DNA of 64,000 nucleotides from Flavobacteriales bacterium (GTDB taxonomy: Bacteria; Bacteroidota; Bacteroidia; Flavobacteriales_D; Crocinitomicaceae), in the NCBI GenBank assembly GCA_013373595.1, contig JABXHO010000067.1, forward strand, positions 1 to 64,000. The letters are read 5' to 3'. Positions within the stretch are counted from its first letter, which is position 1. Each line of letters begins with the position of its first letter. The position numbers and the translations under genes are program-made. The notes beneath the pieces were generated by a model. That model was not told where the DNA came from, did not search any database, and saw only the letters and a list, made by a program, of their open reading frames with translations. Of this stretch, positions 1 through 64,000 are shown in pieces.

Positions 1-3
1 AAC

Positions 4-456
4 ATGCCCACGAATGGTGATCACATAAATAAACACCTCGAATACCGAATCAAAGACAAGCAAAAAACCGCGTGGTACCTTTGGTTCGATTTCGCTCTGA
101 GTGTTTCTCTCGGCTCTATCGGACTGCTCTTTTATGCGCAGCTATCCGATCAATTCAGGTTGCCCGAGAATATGATTATTTGGGTTTCTTCTTTCAGTTT
201 ACTGGTAGGTTTTCTTGCATTTCGAATTGTTACGCGCCCCACCCTTTCAATTCCTTTGCTTTGGGTATTAATTCTCATCAATACGCTCCGCGGAATGATC
301 ATTCTAGGGATTTTATCACTGAAAGGAGATACTACCACCGTGTTCGGCAATATCTTTTTGGGCATACGTATAATTGCATCAGGCCTTCTAGCCTGGCTCG
401 AAAGGAACCAAATTCAGAAAGAGAAAGAATCAGAAAAAGACGAAGTGGCGAACTAG
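4..456 (+). CDS. Small four-helix membrane protein, unknown function
   Basis: A 150-residue protein with about four hydrophobic segments (roughly residues 25-45, 57-75, 83-105 and 112-130) and a charged lysine/glutamate-rich C-terminal tail, so it should sit in the inner membrane with the tail outside the bilayer. I do not recognise the family. The ATG is only three bases from the window edge, so a longer upstream start cannot be excluded. Its TAG stop overlaps the stop of the convergent T9SS gene within the palindrome CTAG. No neighbour on the same strand suggests a role. Confidence 0.6.
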   Translation: MPTNGDHINKHLEYRIKDKQKTAWYLWFDFALSVSLGSIGLLFYAQLSDQFRLPENMIIWVSSFSLLVGFLAFRIVTRPTLSIPLLWVLILINTLRGMIILGILSLKGDTTTVFGNIFLGIRIIASGLLAWLERNQIQKEKESEKDEVAN

Positions 457-1910
457 CGTACAGCAATTTTTTTCACTGTCGACTTGCCCTTCGCAGTAAT
501 GTTTAAGTAATACATTCCACTTCCAAACGGAGACAAATCCATTGACGTTTTTCCAGCAAAAGAGCTCGACGTAAGCACTTTTCCGAGGGCATCTATCACC
601 TGCACATCAATTGTTTCAGAAAGTGAACTTTCCAAATGAACAATTCCTTCGGTTGGATTCGGATAAAGCGTGAGGTAATCCTCGATATGAATCTCTTCAG
701 CCTCTAGGACCAATCCATAGACAATATGTGGCGGCTCGTACGGCGCGAAGACATCATTTGGACCGATTTTACACACATACGCGTGATGCACTCCGATTGC
801 CTCTCCACTTGTTTGTCCTACAGCCAATGCTCCACCATCACTTGTAGGAATCAAATCATTGATGATATCTGGATCATAATAATAAAGGTGCAACATGGTC
901 TGCTCTGCCCAGAACACATAGTTCATTTTAGAAATAACCATATCATCACCATCGGGTTGCGAAGAAGAACTGAAGAAAGTCCACCCAACATAGCGTTTAT
1001 CAGGTACTCCATACGCCGTTACTTGATGTGCTTTGTAATCCCCATCAATTGCTTGAGTTGTTTCACCTAGGTAAACACCATCATGCTGGAATCGCATGTA
1101 ATAGAGGTCATTTTGATCTACTTCCGGACCATTTCGATATCCAGCGCAGAAAACATCCATATTCGAAACAGAAACATCGTTGATGTAGTAATTCCCATTT
1201 GGACCAATTGTATCGCTCCAAATGAGCGTTCCATCCTCATGATATTTGGCGATAAATGCTTTGGAGTAAGAAGAATCGTCTATATATGTTTGCCCAGCGA
1301 CATAAAACGTTGAATCGTCCCATCTGTGAACACCTCTCAATCCATCTGGACCAAGTCCACCCATTGTTTTTGTCCAAAGTGTATCTCCATTCTTATCCGT
1401 TCGAACGATATACATATCAGAATTATTCGTTGGATTCGAAAGCGTTTCTCCTACCATGAACATTCCTGTATCTCTCGTCAAAACAGCGTCGTACAAACGT
1501 TCCCAGCCGTAATCTCCGTAAGACTTCTCCCACTCCATATCTCCGTTAATGTCTGTCTTTACGAGATAAAAATCGTATCCTCCTGCACCAATGGAGTTCG
1601 TTGTTCCGGCAATAAAAAAGCCAAAGCCTTGTTGATAGGCAACTCGCTTCCCCTTGTCCATTTCGTCTCCTCCGTAGCTTTTCGACCAAAGCGGTGTTCC
1701 AAGGCTGTCAAGTTTCAATAAGAATGCTTGAGACCCGCCTGTTCCAGGGAAGTTGTCCGAAGAACCCGTAATCACGTAGCTACTATCTTCTAGTTGAGCT
1801 GCTCCTTCAGCCATATCGTCTCCTCCATTCGTGTATAAATGAAGAAATGCAATTTGACCCCATGCCAAACTTGAAAACAAAAAGAATCCTATTACTATTA
1901 AAATGCGCAT
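453..1910 (-). CDS. Secreted T9SS type A cargo with propeller-like repeats
   Basis: A 485-residue protein with an N-terminal signal peptide (about residues 1-18, ending in WGQ). The middle repeats a pattern of the form K-D-x-NGD-x-x-W-x-K-x-x-GG several times, typical of beta-propeller-like secreted proteins of Bacteroidota. The last ~70 residues form a type A T9SS sorting domain, with an LYPNP opening, a GKV motif and a final KKIAVR. It is therefore expected to cross the outer membrane through T9SS and be released or anchored on the surface. It is the last gene of a minus-strand set, and its start overlaps the end of the upstream DUF5723 gene by 13 bases. The ligand or substrate is unknown. 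Confidence 0.85.
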   Translation of the reverse strand: MRILIVIGFFLFSSLAWGQIAFLHLYTNGGDDMAEGAAQLEDSSYVITGSSDNFPGTGGSQAFLLKLDSLGTPLWSKSYGGDEMDKGKRVAYQQGFGFFIAGTTNSIGAGGYDFYLVKTDINGDMEWEKSYGDYGWERLYDAVLTRDTGMFMVGETLSNPTNNSDMYIVRTDKNGDTLWTKTMGGLGPDGLRGVHRWDDSTFYVAGQTYIDDSSYSKAFIAKYHEDGTLIWSDTIGPNGNYYINDVSVSNMDVFCAGYRNGPEVDQNDLYYMRFQHDGVYLGETTQAIDGDYKAHQVTAYGVPDKRYVGWTFFSSSSQPDGDDMVISKMNYVFWAEQTMLHLYYYDPDIINDLIPTSDGGALAVGQTSGEAIGVHHAYVCKIGPNDVFAPYEPPHIVYGLVLEAEEIHIEDYLTLYPNPTEGIVHLESSLSETIDVQVIDALGKVLTSSSFAGKTSMDLSPFGSGMYYLNITAKGKSTVKKIAVR

Positions 1911-3136
1911 CTAAATCGTATAAAAAGTGACTGTCCGCTTCCTTTTTTAGAAACCAACCCAACAACATTTTCGGAAGCCAATCCAACTGAAATCTTATTA
2001 AAATCAGCACTTGCGTAAAAGCCTCCACGGAAGTTGGTGAAACCACCGTAACTAATATTCGCTCCGAGGCTCAACCAATCTGTTGTTTTGTAATGTAATC
2101 CTGCGTAGGCATACGGACTATAAATGATACTTGGAAATAACCGTATTCCAAAGAAGGATTGTAGTTTTTTTGGTGAGTGTCGATCCACGATTTTACCAAC
2201 CTGAATATAACCTGGAAGCAATACGGCTCTCTTTCTGTTTTCTGACGAAACGCCCAAAGAAGCCAAAACATCGATACTATCCACTACGATGGCATTATCG
2301 CCAATCACGTCCTCAAACTCAACACCAGAAAATTCAATCACCGTATCAATTCGGTAGTATTTTTGAGGCTCGTACAAATAGGCCATCCCGATGTTCTTCG
2401 CAAGAATCTGGATATACGCCTCCTGATCATTTCCCCAAGCCACGGGTAATTTGAAATCGACATCCATTCCAATCCCCACTCCCTTACTAAAACTTTTCGA
2501 GTCGCGCATGCTCAATTCACCATCCATGGTGAGCGTGACATCATGCCCGTCCTCGCTTTGCGCAATTTCAAAATCTCTGAAACTTCCAGACATGTAGTTA
2601 TTCATGTTGTAGAGATTGAAGCTCATGCTCGATTTGGACTTATTGTCGATGAAACCTACACCAATTTTTTGAACTGATGAGAAGGTTAAATCCATTCCTG
2701 ACATCTCCATGGTATCGCCAACGTAGCGATCATTTCCGTAAAAAATCAAGCCGTAGGCATCATCGGAATAGATACCGCCACCAAACGCCATTGTTCCTGC
2801 TTTGAAGGTCATTCCCCAATCGCGTTTCTTAAACAGCTTGATATTGTAGTTTCTATATTCGATCTCCGAGGAAAGAAAACCTCCTACTCGGTTCAAACCT
2901 TTGTGGCGAGCATCTGAAGCATCTTTAATATCGGAAGTAATCAGTCCACCGAAAATAAATTTCGAGAACAACTGATTTTGCAAGGCTGATCCTGCGTAAT
3001 CAACACCTCCCGAAACGATAATTTCTTGTGATCTTGGCAAGGTGTCGTATTGAACCGGCAGCAGCTGAGCACTCACAGTTTGACTTACGATAAGCGCCCC
3101 GATGAACGCTAGAATATGATTTTTTCTCTGTTTCAA
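1898..3136 (-). CDS. DUF5723-like outer-membrane beta-barrel protein
   Basis: A 412-residue protein with a signal peptide (about residues 1-23, cleaved after VSA) and a long run of alternating hydrophobic/polar strands ending in an aromatic residue (final RFRCAF), as expected of an outer-membrane barrel. The overall pattern resembles the Bacteroidota DUF5723 family, which is distantly related to PorV/FadL-type barrels. It lies between a lipoprotein gene ending one base upstream and a T9SS cargo gene overlapping downstream, so the three are probably co-transcribed and may act together at the cell surface. The family assignment comes from sequence feel, not from a profile search. Confidence 0.65.
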   Translation of the reverse strand: MKQRKNHILAFIGALIVSQTVSAQLLPVQYDTLPRSQEIIVSGGVDYAGSALQNQLFSKFIFGGLITSDIKDASDARHKGLNRVGGFLSSEIEYRNYNIKLFKKRDWGMTFKAGTMAFGGGIYSDDAYGLIFYGNDRYVGDTMEMSGMDLTFSSVQKIGVGFIDNKSKSSMSFNLYNMNNYMSGSFRDFEIAQSEDGHDVTLTMDGELSMRDSKSFSKGVGIGMDVDFKLPVAWGNDQEAYIQILAKNIGMAYLYEPQKYYRIDTVIEFSGVEFEDVIGDNAIVVDSIDVLASLGVSSENRKRAVLLPGYIQVGKIVDRHSPKKLQSFFGIRLFPSIIYSPYAYAGLHYKTTDWLSLGANISYGGFTNFRGGFYASADFNKISVGLASENVVGLVSKKGSGQSLFIRFRCAF

Positions 3137-3137
3137 A

Positions 3138-4724
3138 CTAGAATTGATTTTCGGTGGTAAAACGCGTAAGTAATTTCACTCCAAGAAATGCTCCTGCAGG
3201 AATTTGAAATTGTTCGTTTGTGGAGGTTGTCGCATTCGGCGTGCTAAAAATAGACTCTACAATAATGTATTTGATATCATTGAGATCATCAAGTACTTGG
3301 TCGCTCAGCAACCATTTCACTTCCGAATCCTGAATCTTGAGTCCTGATGTTGCATCCAAACTTCCGTATTCAGCAGATTGAATTATTTCGCTACCGGCTA
3401 CCGTATGCAGAACAGCATGATTTGCATCCAATAAATGCAACTTCACATTGGCAGCGATTGGAAAAGCATTTCTTGCCTTCAATAACAACTCACCTTTCGT
3501 TACGCGTGTCGAAGAGGACGTTTGTTCCAAATTCACAGGGAATGTATCGCGTACTTTTAAATCATCCATTCCTATAGAAAGTGGCAAATTAGCTTCCACT
3601 CGAACTTTAAATCGGGAATCGGGATAAATTTCATCCGATCCTGCCGAGATATTTCCCCAAGGATTCAGCTCTATTTTGTATCCAGCCTCGTAATGGTTGC
3701 CCAAGTTCTCAATGAACGCTTCCATATTACTGTTTCCAGGATCGAAGGTGATTTCTTTGATCGATGGGTTGATTCCATTCCACCCTCCTGTTGCAGGATC
3801 TAGTGTAAACGCAGTTCCTATTTGCGGATGAGCCAATTCAACGATCGATCCTGAAGCATTCTCACTAGACAAGCGTGTCAACAGTCCTGTTGCTCCTACT
3901 TTCACCCCATTTTCAATTTCAAACTTAATGGTTGAACCAGGAATATCAATTGTTCCCGACTCCACCAAATCCAATACCTCGAGGTTAAAATCGGTTGTAT
4001 CTGAAACAATTTGATTTCCGAAGTATCCGCGAGCGTAGGCAAGTTCAATTCCTCGAAGACCAACATCTACCTTCACAATATGATTATTCGTTAAGGTAAC
4101 TGCAGGACCATTCGGATCTGATGTTACCGTCACTTTTGACGTCAATAAATTTCGCTCATTGCCGTTGATTCCTGTTAAATCAAACGAATAATCCGAAAGG
4201 TCGATTGAAGTACTTACCACCCCTGGATTTCCTATCGTCCCCGCATCTGCGACAATATTCTCACTAAACGGAACACCGTTTTTCGTTACTCCTATCAATT
4301 TGACATTGAAAATTGCCTTGGTTTCCACCGGATTTTTCACTGTGATATCTAAAAAACCTTTTCGTGCAATAATTTGTTTCAATTCAACATCCGCAAATCC
4401 CAAATCATTTTCAGACTCTTCGTTGAAGAAAGTGTAATTCGGAGGAACATTGATAAATGCGAAATTGATTCCGAAATTCTTGTTAATCACTGTATCCGGA
4501 ATCGCAAGTACATCATTTACACCTCTATCCAAGAGTGTTCGATGCAAATCAACAACGTAGTATCCCGACACTGCGGACAAGGTTGAATCATTCACCAAGT
4601 TCTGCAAGGAAAGAGAATCATTAATTAAAGGGGCACTCCAATCGGTATCCCAAACGGTATTTTCTTTCTTACAGCTCGTAAACAGAACCGATAAAGTCAG
4701 AAGTGATAATAGATAGTTTCGCAT
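3138..4724 (-). CDS. Large outer-membrane-type lipoprotein, unknown function
   Basis: A 528-residue lipoprotein with lipobox LFTSC, acylated cysteine at residue 18, followed by charged KKEN. The mature part is almost entirely beta-strand-like with no catalytic motif I recognise. It is the first gene of the lipoprotein/DUF5723/T9SS set: one base separates it from the barrel gene, and the thiolase gene ends only 36 bases upstream, so transcription could also start before the thiolase. A structural or assembly role next to the barrel protein is plausible but is inference. Confidence 0.75.
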   Translation of the reverse strand: MRNYLLSLLTLSVLFTSCKKENTVWDTDWSAPLINDSLSLQNLVNDSTLSAVSGYYVVDLHRTLLDRGVNDVLAIPDTVINKNFGINFAFINVPPNYTFFNEESENDLGFADVELKQIIARKGFLDITVKNPVETKAIFNVKLIGVTKNGVPFSENIVADAGTIGNPGVVSTSIDLSDYSFDLTGINGNERNLLTSKVTVTSDPNGPAVTLTNNHIVKVDVGLRGIELAYARGYFGNQIVSDTTDFNLEVLDLVESGTIDIPGSTIKFEIENGVKVGATGLLTRLSSENASGSIVELAHPQIGTAFTLDPATGGWNGINPSIKEITFDPGNSNMEAFIENLGNHYEAGYKIELNPWGNISAGSDEIYPDSRFKVRVEANLPLSIGMDDLKVRDTFPVNLEQTSSSTRVTKGELLLKARNAFPIAANVKLHLLDANHAVLHTVAGSEIIQSAEYGSLDATSGLKIQDSEVKWLLSDQVLDDLNDIKYIIVESIFSTPNATTSTNEQFQIPAGAFLGVKLLTRFTTENQF

Positions 4725-4760
4725 TGTAGTATAGACGATTAAGAAGTTGAATTGGTTGGT

Positions 4761-5969
4761 CTAGACTTTTTCTAGTATCGTAGCGTAACCTTGTCCAACT
4801 CCAATACACATATTTACCAAGGCGTATTTCTTATTCGTTTCTTGCAATTGGATTGCGGCTGTATTCAAAATTCTAGCTCCAGTCATTCCCAATGGATGTC
4901 CAAGTGCGATTGCTCCACCATTTGGATTGATTCGAGGATCATTGTCAGCAATTCCCATCTTCCGCACACACGCCAAAGTCTGAGCAGCAAATGCTTCGTT
5001 CATTTCCAAAATGTCCATTTGATCTAGCGTCAATCCTGAACGTTTCAACACTTTTTCAGAAGCATAAACAGGTCCAATCCCCATGATTCGAGGCTCAACA
5101 CCGGCAACAGCAGCACCAACGATTCGCGCAATTGGGTTTAAATTGTATTTCTTCACAGCATCTTCTGAGGCAATGAGCAAAGCCGCAGCTCCATCATTTA
5201 AACCAGATGAATTACCTGCTGTTACCGAACCATCCTTTTTGAAAGCAGGGCGTAATCCTGCAAGTGTTTCAATGGTAGAATTTGGACGAATGAATTCATC
5301 ATTTTCAAAAATGATTGGGTCTTTCTTTCGTTGCGGAATAGAAACGGGTACGATTTCTTTCGCCAAACGACCTGAATTTTGAGCAGCTGTCGCTTTTTGT
5401 TGCGACCAAAGTGAAAATTGATCTTGCGCTTCTCGCTCAATTCCATACATTTCCACCAAGTTCTCAGCTGTTTGTCCCATTCCGTCGGTTCCGTAAAGCT
5501 CTTCCATTTTTGGATTGATAAAACGCCATCCGAACGAAGAATCGTACATTTGAGCATCACGACCAAACGGCTTAGACACCTTTGAAATGACCCAAGGTCC
5601 GCGCGTCATGTTCTCCACTCCTCCTGAGATGTATAATTCTCCTGCTCCATCTTTGATTGCACGAGCGGCATTAATTGTGGAAGCCATTCCCGAAGCACAC
5701 AAACGGTTAACTGTTTCTCCACCTACTTGCCATGGCAAACCTGCAAGTAACCCTGCCATTCGCGCCACGTTTCGGTTGTCTTCTCCTGCCTGATTAGCAC
5801 ACCCCAACAATACATCTTCTATTTCCATTGGATCAATTGAAGGGTTTCGCTCGATCAATGTTTTGATTGTTAATGCTGCTAAATCATCTGGACGAACCGT
5901 AGATAAGGTTCCACCAAAATTCCCAATTGGAGTTCTTACTCCGTCTACTATATATACTTGTTTTGACAT
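4761..5969 (-). CDS. pcaF: Thiolase, 3-oxoadipyl-CoA/acetyl-CoA acyltransferase type
   Basis: A 402-residue thiolase. The acyl-accepting cysteine is Cys91 in NRLCASG, the catalytic histidine is His358 in GHPLG, and the second active-site cysteine is Cys388 in CIGVGQG. The stretch around residues 135-150 (the segment ending GWRFINPKM) and the phrase GVEPRIMGIGP match the PcaF/PaaJ subgroup, which cleaves 3-oxoadipyl-CoA to succinyl-CoA and acetyl-CoA in aromatic-compound degradation. General fatty-acid beta-oxidation thiolases share most of these motifs, so the substrate is not certain. No other Paa/Pca enzymes are adjacent, although a PaaY-like gene lies at 17567. It is transcribed away from the TPR gene at 6244. 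Confidence 0.85.
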   Translation of the reverse strand: MSKQVYIVDGVRTPIGNFGGTLSTVRPDDLAALTIKTLIERNPSIDPMEIEDVLLGCANQAGEDNRNVARMAGLLAGLPWQVGGETVNRLCASGMASTINAARAIKDGAGELYISGGVENMTRGPWVISKVSKPFGRDAQMYDSSFGWRFINPKMEELYGTDGMGQTAENLVEMYGIEREAQDQFSLWSQQKATAAQNSGRLAKEIVPVSIPQRKKDPIIFENDEFIRPNSTIETLAGLRPAFKKDGSVTAGNSSGLNDGAAALLIASEDAVKKYNLNPIARIVGAAVAGVEPRIMGIGPVYASEKVLKRSGLTLDQMDILEMNEAFAAQTLACVRKMGIADNDPRINPNGGAIALGHPLGMTGARILNTAAIQLQETNKKYALVNMCIGVGQGYATILEKV

Positions 5970-6243
5970 GTCGAATATTTGAGCGTTAAAGGTAACAACC
6001 TGAATTCGATTTTAAAATTTTCTAAGAAACTCTTTTGACACGATATCGGCTTAAAGTGTGAATAGAAGTGATTGAAAACCCTTGATACTAAAAACTACCA
6101 AACACACTAATAATCAGATAGTATAAATCGAAATGCCATTAGCATGTGTGATTTTTTTTCGTGTATTGTTGAAAACTTACAACCGTACTTAGGCACAAAG
6201 TTTGTAATTTGTAGATTCGAATTTATAAAAACCAATACGAACC

Positions 6244-7347
6244 ATGAGTCTTAACAAACCAATACTGTTTGCCGTTTTTGCGATGGCGATCAGTTCTGCT
6301 TCCTTTGCTCAACTGGAAGAACTTACCCCTGAAGAACAAGCGTACAGGGATTCCATTCAAGCGTTGAATGAAGATAATGCGGCGATTGCCAGTAGTCAAG
6401 AAGCGTATAACCGAGGAGTCGAGCTATTCGGACAAGAAAAATATGGCGCTGCTATTCAGGAGTTCAAAAAGTCGATTGACTTCGATCCAAAATTCACTGC
6501 AGCCTACTATAACAAAGGCGTTGCCGAAAACAAAGCGAAAAAACACAAAGATGCCGTTAAGACACTCTCTACTTTAATCGAATTAAAAGGCGACTATTCA
6601 AAAGCATTCTTTCAACGCGGGTTGGGTTACCAAGGTTTAAACGAATACGCGAAAGCCGAAGAGGATTACGAAAAGTCGATCAAACTTGACCCTACAAATC
6701 CAAAAGCGTATTACAATTTTGGAACGCTGCGTTTCTTGCAAAAAGACTACGAAGGAGCAGCGAACTACTTCTCAAAAACAATCGAATTAGACAAGGAAAA
6801 TGTAAACGCTTACAACGATAGAGGTTCTTCTTACCGCATGATGGGAAAATATGCACAAGCCATTTCGGATTATGAGGCGGCCATTGCTAAAAATCCCAAT
6901 CTTGCTTTCGTATTGAACAATCTTGGTACCACCAAGTCGAAAACAAAAGACTACAAAGGAGCACTTGCGGCTTTCAACCGCGCCATTTCTATTGACGCGA
7001 ACTTTCACTTAGCGTACAACAATCGTGGTGTTGTACAAATGAATCAAGGTCGATTGGATGATGCTGAAAAAGACTTTAAAAAAGCCTTATCTATCAAATC
7101 AGATTACGCTACTGCCGAGTCCAATTTGAGCGCCATTTACTTTAAGAAAAAAGAGTACAAGAAAGCGTTGGAACATGCGAACAAAGCCGTAAAAATGGAC
7201 AAATCCAATTCAGCAGCATATGTTAATCGTGCCAATGCAAAAGAAATGACACGTGATATGATCGGAGCATGCGAAGATTGGCTCAAAGCAAAAGAACTTG
7301 GATCTGAAGCTGGAAAAAAATACTACGCAGAAAACTGCGCAAACTAA
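6244..7347 (+). CDS. Secreted TPR-repeat protein
   Basis: A 367-residue protein with a signal peptide (about residues 1-22, ending FAQ) followed by about eight tetratricopeptide repeats from residue ~55 to the end, recognised by recurring A-Y-N-G-L/Y-G and A-x-x-D-Y/F-x-K-A-I patterns spaced 34 residues apart. TPRs form a superhelical protein-binding surface, so a periplasmic scaffold role is likely. The OmpA-family gene follows with 12 bases between the TAA stop and its ATG, so the two are very probably one operon and may form a complex. The ATG at 6244 is preceded by an A-rich leader. Confidence 0.85.
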   Translation: MSLNKPILFAVFAMAISSASFAQLEELTPEEQAYRDSIQALNEDNAAIASSQEAYNRGVELFGQEKYGAAIQEFKKSIDFDPKFTAAYYNKGVAENKAKKHKDAVKTLSTLIELKGDYSKAFFQRGLGYQGLNEYAKAEEDYEKSIKLDPTNPKAYYNFGTLRFLQKDYEGAANYFSKTIELDKENVNAYNDRGSSYRMMGKYAQAISDYEAAIAKNPNLAFVLNNLGTTKSKTKDYKGALAAFNRAISIDANFHLAYNNRGVVQMNQGRLDDAEKDFKKALSIKSDYATAESNLSAIYFKKKEYKKALEHANKAVKMDKSNSAAYVNRANAKEMTRDMIGACEDWLKAKELGSEAGKKYYAENCAN

Positions 7348-7359
7348 TTGAATCGAACC

Positions 7360-9426
7360 ATGAAATATATAGTTACAATAATCACGTTGACCTTCGGGTT
7401 AATGACCTTTGCTCAGAATGTTGAGTTCAAATCATCCAACTTTAAAGATGATAAGGATGGCTACAAAGCTGCCGTTGATGCAATTAAAGCAGGAGATGAA
7501 TTCTTTACCCTAGGAAACGAAGCTGTTTTTGCAGTACAAAGTCCAGGTATGAATTTTGGCTTAGCGCTCCGAGAGTACGAAAAAGCCCAAAAATTTAATC
7601 CGGATAATGCCGAGTTAAACTATAAAATCGGTGTATGTCACGCCAACAGTTCGGACCAAGAAAAATGTATTCCTTTTTTGAAAAAAGCGTACAAGTTAGA
7701 CCCCGAGTGTGATCCGTTTTTGAATTATTACTATGGCTTTGCACTTCAGTTGGATGGCGATTTTTCAGCTGCAAAGAAAGCCTACGACGCATTCGCAAAT
7801 AGCTACAAGAAAGCGGATGACTTTTCAAAATTTGTTAGTAAACGAAAAAAGGAATGCCAGATAGCAACGAATGCCGTAGCGAGCCCTGTGCGTGCGTGGG
7901 TAGATAATGTAAAAGAATTGAACACACCTCAGAATGAATACGGTCCATCCGTTTCTACAGACGGAGCTGAATTAATTCTAACATCTAATCGTCCGAACGG
8001 ACATACACCCAACGAACTTGGTGGATACGATGATGACATTTACATTTCTTCTCTTTCGAATGGGAAATGGTCGAAACCTAAAGCCATTGACGGCCCCGTA
8101 AACAGTGAAAGCGACGACGTATCAAACAACTTGAGTTACGACGGAACAAAATTATTGATGCACCGCGTAGTTGATGGACAATGCGATATTTTCGAGAGTG
8201 AATTGAAAGGAGCAGATTGGACAGCACCAGAAAAATTGGCTTCTTCGATCTCGTCTTCTCGTGCCAATGAGCGATTTGCATCCTACAGTGCTGATGGTTG
8301 GAGTATCTATTTCAACCGTGACAATGCCAACCGTTCGAATGGTTACGAAGTAATGTACAGTAGTATGCAGAGTAAAATTCAAAAGAATTACATGGCGGCT
8401 CAGATGATTTCTTCTATCAATAGCAAATTCAACGAGGGACCTATCTACGTTCATTTGGACGGAGAAACAATGTACATTGCTTCGGAAGGAGACGGTTCAC
8501 TTGGTGGATACGACATCTTTGTTTCAGAGAACATCAACGGGACATGGTCTGAGCCAAAAAACCTTGGTTACCCGATCAACACGCAATACGATGATTTCTT
8601 TTTCTCAGCAACAGCGAATGGAAAATATGCGTACATCGCTTCGAACCGCGCTGGTGGAGAAGGTGGATATGATATTTACAAAGTAACGTTCTGGGGAACA
8701 GAGAAAGAACCCGTTACGGCAACGGAAGATTACCTATTGGCTTCGATTGTTAACCCAATTGCGGATAATTCAATTGAAGAATCGGTGACCGTGAAGAAGA
8801 AATCATTTACCGTCTTTAAAGGTATTACCATTGATGCCATTTCGAGAAAACCAGTGGAAGCAGAAATTGAAATCACCGATAACACTTCTGGAAAAGTGAT
8901 TGAAACATTTACAACAAACAGTGCTACGGGTAAATTCATTATCACGCTTGCTTCTGGGAAAAACTACGGAATTGCTGTGAAGGCAGAAGGCTACCTTTTC
9001 CACTCGGAAAACTTCGATATTCCTAAAGGAAGTTCTGACAACTTAGTCAATAAAGTGATTGAGTTGAAGAACATCAAAATTGGAAGTAAGATTGCCTTAC
9101 GTAACATCTTCTTTGATACAGGGAAATCTATATTGCGATCGGAGTCAAATGCTGAGTTGGATCGTTTGGTGAAATTGATGAAAGATGTTCCAAACTTAAA
9201 GGTTGAAATTTCTGGTCACACGGATAACACTGGTTCGGCAAAGTTGAACGAGCAACTCTCTCAAGATCGTGCGGAAGCCGTTGTGAGTTACCTTACAAAG
9301 AAAGGAATTGCAGCTTCGCGCATGACCGCAAAAGGCTACGGACCGAACGCTCCAATTGCATCCAATGCGACTGCAGATGGACGTCAGCAAAACCGTAGAA
9401 CTGAATTTGAGATTACGGGGAATTAA
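7360..9426 (+). CDS. PorE-architecture OmpA protein (TPR, PD40 propeller, CRD, OmpA)
   Basis: A 688-residue protein. In order: signal peptide (1-18, ending FAQ); TPR-like helices (about 20-150); WD40/PD40-type beta-propeller (about 165-440, with repeated GPSVSTDG, GGYDDDIY and GGYDIF motifs); a carboxypeptidase-regulatory-like domain (about 485-560); and a C-terminal OmpA peptidoglycan-binding domain (about 575-688) with HTDNTGS and NRRTEFEI. The same domain order is known for PorE, a T9SS-associated periplasmic protein of Porphyromonas. PorE is a lipoprotein, whereas no lipobox is seen here. An in-frame TTG at 7348 would add four residues, but the ATG at 7360 fits the signal peptide better. 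Flavobacteria carry several paralogues of this design, so orthology to PorE is unproven. Confidence 0.85.
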   Translation: MKYIVTIITLTFGLMTFAQNVEFKSSNFKDDKDGYKAAVDAIKAGDEFFTLGNEAVFAVQSPGMNFGLALREYEKAQKFNPDNAELNYKIGVCHANSSDQEKCIPFLKKAYKLDPECDPFLNYYYGFALQLDGDFSAAKKAYDAFANSYKKADDFSKFVSKRKKECQIATNAVASPVRAWVDNVKELNTPQNEYGPSVSTDGAELILTSNRPNGHTPNELGGYDDDIYISSLSNGKWSKPKAIDGPVNSESDDVSNNLSYDGTKLLMHRVVDGQCDIFESELKGADWTAPEKLASSISSSRANERFASYSADGWSIYFNRDNANRSNGYEVMYSSMQSKIQKNYMAAQMISSINSKFNEGPIYVHLDGETMYIASEGDGSLGGYDIFVSENINGTWSEPKNLGYPINTQYDDFFFSATANGKYAYIASNRAGGEGGYDIYKVTFWGTEKEPVTATEDYLLASIVNPIADNSIEESVTVKKKSFTVFKGITIDAISRKPVEAEIEITDNTSGKVIETFTTNSATGKFIITLASGKNYGIAVKAEGYLFHSENFDIPKGSSDNLVNKVIELKNIKIGSKIALRNIFFDTGKSILRSESNAELDRLVKLMKDVPNLKVEISGHTDNTGSAKLNEQLSQDRAEAVVSYLTKKGIAASRMTAKGYGPNAPIASNATADGRQQNRRTEFEITGN

Positions 9427-9437
9427 AAGTGGTCTTC

Positions 9438-9513
9438 GGCTTCGCTCAGACCACACGACTTCGCTCAGACCACACGGCTTTAATCAGACCACCGGGATTC
9501 GCTCAGTCGACAT
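9438..9513. repeat. Four imperfect 19-bp tandem repeats
   Basis: Units start at 9438, 9457, 9476 and 9495. The first two differ at one base (GGCTTCGCTCAGACCACAC versus GACTTCGCTCAGACCACAC). The third and fourth are more diverged but keep the TCAGACCAC or TTCGCTCAG core and the 19-bp period. They lie just after the stop of the OmpA gene and are not coding. A similar word (GAGCCTGTCGAACTGG) occurs alone at about 9566-9581. Confidence 0.75.
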
Positions 9514-9603
9514 ACTTTCATTTCACGAGTCAATTTGGGAAAATGGAAGATTAAACGCAGTGTATTGAGCCTGTCGAACTGGATCTGAAGTCCGAAAAAA
9601 TAG

Positions 9604-9643
9604 AATCCCGATTTGGAATAACGTTCCAGATCGGGATTTTTAG
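9604..9643 (+). terminator. Strong hairpin terminator after the OmpA gene
   Basis: A long stem pairs 9604-9618 with 9624-9638 (AATCCCGAT-T-TGGAA against TTCCA-G-ATCGGGATT, one mismatch) around a five-base loop, followed by TTTTTAG on the plus strand. It lies 178 bases past the OmpA stop, beyond the 19-bp repeats, and would end the TPR/OmpA transcript. Confidence 0.75.
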
Positions 9644-9658
9644 TTTTGATAAAACGGT

Positions 9659-9772
9659 TGTTGCGTTAGCGATTTGAATGGAAAGCCCGTATCCGTTCCT
9701 CAGAACGGAGCGGACTTGTAGTGGGAAGCGCGCCCACCTGTCCGAAAACGGCAGGTGGAAACGCCCTAAAGA
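9659..9772 (+). ncRNA. Structured intergenic element resembling Flavo-1 RNA
   Basis: The block opens with GCGTTAGCGATT and AAAGCCCG, then holds a hairpin CCGTTC-CTCA-GAACGG (about 9693-9708), the word CGGACTTGTAGTGGGAAGCGCG, and a second strong hairpin CCACCTG..CCG-AAAA-CGG..AGGTGG (about 9734-9757), and closes with ACGCCCTAA, where ACGC can pair with the opening GCGT. This order of conserved words and two variable hairpins is what I recall for the multicopy Flavo-1 RNA family of Flavobacteria, whose function is unknown. The structure is visible; the family name is from memory and needs a covariance-model search. Strand is inferred from the orientation of the conserved words. Confidence 0.45.
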
Positions 9773-9872
9773 AAATGCTCGGTCCACTTCTTCGTTCTCT
9801 TTCAGGTAAAAAAATGATAAGAACCCCTACAACAAGAAGGACCGCTGCTACTTCTAAAAACCACGTAAGCAT
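9666..9872 (-). CDS. Possible small single-helix membrane protein
   Basis: A 68-residue reading frame beginning MLTWFLEVAAVLL, with one clear hydrophobic helix (about residues 2-23) and a basic stretch PERERR directly after it. The N-terminal half looks like a real small membrane protein. The C-terminal half is simply the antisense of the structured RNA element and has low-complexity character, so either the gene was extended by insertion of that element or the frame is spurious. No supporting neighbour. Confidence 0.3.
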   Translation of the reverse strand: MLTWFLEVAAVLLVVGVLIIFLPERERRSGPSIFFRAFPPAVFGQVGALPTTSPLRSEERIRAFHSNR

Positions 9873-10038
9873 AAATTTTATTGTTTCTGTTTCAAATCTA
9901 GGGCGAAGAACTGATTTCTTTCAATCGAATTACGCAACTCAACCTGAGCAACTTGCGAATTTCACAACACGCACAAACTACCCTGAACGAATACTTTTTG
10001 AACGCAATTCACTTTTAATAAGCTCTTTTTCATTATTA

Positions 10039-10046
10039 TATTTTTG
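10039..10046 (+). promoter_or_regulatory. -7 promoter element TATTTTTG
   Basis: A perfect match to the Bacteroidota -7 consensus TAnnTTTG, 37 bases upstream of the ATG of the lipoprotein gene at 10083, in an AT-rich leader. A -33 TTG at the usual spacing is not recognisable, so the call rests on the -7 word and position. Confidence 0.45.
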
Positions 10047-10082
10047 TACCTTTCAATAAATTCAATTTAATACCATTATTCT

Positions 10083-10625
10083 ATGAAAAAGTTTTCCCTT
10101 TTGTTAATTGTTCTTGGTCTGTTTTATTCGTGTACCAAGAATGATATTGAGATGAGCGAACAGGATGCTAAGTATAGCATCGAAAAAGATACCGAAGAGG
10201 CACGGTCAAAAGCAGCCCTCAACAAATTGACAAGTGTAAAATCGTTTGATTGTAGGAGTGGGCAACACAAAATGATCTTTACGTCCGATGAAGTAGTAAC
10301 TCCGAATAACACGTATTACCGATTCAAATGGCTTAACTGCGGAACACAAGGTCCATTTGAAGCGAAACTCGTCTTGTACGGTGAAGAAGGATTTGTTTGT
10401 GGAAACAATACATCGACTGTCGGTTCTGTCGATTTCTCGACCTATTTTGATTGGAACGATTTGTCAACAGACGGAGAATATTTGATTTCCCATATGTCTA
10501 TCGGTAAGAAAACCTTTTTATGGAAAGTAATGCTCTACAGCAACTCCGTTTACGTTGGTGAATCTCCCTGGACGTGTTTTGGATTTGCCGATCCAGCTTC
10601 TTGGACAGCAGTATATGCTTATTGA
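10083..10625 (+). CDS. Small lipoprotein, unknown function
   Basis: A 180-residue lipoprotein with lipobox FYSC, acylated Cys17 followed by TKND. The mature protein has several cysteines that could form disulfides (around residues 57, 80, 104 and 162), consistent with life outside the cytoplasm. It has a -7 promoter word of its own upstream and a hairpin terminator directly downstream, so it appears monocistronic. I do not recognise a family. Confidence 0.75.
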   Translation: MKKFSLLLIVLGLFYSCTKNDIEMSEQDAKYSIEKDTEEARSKAALNKLTSVKSFDCRSGQHKMIFTSDEVVTPNNTYYRFKWLNCGTQGPFEAKLVLYGEEGFVCGNNTSTVGSVDFSTYFDWNDLSTDGEYLISHMSIGKKTFLWKVMLYSNSVYVGESPWTCFGFADPASWTAVYAY

Positions 10626-10647
10626 TTTCATTCAATTAATTTCAACA

Positions 10648-10682
10648 AACACCTTTCACTTCAACGAAAGGTGTTTTTTTTG
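10648..10682 (+). terminator. Rho-independent terminator of the lipoprotein gene
   Basis: AACACCTTTC (10648-10657) pairs perfectly with GAAAGGTGTT (10666-10675) around an eight-base loop and is followed by a run of T. It lies 22 bases beyond the TGA stop. Confidence 0.85.
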
Positions 10683-10711
10683 TTTTTAATTGGAATCAAT
10701 ACACAGGAAAA

Positions 10712-11284
10712 ATGAACTTCGCCAAAGAAATACTTAACGATATCATACAAGAAGGAGGTATTTTCTTCCGAGGAATTGAGCTTGGAAGCCCGATTGATGC
10801 CCTCGATGAAATTGAAGGAGATGATTTCGATGAAACTTCGGGAAGCCTTTCGCATCGTGAATACTACTTCGAAACGGGTGAAATGGAGGAAGTTTTCGTG
10901 TATTATGGTTTCGATGAAGCGGACAGAAAGGTGAACTACATCAAACTCTTTCTTTATGCGTATCCGAAAATTTACTGGAAAGATGATGGAGGAGAAAACG
11001 AACAGGATTTCTTTCAGTTGTTCCACGATCAAAACTTGGGAAAATACTCCAAACACTTCGACCGAGCCAAAAAGATGCTTGTCTCTCATTTCACAGATCT
11101 CTTCGGATTGCCTGAAACGGTGGTGAAAAACGAACAATTCAATCAACCGTGTCATGAATTCATCAAACACATTTGGAAGGTCAAAAACCAGTTCGAACTG
11201 TCACTTACTGCGTACAACGACGACTCCTCTGATGAAAGCGTAAAGCAAACCCTAATTATGCATCTCGCGAATCAAACGAATTGA
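10712..11284 (+). CDS. Acidic cytoplasmic protein, unknown function
   Basis: A 190-residue acidic protein (many Asp/Glu in residues 25-60) with no signal peptide, membrane helix or motif I can name. Aromatic-rich segments around residues 65-100 suggest a compact alpha/beta fold. It stands alone between the terminator of the preceding lipoprotein and the promoter of the FAD-linked oxidase. Size and acidity are compatible with an immunity or inhibitor-like protein, but no toxin is nearby, so this is not claimed. Confidence 0.6.
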   Translation: MNFAKEILNDIIQEGGIFFRGIELGSPIDALDEIEGDDFDETSGSLSHREYYFETGEMEEVFVYYGFDEADRKVNYIKLFLYAYPKIYWKDDGGENEQDFFQLFHDQNLGKYSKHFDRAKKMLVSHFTDLFGLPETVVKNEQFNQPCHEFIKHIWKVKNQFELSLTAYNDDSSDESVKQTLIMHLANQTN

Positions 11285-11328
11285 TCGGAAGACACATCGA
11301 AACACCCAAATAAACAAGCACTTTTCCG

Positions 11329-11336
11329 TATTTTTG
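11329..11336 (+). promoter_or_regulatory. -7 promoter element TATTTTTG
   Basis: A perfect TAnnTTTG match 14 bases upstream of the ATG of the FAD-linked oxidase gene, which would give a very short leader. No -33 TTG at standard spacing is visible. Confidence 0.45.
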
Positions 11337-11350
11337 AACAAAACAATTCT

Positions 11351-12745
11351 ATGTTCAAAGCGATTACTTCTGAGGATATTTCTGCATTTCAAGGCATTGT
11401 CGGCGATCGATGTTTGGTAGACGAAGAATCACTACAGACGTACAGCCACGATGAAACGGAAGATATTTCGATTTTACCCACCGTTGTACTAAAACCAATT
11501 TCGCCCGAAGAAGTTTCTGAAATCATGAAGCATTGCTTTGCGGAGAACATTTGTGTAACGCCTTCGGGTGCACGAACTGGCTTGAGTGGTGGAGCGATCC
11601 CCGTTCACGGTGGTGTTGCGTTGTCTATGGAAAAGTTCAACCGCATTTTGAACATCGATGAGAAAAATCATCAAGTGACCACCGAACCTGGTGTGATAAC
11701 CGAAGTATTGCAAAACGCTGTGAAAGAAAAAGGGTTGTTTTATCCGCCTGATCCTGCCAGCAAAGGAAGTTGCTTTATTGGGGGAAATGTTTCGGAAAAC
11801 TCGGGTGGACCGAAGGCTGTGAAATACGGTGTAACGAACGAATATGTTCTCAACTTGGAAGTTGTTTTACCCAATGGAGAAATCATTTGGACAGGTGCTA
11901 ATGTCCTCAAAAATGCTACTGGATACAATCTCACCCAATTGATCACAGGCTCGGAAGGAACGCTCGCAATCATCACCAAGATCGTTTTGAAACTCATTCC
12001 GCATCCAACGCATAATTTATTGCTACTCGCTCCATTTTTTAGTGCCGAAAAAGCAGCCGAAGCAGTTGGTGCGATCTTTCGCGAAGGCATTACGCCAAGT
12101 GGACTCGAATTCATGGAGCGCGACGCCCTGATTTGGACGCAAGATTTTTTGGGAGATAAGACCATCCACGTAGGAGACAATCATGCTGCGCACTTGCTCA
12201 TCGAAGTCGACGGGTTTGATCCTGAAATTTTGATGAATGATTGTGCTAAAATCATGGAAGTACTCGATCAATTCGAAACGGACGAGGTACTCTTTGCCGA
12301 ATCACAAGCTCAGAAGGATGCTTTGTGGAAATTACGTCGTTCGGTTGGTGAAGCAGTAAAATCGAATTCGATCTACAAGGAAGAAGACACGGTGGTGCCA
12401 CGATTTGCCCTCCCGGAACTCTTGCATCACATTAAACGCATCGGATCGAACTACGGCTTCAAATCGGTATGCTACGGTCACGCAGGAGATGGAAATTTGC
12501 ACGTGAACATCATCAAGGGAGATTTGTCCGACGAAAAGTGGAACAATGAATTGCCTGTGGCCATTCGCGAACTGTTTCAAGAAGTCGTTCGATTGGGCGG
12601 AACCTTGTCTGGCGAACACGGAATTGGGCTTGTTCAGAAACCGTACATGGATGTGGCTTTCTCCGAAACGAGTTTGAATTTAATGCGTAGCATTAAGGAA
12701 GTGTTTGATCCGAAGGGGATATTGAATCCGGGGAAGATTTTTTAG
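11351..12745 (+). CDS. FAD-linked oxidase, glycolate/D-lactate dehydrogenase (GlcD) type
   Basis: A 464-residue protein of the GlcD/D-2-hydroxyacid dehydrogenase family. Residues ~40-180 form the FAD-binding (PCMH) domain, with the pyrophosphate-binding PSGARTGLSGGA and the PPDPASKGSCFIGGN/SGGPKAVKYG segments. Residues ~220-462 form the FAD-oxidase C-terminal domain, with CYGHAGDGNLHVNI and the terminal GEHGIG...P...LNPGKIF motifs. Such enzymes oxidise glycolate, D-lactate or a related 2-hydroxyacid and pass electrons to the respiratory chain. No GlcE/GlcF partner or lactate permease is adjacent, so a single-subunit D-lactate dehydrogenase is as likely as a glycolate oxidase subunit. Confidence 0.85.
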   Translation: MFKAITSEDISAFQGIVGDRCLVDEESLQTYSHDETEDISILPTVVLKPISPEEVSEIMKHCFAENICVTPSGARTGLSGGAIPVHGGVALSMEKFNRILNIDEKNHQVTTEPGVITEVLQNAVKEKGLFYPPDPASKGSCFIGGNVSENSGGPKAVKYGVTNEYVLNLEVVLPNGEIIWTGANVLKNATGYNLTQLITGSEGTLAIITKIVLKLIPHPTHNLLLLAPFFSAEKAAEAVGAIFREGITPSGLEFMERDALIWTQDFLGDKTIHVGDNHAAHLLIEVDGFDPEILMNDCAKIMEVLDQFETDEVLFAESQAQKDALWKLRRSVGEAVKSNSIYKEEDTVVPRFALPELLHHIKRIGSNYGFKSVCYGHAGDGNLHVNIIKGDLSDEKWNNELPVAIRELFQEVVRLGGTLSGEHGIGLVQKPYMDVAFSETSLNLMRSIKEVFDPKGILNPGKIF

Positions 12746-12776
12746 TTCGATTACCTGCGGTGGTGACTTATTTTCT

Positions 12777-12827
12777 GATGATCCGATTTTTCGATGATCC
12801 GATCTTCTGATTTTTCGATGATCCGAT
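12777..12827. repeat. Three copies of GATGATCCGAT
   Basis: Exact 11-bp copies at 12777-12787, 12793-12803 and 12817-12827, separated by T/C-rich spacers (TTTTTC, CTTCTGATTTTTC). The complementary word ATCGGA recurs in inverted orientation near 12895-12910, so the gap can fold on itself. The stretch lies between the convergent FAD-oxidase and DUF4924 genes, has no open frame, and may be a simple-sequence region or a weak transcription barrier. Confidence 0.65.
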
Positions 12828-12912
12828 TGCATAAACGCAAACTGACTTTTAGCAATGTAAGCAAAATGGAAGATCGAAAGGCGTAGCCATTTCTGACAAT
12901 CGGAAAATCGGC

Positions 12913-13464
12913 CTAATTCTTCAAAAAGTCTAAATCGCCTGATTTCATTTTGTGGTAACCACGGCTGAGGTAAGCGAGCATGATGCGCATCGAATCGAAT
13001 GCTTCTTCTGTTTCGGCACTGATTTCCTTTTTCTGCAAGCGAAGCAACAGTTTCATGTACATCGCATGAAAGGCAATCTCTATTTCATTTTTATCCTTCA
13101 GATTCGATTTCTGCTTGAATTCTTCAATGTACTTCGAAGCGACTTCATAGATTCCGAGGTATTTCGGGTCTTTGGTAGCTGTAAGCAACGTTGTATGCAG
13201 GTACGACAACTCTACCATCACCTCGTTCAACGAAGGCATATGCCCTGTTTTCTCGAGTTTATTTGCTTTTAATTCATTGATGATGCGTTGGTACCATTGG
13301 CGGTACTGCCCCAAGAATGATTCATCGGGAAGTTGTGGTCGAACGTAGTGCTCGATGATTTCTTCAATGTCAAAATTGTACGCACGAACCACATCTTCAA
13401 TCTGATACATGTACAAAATGTACTCTGCTATGTTCTCCTGTAATTTTTGCTGCGCAACTAACAT
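12913..13464 (-). CDS. DUF4924 family protein
   Basis: A 183-residue helical protein opening with the typical LVAQQKLQENIAEYILYMYQIED segment of DUF4924, a Bacteroidota-specific family of unknown function. It has no signal peptide or membrane helix. The family is usually encoded singly. Here it is the distal gene of a minus-strand run with the OmpH-like lipoprotein and a short protein, 20 bases after the lipoprotein gene, so co-transcription is likely. Confidence 0.8.
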   Translation of the reverse strand: MLVAQQKLQENIAEYILYMYQIEDVVRAYNFDIEEIIEHYVRPQLPDESFLGQYRQWYQRIINELKANKLEKTGHMPSLNEVMVELSYLHTTLLTATKDPKYLGIYEVASKYIEEFKQKSNLKDKNEIEIAFHAMYMKLLLRLQKKEISAETEEAFDSMRIMLAYLSRGYHKMKSGDLDFLKN

Positions 13465-13484
13465 CTCTCCCCCTCTTTTGAGTA

Positions 13485-14036
13485 TTACTCTTTATCTTTC
13501 TTGTTCATGAATTCAATGAAATCCATTGTGATATCCATTGATTCATCGCCGTATAGGATTGATCCCATCTTCTCTTTGGCTAAGATTAGATTGTATCCTT
13601 CTTTTTCCGCGTATTCTTTTCCGTATTCATCAAGCTTTTCAAGAAGTTCCTTTTGGAATTCTTCCGCTTTTTTGTTCAATTCAGCTCCTTCAGTTTGTTC
13701 TAAACTGGTCATTTCCAATTGAACACCTTGAATTTTTTTAGTGTAGAACGCTTCGCCGTTTTTAGACAACAAACCTTGTTGCAATTTTGACTGGTACTCA
13801 TTCATGTACTTCGCATACTCTTGCTGAAGCTTATTGGCTTTTTCTCCCACCTTTTCTTCCATGGCTTCAATTTCGCCTTGAGAGTCCTTGAAAAAAGTAT
13901 AATGATTTGCTACGCTATCTTTCACGTAAAAGGCGATCTTCAAACTTGAAGAACTGCTGTCATTTTTCTTTCCGCTATTTGTGGCACACGAAGCCATCAC
14001 TGCGATTGAAACAATTGCTGCTACTAAAATTTTCAT
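13485..14036 (-). CDS. OmpH/Skp-like lipoprotein
   Basis: A 183-residue protein with a lipobox (VMASC, Cys17) and a low-complexity serine linker, then a long charged coiled coil (about residues 55-150) and a final hydrophobic strand, matching the OmpH/Skp chaperone family that holds unfolded outer-membrane proteins in the periplasm. Classical Skp is soluble, whereas this one should be lipid-anchored. The usual BamA neighbour is absent, so it is probably a stand-alone paralogue. Its ATG overlaps the stop of the upstream small gene (ATGA), indicating translational coupling. Confidence 0.75.
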   Translation of the reverse strand: MKILVAAIVSIAVMASCATNSGKKNDSSSSSLKIAFYVKDSVANHYTFFKDSQGEIEAMEEKVGEKANKLQQEYAKYMNEYQSKLQQGLLSKNGEAFYTKKIQGVQLEMTSLEQTEGAELNKKAEEFQKELLEKLDEYGKEYAEKEGYNLILAKEKMGSILYGDESMDITMDFIEFMNKKDKE

Positions 14037-14284
14037 GATTCTATGTTCTTTTGTTTAAACGCCACCTCCCAATCAGCTCGCATTTCCACGAAGCGTTTAA
14101 TGGCATTGGCTAGTAATTCTGGAGTGATCATTCGTTCGACATCTTCCACGCCATAAACGTCCGTTTCACCGATTTTAAATGTTTGTTCGAATTGACCCAA
14201 TTCAATTTTTACAATGTATTTCGCATTGTAATTGAAGATTTGGATTTTAAAACGCTCGTGGGGTATATCTTTTACTAATCTCAC
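14033..14284 (-). CDS. Short conserved-looking protein, GTG start
   Basis: An 83-residue protein (starting VRLVKDIPHERF) without signal peptide or membrane helix, of unknown function. A longer frame runs upstream to 14353, but its extra N-terminus is Phe/Pro-rich and contains the -7 promoter word TATTTTTG (14307-14300), so translation from the GTG at 14284 is the better model. It is the first gene of the run with the OmpH-like lipoprotein, whose ATG overlaps its stop by four bases. Confidence 0.6.
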   Translation of the reverse strand: MRLVKDIPHERFKIQIFNYNAKYIVKIELGQFEQTFKIGETDVYGVEDVERMITPELLANAIKRFVEMRADWEVAFKQKNIES

Positions 14285-14299
14285 AGACTGATTTTGAGG

Positions 14300-14307
14300 C
14301 AAAAATA
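14300..14307 (-). promoter_or_regulatory. -7 promoter element TATTTTTG deciding a start
   Basis: A perfect TAnnTTTG on the minus strand, 15 bases before the GTG at 14284. It lies inside the longer reading frame and argues against the upstream start. Confidence 0.45.
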
Positions 14308-14404
14308 AAGGAAAAAAATGCTTTGGAAAGAAAGGTCGATAGAATTCCTGCAAAAAATGCTAAAAAGCACGAATGAATTGGGTGAAAGGACTGAATTGCT
14401 TAGT

Positions 14405-14803
14405 CTACAAATCGGCCAATTCCAATTCTTTGCACACCACGAACTCAAACGGCACTTTTACCATGTACGCGTAATCTTGTCCAACCTCGTACATATCGAC
14501 GTCTGATTTCTTGTAGTACCAAACAACTTTCACCTGAGATCCTGCTTCGGAAAGCTCGTTGAGTTTGTACAACAGAAAAAGAATTCTTTTGGAAGAACTG
14601 ATGTTGAAATATTCCAAATCCAATTGGATCGTTACCGTGTTTGTTGGACTGAGCATGAAGGACTCGAACCAACTCAAAACAGGCAACCAAAATTGATCGG
14701 CATCTTCAGGAATCGACCTCCCTCTGATGATCATTTCACCCGATTTTCCATCAAAATTAATAAAGGGAGTTTGAGCCGTTTCTTCAATGATCAATTTGTC
14801 CAT
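14405..14803 (-). CDS. SiaC-family regulatory phosphoprotein (DUF1987)
   Basis: A 132-residue protein with the DUF1987 pattern: an N-terminal ETAQTPFINFD strand, GRSIPEDADQFW (about 29-39), and a serine-rich NISSSK motif at residues 67-72, in the region where Pseudomonas SiaC carries its regulatory phosphorylation. SiaC is a small switch protein controlled by a kinase/PP2C-phosphatase pair that tunes diguanylate cyclase activity and biofilm formation. No SiaA, SiaB or SiaD homologue is adjacent. Instead a protein-kinase homologue is divergently transcribed 250 bases away. A functional link between the two is inference. Confidence 0.75.
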   Translation of the reverse strand: MDKLIIEETAQTPFINFDGKSGEMIIRGRSIPEDADQFWLPVLSWFESFMLSPTNTVTIQLDLEYFNISSSKRILFLLYKLNELSEAGSQVKVVWYYKKSDVDMYEVGQDYAYMVKVPFEFVVCKELELADL

Positions 14804-15055
14804 ATTTTGTTCAGTTGAGTATGCAATTTGCGATTTTTCTGTAAATTCTTTGTAATTTTTCTACGAACACTGTAAAAATGTCGATAAACGACAATATTTA
14901 CCCGACAAATCAATTTAACACCTCATCAAAATACGCTAAACACTCGATGAAAACACCACTTTACTCACTGAAAAGAATATTTTGATCACTCACAACACCT
15001 CCTTCGCTTTGTGGAAAGCCATCTTTTTCCCACCATTTTTTTACTACCTTGGAAC

Positions 15056-15940
15056 GTGGAATTTTCGAAAAAATATAAGCTAAGCTCCAAACTTGGGAGT
15101 CAACGAAAACGCAAGTTCGGTGAAATCTTCAAAGCGAGGGATACGCAAACGAATGAAACGGTGATTTTAAAAGCGGTTCGTTTGGATACATCCGATCCGT
15201 CCATTGCGAATCGATTACGTGCTGAAGCCAGCTTTAGTTTTGACTTTGAAGGACTTCCAACAACCATTGAGTTTGAAGAAAGTAACTCAACTTTTTTTCT
15301 CGTTCGAAAGTACGTGGACGGCGTTCCGCTGGATGCATATTGGGCAACACTCAAGCGAAAACAGCAATTGCTCTTTTTGAAACAGTTTCTTGAAAAACTC
15401 CGTCCGATTTTTGATCACTTGAAAGAGCAAGGAGTCGTGCATTGTGACATCAAACCAAGCAATTTTTTGATTGAGGAGTTAGAATCTTCATTTCGAATTC
15501 ATCTATTGGATTTTGGTCTTTCCATTCGTACGGCAGAAACGAAAATCAATCAAGAGCGAAAACTACTTTTCCCATTGGGATATGCCGCTCCAGAATTGTT
15601 AATGAATCATTTGGCCCTTGTGGATCAGCGAACCGATATTTTTGCGTTGGGCGTAGTGTTTTGGCGACTACTGACGGGGAAACTTCCCCTCACCCATCCG
15701 AATCCAAGTATTTTTACGAATTTACAATTAACACACCCACTTCCCGAGCATTCGAACATCTCCAAAAAGATGCATGCTGTGCTCCAAAAAATGGCGGCTA
15801 AACACACCTTTCGAGTTCCACCGAATCGAATGAATCCTGAAGAAGTTTCGCGTTTACTAAAGCAAGCAATGGAGAACCGTTACAACTCCATTAACGAAGT
15901 TATAGACGCCATTGCTCCAATAAAAAGACGTTTTTGGTAA
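15056..15940 (+). CDS. Serine/threonine protein kinase homologue with HCD motif
   Basis: Counting from the GTG at 15056, 294 residues forming a Hanks-type kinase domain. The glycine loop is degenerate (LGSQRKRKFGE), the ATP lysine is Lys39 (VILKAV), the catalytic loop reads HCDIKPSN (129-136) with the usual Arg replaced by Cys, then DFG at 152 and AAPELL near 185. Catalytic Asp, Lys and Asn are all kept, so activity is plausible, as in non-RD kinases. There is no transmembrane or sensor domain, so it is cytosolic. The frame is open to a GTG at 15011, but TACCTTGG (15045-15052) resembles a -7 element, favouring 15056 with an almost leaderless mRNA. It is divergent from the SiaC-like gene. Confidence 0.75.
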   Translation: MEFSKKYKLSSKLGSQRKRKFGEIFKARDTQTNETVILKAVRLDTSDPSIANRLRAEASFSFDFEGLPTTIEFEESNSTFFLVRKYVDGVPLDAYWATLKRKQQLLFLKQFLEKLRPIFDHLKEQGVVHCDIKPSNFLIEELESSFRIHLLDFGLSIRTAETKINQERKLLFPLGYAAPELLMNHLALVDQRTDIFALGVVFWRLLTGKLPLTHPNPSIFTNLQLTHPLPEHSNISKKMHAVLQKMAAKHTFRVPPNRMNPEEVSRLLKQAMENRYNSINEVIDAIAPIKRRFW

Positions 15941-15946
15941 ATTGAT

Positions 15947-16600
15947 CTACCAGAAGAGATCGCGTCGGTATCCCACACTAATAGAAAAGAACAAGTTGCT
16001 GTACATATCCGTGTAGATATTTTCTGTACTTGCCTGACCAAGGAATAGGTAATTTACGCTGAAGTCGGAATAAAAAGTCCCAATTCGAGGAACGGTGTAT
16101 TTCACTCCTCCCATCAATCCAACTCCAAGCGCAAAGATAGCACCATCACGTGAGGTAGACTCATCAATTGTGTACAGAGACTGATCGTAGTCCGAATAGC
16201 GTGATTTAACCTTACTATACACCATCATGAACGTTACTCCACCATATCCAGCGAAACCGAAATCAAAACCATCTCCGATATAGTAACGTGAACCGCCTTC
16301 GAAAATATTGTAGTTCATCCCGTAATTGGCTGAAACCTGCTGAATGTATGGCGATGTTGTATTCGGGTCAATGGCTACAGCACCGATCAATGTTGTATCA
16401 CCAAAACGCGAAAAATGGTGGGTATATCTTCCGAAGAAAGACATCGCATCATCTCTTGGCACCTCGGCTCCAACATGAAAACCTGTGAACCACTTTGGCG
16501 TTCCAAATCCTTTCAAGGTGCTCGATCCAGCATTAAAACTTACTTGAGCAGAAACGCTACCCATCAACATCAATACTACTATTACTAAACTATTTTTCAT
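15947..16600 (-). CDS. Outer-membrane beta-barrel protein, porin-like
   Basis: A 217-residue protein with a signal peptide (MKNSLVIVVLMLMGSVSAQ) and alternating beta-strand pattern, ending in aromatic RRDLFW, typical of a small outer-membrane barrel. The ATG at 16600 overlaps the stop of the tag gene (ATGA), supporting this start over an ATG four codons upstream and implying a three-gene operon with tag and the 118-residue protein. Function unknown. It ends six bases from the convergent kinase gene. Confidence 0.7.
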   Translation of the reverse strand: MKNSLVIVVLMLMGSVSAQVSFNAGSSTLKGFGTPKWFTGFHVGAEVPRDDAMSFFGRYTHHFSRFGDTTLIGAVAIDPNTTSPYIQQVSANYGMNYNIFEGGSRYYIGDGFDFGFAGYGGVTFMMVYSKVKSRYSDYDQSLYTIDESTSRDGAIFALGVGLMGGVKYTVPRIGTFYSDFSVNYLFLGQASTENIYTDMYSNLFFSISVGYRRDLFW

Positions 16601-17139
16601 ACTTCCATCCATTTTGGCTTCTCCTTCTTCACCTCATCAAAAATCGGACAACTTTCGTCGTGAGCACCTTTGAGATACCCTGTACTCATGAGAAACTCAT
16701 TTACTATTTCTCCTCCTACAAATTTAAATTGAGTTTTAAATAATTTCACCCATTCATCCTTTGTTTTGGGATGTTCTAAATCAAGCCAATTCCTAAAGCT
16801 ACCAAATTCCCGTTGAATCTGCAATATCGCTTGCGCATTATATATCGCTGCGTTAATTTTTAACTTATTTCGAATGATTCGTTCGTCATTCACTAAACGA
16901 TTAAAATCGGCTTCGCCATAGTTCGCCACTTTTTCAATATTGAACCCATCGAAGGCGAGTTCAAAGTATTTTTGTTTGTTGAGGATGATCTCCCAAGACA
17001 ATCCCGCCTGATTGATCTCTAAAATTAACCGTCCGAACAATTCATTGTCAGAATGAATCGGAAAACCATACGCTTCATTGTGGTACTGAACATGCACTTC
17101 CTTAGCATCTGGTGACAAGCAATAATCGCAATAACTCAT
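16597..17139 (-). CDS. tag: DNA-3-methyladenine glycosylase I
   Basis: A 180-residue Tag homologue. It shows the start SYCDYC, the acceptor segment YHNEAYGFP (matching YHDNEWGVP in E. coli), the QAGLSWEIILNK motif, the helix with IIRNKLKI, and the C-terminal zinc ligands in GAHDESCP. Tag excises N3-methyladenine from alkylated DNA in base-excision repair. Two bases separate it from the upstream 118-residue gene, and four bases overlap the downstream barrel gene. Confidence 0.9.
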   Translation of the reverse strand: MSYCDYCLSPDAKEVHVQYHNEAYGFPIHSDNELFGRLILEINQAGLSWEIILNKQKYFELAFDGFNIEKVANYGEADFNRLVNDERIIRNKLKINAAIYNAQAILQIQREFGSFRNWLDLEHPKTKDEWVKLFKTQFKFVGGEIVNEFLMSTGYLKGAHDESCPIFDEVKKEKPKWMEV

Positions 17140-17141
17140 AT

Positions 17142-17498
17142 TTATTCCTTCAAACGTTTTTCCAATTCCTTTGTTAATTCCTCTACTGAATTCAGTTGGC
17201 TCATTTCCGACTTGGTCATGAACTCTTCCAATTGCCCATCTCGCCTTATTACTATAACGGGATAAGTCAACCGAAGGTTGAATTCATTTTCAAATTGTCG
17301 AATGTAACGAAATTCCATTTCTACTTCCGAATGTTCTTTGAATTCCTTCCATGTTTTCCTCTCTCCAAAATTATGGTGTGTCAACGCACATAACTCACAT
17401 TTATACGTGGACGGTTTAAAAAGCTTGTGCGCGTAGTCCACCAATGCATTAAAAGCATCGTTTTGTGCATTGTAGACAAAAATCAACGTTCGCTCCAT
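17142..17498 (-). CDS. Conserved hypothetical protein with CxxC motif
   Basis: A 118-residue cytoplasmic-type protein that opens with a beta strand (RTLIFVYNAQ), carries a CELC motif near residues 34-37 and ends in a charged helix. The beginning and CxxC recall a thioredoxin-like fold, but the motif is not at the usual position, so catalysis is doubtful. It heads the operon with tag. Its start is 26 bases from the window position where the divergent hexapeptide gene frame opens. Confidence 0.6.
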   Translation of the reverse strand: MERTLIFVYNAQNDAFNALVDYAHKLFKPSTYKCELCALTHHNFGERKTWKEFKEHSEVEMEFRYIRQFENEFNLRLTYPVIVIRRDGQLEEFMTKSEMSQLNSVEELTKELEKRLKE

Positions 17499-17529
17499 AC
17501 GTTCTTAGACGATGAAGTTGGCAAATGAT

Positions 17530-17537
17530 TACTTTTG
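17530..17537 (+). promoter_or_regulatory. -7 promoter element TACTTTTG deciding a start
   Basis: A perfect TAnnTTTG 29 bases before the ATG at 17567. It lies within the longer reading frame opening at 17525, so the shorter protein is the likely product. Confidence 0.45.
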
Positions 17538-17566
17538 AGTTTCAATTCGATTCAAAAAGTGGAACT

Positions 17567-18166
17567 ATGGCAATCTATTCATTCAACGGATTTGTTCCTG
17601 TTATCAAAGAAAGCAGTTTTGTGCATCCGCAAGCAGCTGTAACAGGAAATGTAATTATTGGCGAAGATGTTTACATCGGTCCGGGAGCTGCAATTCGTGG
17701 AGACTGGGGACAAATCATCATTGAAGATGGTTGTAACGTTCAGGAAAATTGCACGATTCATATGTTTCCTGGAACAACGGTTACCCTCAAAAAAGGAGCT
17801 CATATTGGTCATGGCGCCATTGTACATGGAGGAACAATTGGCGAGAACTGCCTGATTGGAATGAACGCTGTTATCATGGACGATGTAGTGATTGAAGATG
17901 AATGTATTGTTGGAGCATTGAGTTTCGTTCCTGCGAAAATGCACTTACCTAAACGCAGTTTAGCGGTCGGGAATCCTGCGAAAGTAGTGAAACAAGTTTC
18001 TGATCAGATGATTGACTGGAAAACAAAAGGAACGGCCTTGTATCAGGCATTGCCGAAAGAATGCTACGACACCCTGAAGCCCGTAGAGCCTTTGCGCGAA
18101 ATTGAACCCGATCGTCCAAAACAGGAAGCCATGTATGCTACTTGGGAGAAAATTAAATCCAACTAA
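17567..18166 (+). CDS. paaY: PaaY-like hexapeptide-repeat protein (gamma-carbonic anhydrase fold)
   Basis: A 199-residue left-handed beta-helix protein. It begins MAIYSFNGFVPVI, like PaaY, and continues with hexapeptide repeats (VIIGEDVYIGPGAAIRGDWG, HIGHGAIVHGG), carrying the three histidines that bind metal in the gamma-carbonic anhydrase family, then a helical tail. In the phenylacetate pathway PaaY acts as a thioesterase that rescues dead-end CoA intermediates. Related proteins have other or unknown roles. The stop is immediately followed by the ATG of the methyltransferase gene. The PcaF/PaaJ-like thiolase lies 11.6 kb away and is not in the same operon. Confidence 0.75.
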   Translation: MAIYSFNGFVPVIKESSFVHPQAAVTGNVIIGEDVYIGPGAAIRGDWGQIIIEDGCNVQENCTIHMFPGTTVTLKKGAHIGHGAIVHGGTIGENCLIGMNAVIMDDVVIEDECIVGALSFVPAKMHLPKRSLAVGNPAKVVKQVSDQMIDWKTKGTALYQALPKECYDTLKPVEPLREIEPDRPKQEAMYATWEKIKSN

Positions 18167-18775
18167 ATGGAGCGAAAAGAACATTGGGAAAACATCTACA
18201 CGACAAAATCTCCCCAAGAAGTCAGCTGGACACAAGCCATTCCGCAAGTAAGTCTTGATTTCATTCGTTCTTTCGGTCAAGATACGTCTGCTTCGATTAT
18301 TGATATTGGCGGTGGCGACAGTCATTTGGTAGATTTTCTTTTGGATGCAGGCTACACCGACATCACCGTATTGGACATTTCATCCAAAGCACTCGAACGG
18401 GCTCAAGAACGATTGGGTGATCGTGCTCAAAACGTGAAATGGATCGTTAGTGACATTGTCAACTTTCATCCTTCTACCTCCTACGATATTTGGCACGACC
18501 GCGCTGTATTTCATTTTCTCACCGAAGCAGCCGAAATTGAACGCTACGTTCAGTTGGTAAATGAAAGCGTTAACCATAATATGGTGATTGGTACATTTTC
18601 AGAAAATGGCCCGCTAAAATGCAGTGGACTTGAGATCACACAGTACAGCAAAAGTGTATTATCTGACCGATTTAACACAGGTTTTGAAACGATCAACTGC
18701 ATACAGATCGATCATACCACGCCATTTGAAACAACACAGAACTTCACCTTCTGCAGCTTCGCTAAAGAACAATAG
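18167..18775 (+). CDS. Class I SAM-dependent methyltransferase
   Basis: A 202-residue protein with the SAM-binding motif IIDIGGGDS (about residues 44-52), an acidic residue after the second strand (VLDIS), and a motif II/III region VSDIVNF and WHDRAVFHFLT. The arrangement WHDRAVFHFL is typical of a common bacterial methyltransferase group, some of which act on thiols or small metabolites. The substrate is unknown. It begins directly at the stop of the PaaY-like gene, so they form one operon, and it ends three bases before the convergent lipoprotein gene. Confidence 0.8.
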   Translation: MERKEHWENIYTTKSPQEVSWTQAIPQVSLDFIRSFGQDTSASIIDIGGGDSHLVDFLLDAGYTDITVLDISSKALERAQERLGDRAQNVKWIVSDIVNFHPSTSYDIWHDRAVFHFLTEAAEIERYVQLVNESVNHNMVIGTFSENGPLKCSGLEITQYSKSVLSDRFNTGFETINCIQIDHTTPFETTQNFTFCSFAKEQ

Positions 18776-18778
18776 TTT

Positions 18779-20113
18779 TTATTTACATCGATTTGGAACA
18801 CGTTGAAACTTCAAATCCTCGGGATATTTTTGTTTCAAACGCTTGAGCATGGAGCAATCCGCTAATCTTTCAATGTGGTCGTAATAACTCGATCGGGCAT
18901 AGTCTTTCACAACGTCGATGGTTGCTTCGGTTTCACTCAACATTTTTTGCTGTTGATAATCGGTATACACATCGAAATGATCAAAGGCTACCTCTAAGAA
19001 ATCCAGTGAATCATATCGTTTTGCCTTCGCTCCAAATGCATTTTGCACGAAATTATACCCCGTTGTGGTATCGCCCAGAGCTGTTAACACCAATAGGCAT
19101 TCGGACGCTTCCATTTTGTAGTTGGATTCTCCCGTTTTTTCAAATTCGGTAAACTCTGATTTCGCCAATTCATAGAGCGCTTCTCGTTCATCTTTGTCAA
19201 AAGAGTTATTGGGGTGATTGAGTCGTTCAACCAACTTTTCGGTATAATCGATCATGTCCTTTTTTCCCCAATTGGCCAATAGAATATCATCCAATTCTTG
19301 ACTCAGTTCATCTTCATCTAGGAAATCAATAAACGCAACAATATCATCAAACTGAAAATTGTATTGCTCGATATTTTTGAGCACTTTTTTGCCTCGCTTC
19401 ACAGCACGTTTCTTCCACTTCTTATCCTTGACCAATTCACGAAGTTTTTGTTCCGTGTAATAGTTTTTAGCAAACGTACACGAAGGCCACTTGTCCAATA
19501 AAAGTTTGTGAATTTTTGAAGATGGTTGGCTATCATCACAAAACTCGTTCATCGCGGCACTTCCGTATGGCATCAAGTCACAGGAATTTTTGAGGCTCTC
19601 TTCCAAGATTTCGGAGGGTGACGGGAAGGATTCAATATCCAATTTTGCCCAGTCCATTGTTCCGTCAGCATTTAATTTTGGTTGATCCGTTCCAATTCCA
19701 TGCGTTTTATACAAGTGAACGAGCTTCACTACTTTTCCATCAACTCCCAAACCGATATGGTTCTGATCCTTTGAAATTTTCACTTTCACACGCCCGAGTT
19801 CCTTGGAAAGATTCACGTTATCTGGATTATCCACTCCTTCGTGAAAAAATTCGCTCAAATGAAAGGTTCCAAATTTCAAATCGAAACACAAACCGTAGGT
19901 ATGTGAAATCTTGCGATCAAAAATATCTTGCCCCACGCGTTTGCTATGTCGGTAATCAACCACACGACCAACTACTTCAGCGTTTCCTCCACTGGTTTGG
20001 ACTGCCCGAGATTCCGATGCAATGGTATGGGAAGTGGTGCATCCCCTGTTGCATCCAATTAAAAAAAGGCTCATCGCGCTAAACGCAAAATAAGTAAGCG
20101 ATCTACTTCTCAT
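18779..20113 (-). CDS. Large lipoprotein, unknown function
   Basis: A 444-residue protein with a lipobox (FLIGC, Cys21) followed by NRGC. The first 200 residues are mixed strand and charged segments, and the remaining part is largely helical and acidic with repeat-like helix pairs (residues ~210-430), which may form a HEAT- or TPR-like solenoid. No catalytic motif is visible and I do not recognise the family. It is transcribed alone, divergent from the ATP-grasp gene. Confidence 0.7.
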   Translation of the reverse strand: MRSRSLTYFAFSAMSLFLIGCNRGCTTSHTIASESRAVQTSGGNAEVVGRVVDYRHSKRVGQDIFDRKISHTYGLCFDLKFGTFHLSEFFHEGVDNPDNVNLSKELGRVKVKISKDQNHIGLGVDGKVVKLVHLYKTHGIGTDQPKLNADGTMDWAKLDIESFPSPSEILEESLKNSCDLMPYGSAAMNEFCDDSQPSSKIHKLLLDKWPSCTFAKNYYTEQKLRELVKDKKWKKRAVKRGKKVLKNIEQYNFQFDDIVAFIDFLDEDELSQELDDILLANWGKKDMIDYTEKLVERLNHPNNSFDKDEREALYELAKSEFTEFEKTGESNYKMEASECLLVLTALGDTTTGYNFVQNAFGAKAKRYDSLDFLEVAFDHFDVYTDYQQQKMLSETEATIDVVKDYARSSYYDHIERLADCSMLKRLKQKYPEDLKFQRVPNRCK

Positions 20114-20221
20114 GTGATATTGTTTATCGGTTGAAATCTGAATTGAAGATACTAGTTTTTCTGAAACACGCTTTTATTTCACTGATTTATAGTGGCGCGT
20201 AGCAGTTGACAATCCGCTTTT

Positions 20222-20229
20222 TATATTTG
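20222..20229 (+). promoter_or_regulatory. -7 promoter element TATATTTG
   Basis: A perfect TAnnTTTG 22 bases before the ATG of the ATP-grasp gene. A TTG occurs 13 bases upstream of it, closer than the usual spacing of about 19, so only the -7 word is claimed. Confidence 0.45.
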
Positions 20230-20251
20230 CAATTATACTTTGTCCATTGCT

Positions 20252-21163
20252 ATGAAATTATTCGATATAACTATTCTGACCGACCATCGTTACACCGCTG
20301 AACAGTACAGCGATGTTTACGCTCAAAACGTGGTAAAGGAAGATCGTTTACTCAAAGAAGCGCTTGAAAAATTGGGCTATGCTGTCCATCGAACCCATTG
20401 GGACAATCCGCATTTCGATTGGTCCAGTACGCGGTACATCTTCTTCCGAACGACTTGGGATTATTTTGATCGCTACGACGAATTCTCTTCATGGCTGGAA
20501 GACGTCTGCCAAAAAACAAAGCTGATCAATCCGAAAGAGCTTATTTATTGGAGTTTGGACAAACATTACCTCGACGATTTGCGTCAAGCTGAAGTTCGCA
20601 TTCCGAACACTGTTTTCGTGGAAACGGGAGATTCTCGATCACTTTCGACGATTATCTCTGATCTCAATTGGAAGGAGTTTATTCTTAAACCAGCGATCTC
20701 AGGGGCCGCGCGACACACCTATCGCTTCAAAAAAGAGCATGTAGAACAGCATTCCACCATCTTTTCAGAACTTATTTCGAAGGAGGCGATGCTCATTCAG
20801 GAATTCCAGCACAACATTCTCACCAAAGGTGAAGTCGCATTTATGGTGTTCGGAGGCAAATTCAGTCATGCTGTTTTGAAAAAAGCAAAGCCTGGCGATT
20901 TCCGTGTGCAAGATGATTTCGGTGGAACCATTGAGTTGTATGAGCCATCGGCGGAAGAAATTGCATTTGTAGAGCACGCTTTTGCCGCGTGTCATCCACT
21001 TCCAATTTACGCACGAATTGATGTCATTTGGAACAATAAAAATGAACTATGCGTTGGTGAAATTGAGCTTATTGAACCCGAATTATGGTTCCGCTTAGAT
21101 GCTCAATCTGCCGATCGTTGCGCACTTGCCACGCAGGAATACCTGCAACAAGAAAACAGTTAG
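20252..21163 (+). CDS. ATP-grasp family ligase-like protein
   Basis: A 303-residue protein. The N-terminal third is an alpha/beta domain of the glutathione-synthase type, and residues ~110-300 show the ATP-grasp pattern: LDKHYL, the lysine-containing strand EFILKPAISGAARHTY, IQEFQ, a GEVAFMVFGG strand, and the metal-binding ARIDVI...GEIELIEPELWF. ATP-grasp enzymes join a carboxylate to an amine or thiol through an acyl phosphate. The substrate is unknown, and related proteins are often annotated as RimK- or glutathione-synthetase-like. The ATG at 20252 is preferred over an in-frame TTG four codons earlier. It is convergent with lgt. Confidence 0.8.
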   Translation: MKLFDITILTDHRYTAEQYSDVYAQNVVKEDRLLKEALEKLGYAVHRTHWDNPHFDWSSTRYIFFRTTWDYFDRYDEFSSWLEDVCQKTKLINPKELIYWSLDKHYLDDLRQAEVRIPNTVFVETGDSRSLSTIISDLNWKEFILKPAISGAARHTYRFKKEHVEQHSTIFSELISKEAMLIQEFQHNILTKGEVAFMVFGGKFSHAVLKKAKPGDFRVQDDFGGTIELYEPSAEEIAFVEHAFAACHPLPIYARIDVIWNNKNELCVGEIELIEPELWFRLDAQSADRCALATQEYLQQENS

Positions 21164-21174
21164 AAGAGAATCTT

Positions 21175-22062
21175 TTATCCCTCCTTCGTAACTTGAAGAT
21201 GGGAAACATCTTGTTCAGAGCGTTCTTTTTTGAGTGCTCTCAGTAAAATGTAAATCCCAGCAATTACTAAAGGAATACTTAAGATTTGTCCTGTGTTCAA
21301 TGCCCACGTATCGTCACGCTCGGTTTGACCAAGTTTAACAAACTCAATCAAGAAACGTGCTCCGAAAATCAAGATTAAGAAAGTCCCGAAAACAACGCCG
21401 CTCTTTTGGTACATCTTTTTCTTCCAGTAGAGGAACATCAAAATTCCGAAACTCGCCAAATAAGCCAACGCTTCGTACAACTGCGTAGCGTGACGCGGTG
21501 TTGCATCGTAACCTGGTAATTCATCATTCCAGAAATGCGGGAAGCTAAATGCCCATGGAACATCTGTTGGAATTCCTACAATTTCACTATTCATTAAGTT
21601 TCCTAAACGGATGAAACAACCTGCAATTGCGATAGCTACTACAATACGATCGAGGATCCACATCATTGGAAGTTTGACCACTTTTCTCGAGTACCACCAC
21701 AGTGCCAACAAGATAGCTACAACTCCTCCGTGACTTGCAAGTCCACCTTCCCACACCTTGAAAATTGACATGGGATGCGACAAATACCCTTCTTGAATCA
21801 CGACTCCATTAGCGTCGACTACGTCCCAATACGGTCCATAAAAGAAAACATGTCCCAATCGTGCACCAACAATGGTAGCGATGACCATGAACAACACCAA
21901 TTGATCCAGGTATTTTTCGTGAATTCGTTCGCGCTTAAACATCCGTTTAATCACGAAGTAACCAATCATCAATCCAGTTACGAAAAGTAAACCGTAGTAA
22001 TTTGGCGTTTTCCACCCCTCGATAATTTCAGGCGTAACGTCCCAGGTTATGAATAAATTCAC
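21175..22062 (-). CDS. lgt: Prolipoprotein diacylglyceryl transferase
   Basis: A 295-residue polytopic inner-membrane enzyme with about seven hydrophobic segments. It shows the Lgt signature around residues 138-155 (CFIRLGNLMNSEIVG), the GGLASHGG segment, and the RHATQLYEAL motif. Lgt transfers diacylglycerol from phosphatidylglycerol to the lipobox cysteine, the first step in maturing lipoproteins, of which this window encodes about eight. Its ATG overlaps the stop of trhO (ATGA), so the two are translationally coupled. Confidence 0.95.
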   Translation of the reverse strand: MNLFITWDVTPEIIEGWKTPNYYGLLFVTGLMIGYFVIKRMFKRERIHEKYLDQLVLFMVIATIVGARLGHVFFYGPYWDVVDANGVVIQEGYLSHPMSIFKVWEGGLASHGGVVAILLALWWYSRKVVKLPMMWILDRIVVAIAIAGCFIRLGNLMNSEIVGIPTDVPWAFSFPHFWNDELPGYDATPRHATQLYEALAYLASFGILMFLYWKKKMYQKSGVVFGTFLILIFGARFLIEFVKLGQTERDDTWALNTGQILSIPLVIAGIYILLRALKKERSEQDVSHLQVTKEG

Positions 22063-23144
22063 GCTTTTTGTTTATTGATTTCAACCAAAGATAGTGGTTT
22101 TTTGGAGTTCTGCTTGAACTTCAATTTTTCTGATCTACCTTTCTTGAAAATCTTATTGCTTACGGTTTTTCCTTTGCGCAATTCTTTTTGCTCCTCTGGA
22201 GACAGGTGAATCACCGATTGGCATTCATCAGAACAGCAGTTCTCCATTTGTTCTTTACACGAATCACATTGAATGAATAGCAAGTGACAACCGTCGTTTA
22301 CACAATTCGTATGCGTATCGCATGGCTCTCCACATTGGTGACATACAGAAATAATATCATCCGAAATTCGCTCTCCACGACGCTCATCAAAGACAAAGTT
22401 TTTACCGACAAACTTGTTTTCCAATCCTTGCTCCTCGCATTGACGCGCATAGTTGATGATTCCACCTTCCAATTGGTGTACTTTATCGAAACCTCTGTGT
22501 TTGTACCAAGCTGATGCTTTTTCACATCGGATTCCTCCTGTACAGTACATCACGATATTTTTGTCTTTTGCTTCCTTCAAGAATTCATCTTCAATATATG
22601 GAAGTGACTCGCGGAAGGTATCTACATCTGGCGTAATTGCACCTTTGAAATGCCCTACTTCGTGCTCATAATGATTTCTAAAATCAATCAACACGGTATT
22701 TGGATCGTCGGTTAATTGGTTGAACTCCTCTGCCGAGAGATGTTTTCCTTTGTTGGTTACATCGAAGGTTTGATCTTCCAATCCATCCGCCAAAATCTTG
22801 TTTCTCACCTTGATTTTGAGCTTCAAGAATGGGAATTCTGCTTCGGCTTCATCAATGGCGATGTTTAAGCGAATGTTATTCAAGAATTCAATTTCGTACA
22901 ATTCTTTTCGGAATTGCTCCAAATTCTTGTTCGGCACTGCTATTTGAGCATTAATCCCTTCTGATGCCACGTACGTACGCCCAACAATGTCAAGTTTTGA
23001 CCACATTTGAAACAAGTGATCTCTGAATAAACGAGGGTGTTCGATTTTTGCGTATTGGTAAAAAGAAATGGTTACGAAATCATTCCCGCTGGCGCGTAAT
23101 TTCTCCTCCAATTCCTCTTTACTTAATGTATTCCACAGTTGCAT
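22059..23144 (-). CDS. trhO: tRNA uridine(34) hydroxylase, rhodanese-type
   Basis: A 361-residue YceA/TrhO protein: an N-terminal alpha/beta domain (residues 1-120), a rhodanese domain (about 140-240) with active-site Cys201 in MYCTGGIRC, and a cysteine-rich C-terminal zinc-binding-like segment (about 265-315) with several CxxC pairs. TrhO adds oxygen at C5 of uridine 34 in tRNAs, giving 5-hydroxyuridine as precursor of wobble modifications. It is upstream of and coupled to lgt. Confidence 0.92.
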   Translation of the reverse strand: MQLWNTLSKEELEEKLRASGNDFVTISFYQYAKIEHPRLFRDHLFQMWSKLDIVGRTYVASEGINAQIAVPNKNLEQFRKELYEIEFLNNIRLNIAIDEAEAEFPFLKLKIKVRNKILADGLEDQTFDVTNKGKHLSAEEFNQLTDDPNTVLIDFRNHYEHEVGHFKGAITPDVDTFRESLPYIEDEFLKEAKDKNIVMYCTGGIRCEKASAWYKHRGFDKVHQLEGGIINYARQCEEQGLENKFVGKNFVFDERRGERISDDIISVCHQCGEPCDTHTNCVNDGCHLLFIQCDSCKEQMENCCSDECQSVIHLSPEEQKELRKGKTVSNKIFKKGRSEKLKFKQNSKKPLSLVEINKQKA

Positions 23145-23220
23145 GCTATGTTGTATTTAAGTTAAAAGTGCTGCGAAGATAATCAATCTTTTAAAAATTT
23201 CTACCTCGTCGGGATGAACC

Positions 23221-23252
23221 AAAAAAAAGACCACTCTTTCGAATGGTCTTTT
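23221..23252 (-). terminator. Terminator of the large T9SS type-B gene
   Basis: AAAAGACCA (about 23226-23233) pairs with TGGTCTTTT (23244-23252) around a short loop. On the minus strand the stem is followed by a run of about eight T, 23 bases past the stop codon of the gene at 23275. Confidence 0.75.
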
Positions 23253-23274
23253 CAAAAATCTATTTATGTGTAAT

Positions 23275-26200
23275 TTATCTCAGTACATTGACATGTCCTG
23301 TTACACGTTTTCTTTCGTCGCTATACGCTGTTTTGAACTCGATCAACCACGAATAGGTACCATCTTCTACAACCTCTCCACCATAGGTTCCATCCCAACC
23401 TACTTCGGCATCATTCGATTCCCAGATGATTTCTCCCCAACGGTTAAAAATCTTCATATTGAAATCATACGGATCAAACCCTGCTGTAAATACAGGCTTG
23501 AAGTACTGGTTGTAGGCGTCATTATCTGGCGTAAATGCGTTCGGTACGAAATACAATAGCTCCACATCAACCGAAATCGTTACCCACGTCGTATCCACAC
23601 ATCCAAGCGGCGAATAAGCAATTAACTGTACATCGTACGAACCTCCATCCGATGCTGGGAATGTATGTGTTGGATCTTCTAAATTCGTTGGTTCCGAATT
23701 ATCATCAAAATCCCATTCATACGTTACAGCTCCCACCGACGTATTGAAGAATTCAACGCCTGTTTCGAGTGTAGATAATTGATTCGAAGAAACTCCGAAA
23801 CTAGCCACAGGTGTCGATTCTACATAAATGTAGTCCGTGTACGTTTCCGTGTTATCACATCCTGTATTGGAAGTGGACGTCAATGTTACATCGTAGTTTC
23901 CTCCTTCTGGGAAGGTATAGGCTACAGGACCGCAACCAGTCAACGTTTCTCCATTGATGCTCCACTCACAGCTTGCGATACCACTTGATGCTGTAGACGT
24001 ACTGATAAAGTTCACCGTTAATGGCTCACATCCTTGCAATAGATCTCCCACAAAACTTACAACCGGTGGCTCTTCCACAAAAACGGTCATTTGATCTGTA
24101 TTGGTACAACCATTGAATTCTGCCGTAACCGTATACGTTGTTGTTGCTCCAGGATTGAACGGTCCAGGTGGAATAGCAGGACTCCATGACAAGTTCGCTC
24201 CCATTGGATTCACAGGCGCAAGTGTTGTCAAATCTCCCTCACAAATTGTTTGGTCAGGACCTGCGTTAATTGGCACTGGCAGCGGATCAATTGAAATCAA
24301 TTGCGTTACGAGTGTTTCATTTCCACAATCGTCCGTTACAGAGAATGTTCTTGTGATTGTTTCTCCTGCACAAATATCATTATCCGATACATCGCTCACC
24401 CATGTAACTGTTGGAGCTGCCGTACAGTTGTCCGCTTCGTCGTATACTTCAGATGTTGACATGTTTCCTGCAGGGACATCCGTAATCAAAGGATAACTTA
24501 CGGGTATTGGATTACTCGCCGTTGGCGGAGTAACATCATTCACTACAAATACTTGATCTACTGATGTAGTGTTACCACAGTCGTCTGTCACAATGTACGT
24601 TCGTGTAATTGTTTCAGGACATGATTGTCCGTCAGAAACGTCTCCTCCATGAGAAACCGTTGGTTGAGCCGAACAGTTGTCCGCTACATTAGGAACCACA
24701 CTTCCATCTGGAACAGGAATATCAGAAACACACTCTACGTTCATTCCTGCTGGCGCTCCCGCTGTTGGAGGTGTTGTGTCCGTTATTGTAAAGACTTGCG
24801 TAACAGGAGTTGAAACGTTACCACAGTTATCTGTAGCCGTCCATGTTCGTGTTACTGTACCACCACATCCACCACCTACGAGTGGTCCATCTGTTGATGT
24901 TACCGTTCCAGGTGCATCACAGTTATCCGTGTATCCCAACGTAGTTGGTGCAGGAATATCTCCAATACATTCAACGGTTACTGCCGCAGGAGGCGTATCC
25001 ATAACTGGACCTTGCGTATCTTGAACAACAATCAATTGTTCTACGTCAATGAAGTTACCACACACATCTTCCACACGATACGTTCGCGTGATTGTTTCAG
25101 GGCATGATTGTCCGTCGGATACATCTCCAATAAATGTAACCGTTGGAGTTGCTGTAAAGTCATCCGCTTCATCCGTTACTACTGTTACGTCTGGCGCTGG
25201 AACATCTCCAATACATTGAACATTAATTGTTGTAGGGTTTGAAGCCGTCGGCGCAACATCTACCGTAATGGTAGTTGGGAAGCGACATTGTGCATTGGCT
25301 GTCCATCCACAGTTCAAACCTGGGTTCACCAAATCAACTGAAGTTGGCTGACAAATAAAGTCTCCAGCATTGTTGTTATCTGCACTTCCTGTTCGCGCCA
25401 TACTATGTTGAACTCCTCCTACTGTTCCACAGTTTGGAGGAACACCGTTTCCAGTCCATTCTGAACCTAAAGTGATGACGTTTCCATTAATAACCGGAGC
25501 GAAACTCGCTAACTGAGCCGCTGACCATCCCCAACAAACGAAATCAACAACGTTGTATTGATCATCTAGGATCATTGCCCAACTGTTGTTATTTGGGTTC
25601 CAGAAAATATTATTCCCCCAATAGTTTGCAGCTTGAGAATTGTCCGTTCTCGACATCATCGAGCAAGGAGTAAATGAGTTCGGCAACATCCACATCGTTG
25701 AATTGAATGAGTTGACGTTCGTGTAAGAACTACTTACTACAACTCTCCACCCTGCTGTATTGATAGGTGTATTGTATAGATTGGAAATTTCAATGTAATC
25801 TTCAGAACCTGATCCTCCGATAGCTCCTTCAACACCACACTCAGTGATAAGAATTGAACCTCCAACACCCGTAACTGTTCCTTGAACACCTACCCAATAC
25901 GTTGTGTCTTGTGTTAAGTTCGGAGTTGTGAATGACGGTGACGATCCCACTAGGTTTCCTCCTGTCGCAGCATCGTACCATTCATATGATCCTGTTGAGC
26001 CACTCGCTGTTAGCGTCGTTGAAGACCCAGAACAAATGAATGTATTTCCTGTTACCGTTGGCTCTTCCAATACATCGAATAAGAAGTTAGATTGAGCTGT
26101 AGTTGCGGGACATGCACTGCATCGTGCAAAAACGGTATACGTTGTTGTCGCTGTTGGTGAAGCGGTAAAAGAAGCTGTTGTGCTCCATGGTTGAACAACA

Positions 26201-26406
26201 CTTGCTCCCTGCGTTACTTGGAACTCCCAGTTTCCTGTTGAGCAATCTCCTAAGGCAGTGAAGTTTGTTGTTCCGGCATCGCCTTCACAAATTAAGATAG
26301 TGTCTGGTAGCGCTTGAACGCCTGTTGCTCCACACTGAGCATTTGTGTTTCCAATGGTCAAAAATACCAAGGAAACGAAAGAAATGAGTTGTGTTAAGTT
26401 CTTCAT
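23275..26406 (-). CDS. Adhesin-like T9SS type-B cargo with gliding-motility C-terminal domain
   Basis: A 1,043-residue secreted protein. In order: signal peptide (1-23); Ig-like segments (about 30-170); a lamin-tail-like domain (about 180-330, ILITECGVEGA...EDYIEISNLY); four HYR-like repeats of about 80 residues with the recurring C-x-E-T-I-T-R-T-Y and D-x-CGN words (about 385-710); a further Ig-like domain (GPDQTICEGD); two PKD domains (about 790-950); and the gliding-motility-associated C-terminal domain (about 955-1043, VPNAFTPDND...RVTGHVNV). This final domain is the type-B T9SS signal, as in the SprB adhesin. The multi-repeat design suggests a surface adhesin. Six bases separate it from the upstream small secreted protein. 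Confidence 0.9.
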   Translation of the reverse strand: MKNLTQLISFVSLVFLTIGNTNAQCGATGVQALPDTILICEGDAGTTNFTALGDCSTGNWEFQVTQGASVVQPWSTTASFTASPTATTTYTVFARCSACPATTAQSNFLFDVLEEPTVTGNTFICSGSSTTLTASGSTGSYEWYDAATGGNLVGSSPSFTTPNLTQDTTYWVGVQGTVTGVGGSILITECGVEGAIGGSGSEDYIEISNLYNTPINTAGWRVVVSSSYTNVNSFNSTMWMLPNSFTPCSMMSRTDNSQAANYWGNNIFWNPNNNSWAMILDDQYNVVDFVCWGWSAAQLASFAPVINGNVITLGSEWTGNGVPPNCGTVGGVQHSMARTGSADNNNAGDFICQPTSVDLVNPGLNCGWTANAQCRFPTTITVDVAPTASNPTTINVQCIGDVPAPDVTVVTDEADDFTATPTVTFIGDVSDGQSCPETITRTYRVEDVCGNFIDVEQLIVVQDTQGPVMDTPPAAVTVECIGDIPAPTTLGYTDNCDAPGTVTSTDGPLVGGGCGGTVTRTWTATDNCGNVSTPVTQVFTITDTTPPTAGAPAGMNVECVSDIPVPDGSVVPNVADNCSAQPTVSHGGDVSDGQSCPETITRTYIVTDDCGNTTSVDQVFVVNDVTPPTASNPIPVSYPLITDVPAGNMSTSEVYDEADNCTAAPTVTWVSDVSDNDICAGETITRTFSVTDDCGNETLVTQLISIDPLPVPINAGPDQTICEGDLTTLAPVNPMGANLSWSPAIPPGPFNPGATTTYTVTAEFNGCTNTDQMTVFVEEPPVVSFVGDLLQGCEPLTVNFISTSTASSGIASCEWSINGETLTGCGPVAYTFPEGGNYDVTLTSTSNTGCDNTETYTDYIYVESTPVASFGVSSNQLSTLETGVEFFNTSVGAVTYEWDFDDNSEPTNLEDPTHTFPASDGGSYDVQLIAYSPLGCVDTTWVTISVDVELLYFVPNAFTPDNDAYNQYFKPVFTAGFDPYDFNMKIFNRWGEIIWESNDAEVGWDGTYGGEVVEDGTYSWLIEFKTAYSDERKRVTGHVNVLR

Positions 26407-26412
26407 GTCTCC

Positions 26413-26751
26413 TTAGTTTAGTGATTCAATGTAGTTAAGGTCTGCTTGAAACATTGAGTAGTTCATTCCAAGCACAGTTGCTTGATTTACTAGTGCTTCA
26501 ATGGTAGCCGTATGATCGCTCAAATTGGATGTATTTCCTTGGTTTACCAGATCGTATACAATCGTAATTTCAGCGATAAGGTTTTCAGCAATCTCTCTTG
26601 TTTCTTCTTGTTTGGGATGATCTACATCGAAGGGTTGAGCTTCCGAAATTTGATCAATTGTTAATGTGCACTGAATTGAAGTTGGAGATTGCGCTATCAG
26701 CGATGAACCGCTTAAAAAGACAATAGCCATTAACAGTAGTAGCTTTCTCAT
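26413..26751 (-). CDS. Small secreted helical protein
   Basis: A 112-residue protein with a signal peptide (MRKLLLLMAIVFLSGSSLIAQ) and a mature part predicted to be mainly helical (residues 45-110). The frame is open for 11 further codons upstream, but the extra segment (LKDRKRTKLI) is basic and would bury the signal peptide, so the ATG at 26751 is chosen. It directly precedes the large type-B T9SS gene by six bases and is probably its operon partner. Function unknown. Confidence 0.65.
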   Translation of the reverse strand: MRKLLLLMAIVFLSGSSLIAQSPTSIQCTLTIDQISEAQPFDVDHPKQEETREIAENLIAEITIVYDLVNQGNTSNLSDHTATIEALVNQATVLGMNYSMFQADLNYIESLN

Positions 26752-27071
26752 AATTAGTTTTGTTCGTTTTCTGTCCTTTAACATTTTCTTCTGTCGGTGA
26801 GAGAAGAAACCGTTAAAGTCTTGTTGGTCATGTGGTATTTATTTTGAGGTTTTTTTCCGTCCTCAGTACAAAGTCGAAAAATTCATTAAATGGTTGCCAA
26901 ATTTATCGAAATATTTGGTTAATTTTTCATGAAGAATACCTCATTATCTACAACTTGTTAAGTTCTTAACTTCACTTCATGTCGTCACTAACATTTTATA
27001 TAGCAGGGAAATAGGATATTCGAGATAACAATTCTAAAAAAATCAATGTACATTGCAAAAAAACATCAGAT
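26752..27071. other. Divergent intergenic region with nested palindromes
   Basis: A 320-base AT-rich gap between the minus-strand adhesin operon and the plus-strand DUF1304 gene. It holds a perfect palindrome GTTAAG-TT-CTTAAC at 26957-26970, flanked by a wider inverted repeat CATGAAG (26928-26934) / CTTCATG (26975-26981). A minus-strand TAAATTTG (26905-26898) fits the -7 consensus and could drive the adhesin operon with a leader of about 140 bases. No open frame of note. Confidence 0.4.
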
Positions 27072-27434
27072 ATGACACTCGCAGCTCAAATAGTTATTGG
27101 AATCATTGCTCTATTACACATCTACATTTTATGGTTGGAAATGTTTGCATGGGAAAGCCGAGGACCAAAAGTTTTTCGAGGGTTTCCAAAGGAATTATTC
27201 CCTAAAACAAAAGGAATGGCCGCTAACCAAGGTTTGTACAACGGATTTTTGGCAGCTGGACTGATTTGGTCGTTCTTCATCAAAGATGATATCTGGAGAG
27301 ACAACGTGGCCTTGTTCTTCCTTGGATGTATCGCAGTAGCAGGTATTTTCGGTGCGTTGACAGCCTCCAAAAAAATCTTGGTTGTTCAGACGGTACCTGC
27401 AACCATCGCCATTATCTTGACGTTACTTGCTTAA
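27072..27434 (+). CDS. DUF1304 family inner-membrane protein
   Basis: A 120-residue protein with four hydrophobic helices (about 5-22, 52-70, 77-95 and 100-118). It matches the DUF1304 pattern: HIYILWLEMFAWESRGPKVF near the start, NQGLYNGFLAAGLIW in the middle, and the GIFGA turn before the last helix. The family is widespread and of unknown function. Its TAA stop overlaps the stop of the convergent thioredoxin-like gene. Confidence 0.85.
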   Translation: MTLAAQIVIGIIALLHIYILWLEMFAWESRGPKVFRGFPKELFPKTKGMAANQGLYNGFLAAGLIWSFFIKDDIWRDNVALFFLGCIAVAGIFGALTASKKILVVQTVPATIAIILTLLA

Positions 27435-28018
27435 TTAGATTCTGACTTTTCAGATTCAGGAGCAGGATAGGGAGAAACATACTCTTTTGAAAAATCCTCC
27501 CATGAGATTGGATTTTCTTCTGCATCATACACTTCGAAGAATTCCACAATTTGAAGAAACGAAGCTGCATCTTTGTAACCAGGGATAGACGATAAATTTT
27601 TCAATTCATCACTCAAAAAGACAATAGTCGGGTAAGACAATTTCCCACCCATTAATTCGGCGGGTAACTCGTGATATCCGCGTCTTCCTTGCTCTACAAA
27701 ATTGTACGTTCGATCTCCTAAGGTTATCGCTTCCTTGTATTCTCCATCCAACGCGATTGCGTAAAAATTCTGGTTTACGTGATCGACTACCAGAGAATCG
27801 GAAAAAGTCGTTTTGTCCATTCGCTTACACCAACCGCACCACACTGTAGAAATATCAATCACCCACTTTTTCGGATTTTCCTGATGAAGTTCGTATGCCT
27901 CTTCAAAACTCAGCCAATTGATTTTTGCTCCTTCTGAAGATGCAGCATCTGAACCATGTTGAGCAAACACCGTTGTTGCTAGAAAAAACACCGTAAAAAA
28001 TGTAATAAGTTGTTTCAT
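27431..28018 (-). CDS. Secreted thioredoxin-family protein
   Basis: A 195-residue protein with a signal peptide (MKQLITFFTVFFLATTVFAQ) and a thioredoxin-fold domain bearing the redox motif WCGWC near residues 62-66, then DKTTFSD, similar to the DsbD-C/thioredoxin_7 group. It should act in the periplasm in thiol reduction or disulfide handling. The frame is open 20 codons upstream, but the signal peptide fixes the start at 28018. Confidence 0.8.
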   Translation of the reverse strand: MKQLITFFTVFFLATTVFAQHGSDAASSEGAKINWLSFEEAYELHQENPKKWVIDISTVWCGWCKRMDKTTFSDSLVVDHVNQNFYAIALDGEYKEAITLGDRTYNFVEQGRRGYHELPAELMGGKLSYPTIVFLSDELKNLSSIPGYKDAASFLQIVEFFEVYDAEENPISWEDFSKEYVSPYPAPESEKSESN

Positions 28019-28118
28019 GCCTTTTGATTGGTTCTTTAAAATTAAGACAATGCAAACAATATTCCAATTCTCGTCCACCTACACGCATTGAACATGAATA
28101 AATTGTATATTCGTAAAC

Positions 28119-28718
28119 GTGAAGTTTTTACATCTAACGATCATATTGAGCGCCTTCTTCTTATTAACGGCCTGTCCCGGAGCCCGTCGAGAATCGTCTT
28201 TGAAGCAACTACAAGACAACGGAATGGATTTCCCCAACTTGAGATCTCAGCGTTTTTCAGTAGTCAAATTTCAAATTTCTGAATTGTTTGATCGCGATTA
28301 CGGTTTATATCACACTTTGCAAGATCAAGCGATTGGATTCGTGATTCACGATATGAACGTGCATTTCACCGTAGAGCGATTTGGAAGTGACGAAGTCGAT
28401 ATGATTCAATTTGCCTTCGATGATGATATTGGTCCCTTGGATGCTGTTCATGACAACTACATTCTAAAACGTGAGGCCTCACTAATAGAACCTTCATTTA
28501 CTGGTATCAAAAAAGAATTGCCTGAAACGGTGAATTTCCCTGGTTTCGTTCAGGTAGTTGAAGGAGCGAGCAGTGACTATTCAGATATTCTTTCGTATTT
28601 CACAGCAACGCTCGAAATCGGAAACGATTACTATGTATTTCAACTTATCGGAAAGGAAGGAAATATGGAATATCTTTACGATGATTTCTTAGATATTTTG
28701 TCTTCCGCGCACATCTAA
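28119..28718 (+). CDS. Lipoprotein of unknown function, GTG start
   Basis: A 199-residue lipoprotein (KFLHLTIILSAFFLLTAC, acylated Cys19) with a mixed alpha/beta mature domain. I do not recognise the family. The start is GTG at 28119. TATATTCG at 28106-28113 resembles the -7 element and would give an almost leaderless transcript. The last base of its stop is the first base of the NUDIX gene ATG (TAATG), so the two are coupled. Confidence 0.7.
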   Translation: MKFLHLTIILSAFFLLTACPGARRESSLKQLQDNGMDFPNLRSQRFSVVKFQISELFDRDYGLYHTLQDQAIGFVIHDMNVHFTVERFGSDEVDMIQFAFDDDIGPLDAVHDNYILKREASLIEPSFTGIKKELPETVNFPGFVQVVEGASSDYSDILSYFTATLEIGNDYYVFQLIGKEGNMEYLYDDFLDILSSAHI

Positions 28719-29371
28719 TGTCTCCTTCAAACTTCATACAGTCTCTCGAAAAATCGGTAAATGAACACGGTTTACCAGGAGAACAAGCACACCGACTTTT
28801 GATGCCCGTAAAGCGTCCTCTATCAAGCGTGGCGAAAGCAAACACTTCCCACTATCGCGAATCTGCCGTAGGAATCGTTTTGCACCCAGGTGAAGACGCA
28901 ATGCAATGCATTTTGATCAAACGCCCATCATATATTGGAGCACATGGCGGACAAATCAGTTTTCCTGGAGGAAAGCGCGACGCCACAGATATCGATCTAG
29001 AATTCACCGCAAGAAGAGAATGTTTTGAGGAAATTGCGCTACCACATACACACGCGCAACTCATTCAACCACTCACGGAAGTATTCATTCCTGTCTCGAA
29101 GTTTTCAGTTCAACCGTATGTCTTTTTCGCAGAAGATTTACCCGAGCTCATTCCCGATCAGCGTGAAGTGGAAGAAATTATTCATTTCGACGTAGCTCAT
29201 CTACTCCACGACAAGAACATCGCGACTACCTCTATCCCACTTCAAACAGGACTCACAATAAAAGATGTGCCCTATTTTGACATTCACGGACATATTGTGT
29301 GGGGCGCTACTGCCATGATGTTAGCCGAACTGAAAGTAATTTTGGAGCGCATGGACAAGCGTCTATTTTGA
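28718..29371 (+). CDS. NUDIX hydrolase, CoA pyrophosphatase (NudL) type
   Basis: A 217-residue protein. The NUDIX box runs through residues ~88-112 (GGKRDATDID...ARRECFEEI), with the REcFEE metal-binding core, preceded by HGGQISFPGG, which is characteristic of the NudL/CoA-diphosphatase subgroup that splits coenzyme A into 3',5'-ADP and phosphopantetheine. The box is one-residue irregular at the first glutamate, so another nucleoside-diphosphate substrate is possible. It overlaps the lipoprotein gene by one base and is followed by the LD-carboxypeptidase gene after 13 bases. Confidence 0.85.
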   Translation: MSPSNFIQSLEKSVNEHGLPGEQAHRLLMPVKRPLSSVAKANTSHYRESAVGIVLHPGEDAMQCILIKRPSYIGAHGGQISFPGGKRDATDIDLEFTARRECFEEIALPHTHAQLIQPLTEVFIPVSKFSVQPYVFFAEDLPELIPDQREVEEIIHFDVAHLLHDKNIATTSIPLQTGLTIKDVPYFDIHGHIVWGATAMMLAELKVILERMDKRLF

Positions 29372-29384
29372 TTAACTTAGGAAC

Positions 29385-30416
29385 ATGAGTTCAATTTCTC
29401 GAAGAAAATTTATCCCTTTGGCTGGAACGGCACTCGCTGGATTAGCTTCATTATCTTTCACGAAAACTGAAAATGAGACTGCCATCGAACCAATGCGGAT
29501 GGTCCCCAAACGACTCAAAAAAGGAGATACGATTGGCATTGCCGCATCCGCTGGTCCTATTCGAACGCGGAAGGAAGTCGAAGAATTTGAAAAAGTTCTT
29601 CATCAGCTCGGCTACCAAACGAAGCTCGGCAAAAATGTTTTCAAACAGGATGGCTATTTCTCTGCTAGCGATGAAGAACGAGCAGCTGAATTCATGGAAC
29701 TCATCGAAGATCAAGAAGTGAATGGCATTTTCTTTATTCGAGGAGGTTGGGGATGCGCACGACTTCTCGAACTATTGGATTATGAGTCGATTACTCAACA
29801 TCCAAAAGTAATCATGGGGTTCAGCGATATTACCGCGTTACTGAATGCTATCACTTCTGAAACTGGTATCGTTACCTTTCACGGACCCGGAGGAAATTCT
29901 ACTTGGAATGAGTATAGCGTGAATTACATCAACCGATTACTTCGTAAAGCCGAGAAAGTCACCTTTGAAAATACACATTCAGATCACCCAATAGCGACAT
30001 ATTCTACAGGAGAAGCCGAAGGAATTCTGTATGGTGGTAACCTATCCGTTTTGTGCGGAATGATTGGGTCGGACTACCTTCCCGATTGGAGCGAAAAAAT
30101 TCTTTTCTTAGAAGATGTTGCCGAAGAACCTTATCGCATCGACCGCATGTTGACACAACTCAAACTGGCGGGCGTTTTCGAACAGATTTCTGGTTTGGTT
30201 TTGGGTAATTTTAGGAAATGTATCGCGGAAGAACCTCACCGATCATTTACCTTGGAGGAAGTGTTCGAACAACATTTTAAAGATGCGAAGATTCCCGTTT
30301 TTTACGGCGCTCAAATCGGACATATCCGGAATAAATTTACCGTTCCCGTTGGAGTGAAAGTCCGTATGAATAGCGAAAATGGAACGATTCAATTGCTTGA
30401 AGCCGGAGTTCAATAA
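29385..30416 (+). CDS. LD-carboxypeptidase (peptidase family S66) with Tat-like signal
   Basis: A 343-residue S66 peptidase. The nucleophile is Ser147 in MGFSDIT; the family Glu and His are expected in FLEDVAEEPYRIDRML (about residues 244-259) and the GAQIGHIRNKF segment (about 308-318). Such enzymes remove the terminal D-alanine from murein tetrapeptides during peptidoglycan recycling. The N-terminus SISRRKFIPLAGTALAGLA has a twin-arginine motif and hydrophobic stretch, so it is probably exported folded to the periplasm, unlike cytoplasmic LdcA. It is in line with the lipoprotein and NUDIX genes. Confidence 0.88.
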   Translation: MSSISRRKFIPLAGTALAGLASLSFTKTENETAIEPMRMVPKRLKKGDTIGIAASAGPIRTRKEVEEFEKVLHQLGYQTKLGKNVFKQDGYFSASDEERAAEFMELIEDQEVNGIFFIRGGWGCARLLELLDYESITQHPKVIMGFSDITALLNAITSETGIVTFHGPGGNSTWNEYSVNYINRLLRKAEKVTFENTHSDHPIATYSTGEAEGILYGGNLSVLCGMIGSDYLPDWSEKILFLEDVAEEPYRIDRMLTQLKLAGVFEQISGLVLGNFRKCIAEEPHRSFTLEEVFEQHFKDAKIPVFYGAQIGHIRNKFTVPVGVKVRMNSENGTIQLLEAGVQ

Positions 30417-30422
30417 ATCTTC

Positions 30423-31313
30423 TTATTCCTCGAGTATTTCATCGATAATTTCCAAAAGGCTCTCCTTGGCTTCTTTCATTACTGGTAAGAAAGGCCAAAT
30501 GTGCGGCATTCCCTCTCCTACTTTTACGGTCAGTTTTGTCTCCATCTGGCGTAACTTCTCTTCACCTAAACGCTGATCGGGATATGAAATATCATTTCCA
30601 GCGAGATACATAATTGTCTCTGGAAAACCTTCGAAGCTTCCGTACAAAGGAGAAATAATTGGATCTTTGAGCGAGCGATTTCCTGCTGCCATCTTTTTTG
30701 CACTGAGCACGCCTTTTTTGGATAAAATCGGATCGTTCACCTCTAGTTCATCAATGGCTGAATTTTCGAAGGAAGCATCTAAGATTGGTGAAACAAGAAT
30801 GATTTTTTTAGGTATCTCTCCATTCGACTTTACCAAACGCTGAATGAGTGTCAGGATTAAATTTCCGCCCACAGAATCCCCCAGAAGAATGATCTTGTCA
30901 GAGGGAAATTGTTCGAGTGCTTGTTGGTATATACGGTCGATATTTTGTGTAATCGCGTCGATTTGGTGCTCTGGTGCTTTTGGATAATCACACATCCAAA
31001 TGGTACTTGACGTCTTTTCATAAATCGTCTTTAGTGTATCCCAATGATGTTTCGCTGGACCCGAGATAAACGCTCCACCATGCATAAACAAGATCAACTT
31101 CTTTGCTTCATTGTTAGCTTTTACTTCAGTAATGTTGCTATCCGCAATTTGAAATCGACGAACGCGTTCGGAACGAAAAAAGGAAGATTTCGGTGTATGG
31201 ACATCCTCTTTGCGCACCTTTTGGTAATCAATTGGATCTTGACTGAATTGTTTTTTGATGCCTTTCAAGCGAAGAACAAATAGTGTGATGTAGTATGTTA
31301 GGCTGTGCTTCAT
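30423..31313 (-). CDS. Alpha/beta hydrolase of the hormone-sensitive-lipase type
   Basis: A 296-residue esterase-like protein. It has the oxyanion-hole motif HGGAF (about 95-99), the nucleophile elbow GDSVGG (about 164-169), an acid in the NDISYPD region and a catalytic His in GMPHIWP, all typical of the HSL/acetyl-esterase family. A hydrophobic N-terminus may associate with the membrane. The natural ester substrate is unknown. It ends six bases from the convergent LD-carboxypeptidase gene. Confidence 0.85.
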   Translation of the reverse strand: MKHSLTYYITLFVLRLKGIKKQFSQDPIDYQKVRKEDVHTPKSSFFRSERVRRFQIADSNITEVKANNEAKKLILFMHGGAFISGPAKHHWDTLKTIYEKTSSTIWMCDYPKAPEHQIDAITQNIDRIYQQALEQFPSDKIILLGDSVGGNLILTLIQRLVKSNGEIPKKIILVSPILDASFENSAIDELEVNDPILSKKGVLSAKKMAAGNRSLKDPIISPLYGSFEGFPETIMYLAGNDISYPDQRLGEEKLRQMETKLTVKVGEGMPHIWPFLPVMKEAKESLLEIIDEILEE

Positions 31314-31394
31314 TTTATGCTTGCTTTGAAATTCACGAAGTAAAATCTAGAAAAAAAGAGAGACATCTTTCCAACTTGATTTCAATAGATTACA

Positions 31395-31424
31395 TAAAAA
31401 GCCCCGCTTGATACAAGCAGGGCT
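31395..31424 (-). terminator. Hairpin terminator of the second DUF5723 gene
   Basis: AGCCCCGCTTG (31400-31410) pairs with CAAGCAGGGCT (31414-31424), one mismatch, with a tiny loop. On the minus strand the stem is followed by TTTTTAT. It lies about 25 bases beyond the stop at 31450. Confidence 0.8.
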
Positions 31425-31449
31425 AGAAAAAATACCGTTGTTTTAATTC

Positions 31450-32940
31450 TTAAAATCTGAATCGGGCAAATCCAAATGCCGTAGACACACTGTTAGATCC
31501 ATCCAAGAAGAACGTCAATGCATCACGCGAAGAAACGCCGAATTCGTAGGTTCCTCCTCCGAAAGCAAAGTTGATTCCTACAGGAACGTTGTGTTTATAC
31601 AATCCGCCTCCAAGGTAACCTGCACTCAAACGCAACCACTTGAATACACGAACATCACCTCCAACGGAAACTACTGGATTCGTCAAACTTCCTGGGTTAT
31701 CGCGATCAAACGGTCCAACCACATCCATTCCTACACGAACACGACCTAACTCGAAGCTCGCACCCAAACGATACGTTGCTGCGTTCTTCAAGGTGTATTT
31801 TTCCTCACCCTCAAGTGAAATCACCCCTCCGTCTTCTAACAAATTGTAGACCGAATTCGTAATGTTGTAATTGCCCAATCCCGCTAATTCCATACTCGCG
31901 ACGAGCGTATCATTTACACTATATACATTACGTGTGTACGTTACAGAACCAATGTTATTGACCGCTGCTGCCACTTTCAATTTGTTGAAGATAATCGCGC
32001 TCGCAGAAAGGTCGATTCCATATCCAGTCCCAACGGGTTTCGGAATGTTTCCTGTACTTGTGAAAGCCGAAGGATTCCCGCTTGCAGCGGCACCATAATC
32101 AATATCGTAATTTGAATTGAACGAAGAATATACATAGAACTCATCGTCGTTCGCTACTGCGTTAAACATTGCCATTGATTGAATAAAACGACCACCAATT
32201 CCAGCATACAACACAAAGGTTGAGTCTTTTCCGAAGACTTTACGTCCATAACCGAAATTGTAGTAACGGTTCCAAGCAAAACGAATTTCAGTTCCATTCA
32301 TGAATTCACGAAGTCCCAATGGAACACTCGCCGTTCCTTGAATAACAGCATTCAATGTATCATCTGAAAGTGAAGCACTGTTCGCAATTCGCGATGTATC
32401 CGTTCCGAACACAACCGTAAGTGAATCGAAATAATTTGCCACGCGACCATTAAAAATAAGATCCGTTGTATTATCGTTGAAACGTGAGTACCAAGAATAG
32501 TTCTCCGAAATATTGAAAGCGAACCCTCCTAATTTTTCTGATTGAAACGAGAATCCTGCCCAGTTGAAGCTCATATCGAATGCAATACCTGAATTCAAAT
32601 AATCCATAGCGTATTGTCGTTGCGCTTGCCAACCAGCCGTATCCGTTTCTTTATCGGTTACCGTTTGTCGGATTGATTTATACAAGGCCTTCAATTTATC
32701 AGAGTTCAATGAATCTGAATAAATTCCTAAATTAAATTCTGAACTTCCTGTCGTAAATTTCTTATTGTACTCATTTCCCCAACCTAAAGCAGATGAATTA
32801 ATTCCCAATGAATGGTAATCGGTTACGAAGGTTGTGGCCACTCCTTTTCCAACTGCTGGATAAGCAATCCCCTGAGTTTGAGCGTGAAAATTAAAAGATA
32901 AAGTAAAAAGAAAGGCGAATAAGGCTATTATGGCTTTCAT
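31450..32940 (-). CDS. DUF5723 family outer-membrane barrel protein
   Basis: A 496-residue protein with a signal peptide (about 1-20, ending FHAQ), an NSSALGW segment like the conserved N-terminal motif of DUF5723/PorV-type barrels, many amphipathic strands, and a final aromatic residue (FGFARFRF). It is expected to be an outer-membrane barrel. It is monocistronic, with its own terminator, and paralogous in type to the barrel gene at 1898. Some relatives are linked to T9SS cargo handling, but no specific role can be read here. Confidence 0.75.
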   Translation of the reverse strand: MKAIIALFAFLFTLSFNFHAQTQGIAYPAVGKGVATTFVTDYHSLGINSSALGWGNEYNKKFTTGSSEFNLGIYSDSLNSDKLKALYKSIRQTVTDKETDTAGWQAQRQYAMDYLNSGIAFDMSFNWAGFSFQSEKLGGFAFNISENYSWYSRFNDNTTDLIFNGRVANYFDSLTVVFGTDTSRIANSASLSDDTLNAVIQGTASVPLGLREFMNGTEIRFAWNRYYNFGYGRKVFGKDSTFVLYAGIGGRFIQSMAMFNAVANDDEFYVYSSFNSNYDIDYGAAASGNPSAFTSTGNIPKPVGTGYGIDLSASAIIFNKLKVAAAVNNIGSVTYTRNVYSVNDTLVASMELAGLGNYNITNSVYNLLEDGGVISLEGEEKYTLKNAATYRLGASFELGRVRVGMDVVGPFDRDNPGSLTNPVVSVGGDVRVFKWLRLSAGYLGGGLYKHNVPVGINFAFGGGTYEFGVSSRDALTFFLDGSNSVSTAFGFARFRF

Positions 32941-33329
32941 ACGGTTTGTTTAAAGTTTCAACTAAAGTACGAAAGAAATTAAAAGTTGAATAATTGAAGG
33001 GGTGAATAGATTGAAAAATGGAGAGAGAGATTGAAAAAAACATCGTCTTAATGAAACGATTGATGGAAGTCCTGAAGCCTTTTTTTAACCTTTTGATTCA
33101 GCATTTTTCAATCACAAATGCCTAAAATCAAAAAGAGGAACAAATTTGCTTGAAACTTCTTCCTCTTTCTGCTAAACCATGCTAAAACTATAAAACCCAA
33201 AACAAGAAAACTAACCTTTGTAATGGATATGGTACAAATGTAATGCTTAAAATCTTTCCGACAATGCGTTTTTGATAAAAAAACAGCTAAGTAGTTGAAT
33301 AATTCCGATGAATTAACATTTTTTATCGA
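32941..33329. other. Gap with one hairpin, otherwise featureless
   Basis: A 389-base AT-rich gap between two minus-strand genes. It contains an inverted repeat AAAGAGGAA (33132-33140) / TTCCTCTTT (33160-33168) followed on the minus strand by TTTGATTTT, a possible terminator for the ZIP gene, and a repeated word GATTGAAAAA at about 33009 and 33029. No convincing coding frame. Confidence 0.4.
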
Positions 33330-34154
33330 TTAACCGAGAACTACATCCAAGATCATCATGAGCAAGAAACCAACAATAAAGCCCATAACACCAACGTCGG
33401 TGTACTTATCCCTCTGAGTTTCAGGAATCACCTCTTCCACCACCACATAAATCATGGCGCCAGCAGCAAATCCAAGTGCATACGGCAGCATGGGTTCAAA
33501 CGATGTCACAGCAAATGCTCCTAACACCCCTGCGATGGGTTCAACAACTGCCGAAAGCTGTCCGTACCAGAAACTTTTCCAACGCGACATTCCTTGTCGA
33601 CGAAGCGGCATTGCCACAGCAATTCCTTCTGGAAAATTCTGAATTCCAATACCAATTGCCAATGTTACCGCAACAGCTACCATATGGAAATCGCCCCCAG
33701 CAGCACCAAAAACAACCCCAACTGCTAATCCTTCAGGAATATTGTGAAGTGTAATCGCCATTACGAGTAATGTTGTACTCTTCCAATTCGTGTCGATTCC
33801 CTCTTTCTCGTCTTCCTTAAAATTGATATGCAAGTGAGGAAGCAATTTGTCCATTCCAAACAAGAAGATTGCTCCAATTAAAAATCCAACCGACGCCGGC
33901 ATTACTTCCCATCCACCCTGCATTCCAGAATCACGCGCCTGATCAATTGCAGGAATTAACAAACCGAAGCAACTCGCCGCCACCATAACTCCTCCCGTAA
34001 AACCGAGGAGTCCATCGAGTACAACACGACGTAGAGTCTTGAAGAAAAACACCGTAGACGCGCCAGCGGCAGTTAGAAACCAAGTAAAGCACGTTGCATA
34101 AAATGCAGCCAGGACAGGGTCTAATTCGGCAAAATATTGAATAACTTCTTTCAT
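33330..34154 (-). CDS. ZIP family divalent metal transporter
   Basis: A 274-residue inner-membrane protein with about eight hydrophobic helices. The metal-binding signatures HNIPEG (helix 4), QNFPEG (helix 5) and a late EEVIPE place it in the GufA/ZupT branch of ZIP transporters, which import zinc, iron or other divalent cations. A histidine/acid-rich loop (PHLHINFKEDEKEG) lies between helices 3 and 4. The frame is open to a GTG at 34196, but the ATG at 34154 (MKEVIQYFAEL) is the more natural start. Divergent from ndk. Confidence 0.88.
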   Translation of the reverse strand: MKEVIQYFAELDPVLAAFYATCFTWFLTAAGASTVFFFKTLRRVVLDGLLGFTGGVMVAASCFGLLIPAIDQARDSGMQGGWEVMPASVGFLIGAIFLFGMDKLLPHLHINFKEDEKEGIDTNWKSTTLLVMAITLHNIPEGLAVGVVFGAAGGDFHMVAVAVTLAIGIGIQNFPEGIAVAMPLRRQGMSRWKSFWYGQLSAVVEPIAGVLGAFAVTSFEPMLPYALGFAAGAMIYVVVEEVIPETQRDKYTDVGVMGFIVGFLLMMILDVVLG

Positions 34155-34247
34155 CGCGTCGAATAACGAGAACTTTAAATAGCTTTCTATTGACACAAAT
34201 TTAACAAGAATTCCATCTTAACAACCTGACGCTTCGTAACGAATCAT

Positions 34248-34255
34248 TACATTTG
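34248..34255 (+). promoter_or_regulatory. -7 promoter element TACATTTG for ndk
   Basis: A perfect TAnnTTTG, 29 bases before the ndk ATG, with an A-rich leader (GAAAAAAAAGTC) between. Confidence 0.5.
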
Positions 34256-34284
34256 CACCGAAAAAAAAGTCAAAACAGAAGAAA

Positions 34285-34704
34285 ATGGCAACTAACAGAA
34301 CGTTTACAATGCTGAAGCCTGATGCGATCGAGAACGGTCACATGGGGAAAATTATCGACATGATCATCGAAGCTGGATTCGATATCAAAGCGATGAAATA
34401 CACAAAGCTTACTGAAGATCAAGCAAAAGAATTTTATGCGGTTCACGCTGAGCGTCCATTCTACGGAGAATTGGTAGAATACATGACATCTGGACCAATC
34501 GTAGCAGCAATTTTGGAAAAAGACAACGCAGTTGAAGATTTCCGTACATTGATTGGAGCTACTAACCCAGCTGAAGCAGCAGAAGGAACAGTTCGTAAAT
34601 TGTACGCTGAGTCTATCGGTCGTAACGCAGTTCACGGATCTGACTCTGACGAAAATGCAGAAATCGAAGGAAAATTCCACTTTACAGCAGCGGAGATTTT
34701 CTAA
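34285..34704 (+). CDS. ndk: Nucleoside diphosphate kinase
   Basis: A 139-residue NDK, the normal length. The phosphohistidine is His117 in NAVHGSDS, with the nucleotide-binding TMLKPDAI start and GTVRKLYA segment. It balances NTP pools by moving the gamma phosphate from ATP to other nucleoside diphosphates. Monocistronic: its own -7 element upstream and a perfect hairpin terminator downstream. Confidence 0.97.
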
Positions 34705-34725
34705 GGATTCGAACGAATATATGTG

Positions 34726-34756
34726 AAAGGTCTCGATTTTCGAGGCCTTTTTTTTG
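34726..34756 (+). terminator. Terminator of ndk
   Basis: AAAGGTCTCGA (34726-34736) pairs with TCGAGGCCTTT (34740-34750), one G-T pair, followed by TTTTTT. It starts 22 bases past the ndk stop. Confidence 0.85.
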
Positions 34757-34838
34757 TGACTGTATGAAAATCTTTTTCGATTAAACTTGTTTCACTATTT
34801 TACGAAGAATTCTAAACCTCAAACAAAACTGAATCATC

Positions 34839-35051
34839 ATGAAACAATTCGAATACAAACTACTTACCATCAGCGTTGCCCATTTTAAAAAAGAGGATTT
34901 TCAGAAGGAAATTAATGAGAAGTTTAAAAATTGGGGAGAGCAAGGCTGGGAATTAATAAAAATGGAACCCATCACATCTGGCGGAGTCGTTTTTCAGGGA
35001 ACATCTGAATTCTTGGTGGTGTTCAAACGAGAAAAACAAAAAGGTTCATGA
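34839..35051 (+). CDS. DUF4177-like small protein
   Basis: A 70-residue protein with the DUF4177 pattern: an initial FEYKLLTI strand, a helix, the NxxGxQGWELIKMEP motif and a closing FLVVFKRE strand. The family is of unknown function and typically forms a small alpha/beta domain. Its stop overlaps the ATG of the following lipoprotein gene (ATGA), so expression is coupled. Confidence 0.75.
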   Translation: MKQFEYKLLTISVAHFKKEDFQKEINEKFKNWGEQGWELIKMEPITSGGVVFQGTSEFLVVFKREKQKGS

Positions 35052-35788
35052 AGTTAAATCGCTTTTTCTTTTCAGTACTTAGCGTTTCATTTTTAACTGT
35101 TCTTTCTTGTCAAGTGCAGAACCCTCGCTCCATTAAAGAAACGGACCTAGATGAATGCGTTCAAGAAAATTGGCTTACTATTTACAGGAAAAATGATGAT
35201 GTTCTATTTCTTTCTGATGAAAATCAAATTGACACTTACACTGAAATAAAAGAGCTTCTACTTAGTGGAGATATTCGACTTTGGTACAAGCGACGGAACA
35301 ACTCCGACTGGATGACATCCCCACTACCTGAAACGGTTAGGGACTCAATTCTATATAACGATTCATCATACTACAATCTTTATTTTGATTATCAATCAGA
35401 AGGTGACATACCTATGAAGAACAGCAAAGGAGGAGACTCAATACGCCCCTATCCGAGTGGAGGAGGTGTTTACATATACCCACCCCATAAATACGAGCCA
35501 ATAACCTTGGATCTCGTTACCGAAATCAGAATCAAAGAAAATCGGATATACGACAGCATATCAAACGATTACTACCTCAAACCAGTAATGGTCGCATTTG
35601 ACGTCTTTACTTGGAAACATAACATTTCATTTTGGGTTAAAGTCGATGATCTTGATAAACATATGCAAATAAATAGATCCTGGATTAACCACATCACCGA
35701 ACAAAAATACCACGGTTTTGTCTACCAGCGACGCTCATGCAACGCCCCCGACTACAAACATAAGATCATTTACCCCACACTTGACTAA
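35048..35788 (+). CDS. Lipoprotein, possible distant GldN relative
   Basis: A 246-residue protein with lipobox VLSC (Cys21). Segments such as EIRIKENRIYDSIS, ISFWVKVDD and the final YHGFVYQRR occur in the same order as the VTKYRIKE..FFDK, LFWV and SVIY words of the T9SS/gliding protein GldN, and the N-terminal IYRKNDD could correspond to its start. The resemblance is weak, no gldKLM genes are present, and GldN is not normally a lipoprotein, so this is a hypothesis. It is coupled to the DUF4177-like gene. Confidence 0.45.
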   Translation: MKLNRFFFSVLSVSFLTVLSCQVQNPRSIKETDLDECVQENWLTIYRKNDDVLFLSDENQIDTYTEIKELLLSGDIRLWYKRRNNSDWMTSPLPETVRDSILYNDSSYYNLYFDYQSEGDIPMKNSKGGDSIRPYPSGGGVYIYPPHKYEPITLDLVTEIRIKENRIYDSISNDYYLKPVMVAFDVFTWKHNISFWVKVDDLDKHMQINRSWINHITEQKYHGFVYQRRSCNAPDYKHKIIYPTLD

Positions 35789-35873
35789 AAACAAGCGAGT
35801 CAACGACTTAACTGACCCACTTCATATACTCAAAAACAAACCGTAACTTTAATGAAACGAAGTTAGGTAGACC

Positions 35874-37247
35874 ATGGGAAACATCGAGAAGATAGTCAAT
35901 GCTCAAAAAGCATATTTCAACACAAACACAACGAAGGACGTTGCGTACAGAATTGCGCAGCTCAAAAAATTAAAGGCGCTTATTCAAGCCAATGAGCAAG
36001 AAATATTTGATGCGATTTATGCCGATTTCGGAAAGTCTGAATTTGAAACCTACCTCACCGAACTCGCACTGTTGCGCCACGAGATTGATTTGTGCATTAA
36101 GAAAACGAAACGCTGGAGCAAGCGCAAACGTGTCTGGTCCGGAATCGCCAATTTTCCATCAAAGAGTTACATCATTCCTGAACCCCTTGGTGTTTGCCTG
36201 GTGATTGGTGCATGGAATTATCCGTATCAACTTTCGCTCCTACCCGCCTTAACTGCGCTTGCTGCAGGAAACACGGTGATCATGAAGCCAAGTGAGCTCC
36301 CTTCCCGAACATCTGCAGTGATGGCCAAAATGATTAATGAACATTTCGCTGCCGATTATTTCCATGTGATTGAAGGAGGAGTTGAGGAAACAACGGAGTT
36401 ATTGAATCAGCCGTTTGACAAAATCTTTTTCACAGGTAGTATTCCTGTGGGGAAAATCGTTTACGAAGCTGCCGCAAAGAACTTGACACCTGTCACCCTC
36501 GAATTGGGTGGGAAAAGTCCAACTTTCGTGCTTCAGGATGCTGATCTGAAAATGACGGCGAAACGCATTGCTTGGGCAAAATTCATCAATGCAGGACAAA
36601 CCTGTGTTGCTCCCGATTATATTCTTGTAGAAAAAAGCATCGAAGACAAATTCATCGAAGCGCTCAAAGTAGAATTGGAAAATTATCCTCAATCAAGTGA
36701 TCAATTTGACGATAACTACGTTAAAATCATCAATACCAAGAATTTCGACCGACTCTCGGAGTTAATCGACAAGGAAAAAGTGTGTTATGGCGGAAATCAA
36801 AACCGTGAAGAACGCTTCATCAGTCCAACCATTATGAAAAACGTTTCTTTTGATGATCCCATCATGGAAGATGAAATTTTCGGTCCAATTTTACCGATTC
36901 TTTCCTTTTCTGATTTAAACCAAGCCATTCACGAAGTGAAAGCACGCCCGAAACCGCTTTCGTGCTACGTCTACTCAAAAAATAAGAGCTCGATCAACAA
37001 GTTGCTCCATGAAGTTTCCTTCGGAGGTGGCTGTGTGAATGATAGCATTATGCATCTTGCTGTGAGTAAACTTCCTTTCGGTGGCGTGGGACATAGCGGA
37101 ATTGGAAGTTACCACGGAAAAGTTGGTTTCGACACCTTCTCTCACCAGAAAAGTATCTTGCACAAAGGTTTTTGGTTTGAACCACCCATCAAGTATGCGC
37201 CGTATTCGCCAAAGAAATTGAAAATCATTCGATGGTTGATTGGATAG
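35874..37247 (+). CDS. Aldehyde dehydrogenase, class 3-like
   Basis: A 457-residue NAD(P)-dependent aldehyde dehydrogenase of the short class-3 type. General base Glu210 in LELGGKSP, nucleophile Cys244 in NAGQTC, NAD site FTGSIPVG, and the phenylalanine motif EIFGPILP. These enzymes oxidise medium- or long-chain and aromatic aldehydes to acids. The C-terminal ~20 residues (PPIKYAPYSPKKLKII) are typical of the membrane-associated branch. Transcribed alone; TAACTTTA upstream is one base from the -7 consensus. Confidence 0.92.
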   Translation: MGNIEKIVNAQKAYFNTNTTKDVAYRIAQLKKLKALIQANEQEIFDAIYADFGKSEFETYLTELALLRHEIDLCIKKTKRWSKRKRVWSGIANFPSKSYIIPEPLGVCLVIGAWNYPYQLSLLPALTALAAGNTVIMKPSELPSRTSAVMAKMINEHFAADYFHVIEGGVEETTELLNQPFDKIFFTGSIPVGKIVYEAAAKNLTPVTLELGGKSPTFVLQDADLKMTAKRIAWAKFINAGQTCVAPDYILVEKSIEDKFIEALKVELENYPQSSDQFDDNYVKIINTKNFDRLSELIDKEKVCYGGNQNREERFISPTIMKNVSFDDPIMEDEIFGPILPILSFSDLNQAIHEVKARPKPLSCYVYSKNKSSINKLLHEVSFGGGCVNDSIMHLAVSKLPFGGVGHSGIGSYHGKVGFDTFSHQKSILHKGFWFEPPIKYAPYSPKKLKIIRWLIG

Positions 37248-37435
37248 CTTGCAATGGATTGTTATCAAGAGTGATAATCACGCAAAGAAGAGATTAACTA
37301 GTGAATGGGAAGTCTTTAAAAAAGAGGAGAAAACCGACCGCAGCATCGACTAAAAATCACACAAGAAGATGTCAACGCAGAAACTTTGCCCAACATTTAT
37401 TAACTTAACTGGTTCCATAAAAACAAACCATCCAA

Positions 37436-38323
37436 ATGGCATTTATAGACTACTATAAAATATTGGGGATTGAAAAAACGGCTACCCAAGAGGAAATAAA
37501 AAAAGCCTACCGAAAATTGGCACGAAAACACCATCCGGATTTAAACCCGAACGACAAGGAGGCGGAGAAAAAATTTAAAGAAATCAATGAGGCCAACGAA
37601 GTTTTGAGCGATCCTGAAAATCGTAAGAAATACGATAAATACGGAAAAGACTGGAAACACGCTGATGAATTTGAACAAGCACGACAACAGCAACAAGCTC
37701 ATGGTGGTTTCCAAGGCCAATCATCAGGTGATTTTTCAGGAGGTGACTACTCCGACTTTTTTGAATCGATGTTCGGTGGCGGACGTGGAAGAACAAGAAA
37801 TGTCAAATTTAAAGGACAAGATTTTCATGCGGAACTACATCTCGATTTAAAAGATGTCTACGAAACACACAAGCGCACGCTCACTGTTAACGGCAAAAAT
37901 ATTCGCCTTACGATTCCAGCGGGAGTCAAAAATGGCCAAACAATTCGCATCAAAGGTTATGGCGGCGAAGGTTTAAATGGTGGACCGAAGGGAGATTTGA
38001 CCATCGAATTTTCAATTGATAATCATACGCAATTCAAACGCGACAAAGACAATTTATACACAAGCGTAGACATTGATCTTTACACAGCGCTACTCGGTGG
38101 CGAAATCACCGTTGACACCTTTGACAGCAAAGTGAAGTTGAACGTAAAACCCGAAACACAAAGCGGAACGAAAGTAAAACTGAAGGGCAAAGGCTTTCCT
38201 GTTTACAAAAAGGAAGGGAAATTTGGTGACCTGTATATAACGTACAACGTGCAGCTTCCAACCAAGCTTACTCCGAAGGAAAAAGAATTGTTTAATGAAC
38301 TAGCTAAACTAAGACAGAAATGA
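37436..38323 (+). CDS. cbpA: DnaJ-class co-chaperone CbpA
   Basis: A 295-residue J-protein: J domain (1-70) with HPD at residues 33-35, a Gly/Gln-rich linker (about 75-125), then the two beta-sandwich substrate-binding domains (about 125-290) without the zinc-finger region of DnaJ. This is the CbpA layout, which stimulates DnaK ATPase and may bind curved DNA. The stop overlaps the ATG of the CbpM-like gene (ATGA). Confidence 0.92.
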
Positions 38324-38613
38324 GCGAAGATAAATTAATTCCAATTGAGCAATTATGTGTTCACTACGAAATCGAAACGTCGTTGTTCTATGAGTTGCAC
38401 GATTTTAACATCATCGAAATACTATCTGTTGAAGATTCAATTTTTATTCATGAAGATAAAATCGGTGTTGTCGAGAAGGTAGTTCGCATGCAAAAAGATC
38501 TCAATATCAACCTTGAAGGCATCGATACAGTGCTCAATTTATTAGACAAAATCAACGACTTGCAAACCGAATTAAATGCGGTAAAAAATAGGCTTCGGTT
38601 ATACGAAGACTGA
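38320..38613 (+). CDS. cbpM: CbpM-like chaperone modulator
   Basis: A 97-residue protein with a MerR-like N-terminal helix-turn region ([26 protein letters not shown]) and a C-terminal coiled coil (about 60-95), as in CbpM, which binds the J domain of CbpA and inhibits it. The four-base overlap with cbpA supports a paired role. Confidence 0.8.
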
Positions 38614-38712
38614 TTTGATTGACGCAGAGGGAAAATACTCGAAAGAAAAAACACTTTCTTTCAACCTCATCTTTGACAGTTGATTTAGAACGAATTATAT
38701 CATCGAAACAAC

Positions 38713-38720
38713 TAACTTTG
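38713..38720 (+). promoter_or_regulatory. -7 promoter element TAACTTTG
   Basis: A perfect TAnnTTTG 47 bases before the ATG at 38768 of the lipoprotein/barrel gene. Confidence 0.4.
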
Positions 38721-38767
38721 CCCGAACATCACTATTGTTTTCACTGGTGATGCTAACGAATCATTCG

Positions 38768-39490
38768 ATGAAAAAAGTTCTTACGTATCTTCTTACTCTC
38801 TTTGTACTGGGCAGTTGTAGTCATTCCTACTATATTCCAACAACAGCAAATGTTCCGCTCTTAAAAGAAAAGAATGAATTGCGCGCCACGCTTTCTGGCG
38901 GCGGTGGAGGTGACATTTCCACGGTCGATTTTCAAGGTGCTTACTCCGTTACCAACCATTTTGCCGTGATGACCAATTTTATGTCGGCACGTGGCTCGGA
39001 TGATGACACAAACAGCAGCGGTAGCGGAAATTGTTTCGAATTGGGAGCAGGTTATTTCACTCCTCTAGAAAAAAATGGCGTTTTTGAAATCTACGGTGGA
39101 TTTGGGTTTAGCAATCAACAACACACATACAACAGCGGAGGAAGGGCTGACTTGGCATTTCGCAAAATCTTTGTTCAACCTTCGATTGGATTATCATTGA
39201 ACTCCTTTGATCTTGCTTTTACACCTGGCTTTAGCTCCGTAAGTTTTCACAAAGTGGACAATCAACTGCTCTCAACGGATGTGAATTTTGAAGAAGTCGA
39301 TCAAATTGCCAAAAACAACGTCTCTCTCCTTTTTGAACCAGCCTTAACGATTCGCGCAGGATGGAAACACGTAAAATTTCAGACACAATTCGGACTTGCT
39401 CGAAACTTATCGCATCCAAATTTGGAATTTGAAGAATTTAAGGTGAATGTTGGTTTGACGTTCTCCTTGGCAGAACGGTATCGGGACTAG
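38768..39490 (+). CDS. Lipid-modified outer-membrane-type protein, unknown function
   Basis: A 240-residue protein with lipobox LGSC (Cys16, from MKKVLTYLLTLFVLGSC) followed by beta-strand-rich sequence ending in LTFSLAERY, consistent with a small barrel-like or OmpX-like domain attached by lipid. The frame extends 11 codons upstream, but the ATG at 38768 fits the signal. Function unknown. Confidence 0.7.
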   Translation: MKKVLTYLLTLFVLGSCSHSYYIPTTANVPLLKEKNELRATLSGGGGGDISTVDFQGAYSVTNHFAVMTNFMSARGSDDDTNSSGSGNCFELGAGYFTPLEKNGVFEIYGGFGFSNQQHTYNSGGRADLAFRKIFVQPSIGLSLNSFDLAFTPGFSSVSFHKVDNQLLSTDVNFEEVDQIAKNNVSLLFEPALTIRAGWKHVKFQTQFGLARNLSHPNLEFEEFKVNVGLTFSLAERYRD

Positions 39491-39652
39491 AGCTAATATG
39501 AGTTTCTTTTCACTTCCCATAACTACCGAAAGTATCCCTTCGTACGGTAAAACGATCCTATTGCAACCTAATTCTCCTTTCCACCAATTTTAGCTAAATT
39601 TGATTCAATATTTTGAAGACCAAATTACTGCTACGTTACAAGACCTCAACTT

Positions 39653-41128
39653 ATGCTGAATCTGCTCAAACGACACTACATTCTACTCATTTGTGTTCTC
39701 GGATCAATCGTCCGTTTGGTATACGGCATGATCTACGAGCCTTGGGAATCAAGTCCAGATCATCTAGCGTGGGAGTTGGTCATCGAACAAGGTCATTTCG
39801 ATTACGCCCATTTAATTCATTATCCGCACGAGGGAGGAACGATCCTTATTTCTTTGCTTAGTCAACTCGTTGAACTGATAACGAGTTTTAGTTCATTAAC
39901 GATTTTGGCATTTCTATGTGATTTCGCAGTGCGTTTCATTCAACTGAAAGTAGTTCAAAAAGTCATCAGTACAGAAGTGTCAATTTTATTCGGATTGTGG
40001 ACAATCTTCGCAAGTCCAATAATTATTCCGTGGGGCACTGCAAACTTTGGCCTGCACTCCATTTCGAGTGTTTTCCCTTTTCTCATAGTATATATTCTAT
40101 TCGCCTATAACAGCTCCATAAAATATCAACTATACGGCGGCGCTTTCCTTGCCTTGGCATGTTGGTTTTCGTATTCAAACATCATTCTTGTTCCGTTCTT
40201 TTTCCTATTCCTTGTGATGACGCAAGTAAAAATTAGAAAATGGGCGTACACCCTTGTGGGCTTTTCAGTAATTGCACTGTTGCACGTATTGGTTCGCACA
40301 CAGACTGATCCCGGTTTTCACTTTTCCGACTTTGGACTTTTTTCCATCCGAGGCGAGTCATTCTCTCTAGCGGAAATCGACATGGTAGAGCGCATCCAAG
40401 ATGTACCTCAGGTCGTAGCCAATTCTCTTACCGCTCTTCCTCATATCGATGAGTATTCAAGTTTCTTCAAAATTATAATACCGATCCTGCTCCTCGCTGC
40501 CATTACTGGACTTTCCGTTTCAGCCTGGAAAAAACGAACATCGTGGAAATTCTTGCTCATCGTAGCAATTATACTGGGGTATTTTGCTTCCTATATTATT
40601 AGTCCATTTTTCTACCCAAAGGAATCCGGTTACTTCGTAATGTACAGGCATTTGACCTACATCGCTCCTTTGTTGGCTTTGCTGATAATTATGGGGCTTG
40701 CGTCGTTCAAACACAAAATTATTCCCATCTCATTTGTTATCCTTTGTGCGCTTCAATCTTCACAGGTATTCACCGCAGAAAAGACTCCCCCCAATGATAT
40801 GCTCACAAAAGCAAGCGGATGGGTACTTGCCTTCAAATTTGGGCACTCCCCAGAAGATGTTATCGAGATTGTTAACTCAAACCCGAAGAAAAGCAAGTTG
40901 CTGATTGAAGGAATTGGCTGGGGAATGTGCACTGCGCTCCTGCAAAATCACCCTGATCCAAGCGAAAAAAATGTCAAAGCTTCCATTCGAGCGTTAAATG
41001 ACATAATTAGAAGTTATCCCGAATCCTATCAACCTTTGTTGCGCAACGGAGTTGAGTTAGCGTTTAGCGATGGCATTACGCCGAGGCTGCACCGTGATTT
41101 TTTGGAAGAGTATCAGGAGAAAAAATGA
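39653..41128 (+). CDS. Polytopic membrane protein, possible GT-C glycosyltransferase
   Basis: A 491-residue integral membrane protein with about ten hydrophobic helices up to residue ~390 and a soluble C-terminal segment of about 100 residues. The first loop (after helix 1) has acidic residues (SSPDHLAWELV), as seen in GT-C glycosyltransferases acting on lipid-linked sugars, but no decisive motif is present. Transcribed alone; start ATG at 39653. Confidence 0.65.
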   Translation: MLNLLKRHYILLICVLGSIVRLVYGMIYEPWESSPDHLAWELVIEQGHFDYAHLIHYPHEGGTILISLLSQLVELITSFSSLTILAFLCDFAVRFIQLKVVQKVISTEVSILFGLWTIFASPIIIPWGTANFGLHSISSVFPFLIVYILFAYNSSIKYQLYGGAFLALACWFSYSNIILVPFFFLFLVMTQVKIRKWAYTLVGFSVIALLHVLVRTQTDPGFHFSDFGLFSIRGESFSLAEIDMVERIQDVPQVVANSLTALPHIDEYSSFFKIIIPILLLAAITGLSVSAWKKRTSWKFLLIVAIILGYFASYIISPFFYPKESGYFVMYRHLTYIAPLLALLIIMGLASFKHKIIPISFVILCALQSSQVFTAEKTPPNDMLTKASGWVLAFKFGHSPEDVIEIVNSNPKKSKLLIEGIGWGMCTALLQNHPDPSEKNVKASIRALNDIIRSYPESYQPLLRNGVELAFSDGITPRLHRDFLEEYQEKK

Positions 41129-41359
41129 GGGTTTGGAGGTTTTTTAGGGACGGTGAAACAAATATGAAGGGTTTAGTCGGTCCTTTCACGGTTAATGGTC
41201 TTTTTAACCTAATAGAAGGTTCAACAATGGGACACTTTAAAATTGCTAACACCCTTACAGTTGGCAATGGATGTATAATAACCTGAAAATCTTAATATTC
41301 AGGTTGCGCTTTCCAATTCTTAAACAAGAGCCACTTACCGTACCAGCCGCCATCTCCGA

Positions 41360-43141
41360 TTACACTTTTTCTATTTGATGAATCTTAAACTCAACAGCCA
41401 AATTTCTCATATTTTTAACAAGTTCATGAAGCGAAAATTTTGCAATATTAGACTCAAAGTCTTCAATCTTGCTAATATTTCTAGGCCCTTTTGCAGTGTC
41501 TAGAACAGCCAATACAAAAACAATTTCTCTTTCCTTTATCGTATCGATAAATGCATTCTCTGACAAAGAGGAGAGTTGTTTTTTGGCCGTCTTATTATAA
41601 TTTGATTTCCCCTTATTGTTCTTAACCAATTGGTACAACCTCCTCAAATAAACGTATCCTGTTTTATCATCCTCCTTAACCTTCCGAGCCGCAACATAAA
41701 CCTGATGAGACAAATCTCTCATTGAGTTGTCAAAGCCAGCCTTCACGTGAATGAAATATACATTATTCGAATCCCAGTGCATTAAATCACATGCCTCGAT
41801 ATTATCAGGTGTAAACTTATCAAATACAAGAAAATCTGGTTCCGAAATATGTTTTGCATTGAAATAGTTCTCAATTTCTCCTGGATACTTCCATTTTAAA
41901 ATCTTTCCACTATACTTATTCATATCAATGAAGGACTGACATTGATCGTTAAATTTTTCAATAAAACTTGGCTTAATCTCGAACCATTCCGAGTCCGACA
42001 AAAAGTAATTCTTACCGTTATACTTAACCTCAGTGTAATAATGATTTTTAAGTAAATCAGTTGTCTCTATGTCACCGCTATTCGTTTGGCTCGTAATACG
42101 AGCATTCTTGATAAGTGAAAGTAATTTATCATCCGCTAAATTTGAATTAAAGTCTTTAATGCTTTTAATAACGCTTATTATACTCTGAATTGGTTCATCA
42201 AACGGAATTAATTTTTTCTCACCATCAATCTTGTAATTAAGCACAAAATTATCTGCGTGTAAGTACTTATCGAAATCTTTATGACATAATTCTATACTTG
42301 TAGGGTTTTGGCGGCCACTATAATAGTCAACAACAGCATTATCCAATTCTTTATTTAAATTCTCTATCAGAATTTTATTCGTTTTATTCAACTTGACGAC
42401 ACCGTTGATTTCTACAATTGGTGTAACCGTGTCTATCAAATTCTCACACTTAAGTATTATGTTCAATAATTGATCAAATGAGATAGATTTCTTTATTGTG
42501 AACGAATTTTTCGCAACACACAAACATGATGAGTCTATTTCCTTTGGTGAAAAACCGAAAACTTGAGTCAATAATCTCTTGTTTAAAGAGGAATGTAATT
42601 CCTGATAAAAATTCCCGAAGTTTTCATTCTCATGAAGATTATAATTATTTCTAAAAAACTTCACCTCTCCTAAAATGCCCCCAGTCAGATTCTTCTCCTT
42701 AGTGGATCTGAGTGTTTTGTCTTCCGCTTTAACAATTCTAGATAGAATTTCTAATCCGTAATCCCCCTCAACAACCCCTTGTAATGCTGTATGTCCGAAC
42801 CCACCCGTACAAGCATAAATTTTACCAGTTCTCCTTCTGGTCAGCAACATAATGTAACTTTCATTAATGGTGCTAGTATATTGTAAAATTGGTTCATTAG
42901 TATCAGCGACTTTCTTTAGAAAATCTTTCCATTTTATAGGCGACTGCTTTCGTTTGAAGTAGAGGTTTATATCAAACTCATTTGATATGTTATTCTGCAC
43001 TTTTTGCTCAGAGTAACCTTTCTTTTTGAAGGATTTAGTCAAATAAGGCACATCGACAATAACATCATTCACTTTAGATTTGAGAATCTCCGAAAGCTCA
43101 CTTTTCAGGGAGTAAATTGCAACTTGGAGTTTATCCGACAT
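41360..43141 (-). CDS. TIGR04141/DUF6119 sporadic family protein, nuclease-like
   Basis: A 593-residue protein matching the pattern of the sporadically distributed TIGR04141 (DUF6119) family: GKIYACTGGFGH at residues 106-117, then GDYGLEILSRIV and the LRSTKEKNLTGG segment. Late in the protein, ACDLMH (around 450) and FIHVKAG (463-469), then RDLSHQVYVAA, form a D...(H)xK arrangement that recalls PD-(D/E)xK nucleases with His in place of the Glu. The family often turns up singly in variable genome regions and defence-island-like settings; its function is not established. The gene is distinctly AT-rich compared with its neighbours and sits alone between non-coding gaps, suggesting acquisition by transfer. 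Confidence 0.7.
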   Translation of the reverse strand: MSDKLQVAIYSLKSELSEILKSKVNDVIVDVPYLTKSFKKKGYSEQKVQNNISNEFDINLYFKRKQSPIKWKDFLKKVADTNEPILQYTSTINESYIMLLTRRRTGKIYACTGGFGHTALQGVVEGDYGLEILSRIVKAEDKTLRSTKEKNLTGGILGEVKFFRNNYNLHENENFGNFYQELHSSLNKRLLTQVFGFSPKEIDSSCLCVAKNSFTIKKSISFDQLLNIILKCENLIDTVTPIVEINGVVKLNKTNKILIENLNKELDNAVVDYYSGRQNPTSIELCHKDFDKYLHADNFVLNYKIDGEKKLIPFDEPIQSIISVIKSIKDFNSNLADDKLLSLIKNARITSQTNSGDIETTDLLKNHYYTEVKYNGKNYFLSDSEWFEIKPSFIEKFNDQCQSFIDMNKYSGKILKWKYPGEIENYFNAKHISEPDFLVFDKFTPDNIEACDLMHWDSNNVYFIHVKAGFDNSMRDLSHQVYVAARKVKEDDKTGYVYLRRLYQLVKNNKGKSNYNKTAKKQLSSLSENAFIDTIKEREIVFVLAVLDTAKGPRNISKIEDFESNIAKFSLHELVKNMRNLAVEFKIHQIEKV

Positions 43142-43307
43142 TTGATCAAAATTAATTTAAATGAATATAATTAATGCTTAATCAGTTGGCAACGAGTATT
43201 TTTACCCTTTCCCCTCACGGAACTCCGCAATAAATCAAAATTTGAATCATCCATTCCTCCCACTAAAAATCCCTACCATCTCCCCCTGCTTCCTCCCCAA
43301 AATTCCC

Positions 43308-43315
43308 TACCTTTG
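43308..43315 (+). promoter_or_regulatory. -7 promoter element TACCTTTG for pepT-holA-rsmE
   Basis: A perfect TAnnTTTG 17 bases before the pepT ATG. The upstream DNA is unusually C-rich and T-rich, and a -33 TTG is not evident. Confidence 0.5.
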
Positions 43316-43332
43316 ATTCAAACAATTTTTCA

Positions 43333-44583
43333 ATGAACAATTATTCATCTACCGTAGAAACGCGTTTCATTAAATACGCGAAAATCGATACCACAGCCGA
43401 CCCGAATTCAACTAGCTTTCCTTCTTCTGAAATTCAGAAAAATTTGGGGAGAGAATTAGTGAACGAACTCAAGGAATTGGGCGTGGAAGATGCGGAAATG
43501 GACGAATGGGGTTACGTTTTCGGAACACTTCCGAACAATACTTCAAACCCAGATTTGCCAACGATTTGTTTCTGCTCGCACATGGACACAGCGCCAGACG
43601 TGACAGGAAAAAACGTGAAGCCAATTGTTCATCGAAATTATGATGGAAATCCGATTACTTTGCCAGACGATAATTCGCAAGTGATCACCACAGAGCAACA
43701 TCCGTACTTGAAAGAAAAAATTAGCGATGATTTGATCACCGCAAGCGGAACAACTTTGCTTGGTGCCGACGACAAAGCAGGAATTGCAATCATTATGGAT
43801 TTCGTTCATCACATCAAAAACAATCCAGACATTCCTCATCCAACCATTCGCGTGTTGTTTACACCAGATGAAGAAGTAGGACGTGGAGTCGATCACCTCG
43901 ATATGGAGAAATTGAACGCCGATTTCGGTTACACACTCGACGGTGGTGTTTTGGGTTCGTTGGAAGATGAAAGTTTCTCTGCAGATGCTGCAAATATTAC
44001 CATCAATGGAGTGAGCGCGCACCCTGGCTACGCCAAAGGAAAAATGATTCACTCGGTGAAAGTAGCCGCAGAAATCATTGAGCGTTTACCAAAAGATAGC
44101 TGGTCGCCTGAAACAACAGAACACCGCGAAGGATTTGTGCACCCAACATCATTCAATGGTGGATTGGAACAAACAAAAATGGGCTTCATCATTCGTGATC
44201 ACGTTACGGCGAAGTTGGCAGAATACGAAGAGCGCTTGGAAGGAATTGTGAAATCAGTGGTGGATCAATATCCAGGAGTGACCTACGAATTCGAAGTGAA
44301 AGAACAGTACAGAAACATGAAGGAAGTGTTGAAAGAAGTGCCTTTCGTTTCAGATTACGCGATTTCTGCGATGGAAAAAGCGGGAATTAAACCATTGCCG
44401 TCGCTTATTCGAGGAGGAACAGACGGATCTCGCTTGTCGTTTATGGGATTGCCTTGTCCGAATATCTTTACGGGAGAAATGGCCATTCACTCGCGCCACG
44501 AATATGTGAGCGTTCAAGATATGGAAAAAGCCGTGGCAACACTTACGGAATTGGTACAAATTTGGTCAACACACAAGGCGTAG
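43333..44583 (+). CDS. pepT: Peptidase T (tripeptide aminopeptidase)
   Basis: A 416-residue M20B zinc peptidase, standard length. Metal ligands in SHMDTAPD (His83, Asp85), LGADDKAG (Asp near 141), the catalytic Glu pair in PDEEVGRG, and late His in HSRHEYV. PepT removes the N-terminal residue from tripeptides in the cytoplasm. The stop is directly followed by the ATG of holA, the first of two immediate junctions in a three-gene operon. Confidence 0.96.
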   Translation: MNNYSSTVETRFIKYAKIDTTADPNSTSFPSSEIQKNLGRELVNELKELGVEDAEMDEWGYVFGTLPNNTSNPDLPTICFCSHMDTAPDVTGKNVKPIVHRNYDGNPITLPDDNSQVITTEQHPYLKEKISDDLITASGTTLLGADDKAGIAIIMDFVHHIKNNPDIPHPTIRVLFTPDEEVGRGVDHLDMEKLNADFGYTLDGGVLGSLEDESFSADAANITINGVSAHPGYAKGKMIHSVKVAAEIIERLPKDSWSPETTEHREGFVHPTSFNGGLEQTKMGFIIRDHVTAKLAEYEERLEGIVKSVVDQYPGVTYEFEVKEQYRNMKEVLKEVPFVSDYAISAMEKAGIKPLPSLIRGGTDGSRLSFMGLPCPNIFTGEMAIHSRHEYVSVQDMEKAVATLTELVQIWSTHKA

Positions 44584-45579
44584 ATGCACAATAAGATCAT
44601 AAAGGATATTGAAAGCGGAAGGTTTGAGAAAATCTACTTCCTCCACGGGGAAGAACCGTTGTTTATTGATATGATCACGGACGCCATTGTTGAACATGCG
44701 TTGGAAGAGCACGAGCGCGACTTCAACCAAACGATCATTTACGGAAAAGAAGCCGATCCACTGAGTTTGATTTCGGAAGCGAAAGGTTATCCAATGATGG
44801 CCGAACGTCGATTGGTTGTGTTGAAAGAAGCACAGGATTTCCGAGGAATGGAAGACCTTCTTCCCTACTTTGAAAGCCCGAACGATCAGACCATTTTGGT
44901 GATCAACCACAAGTACAAAAAGTACGATACGCGGAAGAAATCCATGAAAGCCGTTGCAAAAAACGGTTTGGTATTTAAATCGGAGAAGGTCAAGGAATAC
45001 AAGCTTCCCGATTGGATCAAAGATCACGTAATATCGCAAGGATATAGCATTACACCAAAAGCTTCTATGCTCTTGGCTGAATTCCTCGGAAACGACTTAA
45101 GTCGAATTGTAAATGAGATTGAAAAGCTCGAAATTTTGGTGGAGAAAGGAACCACCATCAACGAGATTCACATCGAAGAAAATATTGGAATTTCGAAAGA
45201 TTACAATGTGTTTGAGTTAATTAATGCTGTAGGTTCGCGCAACATCGAAAAAGCGAATCGTATTGTCGATTATTTTGATCACAATCCAAAGGCAACATCG
45301 ATCATTGTGGTGATCTCGAACTTGTTCAATCATTATTCACGTTTGATGCGTATTCACTTTTTGGAGAATAAATCCAGAGAGGCCATTGCAACAGCGATCA
45401 AAGTACATCCTTTTGTGGCAGGCGAGCTATTGAATTCTGCCAAAATCTACAAGCCGAAAAAGATTGCAGCAAATATTGCCGTGCTTCACGAATACGATTT
45501 GAAATCCAAGGGTGTGGGAAATACTTCCTTCACGCACGGACAGCTGATGAAAGAATTGATTTTCCGATTGATGCACTGA
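44584..45579 (+). CDS. holA: DNA polymerase III subunit delta
   Basis: A 331-residue clamp-loader subunit, normal length, with the N-terminal YFLHGEEPLFID motif, the middle AEFLGNDLSRIVNEIEKL helix typical of the AAA+ lid, and the C-terminal helical collar. It opens the beta clamp during replication. Encoded between pepT and rsmE without gaps; its stop overlaps the rsmE ATG (TGATG). Confidence 0.93.
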   Translation: MHNKIIKDIESGRFEKIYFLHGEEPLFIDMITDAIVEHALEEHERDFNQTIIYGKEADPLSLISEAKGYPMMAERRLVVLKEAQDFRGMEDLLPYFESPNDQTILVINHKYKKYDTRKKSMKAVAKNGLVFKSEKVKEYKLPDWIKDHVISQGYSITPKASMLLAEFLGNDLSRIVNEIEKLEILVEKGTTINEIHIEENIGISKDYNVFELINAVGSRNIEKANRIVDYFDHNPKATSIIVVISNLFNHYSRLMRIHFLENKSREAIATAIKVHPFVAGELLNSAKIYKPKKIAANIAVLHEYDLKSKGVGNTSFTHGQLMKELIFRLMH

Positions 45580-46289
45580 TGCGTTTATTTTATGATGCTC
45601 ATATCGAACTCGATGCTGCGACGCACCAACTCTCTGAAGAAGAGTCGAAGCATATCATACGTGTGTTGCGCATGCAGGAAGGCGATGAATTGGCTCTAAT
45701 CAATGGGAAAGGTGGCTATTTTGAAACGAAAATCTCCATTGCACATCCAAAACGTTGTCAGGTTGAGATCGTAAAGGCAGAACAAAGTGAACCGTTGAAA
45801 CATGATCTTCACATCGCGTTGGGGCCCACTAAAGTGATGGATCGCATTGAATGGTTTGTGGAGAAAGCCACGGAAATTGGCATCACTGAAATTTCATTCA
45901 TTGCTGGAAAAAATTCGGAGCGTGTGAAATTGAAATTGGATCGCATCGAAAAGAAAGTCATTTCGGCAATGAAGCAATCGAAGCGACGGTTCTTACCGAA
46001 GATCAATCCGCTTGTTTCCGTTTCAGATTTCATTCAACAACATCCGAACGGACTGATTGCGCATTGCGAAGACGGTGAGAAATTGACCATTCTCGATGCT
46101 TTCGAAACGACGAGTTGCCCTATTTTGATCGGTCCCGAAGGCGATTTTACGCTAGATGAAATCGAACTCGCATTGGAACATGGCTACACAACCATTTCCT
46201 TAGGGGAAAACCGTTTACGAACAGAAACGGCTGCCTTGTACGCCTGCGTCTGTGCTCAATTAAAGATTGATCTCAACAACTCAAAATAA
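45579..46289 (+). CDS. rsmE: 16S rRNA (uracil-1498-N3)-methyltransferase
   Basis: A 236-residue SPOUT methyltransferase. The N-terminal PUA-like part carries SKHIIRVLRM, and the knot region carries ALGPTKVMDRIEWFVEKATEIG, IGPEGDFT and LGENRLRTETA, all diagnostic for RsmE. It methylates U1498 in the decoding centre. Last gene of the pepT operon; the inverted-repeat array starts 32 bases downstream. Confidence 0.95.
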   Translation: MRLFYDAHIELDAATHQLSEEESKHIIRVLRMQEGDELALINGKGGYFETKISIAHPKRCQVEIVKAEQSEPLKHDLHIALGPTKVMDRIEWFVEKATEIGITEISFIAGKNSERVKLKLDRIEKKVISAMKQSKRRFLPKINPLVSVSDFIQQHPNGLIAHCEDGEKLTILDAFETTSCPILIGPEGDFTLDEIELALEHGYTTISLGENRLRTETAALYACVCAQLKIDLNNSK

Positions 46290-46317
46290 GTATCAATCGT
46301 TCTATTTCGTCCGCTTT

Positions 46318-46413
46318 TTAAACCACATAGGAACATAGGTTTTTCATTAAGTGTGGTTCAATAGCACTACCAATAAGCTCATAGGTCAGTTTGTCAAAAT
46401 ATTTTCTTGTCAT
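46318..46413 (-). pseudogene. GxxExxY gene remnant in element A
   Basis: A 31-codon stub whose first 19 residues (TRKYFDKLTYELIGSAIE after Met) match the start of the intact gene at 46497-46904 at most positions; the frame then runs directly into the terminal repeat and stops. The catalytic part and the GxxExxY motif are gone, so it cannot act as a nuclease. Confidence 0.7.
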
Positions 46414-46437
46414 AATGGTCTATGTATCTATGTGGTT
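46321..46437. mobile_element. Inverted-repeat element A (deletion derivative)
   Basis: A 117-bp block bounded by AACCACATAGGAACATAG (46321-46338) and CTATGTATCTATGTGGTT (46420-46437), inverted repeats that match at 16 of 18 positions. Inside is only the beginning of a GxxExxY-type gene on the minus strand. The last 47 bases plus flank are identical to element C, so both derive from the same shortened copy. A 21-bp AT-rich spacer separates it from element B. No transposase is present, so how it moves, if it does, is unknown. Confidence 0.65.
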
Positions 46438-46458
46438 AATTTAATTCGATCGTTTTTT

Positions 46459-46925
46459 AACCACATAGAAACATAGGGCTTCCAGACATCTCTGAGTTAA
46501 TTCAATTTTGAAAAATATTCATTGACGAATGTTTGTTGTCCTTCTTTAAAAATGTTGGAGCAGTTAAAATTAATCAAGATGCCCTTAGGGCATTTCAGCA
46601 GTTTCATATAAGTTAACAGCTGCGCCTCAAATACAGGAGTGATTTCCTGAACTGCTTTTAACTCCACCACAATTGAATTCTCTATGTACAAATCACACCT
46701 AAAATCAATATCCAGTAGCTTTCCTTTGTAATCCACTGGAATTTTCATCTCTGTTTGAAAATTTATTTTCCTATGTTTCAGTTCCTCCATTAAGCATTTG
46801 TGGTATACACTTTCGAGTAAGCCTCTCCCCATAACCTTGTGTACTTCGATGGCGCTACCAATAATCTCGTAGGTCAGTTCGTTAAGGTATTTCTTTGTAA
46901 TCATGCACTATGTATCTATGTGGTT
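46459..46925. mobile_element. Inverted-repeat element B carrying intact GxxExxY gene
   Basis: A 467-bp block bounded by AACCACATAGAAACATAG (46459-46476) and CTATGTATCTATGTGGTT (46908-46925). The right repeat ends three bases before the start codon of the gene inside, and the left repeat lies 21 bases beyond its stop, so the element is essentially one gene between inverted repeats. The repeats could act as DNA ends or as an RNA stem enclosing the gene. Confidence 0.65.
46497..46904 (-). CDS. GxxExxY protein, PD-(D/E)xK nuclease-like
   Basis: A 135-residue protein with the naming motif at residues 28-34 (GLLESVY) and a PD-(D/E)xK-like core: Asp70 in FRCDLYI and Glu80-Leu-Lys82 in VVELKAV. Members of TIGR04256 (Pfam PDDEXK_3) are of this length and often occur in several copies per genome; the biological role is unknown. 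Here the gene fills an inverted-repeat-bounded element and is flanked by two truncated copies. Start ATG at 46904. Confidence 0.85.
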   Translation of the reverse strand: MITKKYLNELTYEIIGSAIEVHKVMGRGLLESVYHKCLMEELKHRKINFQTEMKIPVDYKGKLLDIDFRCDLYIENSIVVELKAVQEITPVFEAQLLTYMKLLKCPKGILINFNCSNIFKEGQQTFVNEYFSKLN

Positions 46926-46941
46926 ATATTTTAATTTACTC

Positions 46942-47053
46942 ATTTTTTTTCACCACATAGGAACATAGGTTTTTTATTCAGTGTGATAGCCGCTTTGTAG
47001 TAACCACTTCCAAAAATCTCATAACCCAGTTCGTCAAAATATTTTCTTGTCAT
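46942..47053 (-). pseudogene. GxxExxY gene remnant in element C
   Basis: A stub of about 37 codons starting TRKYFDELGYEIFGSG after Met, homologous to the first ~17 residues of the intact gene, then unrelated sequence running through the terminal repeat to a stop. No catalytic residues remain. Confidence 0.6.
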
Positions 47054-47077
47054 AATGGTCTATGTATCTATGTGGTT
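46951..47077. mobile_element. Inverted-repeat element C (deletion derivative)
   Basis: A 127-bp block bounded by CACCACATAGGAACATAG (46951-46968) and CTATGTATCTATGTGGTT (47060-47077). Its internal part starts with the same CATAGGTTTTTxATTxAGTGTG junction as element A, then diverges, and ends with 47 bases identical to element A. It lies 25 bp of AT-rich DNA from element B. Confidence 0.65.
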
Positions 47078-47149
47078 AAACACGAAAGTTGAAACAATTC
47101 ACGTTCTAGTAAATTTAAAGTATCTTAGCTGAACAGATATTTTCATCGC

Positions 47150-47794
47150 ATGAGAACAGTTTTATTGGCTATTGTTTTATGGGGTTCATCACTTTGCTTC
47201 GGACAAAGTTACCAACTCGCGTTTTTGAAATACGGCGGTGGCGGCGATTACTACGCCAACCCAACTGCATTGACGAATCTCGCTTCTTTTTGTAATAAGA
47301 ACTTAGGAACATCGATCTCCAATGAAACACCTTATGTTGAAGTCGGAAGTCCTGATTTATTTCTCTATCCGTACATTCACATGACAGGACACGGAAACGT
47401 TGTGTTTTCGAGTCAGGAAGCGGAGAATTTGAGAACGTACCTCATCGGTGGAGGCTTCTTACACATCGACGACAACTTCGGAATGGACGAATTCATTCGT
47501 GTTGAACTGAAAAAGGTGTTCCCGAACAACGAATTGGTGGAAATTCCTTTCGATCATGCTATTTTCCATCAGAAATATGACTTCAACGGATTGCCAAAAA
47601 TCCATGAACACGCAGGAAAACGACCACAAGCTTTTGCCATTATTGTCGACGGACGAATTGTCTGTTTGTACACCTACGAAACGGATTTGAGTGACGGTTG
47701 GGAAGATCCTGAAGTACACAGCGACCCTGAAAACAAACGCCAGGAAGCACTCAAAATGGGCGCTAACATTTTAATGTACGTGTTTATGCAGTAG
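47150..47794 (+). CDS. DUF4159 family secreted protein
   Basis: A 214-residue protein with a signal peptide (about 1-18, ending CFGQ) and a DUF4159 domain (about 22-212) with LFLYPYIHMTGHGNVVFSS, the LIGGGFLHIDDNFG motif and the HPIF-like HAIFHQKYDF segment. The domain resembles glutamine-amidotransferase-like folds and is common in Bacteroidota; function unknown. TATCTTAG upstream is one base from the -7 consensus. Its end is 40 bases from the convergent esterase gene. Confidence 0.85.
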   Translation: MRTVLLAIVLWGSSLCFGQSYQLAFLKYGGGGDYYANPTALTNLASFCNKNLGTSISNETPYVEVGSPDLFLYPYIHMTGHGNVVFSSQEAENLRTYLIGGGFLHIDDNFGMDEFIRVELKKVFPNNELVEIPFDHAIFHQKYDFNGLPKIHEHAGKRPQAFAIIVDGRIVCLYTYETDLSDGWEDPEVHSDPENKRQEALKMGANILMYVFMQ

Positions 47795-47834
47795 TAATGG
47801 CAGAAATTCTTGACCAGAACACACCAGCCCCCGA

Positions 47835-48971
47835 TCAAAAAACAACCATCAACTTTTTGATGACCTTAAAATTACTTCCTGAAATTTGAACGAAGTAACT
47901 CCCCTCTTTTAATTGGCTAATGTCGATATTGGAACTATTGGAATGAGATCGGTGCTCAACAACTCGTCCTTGCATATCAATGATACTCACCTCATCAAAT
48001 TGTACATTTTCCGATTGAATGTTCAACACATCACGAGTGGGGTTCGGCCACACAGCAAAGTCATCTGCCGACACCTCAGAAATATCGTTTATTCCTGACT
48101 TCTCATACTGACTGAAAAAGCGCCAAATCTCTCTACTCGCGTCAAAATCCATGCAGGTAACTTGTGAAGAAGAAGGCATGGGTCCACCTGGCCAGCTGTG
48201 TCCTCCCTCAATCACCTTAAAATGTTCAATTGTATGTCCATCCACTCCTCCCGAATACACATACTGCTCTGCAGTGGCACCATCTCCTGGATCAATATCA
48301 GGAACTGCAGCGATCGTCGGCGTTGTAATACAACTGTTCTGATTGACCCAAAACTGAATTAAATCTGGGATAGGCGTCATTGTTGAAGTTCCTATGTACG
48401 GATTCGTGTTATCCGCTGTTCCATGAATATGAATGATCGGCGTAGGGTGCGAAGGATTACAATTTCCATACATCGTGGTTGACATCGATCCTGTTACACC
48501 ACCAATTGCTGCAAAACGATCGCTTTCACATGCCAAATAATACGCCATAAAACTGCCATTCGACATTCCTGTGCAATACACACGATTCTGGTTGATACTG
48601 TAATTTGCCGAAATCGTATCAATCAACGCTTCGATGAAACCAACATCATCCACATTCGTCCCTGCAATATTTTCGTAGTTCCAGTATTTCAAGCCTAACA
48701 AAGTGGCTCCGTCCGGATTGACAACAATAAAATTTGCGGTATCTGCAATCGGCTTAAAATCTCTGTATTGAGCGAAATCGGCTCCACTTGATGATAATCC
48801 GTGCAAACCAACCACCAAGGGAACGGCTTCTCCAGGAACATAAGATGCAGGGACATAAAACGAATATGTTCTAGTGTCACCACCAAAATCAAATGAACCA
48901 CTAATTGTCGTTTGTGCTCCTGAAAAACCAGCAGTTAACAGAAGAAATGCAGTAAGAACGTAGTTTAACAT
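47835..48971 (-). CDS. Secreted PHB-depolymerase/feruloyl-esterase-like protein with T9SS signal
   Basis: A 378-residue protein: signal peptide (MLNYVLTAFLLLTAGFSGAQ), an esterase domain of the LpqC/CE1 type (about 20-290) with LHGLSSSG oxyanion region, nucleophile in CTGMSNGSF, HIHGTADN and a late GGHSWPGG histidine, then a type A T9SS domain (about 305-378, VWPNPTRDV...KLMVVF). It probably hydrolyses polyester or feruloyl/acetyl esters of plant polysaccharides outside the cell. The frame is open 15 codons upstream, but the signal peptide fixes the start. Confidence 0.87.
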   Translation of the reverse strand: MLNYVLTAFLLLTAGFSGAQTTISGSFDFGGDTRTYSFYVPASYVPGEAVPLVVGLHGLSSSGADFAQYRDFKPIADTANFIVVNPDGATLLGLKYWNYENIAGTNVDDVGFIEALIDTISANYSINQNRVYCTGMSNGSFMAYYLACESDRFAAIGGVTGSMSTTMYGNCNPSHPTPIIHIHGTADNTNPYIGTSTMTPIPDLIQFWVNQNSCITTPTIAAVPDIDPGDGATAEQYVYSGGVDGHTIEHFKVIEGGHSWPGGPMPSSSQVTCMDFDASREIWRFFSQYEKSGINDISEVSADDFAVWPNPTRDVLNIQSENVQFDEVSIIDMQGRVVEHRSHSNSSNIDISQLKEGSYFVQISGSNFKVIKKLMVVF

Positions 48972-49144
48972 AACAGATGATTTTATACGAATGTAGCACT
49001 TTGTAATCAAAATCATTCCATTAAGTAATCGTGGCGTGACGAAACCGTGCTATCATTTCACCCTACAAATCATTCAATGCTATACCGACCTTAGAGTACT
49101 CGTTGAACCATTGAAAATCCGTATCTTGCACTAAAGTTCACTCT

Positions 49145-50710
49145 ATGAATACCTTCTACATCACATTAGTTTTCGCCATACTTTCATCGTTTTCAGGAAC
49201 GGCACAAAACATCAACATTACGAACACAAATGTATTTGATGGTGAACCGTATTTGGCGATCGATCCCAATAACCAACAACACCTCGTGGCCGCATGGATG
49301 GGATTCAAAATTGGACAGGGAATTGTGATCAAAACGAAATACTCAAACGACGGAGGAACAACTTGGTCCACGTTAAATGAAATTCCTCATATTTCGGGAG
49401 CCATAGCTTCGGCAGACGTTTCGCTCGAATACGATTCAAATGGAAACGTGTTTCTCTGTTACATTGACTACGACAACCAAAACTTTACGCAAGGTGATAT
49501 TCTCGTAAGAAAATCAACCGACGGTGGAGCAACATGGGGAAATCCAGTTAGTGCTATTTCCATCACAGACTGTCCGAATCAACTGTGCGTCGACCGCCCA
49601 TGGATAGTTATTGACAATTCAACAGGACCAAATAACGGAGCAATATACATTACAAGCATTAATGCCGATCAACCAACATTGGTTACCCCTCCGTACCACG
49701 CATATTTAGTTGTGAGTACCGATGAAGGGACGACATTTAGCACTCCCCGATTTATCGACACAACGGGTTACAACGTAGGAGATATTACGCAAGCAGGAAA
49801 CTCGCCAGTGGTTGGACCCGACGGAACGTTCTACGCAAACTATCCAAGTTATGACACCTCGCAAAGTCCGTTTGCACATATTTATTTGGCTTCTTCTACC
49901 TCTCTTGGAACAGACATCGATCATGTAAACGCGTATACCATTTTAATTCCAGGTACTCAAGATCCATATGCCAAAAAAGGAGGAAGAATGGTGATTGATC
50001 CATCGGAACCGAGTCACCTCGCGATGTTATTACTCGGGCAGGAAACGACCGATCCCGACGTCTATTTTATGGAGACCTACGATGCGGTGAACTGGACCAC
50101 TCCCACTCGTTTGAATGACGATGCCTTAGGCAATGGAAAAATGCAAGATTTGATTTGGGCAGCTTTCAACGAAAATGGCGACCTCGGAGTATGCTGGAGG
50201 GATCGACGAAATGCTTCATCAAACGGTTATCAGACGGAAACGGAAATCTATGGAGCAGTAAGATTCAAAGATTCAATCCATTTCGAACCGAACTTCCCCA
50301 TTTCAACGCAGCAGGCACCCCATGACGTTGTTCTGGAAGGATCTGGAAATGATTTTCTCAATGTCAAGTTTATCGGAGATACGCTGTACACGATTTGGGG
50401 CGATGTTCGAACGGGAACCGTCAATATTTTCTTGAACAAGATGAGTGTTTCTTCTGGTATTTCATCGGTTGAAACCATTCATACGGAAGATAACATCATG
50501 ACGATTTATCCTAATCCAGCAGACGCATCTTTCACGATTGAAAATTTCGAACGCTACGCAAATTGCACCTTAATTGATGCGTCCGGAAAAGTGATTACGT
50601 CCATCGATTCGGAAACCGTTTCAACTACTGATCTTCCATCAGGCAATTATTTTGTACGATTCTTGATTAAGAATAAAGCATTTACATCACCCGTAATTGT
50701 CCAACACTAA
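49145..50710 (+). CDS. Secreted sialidase-like propeller protein with T9SS signal
   Basis: A 521-residue protein with a signal peptide (about 1-20, ending GTAQ). Residues ~25-430 contain BNR/Asp-box motifs (YSNDGGTTWS, KSTDGGATWG, STDEGTTFS), the hallmark of exo-alpha-sialidase-type six-bladed propellers. Residues ~450-521 are a type A T9SS sorting domain (IYPNPADAS...). The catalytic arginine triad of true sialidases cannot be confirmed by eye, so a binding-only role is possible. Followed after 26 bases by the ankyrin gene. Confidence 0.8.
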   Translation: MNTFYITLVFAILSSFSGTAQNINITNTNVFDGEPYLAIDPNNQQHLVAAWMGFKIGQGIVIKTKYSNDGGTTWSTLNEIPHISGAIASADVSLEYDSNGNVFLCYIDYDNQNFTQGDILVRKSTDGGATWGNPVSAISITDCPNQLCVDRPWIVIDNSTGPNNGAIYITSINADQPTLVTPPYHAYLVVSTDEGTTFSTPRFIDTTGYNVGDITQAGNSPVVGPDGTFYANYPSYDTSQSPFAHIYLASSTSLGTDIDHVNAYTILIPGTQDPYAKKGGRMVIDPSEPSHLAMLLLGQETTDPDVYFMETYDAVNWTTPTRLNDDALGNGKMQDLIWAAFNENGDLGVCWRDRRNASSNGYQTETEIYGAVRFKDSIHFEPNFPISTQQAPHDVVLEGSGNDFLNVKFIGDTLYTIWGDVRTGTVNIFLNKMSVSSGISSVETIHTEDNIMTIYPNPADASFTIENFERYANCTLIDASGKVITSIDSETVSTTDLPSGNYFVRFLIKNKAFTSPVIVQH

Positions 50711-50736
50711 AAAATGAGAATAAAACAAGATTGAAC

Positions 50737-52860
50737 ATGAATCGATTCATTTTTGTCATCACTTTTTGCTTTGCAACGCTTAGTCTTTCACAAGAAACGC
50801 CGCCAACTCCACCCCTGAGCATTGGCGATGAGGAAACACCACTCATGCTTGCCATTGAGGCGAATGATTTAGCAAAAGTCAAGCAACTCGTAGAAGCGGG
50901 AGCCGATGTGAACGAATCGGGATTTTCCATGGATTCACCGATCCGCTTGGCAGTCAAAAAACAAAACGTGAAGATTGTTCATTACCTCGTCGAAAACGGA
51001 GCCAAAGACAATTACGCCGTAGGAGATGCGGTACGCCAAAACAACATGGCGATCACGAAATACCTCGTAAATCACCATTTCCACATTGGGCAAGCCATCG
51101 TGTATGCCGCTGAAAATAACAACCTCGAAATGGTAAGGTTTCTTGCCTCTCGCGGAGCGAATGTCGACTTCTCGCAAAAACGAAAAACAGGAATTTTCAG
51201 AAGAACCTTCGTTTCTCCAATTGGTCAAGCCGTTTACCATAACAATCTCAAAATGACCAAAGTGCTTATCGCGCACGGACTTCCACTTGAAACAGCTATC
51301 AAAGAAGCACTTGACTATGGTAGAAATGACATCATTCTGGATTTGAGCAAACAACTAGACGATAAAGGTTGGTTGCTGATGGAAGCATTTAAGCGATCGA
51401 ATGATCCTCTTGTTCAAAAATTGATTTCGCAAGGCGTTCCACCAAACGTAGAAGACGACGACGGCAACACAATGCTACTCATTGCTGCGTCAAATGGAGA
51501 TTTAGAACTTGTCAAAAAATGCCTTAACGGTTACAATTTATACCTTCTTAAGAAAAACAACTTCGGAGAAAATGCCCTCATGAAGGCTGTTTACAGCGGC
51601 TCAATTCCACTATGCCGATACCTTCTTGAAAAAGGAATTGACATCGAAGCGCAAAACAACAAAGGAGAAACCGCACTCTTTTATTCGATGAGTAACCAGT
51701 CGATGGAACTGTTTGAGTTTCTTTTAGCAAATGGAGCGAACCCCAAACACGCCAGTAACAATGGGAATAATCTTCTCATCAAAGCGGCTATTCGCGACAA
51801 CGAACGTGCAATGACAACATTACTCGCCAGGGGAGTCGATATTCATCATAAGAACAAGGAAGGTAAAACTGCTTTTTTCTATGTTGTAAACAACTCAAAT
51901 GGATTCACCTATCCAAACAACGACCTGCACAATCGTTTTATTGACGCTGGAGCCGACATCAACACCGTGGGAAGTTCGGGAGAAACACTTCTCTTCAAAA
52001 TGATTGAGCGAGGAAAGCTTGACCGCGTTAAAGAACTCATTCATAAAGGCGCCGATGTAAATACAACCAATAATCGAGGCGAGCGACCTTCTTGTAGCAA
52101 CCCTGAGATTATCAAGCTTCTTGTTGAAAGTGGAGCCGATATCAATGGCACGGACAACTGGGACAACACCTATCTCTGCGAAGCAGTCAAACAAAACGAT
52201 TTGGAACTCGCTTTTTTCCTCGTCAACAACGGAATTGATGTGAACAAACGCTGTTACTTCGACGAGCAAGCATTAATTAAGTCCATCAAATCTGACAACT
52301 TAACATTTGTACAATTTCTCGTCGAAAACGGAGCCGACCTAGATCTTTCAGGCTACATGCATCAAGGCGTGATGGACTACGCGAAAAAGGAGAACAACGA
52401 AGAAATCATTTCCTACTTACGAAGTAAAGGCGCTATGACGAAGGAGGAAAAGAATGAACAATACAAAGCATCCATGAAGCTCGAAAGAGATATTAAATCA
52501 GCGCTTATTGCCGAAGATCTCGAGCTGGTCATGAAGTTAATCTCTAGCGAAGAAGTTATTGTTCTTCAAGATAAAACCATAGAAAACATCGCGTACGTTG
52601 CCGCCAAACATGGGCATGTTCCAATGATCAACAAACTACTTTCTGACGCTGTTCCTTTTGAAATTAACGCATCAGTGACTCCACAGGATCAAACTGTTTT
52701 ATTCATTGCAACCATCTACGAACAAGATGAACTAATCTTGGACCTTCTTAGCAAGGGCGCAAACCCCAATCACACCGATCGAAATGGTAAAAATCCCATC
52801 GATTTCGCAGCAAAACGCAGCACCAAGAAAATCTTCAAAAAATGGAGTAAAGACAACTAG
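50737..52860 (+). CDS. Secreted ankyrin-repeat protein
   Basis: A 707-residue protein with a signal peptide (about 1-18, ending SLSQ) and a proline-rich linker, then some 18-20 ankyrin repeats up to the C-terminus, seen from recurring G-A-D-V/I-N, G-E-T-A/L-L and L-V/L-x-x-G-A words at about 33-residue spacing. Ankyrin arrays bind proteins. An exported one probably works in the periplasm or at the surface. It lacks a T9SS domain. ATG at 50737 chosen over an in-frame TTG two codons earlier. Confidence 0.85.
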   Translation: MNRFIFVITFCFATLSLSQETPPTPPLSIGDEETPLMLAIEANDLAKVKQLVEAGADVNESGFSMDSPIRLAVKKQNVKIVHYLVENGAKDNYAVGDAVRQNNMAITKYLVNHHFHIGQAIVYAAENNNLEMVRFLASRGANVDFSQKRKTGIFRRTFVSPIGQAVYHNNLKMTKVLIAHGLPLETAIKEALDYGRNDIILDLSKQLDDKGWLLMEAFKRSNDPLVQKLISQGVPPNVEDDDGNTMLLIAASNGDLELVKKCLNGYNLYLLKKNNFGENALMKAVYSGSIPLCRYLLEKGIDIEAQNNKGETALFYSMSNQSMELFEFLLANGANPKHASNNGNNLLIKAAIRDNERAMTTLLARGVDIHHKNKEGKTAFFYVVNNSNGFTYPNNDLHNRFIDAGADINTVGSSGETLLFKMIERGKLDRVKELIHKGADVNTTNNRGERPSCSNPEIIKLLVESGADINGTDNWDNTYLCEAVKQNDLELAFFLVNNGIDVNKRCYFDEQALIKSIKSDNLTFVQFLVENGADLDLSGYMHQGVMDYAKKENNEEIISYLRSKGAMTKEEKNEQYKASMKLERDIKSALIAEDLELVMKLISSEEVIVLQDKTIENIAYVAAKHGHVPMINKLLSDAVPFEINASVTPQDQTVLFIATIYEQDELILDLLSKGANPNHTDRNGKNPIDFAAKRSTKKIFKKWSKDN

Positions 52861-52972
52861 AAAGTAGGCATACGCAACTTCGCCCAACGACTTCACGTCT
52901 TAGCAATTGAGATATTTTTAGTAATATTAAATTATTATTGTTTGGATGTTTCCAAATTGTTAACTCTGCTAT

Positions 52973-54106
52973 ATGATCAAACTTCTACTGTCTTGTGCGT
53001 TTTTAACCGCTAGCTTTTCCTATGCTCAATACTGTGCAGGTGGTCCCACTTCTGCCAATGACTCCAACATCGAATCCGTTTCACTCACTGGTGATGGCGG
53101 TGGAATTTCCTATACAGGATGTCCAGGTGTAATTGGATTAGAAGAAGACTTTTCTCAATCTGTTATTCTCGGAGCTGGAAATAATTATACACTTTATGTA
53201 CAATTTGGAACCTGCGGAGGAAACTACGGCGGAGCTGGAGAAGTGTGGATTGATTTCAATCAAAATGGCATCTTCGAATCCACTGAATCGGTTGGAACTT
53301 GGTCTGGAACACCTCCAACTGCGCAAAGCGTTTTCAATATTTCGGTGCCTTCAACAGCAACTATGGGACAGACACGAATGCGCATCAACCATCAAGAAGG
53401 AGGTTCAATTCCTCTCGATCCATGTGCAAGTTTCTCTTGGGGATCATCCACCGATTTTTTAGTTGATATTCAAGGAGGAATTGACTGTTCAGCCTACATT
53501 GGCGACGACGAGTCTGACCCACGCCCTGTAGCGAGTTACCCTTTCAACGAAACTTATTCAAACACGATTTGTTACTCCAATAACAATCCCGTTTACAACT
53601 CGCCAGATGTGTACTACTTGCTTACCAACTTTGCAAGCTTATCAAGTCTCGAGATTTCATTGTGCGGATCTGGTTTCGACACCTTCCTATCTGTGAAAGA
53701 TACTCAAGGAAATACCATTGCTATTAATGATGATGGCCCTAGCTGCGGACCACAATCCGAATTAACACTTCCAACTGCAGGTCACGATTCTCTTTTTGTT
53801 GTTGTAGAGGGATGGAACAATGAAACAGGAAGCTACACCATTAACATTAATCAAGGAACCTTATCACTCGATCAGCTCGAAGGAAATGGCTTTTCGCTCT
53901 TCCCGAATCCTGCTACATCCAGTGTTGTTTACGAGAGCGCTCAAGGAGGTCAACTCACACTCCTCAACGCAAGTGGAGAAATCGTAAAACGCATGAAAAT
54001 GACAGCTCATCAGGAAGTAGATATTTCTGACTTACCAAAAGGAGTCTATCTATTCAAGGTTCAAAATGAATCGTCTACGACCGTGCAAAAACTGTTGATC
54101 CAATGA
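52973..54106 (+). CDS. GEVED-domain secreted protein with T9SS signal
   Basis: A 377-residue protein: signal peptide (about 1-18, ending SYAQ), a GEVED domain (about 20-170, with VWIDFNQNGIFE and TRMRINHQ), a PPC-like domain (about 175-300, with SLEISLCGSGFDTFLSV), and a type A T9SS sorting domain (about 305-377, FPNPATSS...KLLIQ). It heads the six-gene Kelch operon; its stop overlaps the ATG of the first Kelch gene (ATGA). Likely a surface or released binding protein. Confidence 0.88.
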   Translation: MIKLLLSCAFLTASFSYAQYCAGGPTSANDSNIESVSLTGDGGGISYTGCPGVIGLEEDFSQSVILGAGNNYTLYVQFGTCGGNYGGAGEVWIDFNQNGIFESTESVGTWSGTPPTAQSVFNISVPSTATMGQTRMRINHQEGGSIPLDPCASFSWGSSTDFLVDIQGGIDCSAYIGDDESDPRPVASYPFNETYSNTICYSNNNPVYNSPDVYYLLTNFASLSSLEISLCGSGFDTFLSVKDTQGNTIAINDDGPSCGPQSELTLPTAGHDSLFVVVEGWNNETGSYTININQGTLSLDQLEGNGFSLFPNPATSSVVYESAQGGQLTLLNASGEIVKRMKMTAHQEVDISDLPKGVYLFKVQNESSTTVQKLLIQ

Positions 54107-55317
54107 GATTTCTCCTTGTCTTGTTCGTTCTATTCCTGAATGCGAACTGCTTTGCTGGCGGTTGGATTCAAAAAGCTGATTTCGGTGGAATTGCCCGACA
54201 CAGGACAACTATGCTTACCATTGGAAATAAAATTTACATTGGATTGGGACACTATAATGGTGCAGGGCCCAATATCTTGTTCAACGACTGGTGGGAATAC
54301 GATCCATCAACCAATTCTTGGTCGCAAAAAGCCGATTATTTGGGTGGAGATTGCTATCACGCCACAGGCTTCACAATGAACAACATCGCATACGTAGGAA
54401 CAGGACGAACGAGTGCCTCTGGGAGCACACTTGTTCAGAATTTTTACAAATACGATGTTTCCACCAACGCATGGACAGAAATCACTAGTTTTCCTGGAGT
54501 TGGAAGACGAGGAGCTGTTTCTTTCGTTATTGGAGATTACGCCTACACGGGGACAGGAGAGTCCAATAGCGGTATACTCGGATCATTCTACCGATTCGAT
54601 CCATTGAGTGAAACATGGACGCAAGTATCCTCTCTCCCAGCCGTTCGAACTTCAGCCGTTGCCTTCTCAATTGACAACTTTGGATATGTCGGAACAGGAG
54701 ATTTAGACCCAGGAAGCACCAATGATTTTTGGCAATACGATCCGAGCCAAGATCTTTGGACTCAAAAAGCATCCGTCGGCCCTAAAACACGTAAAGAAGC
54801 CATGGGGTTTGCGCTTGATGGCAAGGGATATATCGGAACGGGTGGAAACAATTTGGAGGCTAGTCTGTCCGATATGTGGGAATACTCCCCCACAACCGAT
54901 ACTTGGGTTCAAATTGAAGATTTTCAAGGAACGGCACGCCGCTATTTTTCCGCAACAACGCTTAATGGAGTAGCTTATGCAGCTCTCGGTACAAACGGAA
55001 CGAACTTCAAAGATTTGTGGATGTTCGACCGAACATTGTCGCTTCTAGAGGAATCGTTGAGTGACGCAACTATTAAAGTCTACCCAAACCCTGCTAGCGA
55101 GTACATTCAGATTGATCTAGAACTACCCGAAACCATTGATGAGACACAACTTCGCTTGGAAATTGTAAATACGCAAGGGAAAATCATTTATCAAAGTAAT
55201 TGGACAAATCAAACAACCATTCAAACAGATTCGTGGCCAAAGGGAAGCTATCTCTACCGCATAAAATACAATGAACACCTCGTTCGATCCGAATCATTCA
55301 TCATTCTATCACTATGA
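54103..55317 (+). CDS. Six-bladed Kelch propeller T9SS cargo, paralogue 1
   Basis: A 404-residue protein with a signal peptide (about 1-18, ending CFAG), six Kelch repeats (residues ~20-310, each with a W-x-Y/F-DP-x-x-x-x-W-x-Q-K/V word and a hydrophobic G-Y-x-G-TG strand), and a type A T9SS domain (about 325-404, VYPNPASEY...). Coupled by four-base overlaps to the GEVED gene before and Kelch paralogue 2 after. Kelch propellers bind partners or, in galactose-oxidase relatives, act as enzymes; no copper site is seen, so binding is more likely. Confidence 0.9.
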   Translation: MRFLLVLFVLFLNANCFAGGWIQKADFGGIARHRTTMLTIGNKIYIGLGHYNGAGPNILFNDWWEYDPSTNSWSQKADYLGGDCYHATGFTMNNIAYVGTGRTSASGSTLVQNFYKYDVSTNAWTEITSFPGVGRRGAVSFVIGDYAYTGTGESNSGILGSFYRFDPLSETWTQVSSLPAVRTSAVAFSIDNFGYVGTGDLDPGSTNDFWQYDPSQDLWTQKASVGPKTRKEAMGFALDGKGYIGTGGNNLEASLSDMWEYSPTTDTWVQIEDFQGTARRYFSATTLNGVAYAALGTNGTNFKDLWMFDRTLSLLEESLSDATIKVYPNPASEYIQIDLELPETIDETQLRLEIVNTQGKIIYQSNWTNQTTIQTDSWPKGSYLYRIKYNEHLVRSESFIILSL

Positions 55318-56492
55318 AGACATTACTATCATACCTATCGATCTTGTTTGTCGGAATACTCATTTCGCATGACGTCTCCGCCTCTGTTTCTGGGTGGACG
55401 CAGAAAGCCAGCTTCGGTGCTGTTGGTCGACACCGTGCTACTGGGATTTCCATCGGAACAAAAGGATACATGGGACTAGGTCACTACAACGGTGCCGGAC
55501 CCAACATCGTTAAAAAGGACTGGTGGGAATACGATCCTGCCACCAATTCATGGACACAACGCGCCGATTATATCGGAAACAATGGAAATGGTAACTACGC
55601 ATGTATTGCCTTTGGAATGGACGAATATGGCTATGTTGGCGGTGGACAAGTAGGAAGTGATCTCAATTTATACCGTTACGATCCCGCAAATAACGAATGG
55701 ACAATGATGGGGCCAATGCCCACACAGTACCTCAACCGTGAAGGGTTTGTGATCAACGGCAAAGGATACGCCATGACAGGCTCTACATTGAGTGAATATG
55801 ATCCATCAACAAATTCGTGGTCAACAAAAAATCCCATGCCTTTTTCTGTATGGTCATGGAATGCGGCGTTTTCAGTTGACGGAAAAGGATACGTGAAGTC
55901 GAACACAACGATGTGGGAATACAAACCATTAAGCGACGAATGGTTAAGCAGAGCTCCATTTCCAGGATTAGCAAGTGCCGGAGGAGCAAGCTTTGTACAA
56001 AACAATAAAGGATATATCATTTGTGGATACAATGGAAGTTTCTCGCAAGTGCAGCGTGAACTGTGGGAATTTGATCCTGCTTCAAACGCTTGGACGCAGC
56101 TTCCCGACTTCCCTGGTTCTTCTCGCCGATTCTGCTCTGCTTTTAGCATCAACAACCGATCCTATTTCGGAATTGGAACCAACGGAACAAACTTCAACGA
56201 TTTTTGGGAGTTCAACGCGAACTTGGTGTACGCAGATCTCAATCAATTGGATGAGGACATTCAATTCTCATTCGGGCCTAATCCATCATCAGATTACATC
56301 CATTTTTCCACTGAAAAACTCGATCAATACACACTTGAAATCTACTCAATCCAAGGAACGCGCGTTCACACCTTGGAAGCGAAGAACGGACAATGTCACT
56401 TCTCACGAAATGGATTGCCCGCTGGAACCTATCTTTTCAAAGTAATTGAAGACAACCAAGTACGACATACAAACCGCTTTATTTTTAACTGA
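55314..56492 (+). CDS. Six-bladed Kelch propeller T9SS cargo, paralogue 2
   Basis: A 392-residue paralogue with the same layout: signal peptide (about 1-23, ending VSAS), six Kelch repeats (to ~305), and a sorting domain (about 320-392, FGPNPSSDY...RFIFN). Its first repeat is nearly identical to that of paralogue 1 (GHYNGAGPNI), showing recent duplication or gene conversion, while blades 3 and 4 are shorter. Overlaps both neighbours (ATGA upstream, TGATG downstream). Confidence 0.9.
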   Translation: MKTLLSYLSILFVGILISHDVSASVSGWTQKASFGAVGRHRATGISIGTKGYMGLGHYNGAGPNIVKKDWWEYDPATNSWTQRADYIGNNGNGNYACIAFGMDEYGYVGGGQVGSDLNLYRYDPANNEWTMMGPMPTQYLNREGFVINGKGYAMTGSTLSEYDPSTNSWSTKNPMPFSVWSWNAAFSVDGKGYVKSNTTMWEYKPLSDEWLSRAPFPGLASAGGASFVQNNKGYIICGYNGSFSQVQRELWEFDPASNAWTQLPDFPGSSRRFCSAFSINNRSYFGIGTNGTNFNDFWEFNANLVYADLNQLDEDIQFSFGPNPSSDYIHFSTEKLDQYTLEIYSIQGTRVHTLEAKNGQCHFSRNGLPAGTYLFKVIEDNQVRHTNRFIFN

Positions 56493-57700
56493 TGAAACAT
56501 CTTATCACATTACTCATCGCTATTATCGGCTTTAGTGCTTTTGGACAAACCGAGAACTTTTGGACAAAAAAAGCAGACTTCACGGGGCTCAAACGAGAAC
56601 GTGCCGTGGCTTTCTCCATTGGTGACTACGGTTATATTGGAACGGGAGTTGATACCTCAGAAACCGTACTCAGCGACTTTTGGAAATACGATCCATCGAA
56701 TGACACATGGACACAAATCGCGGACATCCCCGGAGGAATGCGTAGAAATGCCGTTGCATTCACCATTGGCGATTTCGCCTACGTGGGAACAGGAATGGAT
56801 TCCGTAGTTGCAACTGCTCCTGGCTCCAGTACGCTCGCCGATTTCTGGCAATTCGATCCTAGCACTAATTCATGGACTCAAAAAGCAGATTACCCCGGAG
56901 GGTTTGGAAACGGAATCTATTTTGCCACAGGATTTGCCATCGATTCGAAAGGATATATCTGCTGCGGTAAACGAGGTCCAAACAACTACTCCAATCAACT
57001 TTGGGAATACAAACCAAGCATCGATCAGTGGACACAACTTGCCTCCTTCCCTGGTGGCCTTCGATATCAATTAGCAAGTTTTGTTGTAGGCTACAAAGCA
57101 TACGTAGGATTTGGAACCGATCAGGATTTGTACCGAAAAGATCTTTGGGAATTCGATGCAACGTCGAATCAATGGACGCAAAAAGCAGATTTTCCAGGTA
57201 GTGAACGTTCTTCAACGACTACTTTCACAATTGGTCAACGCGGATTCGTAACACTGGGTGCAAACGGAGGATTCTTGGATGATCTTTGGGAATACAATCC
57301 ATTTACCGATAACTGGTCCGTAAAAGCAAGTTACGGTGGAAGTGCTCGAAAAAATGCCGTAGCATTTGTCGTAAATGGTAAAGCCTACGTTGGAACGGGA
57401 AAAGGATATTCTGGAAAGAAGATGAGTATGCACGAGTATACGCCTGGATCAGTTTTAGGATTAGATCAACACGAAATTGACATCGCGATGTATCCAAATC
57501 CAACAGTAGATGTGGTTCACTTCAACTATTCGAACGAACAGATTGACGAAATTGCGTTGTACTCCATTTCTGGACAACAACTGGCAGCGGGTGCTGGCCT
57601 AAAATCATTGGATGTATCAGAATTCACCAATGGAAATTATCTTGTTGTAGGTCGAAAAGACGATCAAATTGTCTCCTCACAAACTCTAATTATTCGATAG
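56492..57700 (+). CDS. Six-bladed Kelch propeller T9SS cargo, paralogue 3
   Basis: A 402-residue paralogue: signal peptide (about 1-18, ending FGQ), six Kelch repeats with the recurring WTQKADFPG word, then a type A T9SS domain (about 330-402, MYPNPTVD...TLIIR). One base overlaps the previous gene. Repeats 1, 2 and 6 keep the RxxAVAFxIGDxxYVGTG consensus most strictly. Ligand unknown. Confidence 0.9.
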   Translation: MKHLITLLIAIIGFSAFGQTENFWTKKADFTGLKRERAVAFSIGDYGYIGTGVDTSETVLSDFWKYDPSNDTWTQIADIPGGMRRNAVAFTIGDFAYVGTGMDSVVATAPGSSTLADFWQFDPSTNSWTQKADYPGGFGNGIYFATGFAIDSKGYICCGKRGPNNYSNQLWEYKPSIDQWTQLASFPGGLRYQLASFVVGYKAYVGFGTDQDLYRKDLWEFDATSNQWTQKADFPGSERSSTTTFTIGQRGFVTLGANGGFLDDLWEYNPFTDNWSVKASYGGSARKNAVAFVVNGKAYVGTGKGYSGKKMSMHEYTPGSVLGLDQHEIDIAMYPNPTVDVVHFNYSNEQIDEIALYSISGQQLAAGAGLKSLDVSEFTNGNYLVVGRKDDQIVSSQTLIIR

Positions 57701-57701
57701 T

Positions 57702-58901
57702 ATGCTCAAACTATTTACACTACTGATTACATTAACTCCTTTGTGCGGACTTGCACAAAATACTTGGTCGCAGAAAGATTCCGTGAACGGTGCTCCTCGC
57801 TCTGTAAGTTCTGCTTTCATCCTTAACAACGAAGCGTATATCGTGGCAGGACTAGATGAAGAAGGTTTCCGACGAAAAATGTATTCATACGATTACTTTC
57901 AGGATGATTGGGATGCCGAAGAATCGCTCGGAGGAATTAACGGAGCTGGTCTCAATCGTGGTTCAGCTTGCGCCTTCAGCGTTGGACTTAAAGCCTATGT
58001 TTGCTTGGGACAAGGTCAAACGAATGGCTTTTTCAAAGACAATTGGGAATACGACTTGGTGACACAAACATGGTCACAAAAGTCAGATTTTATCGGCGAA
58101 GAAAGAAGACAAGCGGCTTGCTTCGTGATTGATGGCATTGCTTATATCGGAACAGGAATTGCACCTTCAGGTCTCAAAAAGGACTTTTACAGTTATGACG
58201 CCTCAACAAACACGTGGACGCAACTAGGTGATTTTCCAGGCTCCGCGCGAAAAGAAGCAGCAGCCTTTACCATGGGAAGTCAAGGGTTCCTCGGAACGGG
58301 AGACGACGGTGTTATGCTGAACGATTTCTGGCAATTCGAACCATCTACGGAAACATGGACACAAAAAGCCGACCTCCCCGCACTACCGCGAAAGGGAGCT
58401 GTTGGTTGGGGAATCTTTCCAAATGCATACATCTGCGCGGGCGAAGACAACACATTCACTTATTCCGACGAATTATGGGAATACAACTACTGGCTCGACT
58501 CATGGACGCAGCAACCCAGCCTACCTGGACCAGGACGAAGTAACGCGGTCGCATTTGTCCTCAATGGGCAAGGCTTTGTTGGAACAGGATACAATGGTGT
58601 TTTTCTCGATGATTTATACGCCTTTTCACCAACTTTGAGTACAGGAATCGAACTTGACAAGAACGATGTACATATCTTCCCAATTCCTGCTAACGACAAT
58701 GTGAACATAGCTGTAAACGAAAACAATCTTGAATTGACGCTTTCAGGAATGGACGGAAAAATAATCTCCTCAGAAAAACACATTTCGAAAACAGCTAAAG
58801 GGTTCTCCATTCAGCGAAAAGACCTTTCTGCTGGTACTTACCTGATTCGTTTGGCGCGAGAAGGGGAATTTGTTTACTCAGATAAAATCGTATTCAATTG
58901 A
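57702..58901 (+). CDS. Six-bladed Kelch propeller T9SS cargo, paralogue 4
   Basis: A 399-residue paralogue: signal peptide (about 1-18, ending GLAQ), six Kelch repeats (blade 2 with extra cysteines SACAF and AYVCLGQG), and a sorting domain (about 325-399, IFPIPANDN...KIVFN), where the usual YPNP is altered to FPIP. One base separates it from paralogue 3, and its stop overlaps the DUF4907 ATG (TGATG). Confidence 0.9.
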   Translation: MLKLFTLLITLTPLCGLAQNTWSQKDSVNGAPRSVSSAFILNNEAYIVAGLDEEGFRRKMYSYDYFQDDWDAEESLGGINGAGLNRGSACAFSVGLKAYVCLGQGQTNGFFKDNWEYDLVTQTWSQKSDFIGEERRQAACFVIDGIAYIGTGIAPSGLKKDFYSYDASTNTWTQLGDFPGSARKEAAAFTMGSQGFLGTGDDGVMLNDFWQFEPSTETWTQKADLPALPRKGAVGWGIFPNAYICAGEDNTFTYSDELWEYNYWLDSWTQQPSLPGPGRSNAVAFVLNGQGFVGTGYNGVFLDDLYAFSPTLSTGIELDKNDVHIFPIPANDNVNIAVNENNLELTLSGMDGKIISSEKHISKTAKGFSIQRKDLSAGTYLIRLAREGEFVYSDKIVFN

Positions 58902-59347
58902 TGAAAATCGCACCAATTATAGGAGCACTCGTTATCGCTACAGCATGTACTTCTGAACTTGAGAACAAATCAGAAGAAAAAAAGAGCATCGAACCTTCTG
59001 TCGAACTGGAACAGATTTCAGAAGAAGATATTGTAGGTGAAGACCGTTCAGAATCAAGCGGGCAAAATGAAGCTCCAGACCAGGAAGCATCGAAACCGAA
59101 TTCCGCAGAATGGACATTTGAAGTTATTCCCGTTTCGCAAGATAATTGGGGCTATCAATTGTTTCAGAATGGAAAAATGGTCATCAATCAGACGACCATA
59201 CCATCCGTTCAGGGCAATAACGGCTTTGACTCCGCTAAAAAAGCAGAGCGTACAGCCAAGTACATTCTCACAAAACTAGAGAACGGTATTTTTCCACCTA
59301 CGGTGGATCGAAAAGAATTAGAAGAGTTAGAAGTGCTGCGCGATTAA
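58901..59347 (+). CDS. DUF4907 lipoprotein
   Basis: A 148-residue lipoprotein (KIAPIIGALVIATAC, Cys16) with an acidic linker of about 50 residues and a C-terminal DUF4907 domain (about 68-140: WGYQLFQNGKMVINQTTIPSV and NGIFPPTVD). The family is Bacteroidota-specific and uncharacterised. It is the last gene of the Kelch operon, coupled by a TGATG junction, so it may anchor or handle the Kelch proteins in the envelope (inference). Its TAA shares bases with the stop of the convergent 59-residue gene. Confidence 0.82.
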   Translation: MKIAPIIGALVIATACTSELENKSEEKKSIEPSVELEQISEEDIVGEDRSESSGQNEAPDQEASKPNSAEWTFEVIPVSQDNWGYQLFQNGKMVINQTTIPSVQGNNGFDSAKKAERTAKYILTKLENGIFPPTVDRKELEELEVLRD

Positions 59348-59523
59348 GATCCGCATCCTACGCACTCAATATGACTGTCCATTGGACGTACGCCTTTCAA
59401 TTTCATCTCCAAGTTGTGGATTTTATCCTTGATATCCATGTCATTAAACATGTCACCTGTTAATGTTGCTTTTAGCGCGTCAATCTCTTGTTGAAGGTCT
59501 TGGTGTGTTGTCGTTGTATCCAT
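59344..59523 (-). CDS. 59-residue protein ending in CVGCGS
   Basis: A short frame too small for routine ORF calling: it begins MDTTTTHQDLQQEID, contains a helical amphipathic middle (DIKDKIHNLEMKLKGV) and ends in a CxxC motif (DSHIECVGCGS). Codon content and composition are normal for the genome, and the C-terminal CxxC suggests metal or thiol binding. It faces the Kelch/DUF4907 operon, and the two stops overlap. I recall similar small proteins with this tail in other Flavobacteriales, but this needs a search. Confidence 0.65.
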   Translation of the reverse strand: MDTTTTHQDLQQEIDALKATLTGDMFNDMDIKDKIHNLEMKLKGVRPMDSHIECVGCGS

Positions 59524-59886
59524 GGAGTCTTGTTTTTGATTAGTTCAAAGAAAATTATTTTTTCGCTTTTTTTTCGCTCCATGTGAAATAGGTTATTCAC
59601 AAATCAACGTGAATCTCGTGGATAAGTTTTTGATTTTTTTCAGAAGCCCAGATAAACAAAGGAGTTCACGATCAATACATGGTTTAAAAAAAAATTAAAC
59701 AACAAACACGCATCATAAATAATTGAAAATCAACGCTACACACATTCTCACCAACATCATCCAAGCTGCCAAATATCCAGTAAACAAAGGGATTAGCACT
59801 TGCTCAACAAAGAATGATTGTCGAATTCCAAGTACTTTGCCGAAAAAATCCGATTTTTACTGTTCGAGTACCGTAAAACCAATTCA
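59524..59886. other. AT-rich divergent gap with DnaA-box-like words
   Basis: A 363-base AT-rich gap between the 59-residue gene (minus) and the LemA-like gene (plus). TTATTCACA at 59593-59601 fits the DnaA-box consensus TTATnCACA, and CGTGGATAA at 59617-59625 is one mismatch from the reverse-oriented box TGTGGATAA. A poly-A/T stretch follows. With only two words this is weak, and it may be chance in AT-rich DNA. The reading frame of the next gene extends back to a TTG at 59818. Confidence 0.3.
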
Positions 59887-60831
59887 ATGTCCTTTTCCGA
59901 AGAGAAATTTAGAGATCATATCAAACAAGTTGTAAAAGCCACATCGTATGATGCTGATCGTGCCCTTACCCTTGACGAACTGAAAGAGCTTGCCGAAGGC
60001 ATGGGAGTTTCTGAACGCGAATGGAACGAGCTGATGATCAAAGCCGAGCAAGCACTCAACTTGGCCATTGGACATTTGAAAGTGGAAAATTATACCGATG
60101 CGATTGAAACAGCAGAGGAAGCGACTTCCATCAACCCTTATATCAAAGACGGAAATGCGGTGCTGGCTCAGTGCTATTACAAGCTTGCACTCGTCGACAA
60201 AAATGATGAATTGTTGACAAAAGCTGCACACTACGCGCGCATGGAATTGAAAAATGATCCACTCGATTCGACCGCACTGAATGTTCTATCCGCTGTTGAA
60301 GCGATTCAGAAAGAAGGCAAATTTTCAAAGAAAACCATCCGAACCGTTGCCTACGTAATTGGAGCACTACTCTTAATATTCATCGTGTTGTACATGTGTA
60401 CAAGCACCGTAAGCAAGCAAGAGATTCAAACAATAAGCTCTGGAACCGCTGACCAACAAATGCTCCGTTTGAAACGAAACGTGAGTGCGACCGAAGCAGC
60501 CTATATTTCGGCAATTGAACGTAGAAACGATATCGCGTTAGAGTTAATCGGACAAATTGATGATCGTTCCACTCGGAATGAACTCAAAGCGTCTATTACC
60601 GACTACAATTTCGATGAAATCCGTTCCTCAGAGCAACGATTCCGCCTAGCGCTTTCGGATGTTATTTCGGAAATGGAAATTAGCGAGGAAATGAAAGTGC
60701 GTCTTCAAGGTGGCGAAAATAGAATTAACTCCGAACGAAGTCGTTACCAAGCCGCTGTATCTTCCTACAACTCTACACTGGAATCAGGCGATCCAGAAGG
60801 CGATTTTGAACCCATTGAAGCAAAGAAATAA
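59887..60831 (+). CDS. LemA-like membrane protein with N-terminal helical domain
   Basis: A 314-residue protein: an acidic N-terminal domain (about 1-60), two to three TPR-like helix pairs (about 65-150), one transmembrane helix (about 165-185), and a C-terminal helical domain (about 195-290) with an ATEAAYISAIERRNDIALELI segment resembling LemA (AxxxYxxxxxRRxDLIxxL). LemA proteins are often encoded next to TPM-domain proteins, as here: the stop overlaps the next ATG (TAATG). The ATG at 59887 is preferred to a TTG 23 codons upstream. The LemA assignment is moderate. Confidence 0.6.
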   Translation: MSFSEEKFRDHIKQVVKATSYDADRALTLDELKELAEGMGVSEREWNELMIKAEQALNLAIGHLKVENYTDAIETAEEATSINPYIKDGNAVLAQCYYKLALVDKNDELLTKAAHYARMELKNDPLDSTALNVLSAVEAIQKEGKFSKKTIRTVAYVIGALLLIFIVLYMCTSTVSKQEIQTISSGTADQQMLRLKRNVSATEAAYISAIERRNDIALELIGQIDDRSTRNELKASITDYNFDEIRSSEQRFRLALSDVISEMEISEEMKVRLQGGENRINSERSRYQAAVSSYNSTLESGDPEGDFEPIEAKK

Positions 60832-62090
60832 TGAAATTTTCAACACTATTCCTTTTTTTACTACTGACAGTTTTTGCTGTTGGCCAATCTTATGTTAACG
60901 ATGTTCCCAACCCGAAGAACAGCGGAACAAATGGATACGTTTCGAATCCAGATGGCATTTTATCGACTGATGAGGTCGGAATTATTGATAACATCTGTGC
61001 CCAAATCGAACAAAATGATTCTTTTCAAGTTGCATTTGCCGTGCTGAACTCCATTGGTACTGAAGTTCCAAAAGATTTCGCGGGTAAATTATTCAATCAC
61101 TGGGGCATTGGACACGCTGAAAGAGATGACGGGTTACTCGTTCTTTTCGTAATGGATCAACGTAGAATTGAATTTGAAACAGGATACGGAACCGAACAAG
61201 TGCTAACCGATTACCAATGTGTTCAATTGCAACAAGACTATATGATTCCACATTTCAAAAATGGGGATTATTCGACTGGACTCGTTGAAGGAGCCAAAGC
61301 CATTCAACAAGCGCTAAACGGAAAAGTTGTTGATCGGCAAATGACACAATCATTGGAAGAAGAGCAAATAAGCTACGAACAAGAACTTTTGTTCGAACAG
61401 CAGAATAGAAAACGAAACTTGATCATTGGAGTGACTGCTTGGCATGCCATTGGACTTGTCCTCTTTTTAATTGCACTACTCATTGTTCGGTTTCGGCAAG
61501 ACCCGTACGATAAATACAACACGATCAAGTACTTTGGTGTATGGATTTGGGCAGTCCTCTTCCCTATCACTCACATTTTCGTTGTGATTTTTGCTAAAAA
61601 ATTGAAACAACGCTATCGCGACATGATACGCTTCTCGAGCAAAACCGATGAAATCATGCGCAAACTTGGTGAGCAAGATGAAGACGAGTACCTATCGCGT
61701 GGACAAGTCACTGAAGAACTCGTAAAAAGTGTGGACTACGATGTGTGGATCACCGATAAATCTGACGATGTGCTCGTTTTAGCGTATCGACCACTTTTCT
61801 CGAAATACTCTACTTGCCCGAAGTGTCACTTCAAAACATACTTCAAAGTATACGACCGACAAGTGATTGCTCCGTCTTACAGTTCTTCGGGGCAAGGCGA
61901 GCGCAAGCACGAATGTGCACACTGTAAACACGTTAATGTAAAAACCTACCACATTCCTCGCTTACGAAGATCAAGCAGAACTTCGAGCGGTGGAAGCTGG
62001 AGCGGATCAAGTAGTTCTGGAGGCTCATTCGGTGGTGGTTCCTTTGGTGGCGGATCGTCCGGAGGTGGCGGTGGTGGATCGAGCTGGTAA
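60831..62090 (+). CDS. TPM-domain membrane protein (YgcG-like)
   Basis: A 419-residue protein: signal peptide (about 1-18, ending VGQ), a TPM domain (about 30-165, with DGLLVLFVMDQRRIEFETGYG and the following TDYQ), two transmembrane helices (about 200-220 and 235-255), a cysteine-bearing cytoplasmic-side segment (CPKCHFKTYF and CAHCKHVN, two CxxC pairs that may bind zinc), and a Ser/Gly-rich tail ending GGGGGGSSW. TPM proteins of this type are widespread and linked to photosystem repair in plants and unknown processes in bacteria. Pairs with the LemA-like gene. Confidence 0.85.
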   Translation: MKFSTLFLFLLLTVFAVGQSYVNDVPNPKNSGTNGYVSNPDGILSTDEVGIIDNICAQIEQNDSFQVAFAVLNSIGTEVPKDFAGKLFNHWGIGHAERDDGLLVLFVMDQRRIEFETGYGTEQVLTDYQCVQLQQDYMIPHFKNGDYSTGLVEGAKAIQQALNGKVVDRQMTQSLEEEQISYEQELLFEQQNRKRNLIIGVTAWHAIGLVLFLIALLIVRFRQDPYDKYNTIKYFGVWIWAVLFPITHIFVVIFAKKLKQRYRDMIRFSSKTDEIMRKLGEQDEDEYLSRGQVTEELVKSVDYDVWITDKSDDVLVLAYRPLFSKYSTCPKCHFKTYFKVYDRQVIAPSYSSSGQGERKHECAHCKHVNVKTYHIPRLRRSSRTSSGGSWSGSSSSGGSFGGGSFGGGSSGGGGGGSSW

Positions 62091-62122
62091 ATGTTGATCT
62101 TAACGTTCAATTCGGAAATCTT

Positions 62123-62260
62123 TTGAACAAGCAAAGTGATGTGACGAAAACGGTACGAGGTATTATCGAAAGTCTAGAAAATTCCTTCTTTTCGGGCACA
62201 TTGATTACTGGGTTTCTCCCGATTGTAACAGCTTTTGTCATCTCATTACAAGCAAAATAA
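62123..62260 (+). CDS. Possible 45-residue membrane peptide or gene remnant
   Basis: In the gap after the TPM gene the frame ending at TAA 62258-62260 reads with normal amino-acid composition: a charged start (NKQSDVTKTVRGII) and a hydrophobic C-terminal helix (TLITGFLPIVTAFVIS). It has no ATG; TTG at 62123 or GTG at 62141 could start it. It may be a small membrane peptide or the tail of a decayed gene. Confidence 0.3.
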   Translation: MNKQSDVTKTVRGIIESLENSFFSGTLITGFLPIVTAFVISLQAK

Positions 62261-62269
62261 AAAAATCTA

Positions 62270-62295
62270 CCTTTAAACTATCTACCTAGGTATTT
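62270..62295. promoter_or_regulatory. Palindromic operator candidate before pirin gene
   Basis: The perfect 10-bp palindrome TACCTAGGTA (62283-62292) is the centre of a longer imperfect inverted repeat in which 10 of 13 positions match on each arm. It lies 12 bases upstream of the -7 element, where a -33 contact is expected, so binding there would block transcription. MarR- or TetR-type regulators of quinone/electrophile stress often control pirin and nitroreductase genes, but no regulator gene is visible here. Confidence 0.5.
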
Positions 62296-62304
62296 ATTTT
62301 ATTG

Positions 62305-62312
62305 TATATTTG
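62305..62312 (+). promoter_or_regulatory. -7 promoter element TATATTTG for the pirin operon
   Basis: A perfect TAnnTTTG, 24 bases before the pirin ATG. The TTG that would extend the reading frame (62310) is part of this element, so the ATG at 62337 is the true start. Confidence 0.55.
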
Positions 62313-62336
62313 CAGAATCAATTAAAATTGATAGTT

Positions 62337-63056
62337 ATGGCAGCACACATTATAAAGTACCCAGCATCGGAAAGAGGCCACGCTGATCATGGATGGTTAC
62401 AAGCGAATCACTCCTTTAGTTTCGGTCAATGGTACAACCCAAATCGTATGCATTTTGGGGCACTACGCGTGCTAAATGACGATACAGTGGCGCCAGGAAT
62501 GGGGTTTGGAACACATCCTCACGACAACATGGAAATCATTACCATTCCACTTTACGGAACTGTAAGTCACAGTGACAGTATGGGAAATGAAGGATCTATC
62601 CCCGCAGGTGAAGTCCAAGTAATGAGTGCTGGAACGGGCGTTACACATAGCGAGTTCAATAGAAACAAAACAGTTGAGCTAAAACTCTTTCAAATTTGGA
62701 TTATTCCCAACCAGCGCAATGTAGAACCGCGATACGAACAGTTCAAGATTGATCCTTTTTCTCATGTCAATCGCTTTGCGCAACTCATTAGTCCGAACAA
62801 AGACGGTGAAGGCTTGTGGATTCATCAAGATGCCTACATTCATATGGCCACCTTGGAAGAAGGAAAAACGATCGAATACATGGCTAAAGACGAACATCAC
62901 GGACTTTATGTAATGAACATCGAAGGATTGATCTCTGCGGAAGGACATGAACTTTCAGATCGAGATGCATTAAGTGTAGAGGGAAAAGGAAGTCTCACTT
63001 TCGAGGCAAAACGAAACAGTAAATTTATCGTCATTGAAGTACCGATGACATTTTAA
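62337..63056 (+). CDS. Pirin family protein
   Basis: A 239-residue bicupin. The N-terminal cupin has the pirin signature HFGALRVLNDD, GFGTHPHDNMEII and the SGTGVTHSEFN segment with the metal ligands (two His in GTHPHDN, a later His and Glu), and the C-terminal cupin follows at about 140-235. Bacterial pirins of this YhhW type can open the ring of quercetin-like flavonoids and are often induced by quinones. Twenty bases separate it from the nitroreductase gene, forming an operon. Confidence 0.9.
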   Translation: MAAHIIKYPASERGHADHGWLQANHSFSFGQWYNPNRMHFGALRVLNDDTVAPGMGFGTHPHDNMEIITIPLYGTVSHSDSMGNEGSIPAGEVQVMSAGTGVTHSEFNRNKTVELKLFQIWIIPNQRNVEPRYEQFKIDPFSHVNRFAQLISPNKDGEGLWIHQDAYIHMATLEEGKTIEYMAKDEHHGLYVMNIEGLISAEGHELSDRDALSVEGKGSLTFEAKRNSKFIVIEVPMTF

Positions 63057-63076
63057 CAATAGCATAAAAAACAAAC

Positions 63077-63709
63077 ATGAATCAGATAATAGAAGATCTA
63101 AATTGGCGCTATGCGACCAAAAAATACGATCCATCAAAAAAAGTATCGGATAAAGATTTCGAGACAATTAAAGAATCTCTCCGTTTGGCAGCCACTTCAT
63201 ATGGACTTCAAACACTTAAATTTCTCGTTGTAGAAGATCCTGCCGTTCGTGAAAAGTTGAAAACTGCTTCTTGGGGACAACCCCAAATTACAGAAGCTTC
63301 GCACTTAATCATCTTGTGTTCTTACAACGATGTAAACAGCGACCACGTGGATGAATACTTGGAAAATGTTGCTGAAACACGCAACGTTCCAATGGAATCA
63401 ACAGCACAGTATGGCGATTTCATGAAAGCAACCATTTCTCAACTTACCTTGGAAGAAAAATCCATTTGGTCGAGTAAACAAGCATACATTGCTTTGGGAC
63501 AAGCACTTCATACTTGTGCAAACTTGCGCATTGATTCAACACCAATGGAAGGATTTGATGCTAAAGCATACGATGAAATTCTTGGATTAAGCGAGAAAAA
63601 CTTGAAGGCTTCTGTTGTATTAGCCGTTGGGTACCGCCACGAAGAAGATCAAAATCAACATTTGGCCAAAGTACGTAAGCCAAGCGAAGTAATTTTTGAA
63701 ACGATTTAG
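63077..63709 (+). CDS. NAD(P)H-dependent nitroreductase (NfsB-like)
   Basis: A 210-residue FMN-binding nitroreductase with the N-terminal NWRYATKKYDPSKKVS motif (RxSxRxF-type FMN site variant), ATSYGLQTLKFLVV, and a C-terminal SVVLAVGYRHEEDQN tail. NfsB-type enzymes reduce quinones and nitroaromatics with NAD(P)H. With pirin it suggests a quinone/electrophile-detoxification unit under the palindromic operator. A bidirectional terminator follows. Confidence 0.9.
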   Translation: MNQIIEDLNWRYATKKYDPSKKVSDKDFETIKESLRLAATSYGLQTLKFLVVEDPAVREKLKTASWGQPQITEASHLIILCSYNDVNSDHVDEYLENVAETRNVPMESTAQYGDFMKATISQLTLEEKSIWSSKQAYIALGQALHTCANLRIDSTPMEGFDAKAYDEILGLSEKNLKASVVLAVGYRHEEDQNQHLAKVRKPSEVIFETI

Positions 63710-63784
63710 TCTTCCGACTGAGTGAAAAATTGAAAGATTCTAGGATAGAGAGACTGTGAGGTAGAAGAATCATTCAATAAAAGA

Positions 63785-63826
63785 AACGCCCAGATTCCAT
63801 TGTTGGATCTGGGCGTTTTGTTTTAC
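63785..63826 (+). terminator. Bidirectional terminator after the nitroreductase gene
   Basis: AAACGCCCAGAT (63785-63796) pairs perfectly with ATCTGGGCGTTT (63808-63819) and is followed by TTGTTTT; on the minus strand the stem is followed by CTTTT. It can serve both the nitroreductase gene and the minus-strand gene entering from the right edge. Confidence 0.85.
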
Positions 63827-63883
63827 AATCAGATCGAAATGAGATCACTCACTTTCGCTTTTGACTTCAACATGCATTTCTTT

Positions 63884-64000
63884 TTATCTACTTGAAACCA
63901 GTCCCTTTTTCGTTAGAAATACACCATCGATGGAAATCAGCGCATTAACTTCAACATCGATCTCCCCTCCTCTGTTTTGACCAAAACAAAGTAAACTCCA
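63884..64000 (-). CDS. 3' end of a gene continuing beyond the window
   Basis: Reading the minus strand from the window edge, 38 sense codons end at TAA (63886-63884): the frame carries GQNRGGEIDVEVNALISIDG then VFLTKKG. The composition is normal for a coding end and no stop interrupts the frame at the edge, and the bidirectional terminator sits 60 bases further along. The protein family cannot be named from this fragment. Confidence 0.45.
   Translation of the reverse strand, partial: WSLLCFGQNRGGEIDVEVNALISIDGVFLTKKGLVSSR

Follow-up and report, generated by a model that had tools for sequence, protein, structure and literature searches.

The locus analysed here lies in a 64,000-nucleotide stretch of Flavobacteriales DNA (the window, meaning the whole stretch that was analysed). 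It raises the question of what a GxxExxY nuclease-like gene is doing between inverted repeats that also bound two small gene-free blocks beside it, and whether its protein could be what moves such blocks. The answer favoured here, with moderate confidence and with the moving role of the nuclease inferred, is a REPIN/RAYT- or MITE-like system whose cognate enzyme is a PD-(D/E)XK nuclease that recognises the short repeated word from which the ends are built.

Anatomy and probable gain of the array

The array lies between rsmE and a DUF4159 gene and comprises the following features.

45579-46289, plus strand: rsmE, left neighbour of the array
46290-47149, no strand: 860-bp insertion at the rsmE/DUF4159 junction, whose flanking genes are overlapping or almost adjoining in most relatives
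46321-46437, no strand: block 1, 117 bp, gene-free derivative on the left, bounded by inverted ends 46321-46338 and 46420-46437
46345-46413, minus strand: start of the GxxExxY gene surviving in block 1, codons 2-24 (tblastn E 0.009, 61% identity)
46438-46458, no strand: spacer 1 (21 bp), resembling the left flank of block 1
46459-46925, no strand: middle block, full element, 467 bp, with inverted ends 46459-46476 and 46908-46925 and one gene between them
46497-46904, minus strand: GxxExxY gene, 135 aa, predicted PD-(D/E)XK nuclease fold; D71, E81, K83; RecB-type H22, Q95, Y99
46926-46950, no strand: spacer 2 (25 bp), resembling the left flank of block 1, with which it shares a repeat family
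46951-47077, no strand: block 3, 127 bp, gene-free derivative on the right, bounded by inverted ends 46951-46968 and 47060-47077
near 47003-47053, minus strand: gene start kept in block 3, read from the sequence
47150-47794, plus strand: DUF4159 gene, right neighbour of the array

The inverted ends of all three blocks are AACCACATAGNNACATAG, and the ACCACATAGNNACATAG pattern occurs in the window as six words without mismatch, where 0.84 (sd 1.1) would be expected even allowing three mismatches. The initial annotation had described three blocks with shared inverted ends, and this held, as did its block and spacer sizes; its figure of 16 matches in 18 between ends held for block 1 only, the middle block having 17/18 and block 3 having 15/18. 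The middle block does contain an intact GxxExxY gene, as had been claimed, with the ATG of this minus-strand reading frame 3 bp inward of the right end. Also as claimed, only the gene start survives in the outer blocks: about 25 codons are left, from a related gene copy, and both blocks are internal-deletion derivatives. Blocks 1 and 3, which the initial annotation had traced to one shortened, duplicated copy, have in common a long identical run at their right ends, spanning the gene start and the inverted end. Because both spacers look like the DNA just left of block 1, on repeat-family comparison and on direct reading, the array probably grew through tandem duplication of flank plus element, an account that is likelier than three separate insertions. 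A few genes upstream, the window also encodes a DUF6119 (PF19614) protein of 593 aa (41360-43141, minus strand).

In most relatives within the genus, the intergenic distance between rsmE and the DUF4159 gene is -1 to about 100 bp, with an ATGA overlap in L053, and the array is absent. Since the two genes lie this close together in most relatives, the array was most likely gained in the lineage of the window. The initial annotation had proposed examining both empty sites and target duplications; the empty sites favour mobility, while duplications could not be read at the window array, where relatives are too divergent, and were found at gene-free insertions in Flavobacterium (see below). In a related species (L062, G018:C110), the same junction holds an unrelated tandem repeat of CTCTGTG words, and the junction therefore seems permissive for such repeats.

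Copies elsewhere in the genome

The genome that contains the window measures 4.69 Mb in 179 contigs. ACCACATAGNAACATAG occurs in it at 26 places with at most one mismatch, where by the authors' own estimate chance would give about 0.1 copies in 4.7 Mb. Most end copies are gene-free pairs of about 100-150 bp, often in tandem (contigs 65 and 54), and many are located at contig ends, as is expected because repeats break assembly. A single intact GxxExxY gene is present in the genome; a 226-bp version shortened by internal deletion lies on contig 25, and units with remnants of the gene are found on contigs 7 and 89. A search for the ends elsewhere in the genome had been suggested as a check on mobility, and these many sites, deletion derivatives included, favour it. 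Further, two features of MITEs are satisfied, namely short, dispersed, gene-free units with terminal inverted repeats (in this genome and in Flavobacterium) and internal deletion from a gene-bearing parent (the outer blocks and contigs 25, 7, and 89). The earlier description of an element with non-autonomous, MITE-like derivatives is thus supported; that the nuclease itself is the mover is inferred and not shown. A TTCG arm outside the words is found at 11 of 29 ends in this genome versus a background of 18%, and is not counted as a defined part of the element. Contigs 82, 96, 55, and 121 (L017, L021, L016, and L023) carry arrays that mix CACATAG words, CACAAAG-type words, and the palindrome CTTGACGNNGTCAAG, with no gene seen. 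Additionally, a RAYT-like Y1 transposase gene, flanked by repeats of its own (GCTGCGCAGGATTTGCAATCCTGCGC), is located at C162:10156-10392 (L232).

The GxxExxY protein

The window protein is a clear member of TIGR04256 (E=1.9e-41, 141 bits versus a curated cut-off of 35) and of PF13366, or PDDEXK_3 (E=1.5e-40, 138.6 bits versus a cut-off of 22), a family without a functional name. The motif that gives the family its name is present as G28-x-x-E31-x-x-Y34. Conserved positions in GxxExxY proteins are H22, D71, E81-x-K83, and Q95-xxx-Y99, which make up the RecB/Cas4 signature; across 74 sequences D71 and K83 are invariant and E81 is kept in at least 90%. The core residues named in the initial annotation were the right ones, numbered one too low (Asp70, Glu80, and Lys82 for D71, E81, and K83). 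A structure model (pLDDT 97) shows a PD-(D/E)XK fold, and its best structural match is the Cas4 protein SSO0001 (4ic1; Foldseek probability 1.00, Z 9.3). The model places GxxExxY with high confidence among Cas4/RecB-like PD-(D/E)XK nucleases, and its catalytic residues are intact; that it cuts DNA is inferred.

Intact copies are under purifying selection, with a median dN/dS of 0.12 over 43 pairs. Decayed gene copies have arisen independently, with stops at the Glu81 codon (L352, G348:C12), at residue 88 (L364, G357), and at residue 130 (L290, G603); in the first of these, the close GxxExxY copy of G348, it is the catalytic glutamate codon that has become a stop.

Word-built ends as a general rule

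GxxExxY genes were found in 149 of 296 Bacteroidota genomes, at 1-11 per genome, and also in Chloroflexota, Planctomycetota, Acidobacteriota, Verrucomicrobiota, Cyanobacteria, and others. Across 80 named loci from many phyla, inverted repeats (score of at least 12, within 350-400 bp of the gene) straddle the gene in 62 (78%), versus 19 of 302 control windows (6%) taken from the same loci. In the Bacteroidota set (46 loci) most genes are straddled, and control scores never exceed 11. The median element length is 509 bp, which leaves room for one gene only. The transposase gene that a DDE insertion sequence would have between its inverted ends is absent, the space being filled by the GxxExxY gene alone.

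The ends are built by repeating a single short word, of general form CRYNNAG and preceded by AACC, 2-4 times. The word is identical at both ends of an element and differs among elements; words include CACATAG, CACAGAG, CACGGAG, CGCAGAG, CGCAAAG, CACTAAG, CATTAAG, CATAAAAG, CGCCAAG, and CACAGATT. Between the two ends of an element, words agree at 94% of positions and the spacers between words at 65%, although it should be noted that both figures are biased upward by the word pattern and by the repeat finder. That words agree better than spacers suits protein-binding sites over paired RNA. The resemblance to protein-binding sites is inferred from the sequence.

Moreover, the word tracks the protein tree. 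On a maximum-likelihood tree of 127 proteins, 106 of them with an assigned word (up to 15 hand-read from the repeat alignment), word class requires 53 changes versus at least 69 in 300 shuffles and at least 66 when shuffling is confined to bins of host G+C content; with automatically assigned words only, 47 changes are required versus at least 59. The tree is poorly resolved, and simple co-travel of word and gene would also give co-inheritance. The nearest relatives of the window protein (62-78% identity) come from Pedobacter, Flavobacterium, Chitinophagales, Ignavibacteria, Cyclobacteriaceae, and Pyrinomonadaceae, and have CACATAG ends. The neighbouring genes differ among these relatives and DNA similarity stops at or within the ends, indicating that gene and ends travel as a unit.

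Mobility of word units in Flavobacterium

The CACATAG end occurs in 183 of 299 genomes of Flavobacterium (the genus of G217), with a maximum of 177 copies per genome, versus a handful at most per genome for a reversed control pattern. Many of these copies are homogeneous gene-free units of about 135 bp. All 58 genomes that encode a close GxxExxY gene (E at most 1e-55) contain words, at a median of 24.5 copies, versus 125 of the 241 other genomes, at a median of 1 (Fisher p=8e-15, a value that is optimistic because the genomes are related).

Lineage-specific insertions bounded by direct repeats were observed in three comparisons with known empty sites: AACAGTTAA in L345 versus L415 and L412, AAACAATAA in L349 versus L391 and L392, and ATATTGATTTA in L302 versus L356. 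These show target duplications of 9, 9, and 11 bp in Flavobacterium relatives. A limit on the mobility reading is that the inserted units reach 14-45 bp past the 18-bp word ends. Some units carry, in these additional arms, a further inverted repeat, CCRTTGGGTGTAAT (L293, L294, L296, and L302), which is possibly a separate mobile family, and other enzymes may therefore act on the outer ends.

Gene-bearing elements were found in occupied and empty states at four Flavobacterium sites and at a FecCD permease/ABC ATPase junction, and at these sites target duplications could not be read since the DNA between the genes has diverged too far or been replaced entirely. At the FecCD/ABC junction (L352, L362-L390), one clade carries a GxxExxY element with CACATAG ends, and its sister clade carries a hairpin of CACAGATT words or CTTAG words, the spacer being wholly replaced in genomes that are 98% alike. 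This replacement indicates that unrelated word families share permissive sites. Tandem arrangements also occur: G470:C161:5770-6283 holds a CACATAG array of about ten half-units with a period of 53-57 bp, and at G364:C1:2697050-2698272 (L311) tandem CACATAG units of about 80 bp flank a GxxExxY gene on both sides.

The assignment of these units to GxxExxY is weakest where genomes rich in units, or with recent ones, hold only a distant copy of the gene. G413 has recently gained a CACATAG unit, yet its GxxExxY gene is distant (E 4e-24), and no close gene accompanies the 77-128 word copies in G578, G599, and G612. The pattern would be explained if the gene had been lost once the units had spread, if the distant copy were active on them, or if a transposase acted on the outer arms. 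The close copy in G348, interrupted by a stop at its Glu81 codon, likewise speaks against the assignment.

A putative mechanism and its nearest known counterparts

Under the favoured reading, the middle block belongs to a family of single-gene elements that is widespread, each encoding a Cas4/RecB-like nuclease between word-built inverted ends. The nuclease would recognise its own repeated word at both ends, either as duplex DNA or as a hairpin formed by the end, would cut there, and would support copying or excision of the unit, which would then insert where the target had been cut with a stagger of about 9-11 bp. Copies reduced to their ends by internal deletion would be moved in trans, yielding MITE-like hairpins, and local arrays would later expand by tandem duplication of element and flank. 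Binding of the words, cutting of DNA, and movement of units by the protein are all inferred. PD-(D/E)XK nucleases are not known to join strands unaided.

By analogy, the closest known system in its logic is REPIN/RAYT, in which REP doublets are moved by a single-copy Y1 transposase (PMC3116915). In both, a conserved and mostly single-copy chromosomal gene that is rare on plasmids is flanked by a repeat that is also dispersed as inverted pairs, there is one repeat type per enzyme, and enzyme lineage and repeat go together. However, the enzyme here is a PD-(D/E)XK nuclease and not an HUH/Y1 transposase, so the defining RAYT feature is unmet; the ends are tandem words within long inverted repeats rather than tagged palindromes, and insertions of word units show target duplications of 9-11 bp. 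With MITEs and their autonomous insertion sequences, the system shares target duplications and short gene-free units that arise by internal deletion of a gene-bearing parent. It differs in that the sole parent gene is nuclease-like and no DDE or other transposase lies in the element; word units fit every feature of the MITE definition but a known transposase, none having been identified.

Among nucleases, the Rpn/YhgA-like proteins (PF04754) are small, multi-copy PD-(D/E)XK recombination-promoting enzymes linked to DNA movement, of which RpnA has little or no sequence specificity in vitro (PMC5350276). They resemble GxxExxY as PD-(D/E)XK nucleases tied to recombination but belong to a different Pfam family: in a Pfam scan of the window protein PF04754 was absent and PF13366 alone matched. 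Rpn/YhgA-like nucleases are not known to have terminal word repeats. The RecB nucleases of the Cas4 and lambda-exonuclease type share the D-ExK-QxxxY signature and, on the modelled fold, include the best structural match, but GxxExxY is shorter, stands alone, and sits in its own one-gene element.

In the open-access literature searched, the term GxxExxY appears in two papers, both in passing, and its link to inverted word ends is undescribed; six of the word sequences appear in no paper of the open literature searched, and open-licence work on MITEs, REPINs, and nuclease-linked inverted repeats yielded no description of the system. It may therefore be new, which remains uncertain because the search was limited to open-licence papers.

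GxxExxY is common and functionally unassigned, and its link to word ends and hairpins gives it a testable role and accounts for intergenic repeats that form a large class in Bacteroidota. Should the nuclease be the mover, prokaryotes would possess a mobile system driven by a type of enzyme that is not known to transpose on its own. A bolder reading, against which the balance tips slightly at present, is that these elements form a new mobile-element class across many prokaryotic phyla, with a minimal Cas4-like nuclease as the only element gene, which would read the word at both ends and mobilise both itself and gene-free hairpins, and whose specificity for words would have diversified many times. 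Were this so, many natural protein-word pairs would exist, and they would provide a natural data set on how nuclease DNA specificity changes.

Alternative explanations

The strongest rival, possible and ranked below the nuclease reading, is that the word-end units are MITEs of a conventional DDE transposase and that GxxExxY is cargo, or a settler, inside them. A DDE enzyme would fit the 9-11 bp target duplications and the inverted repeats lying outside the words, and the recent insertion in G413, which has no close GxxExxY gene, points the same way. Against this, no further gene fits between the ends of a median element, more than 100 elements across many phyla carry one and the same gene family with words that change with the protein, and the outer repeat is missing from the gene-bearing elements inspected (L105 and L312).

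It is unlikely that the words are instead operators for autoregulation of GxxExxY, with dispersed copies being regulatory or terminator-like hairpins that are not mobile as such. The gene does begin just inside the right end, and the dispersed hairpins are intergenic, often beside terminators, with different word families at the same sites. However, this view is opposed by the lineage-specific insertions with target duplications, by deletion derivatives that retain both ends, and by gene-free copies that number up to 177 per genome.

A role of the repeats as RNA stems around the gene, which the initial annotation had offered as its alternative, is very unlikely and found no support. The ends can pair, and when folded as single-stranded DNA, block 1 (z -3.2) and a contig-65 unit (z -4.2) are more stable than shuffles, but block 3 shows no such advantage (z -0.9), the two ends share their words but differ in the spacers between them, Rfam gave no match, and gene-free dispersed copies would be left unexplained. 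Last, a REP-style origin of the words from the tyrosine (Y1/RAYT) transposase of the genome, which does encode one Y1_Tnp gene, is all but excluded and was rejected, since the repeat that flanks that sole gene is a different one, GCTGCGCAGGATTTGCAATCCT, with no CACATAG word beside it.

Plasmids and phages were also considered as carriers and rejected, since the gene is rare or absent there: GxxExxY was found in 8 of 72,556 plasmids, in 0 of 50,697 phages, and at one locus among viral contigs. Such rarity is as expected of a chromosomal RAYT-like gene. The best plasmid match lies beside radA and a TonB receptor gene, in a record that resembles a piece of chromosome.
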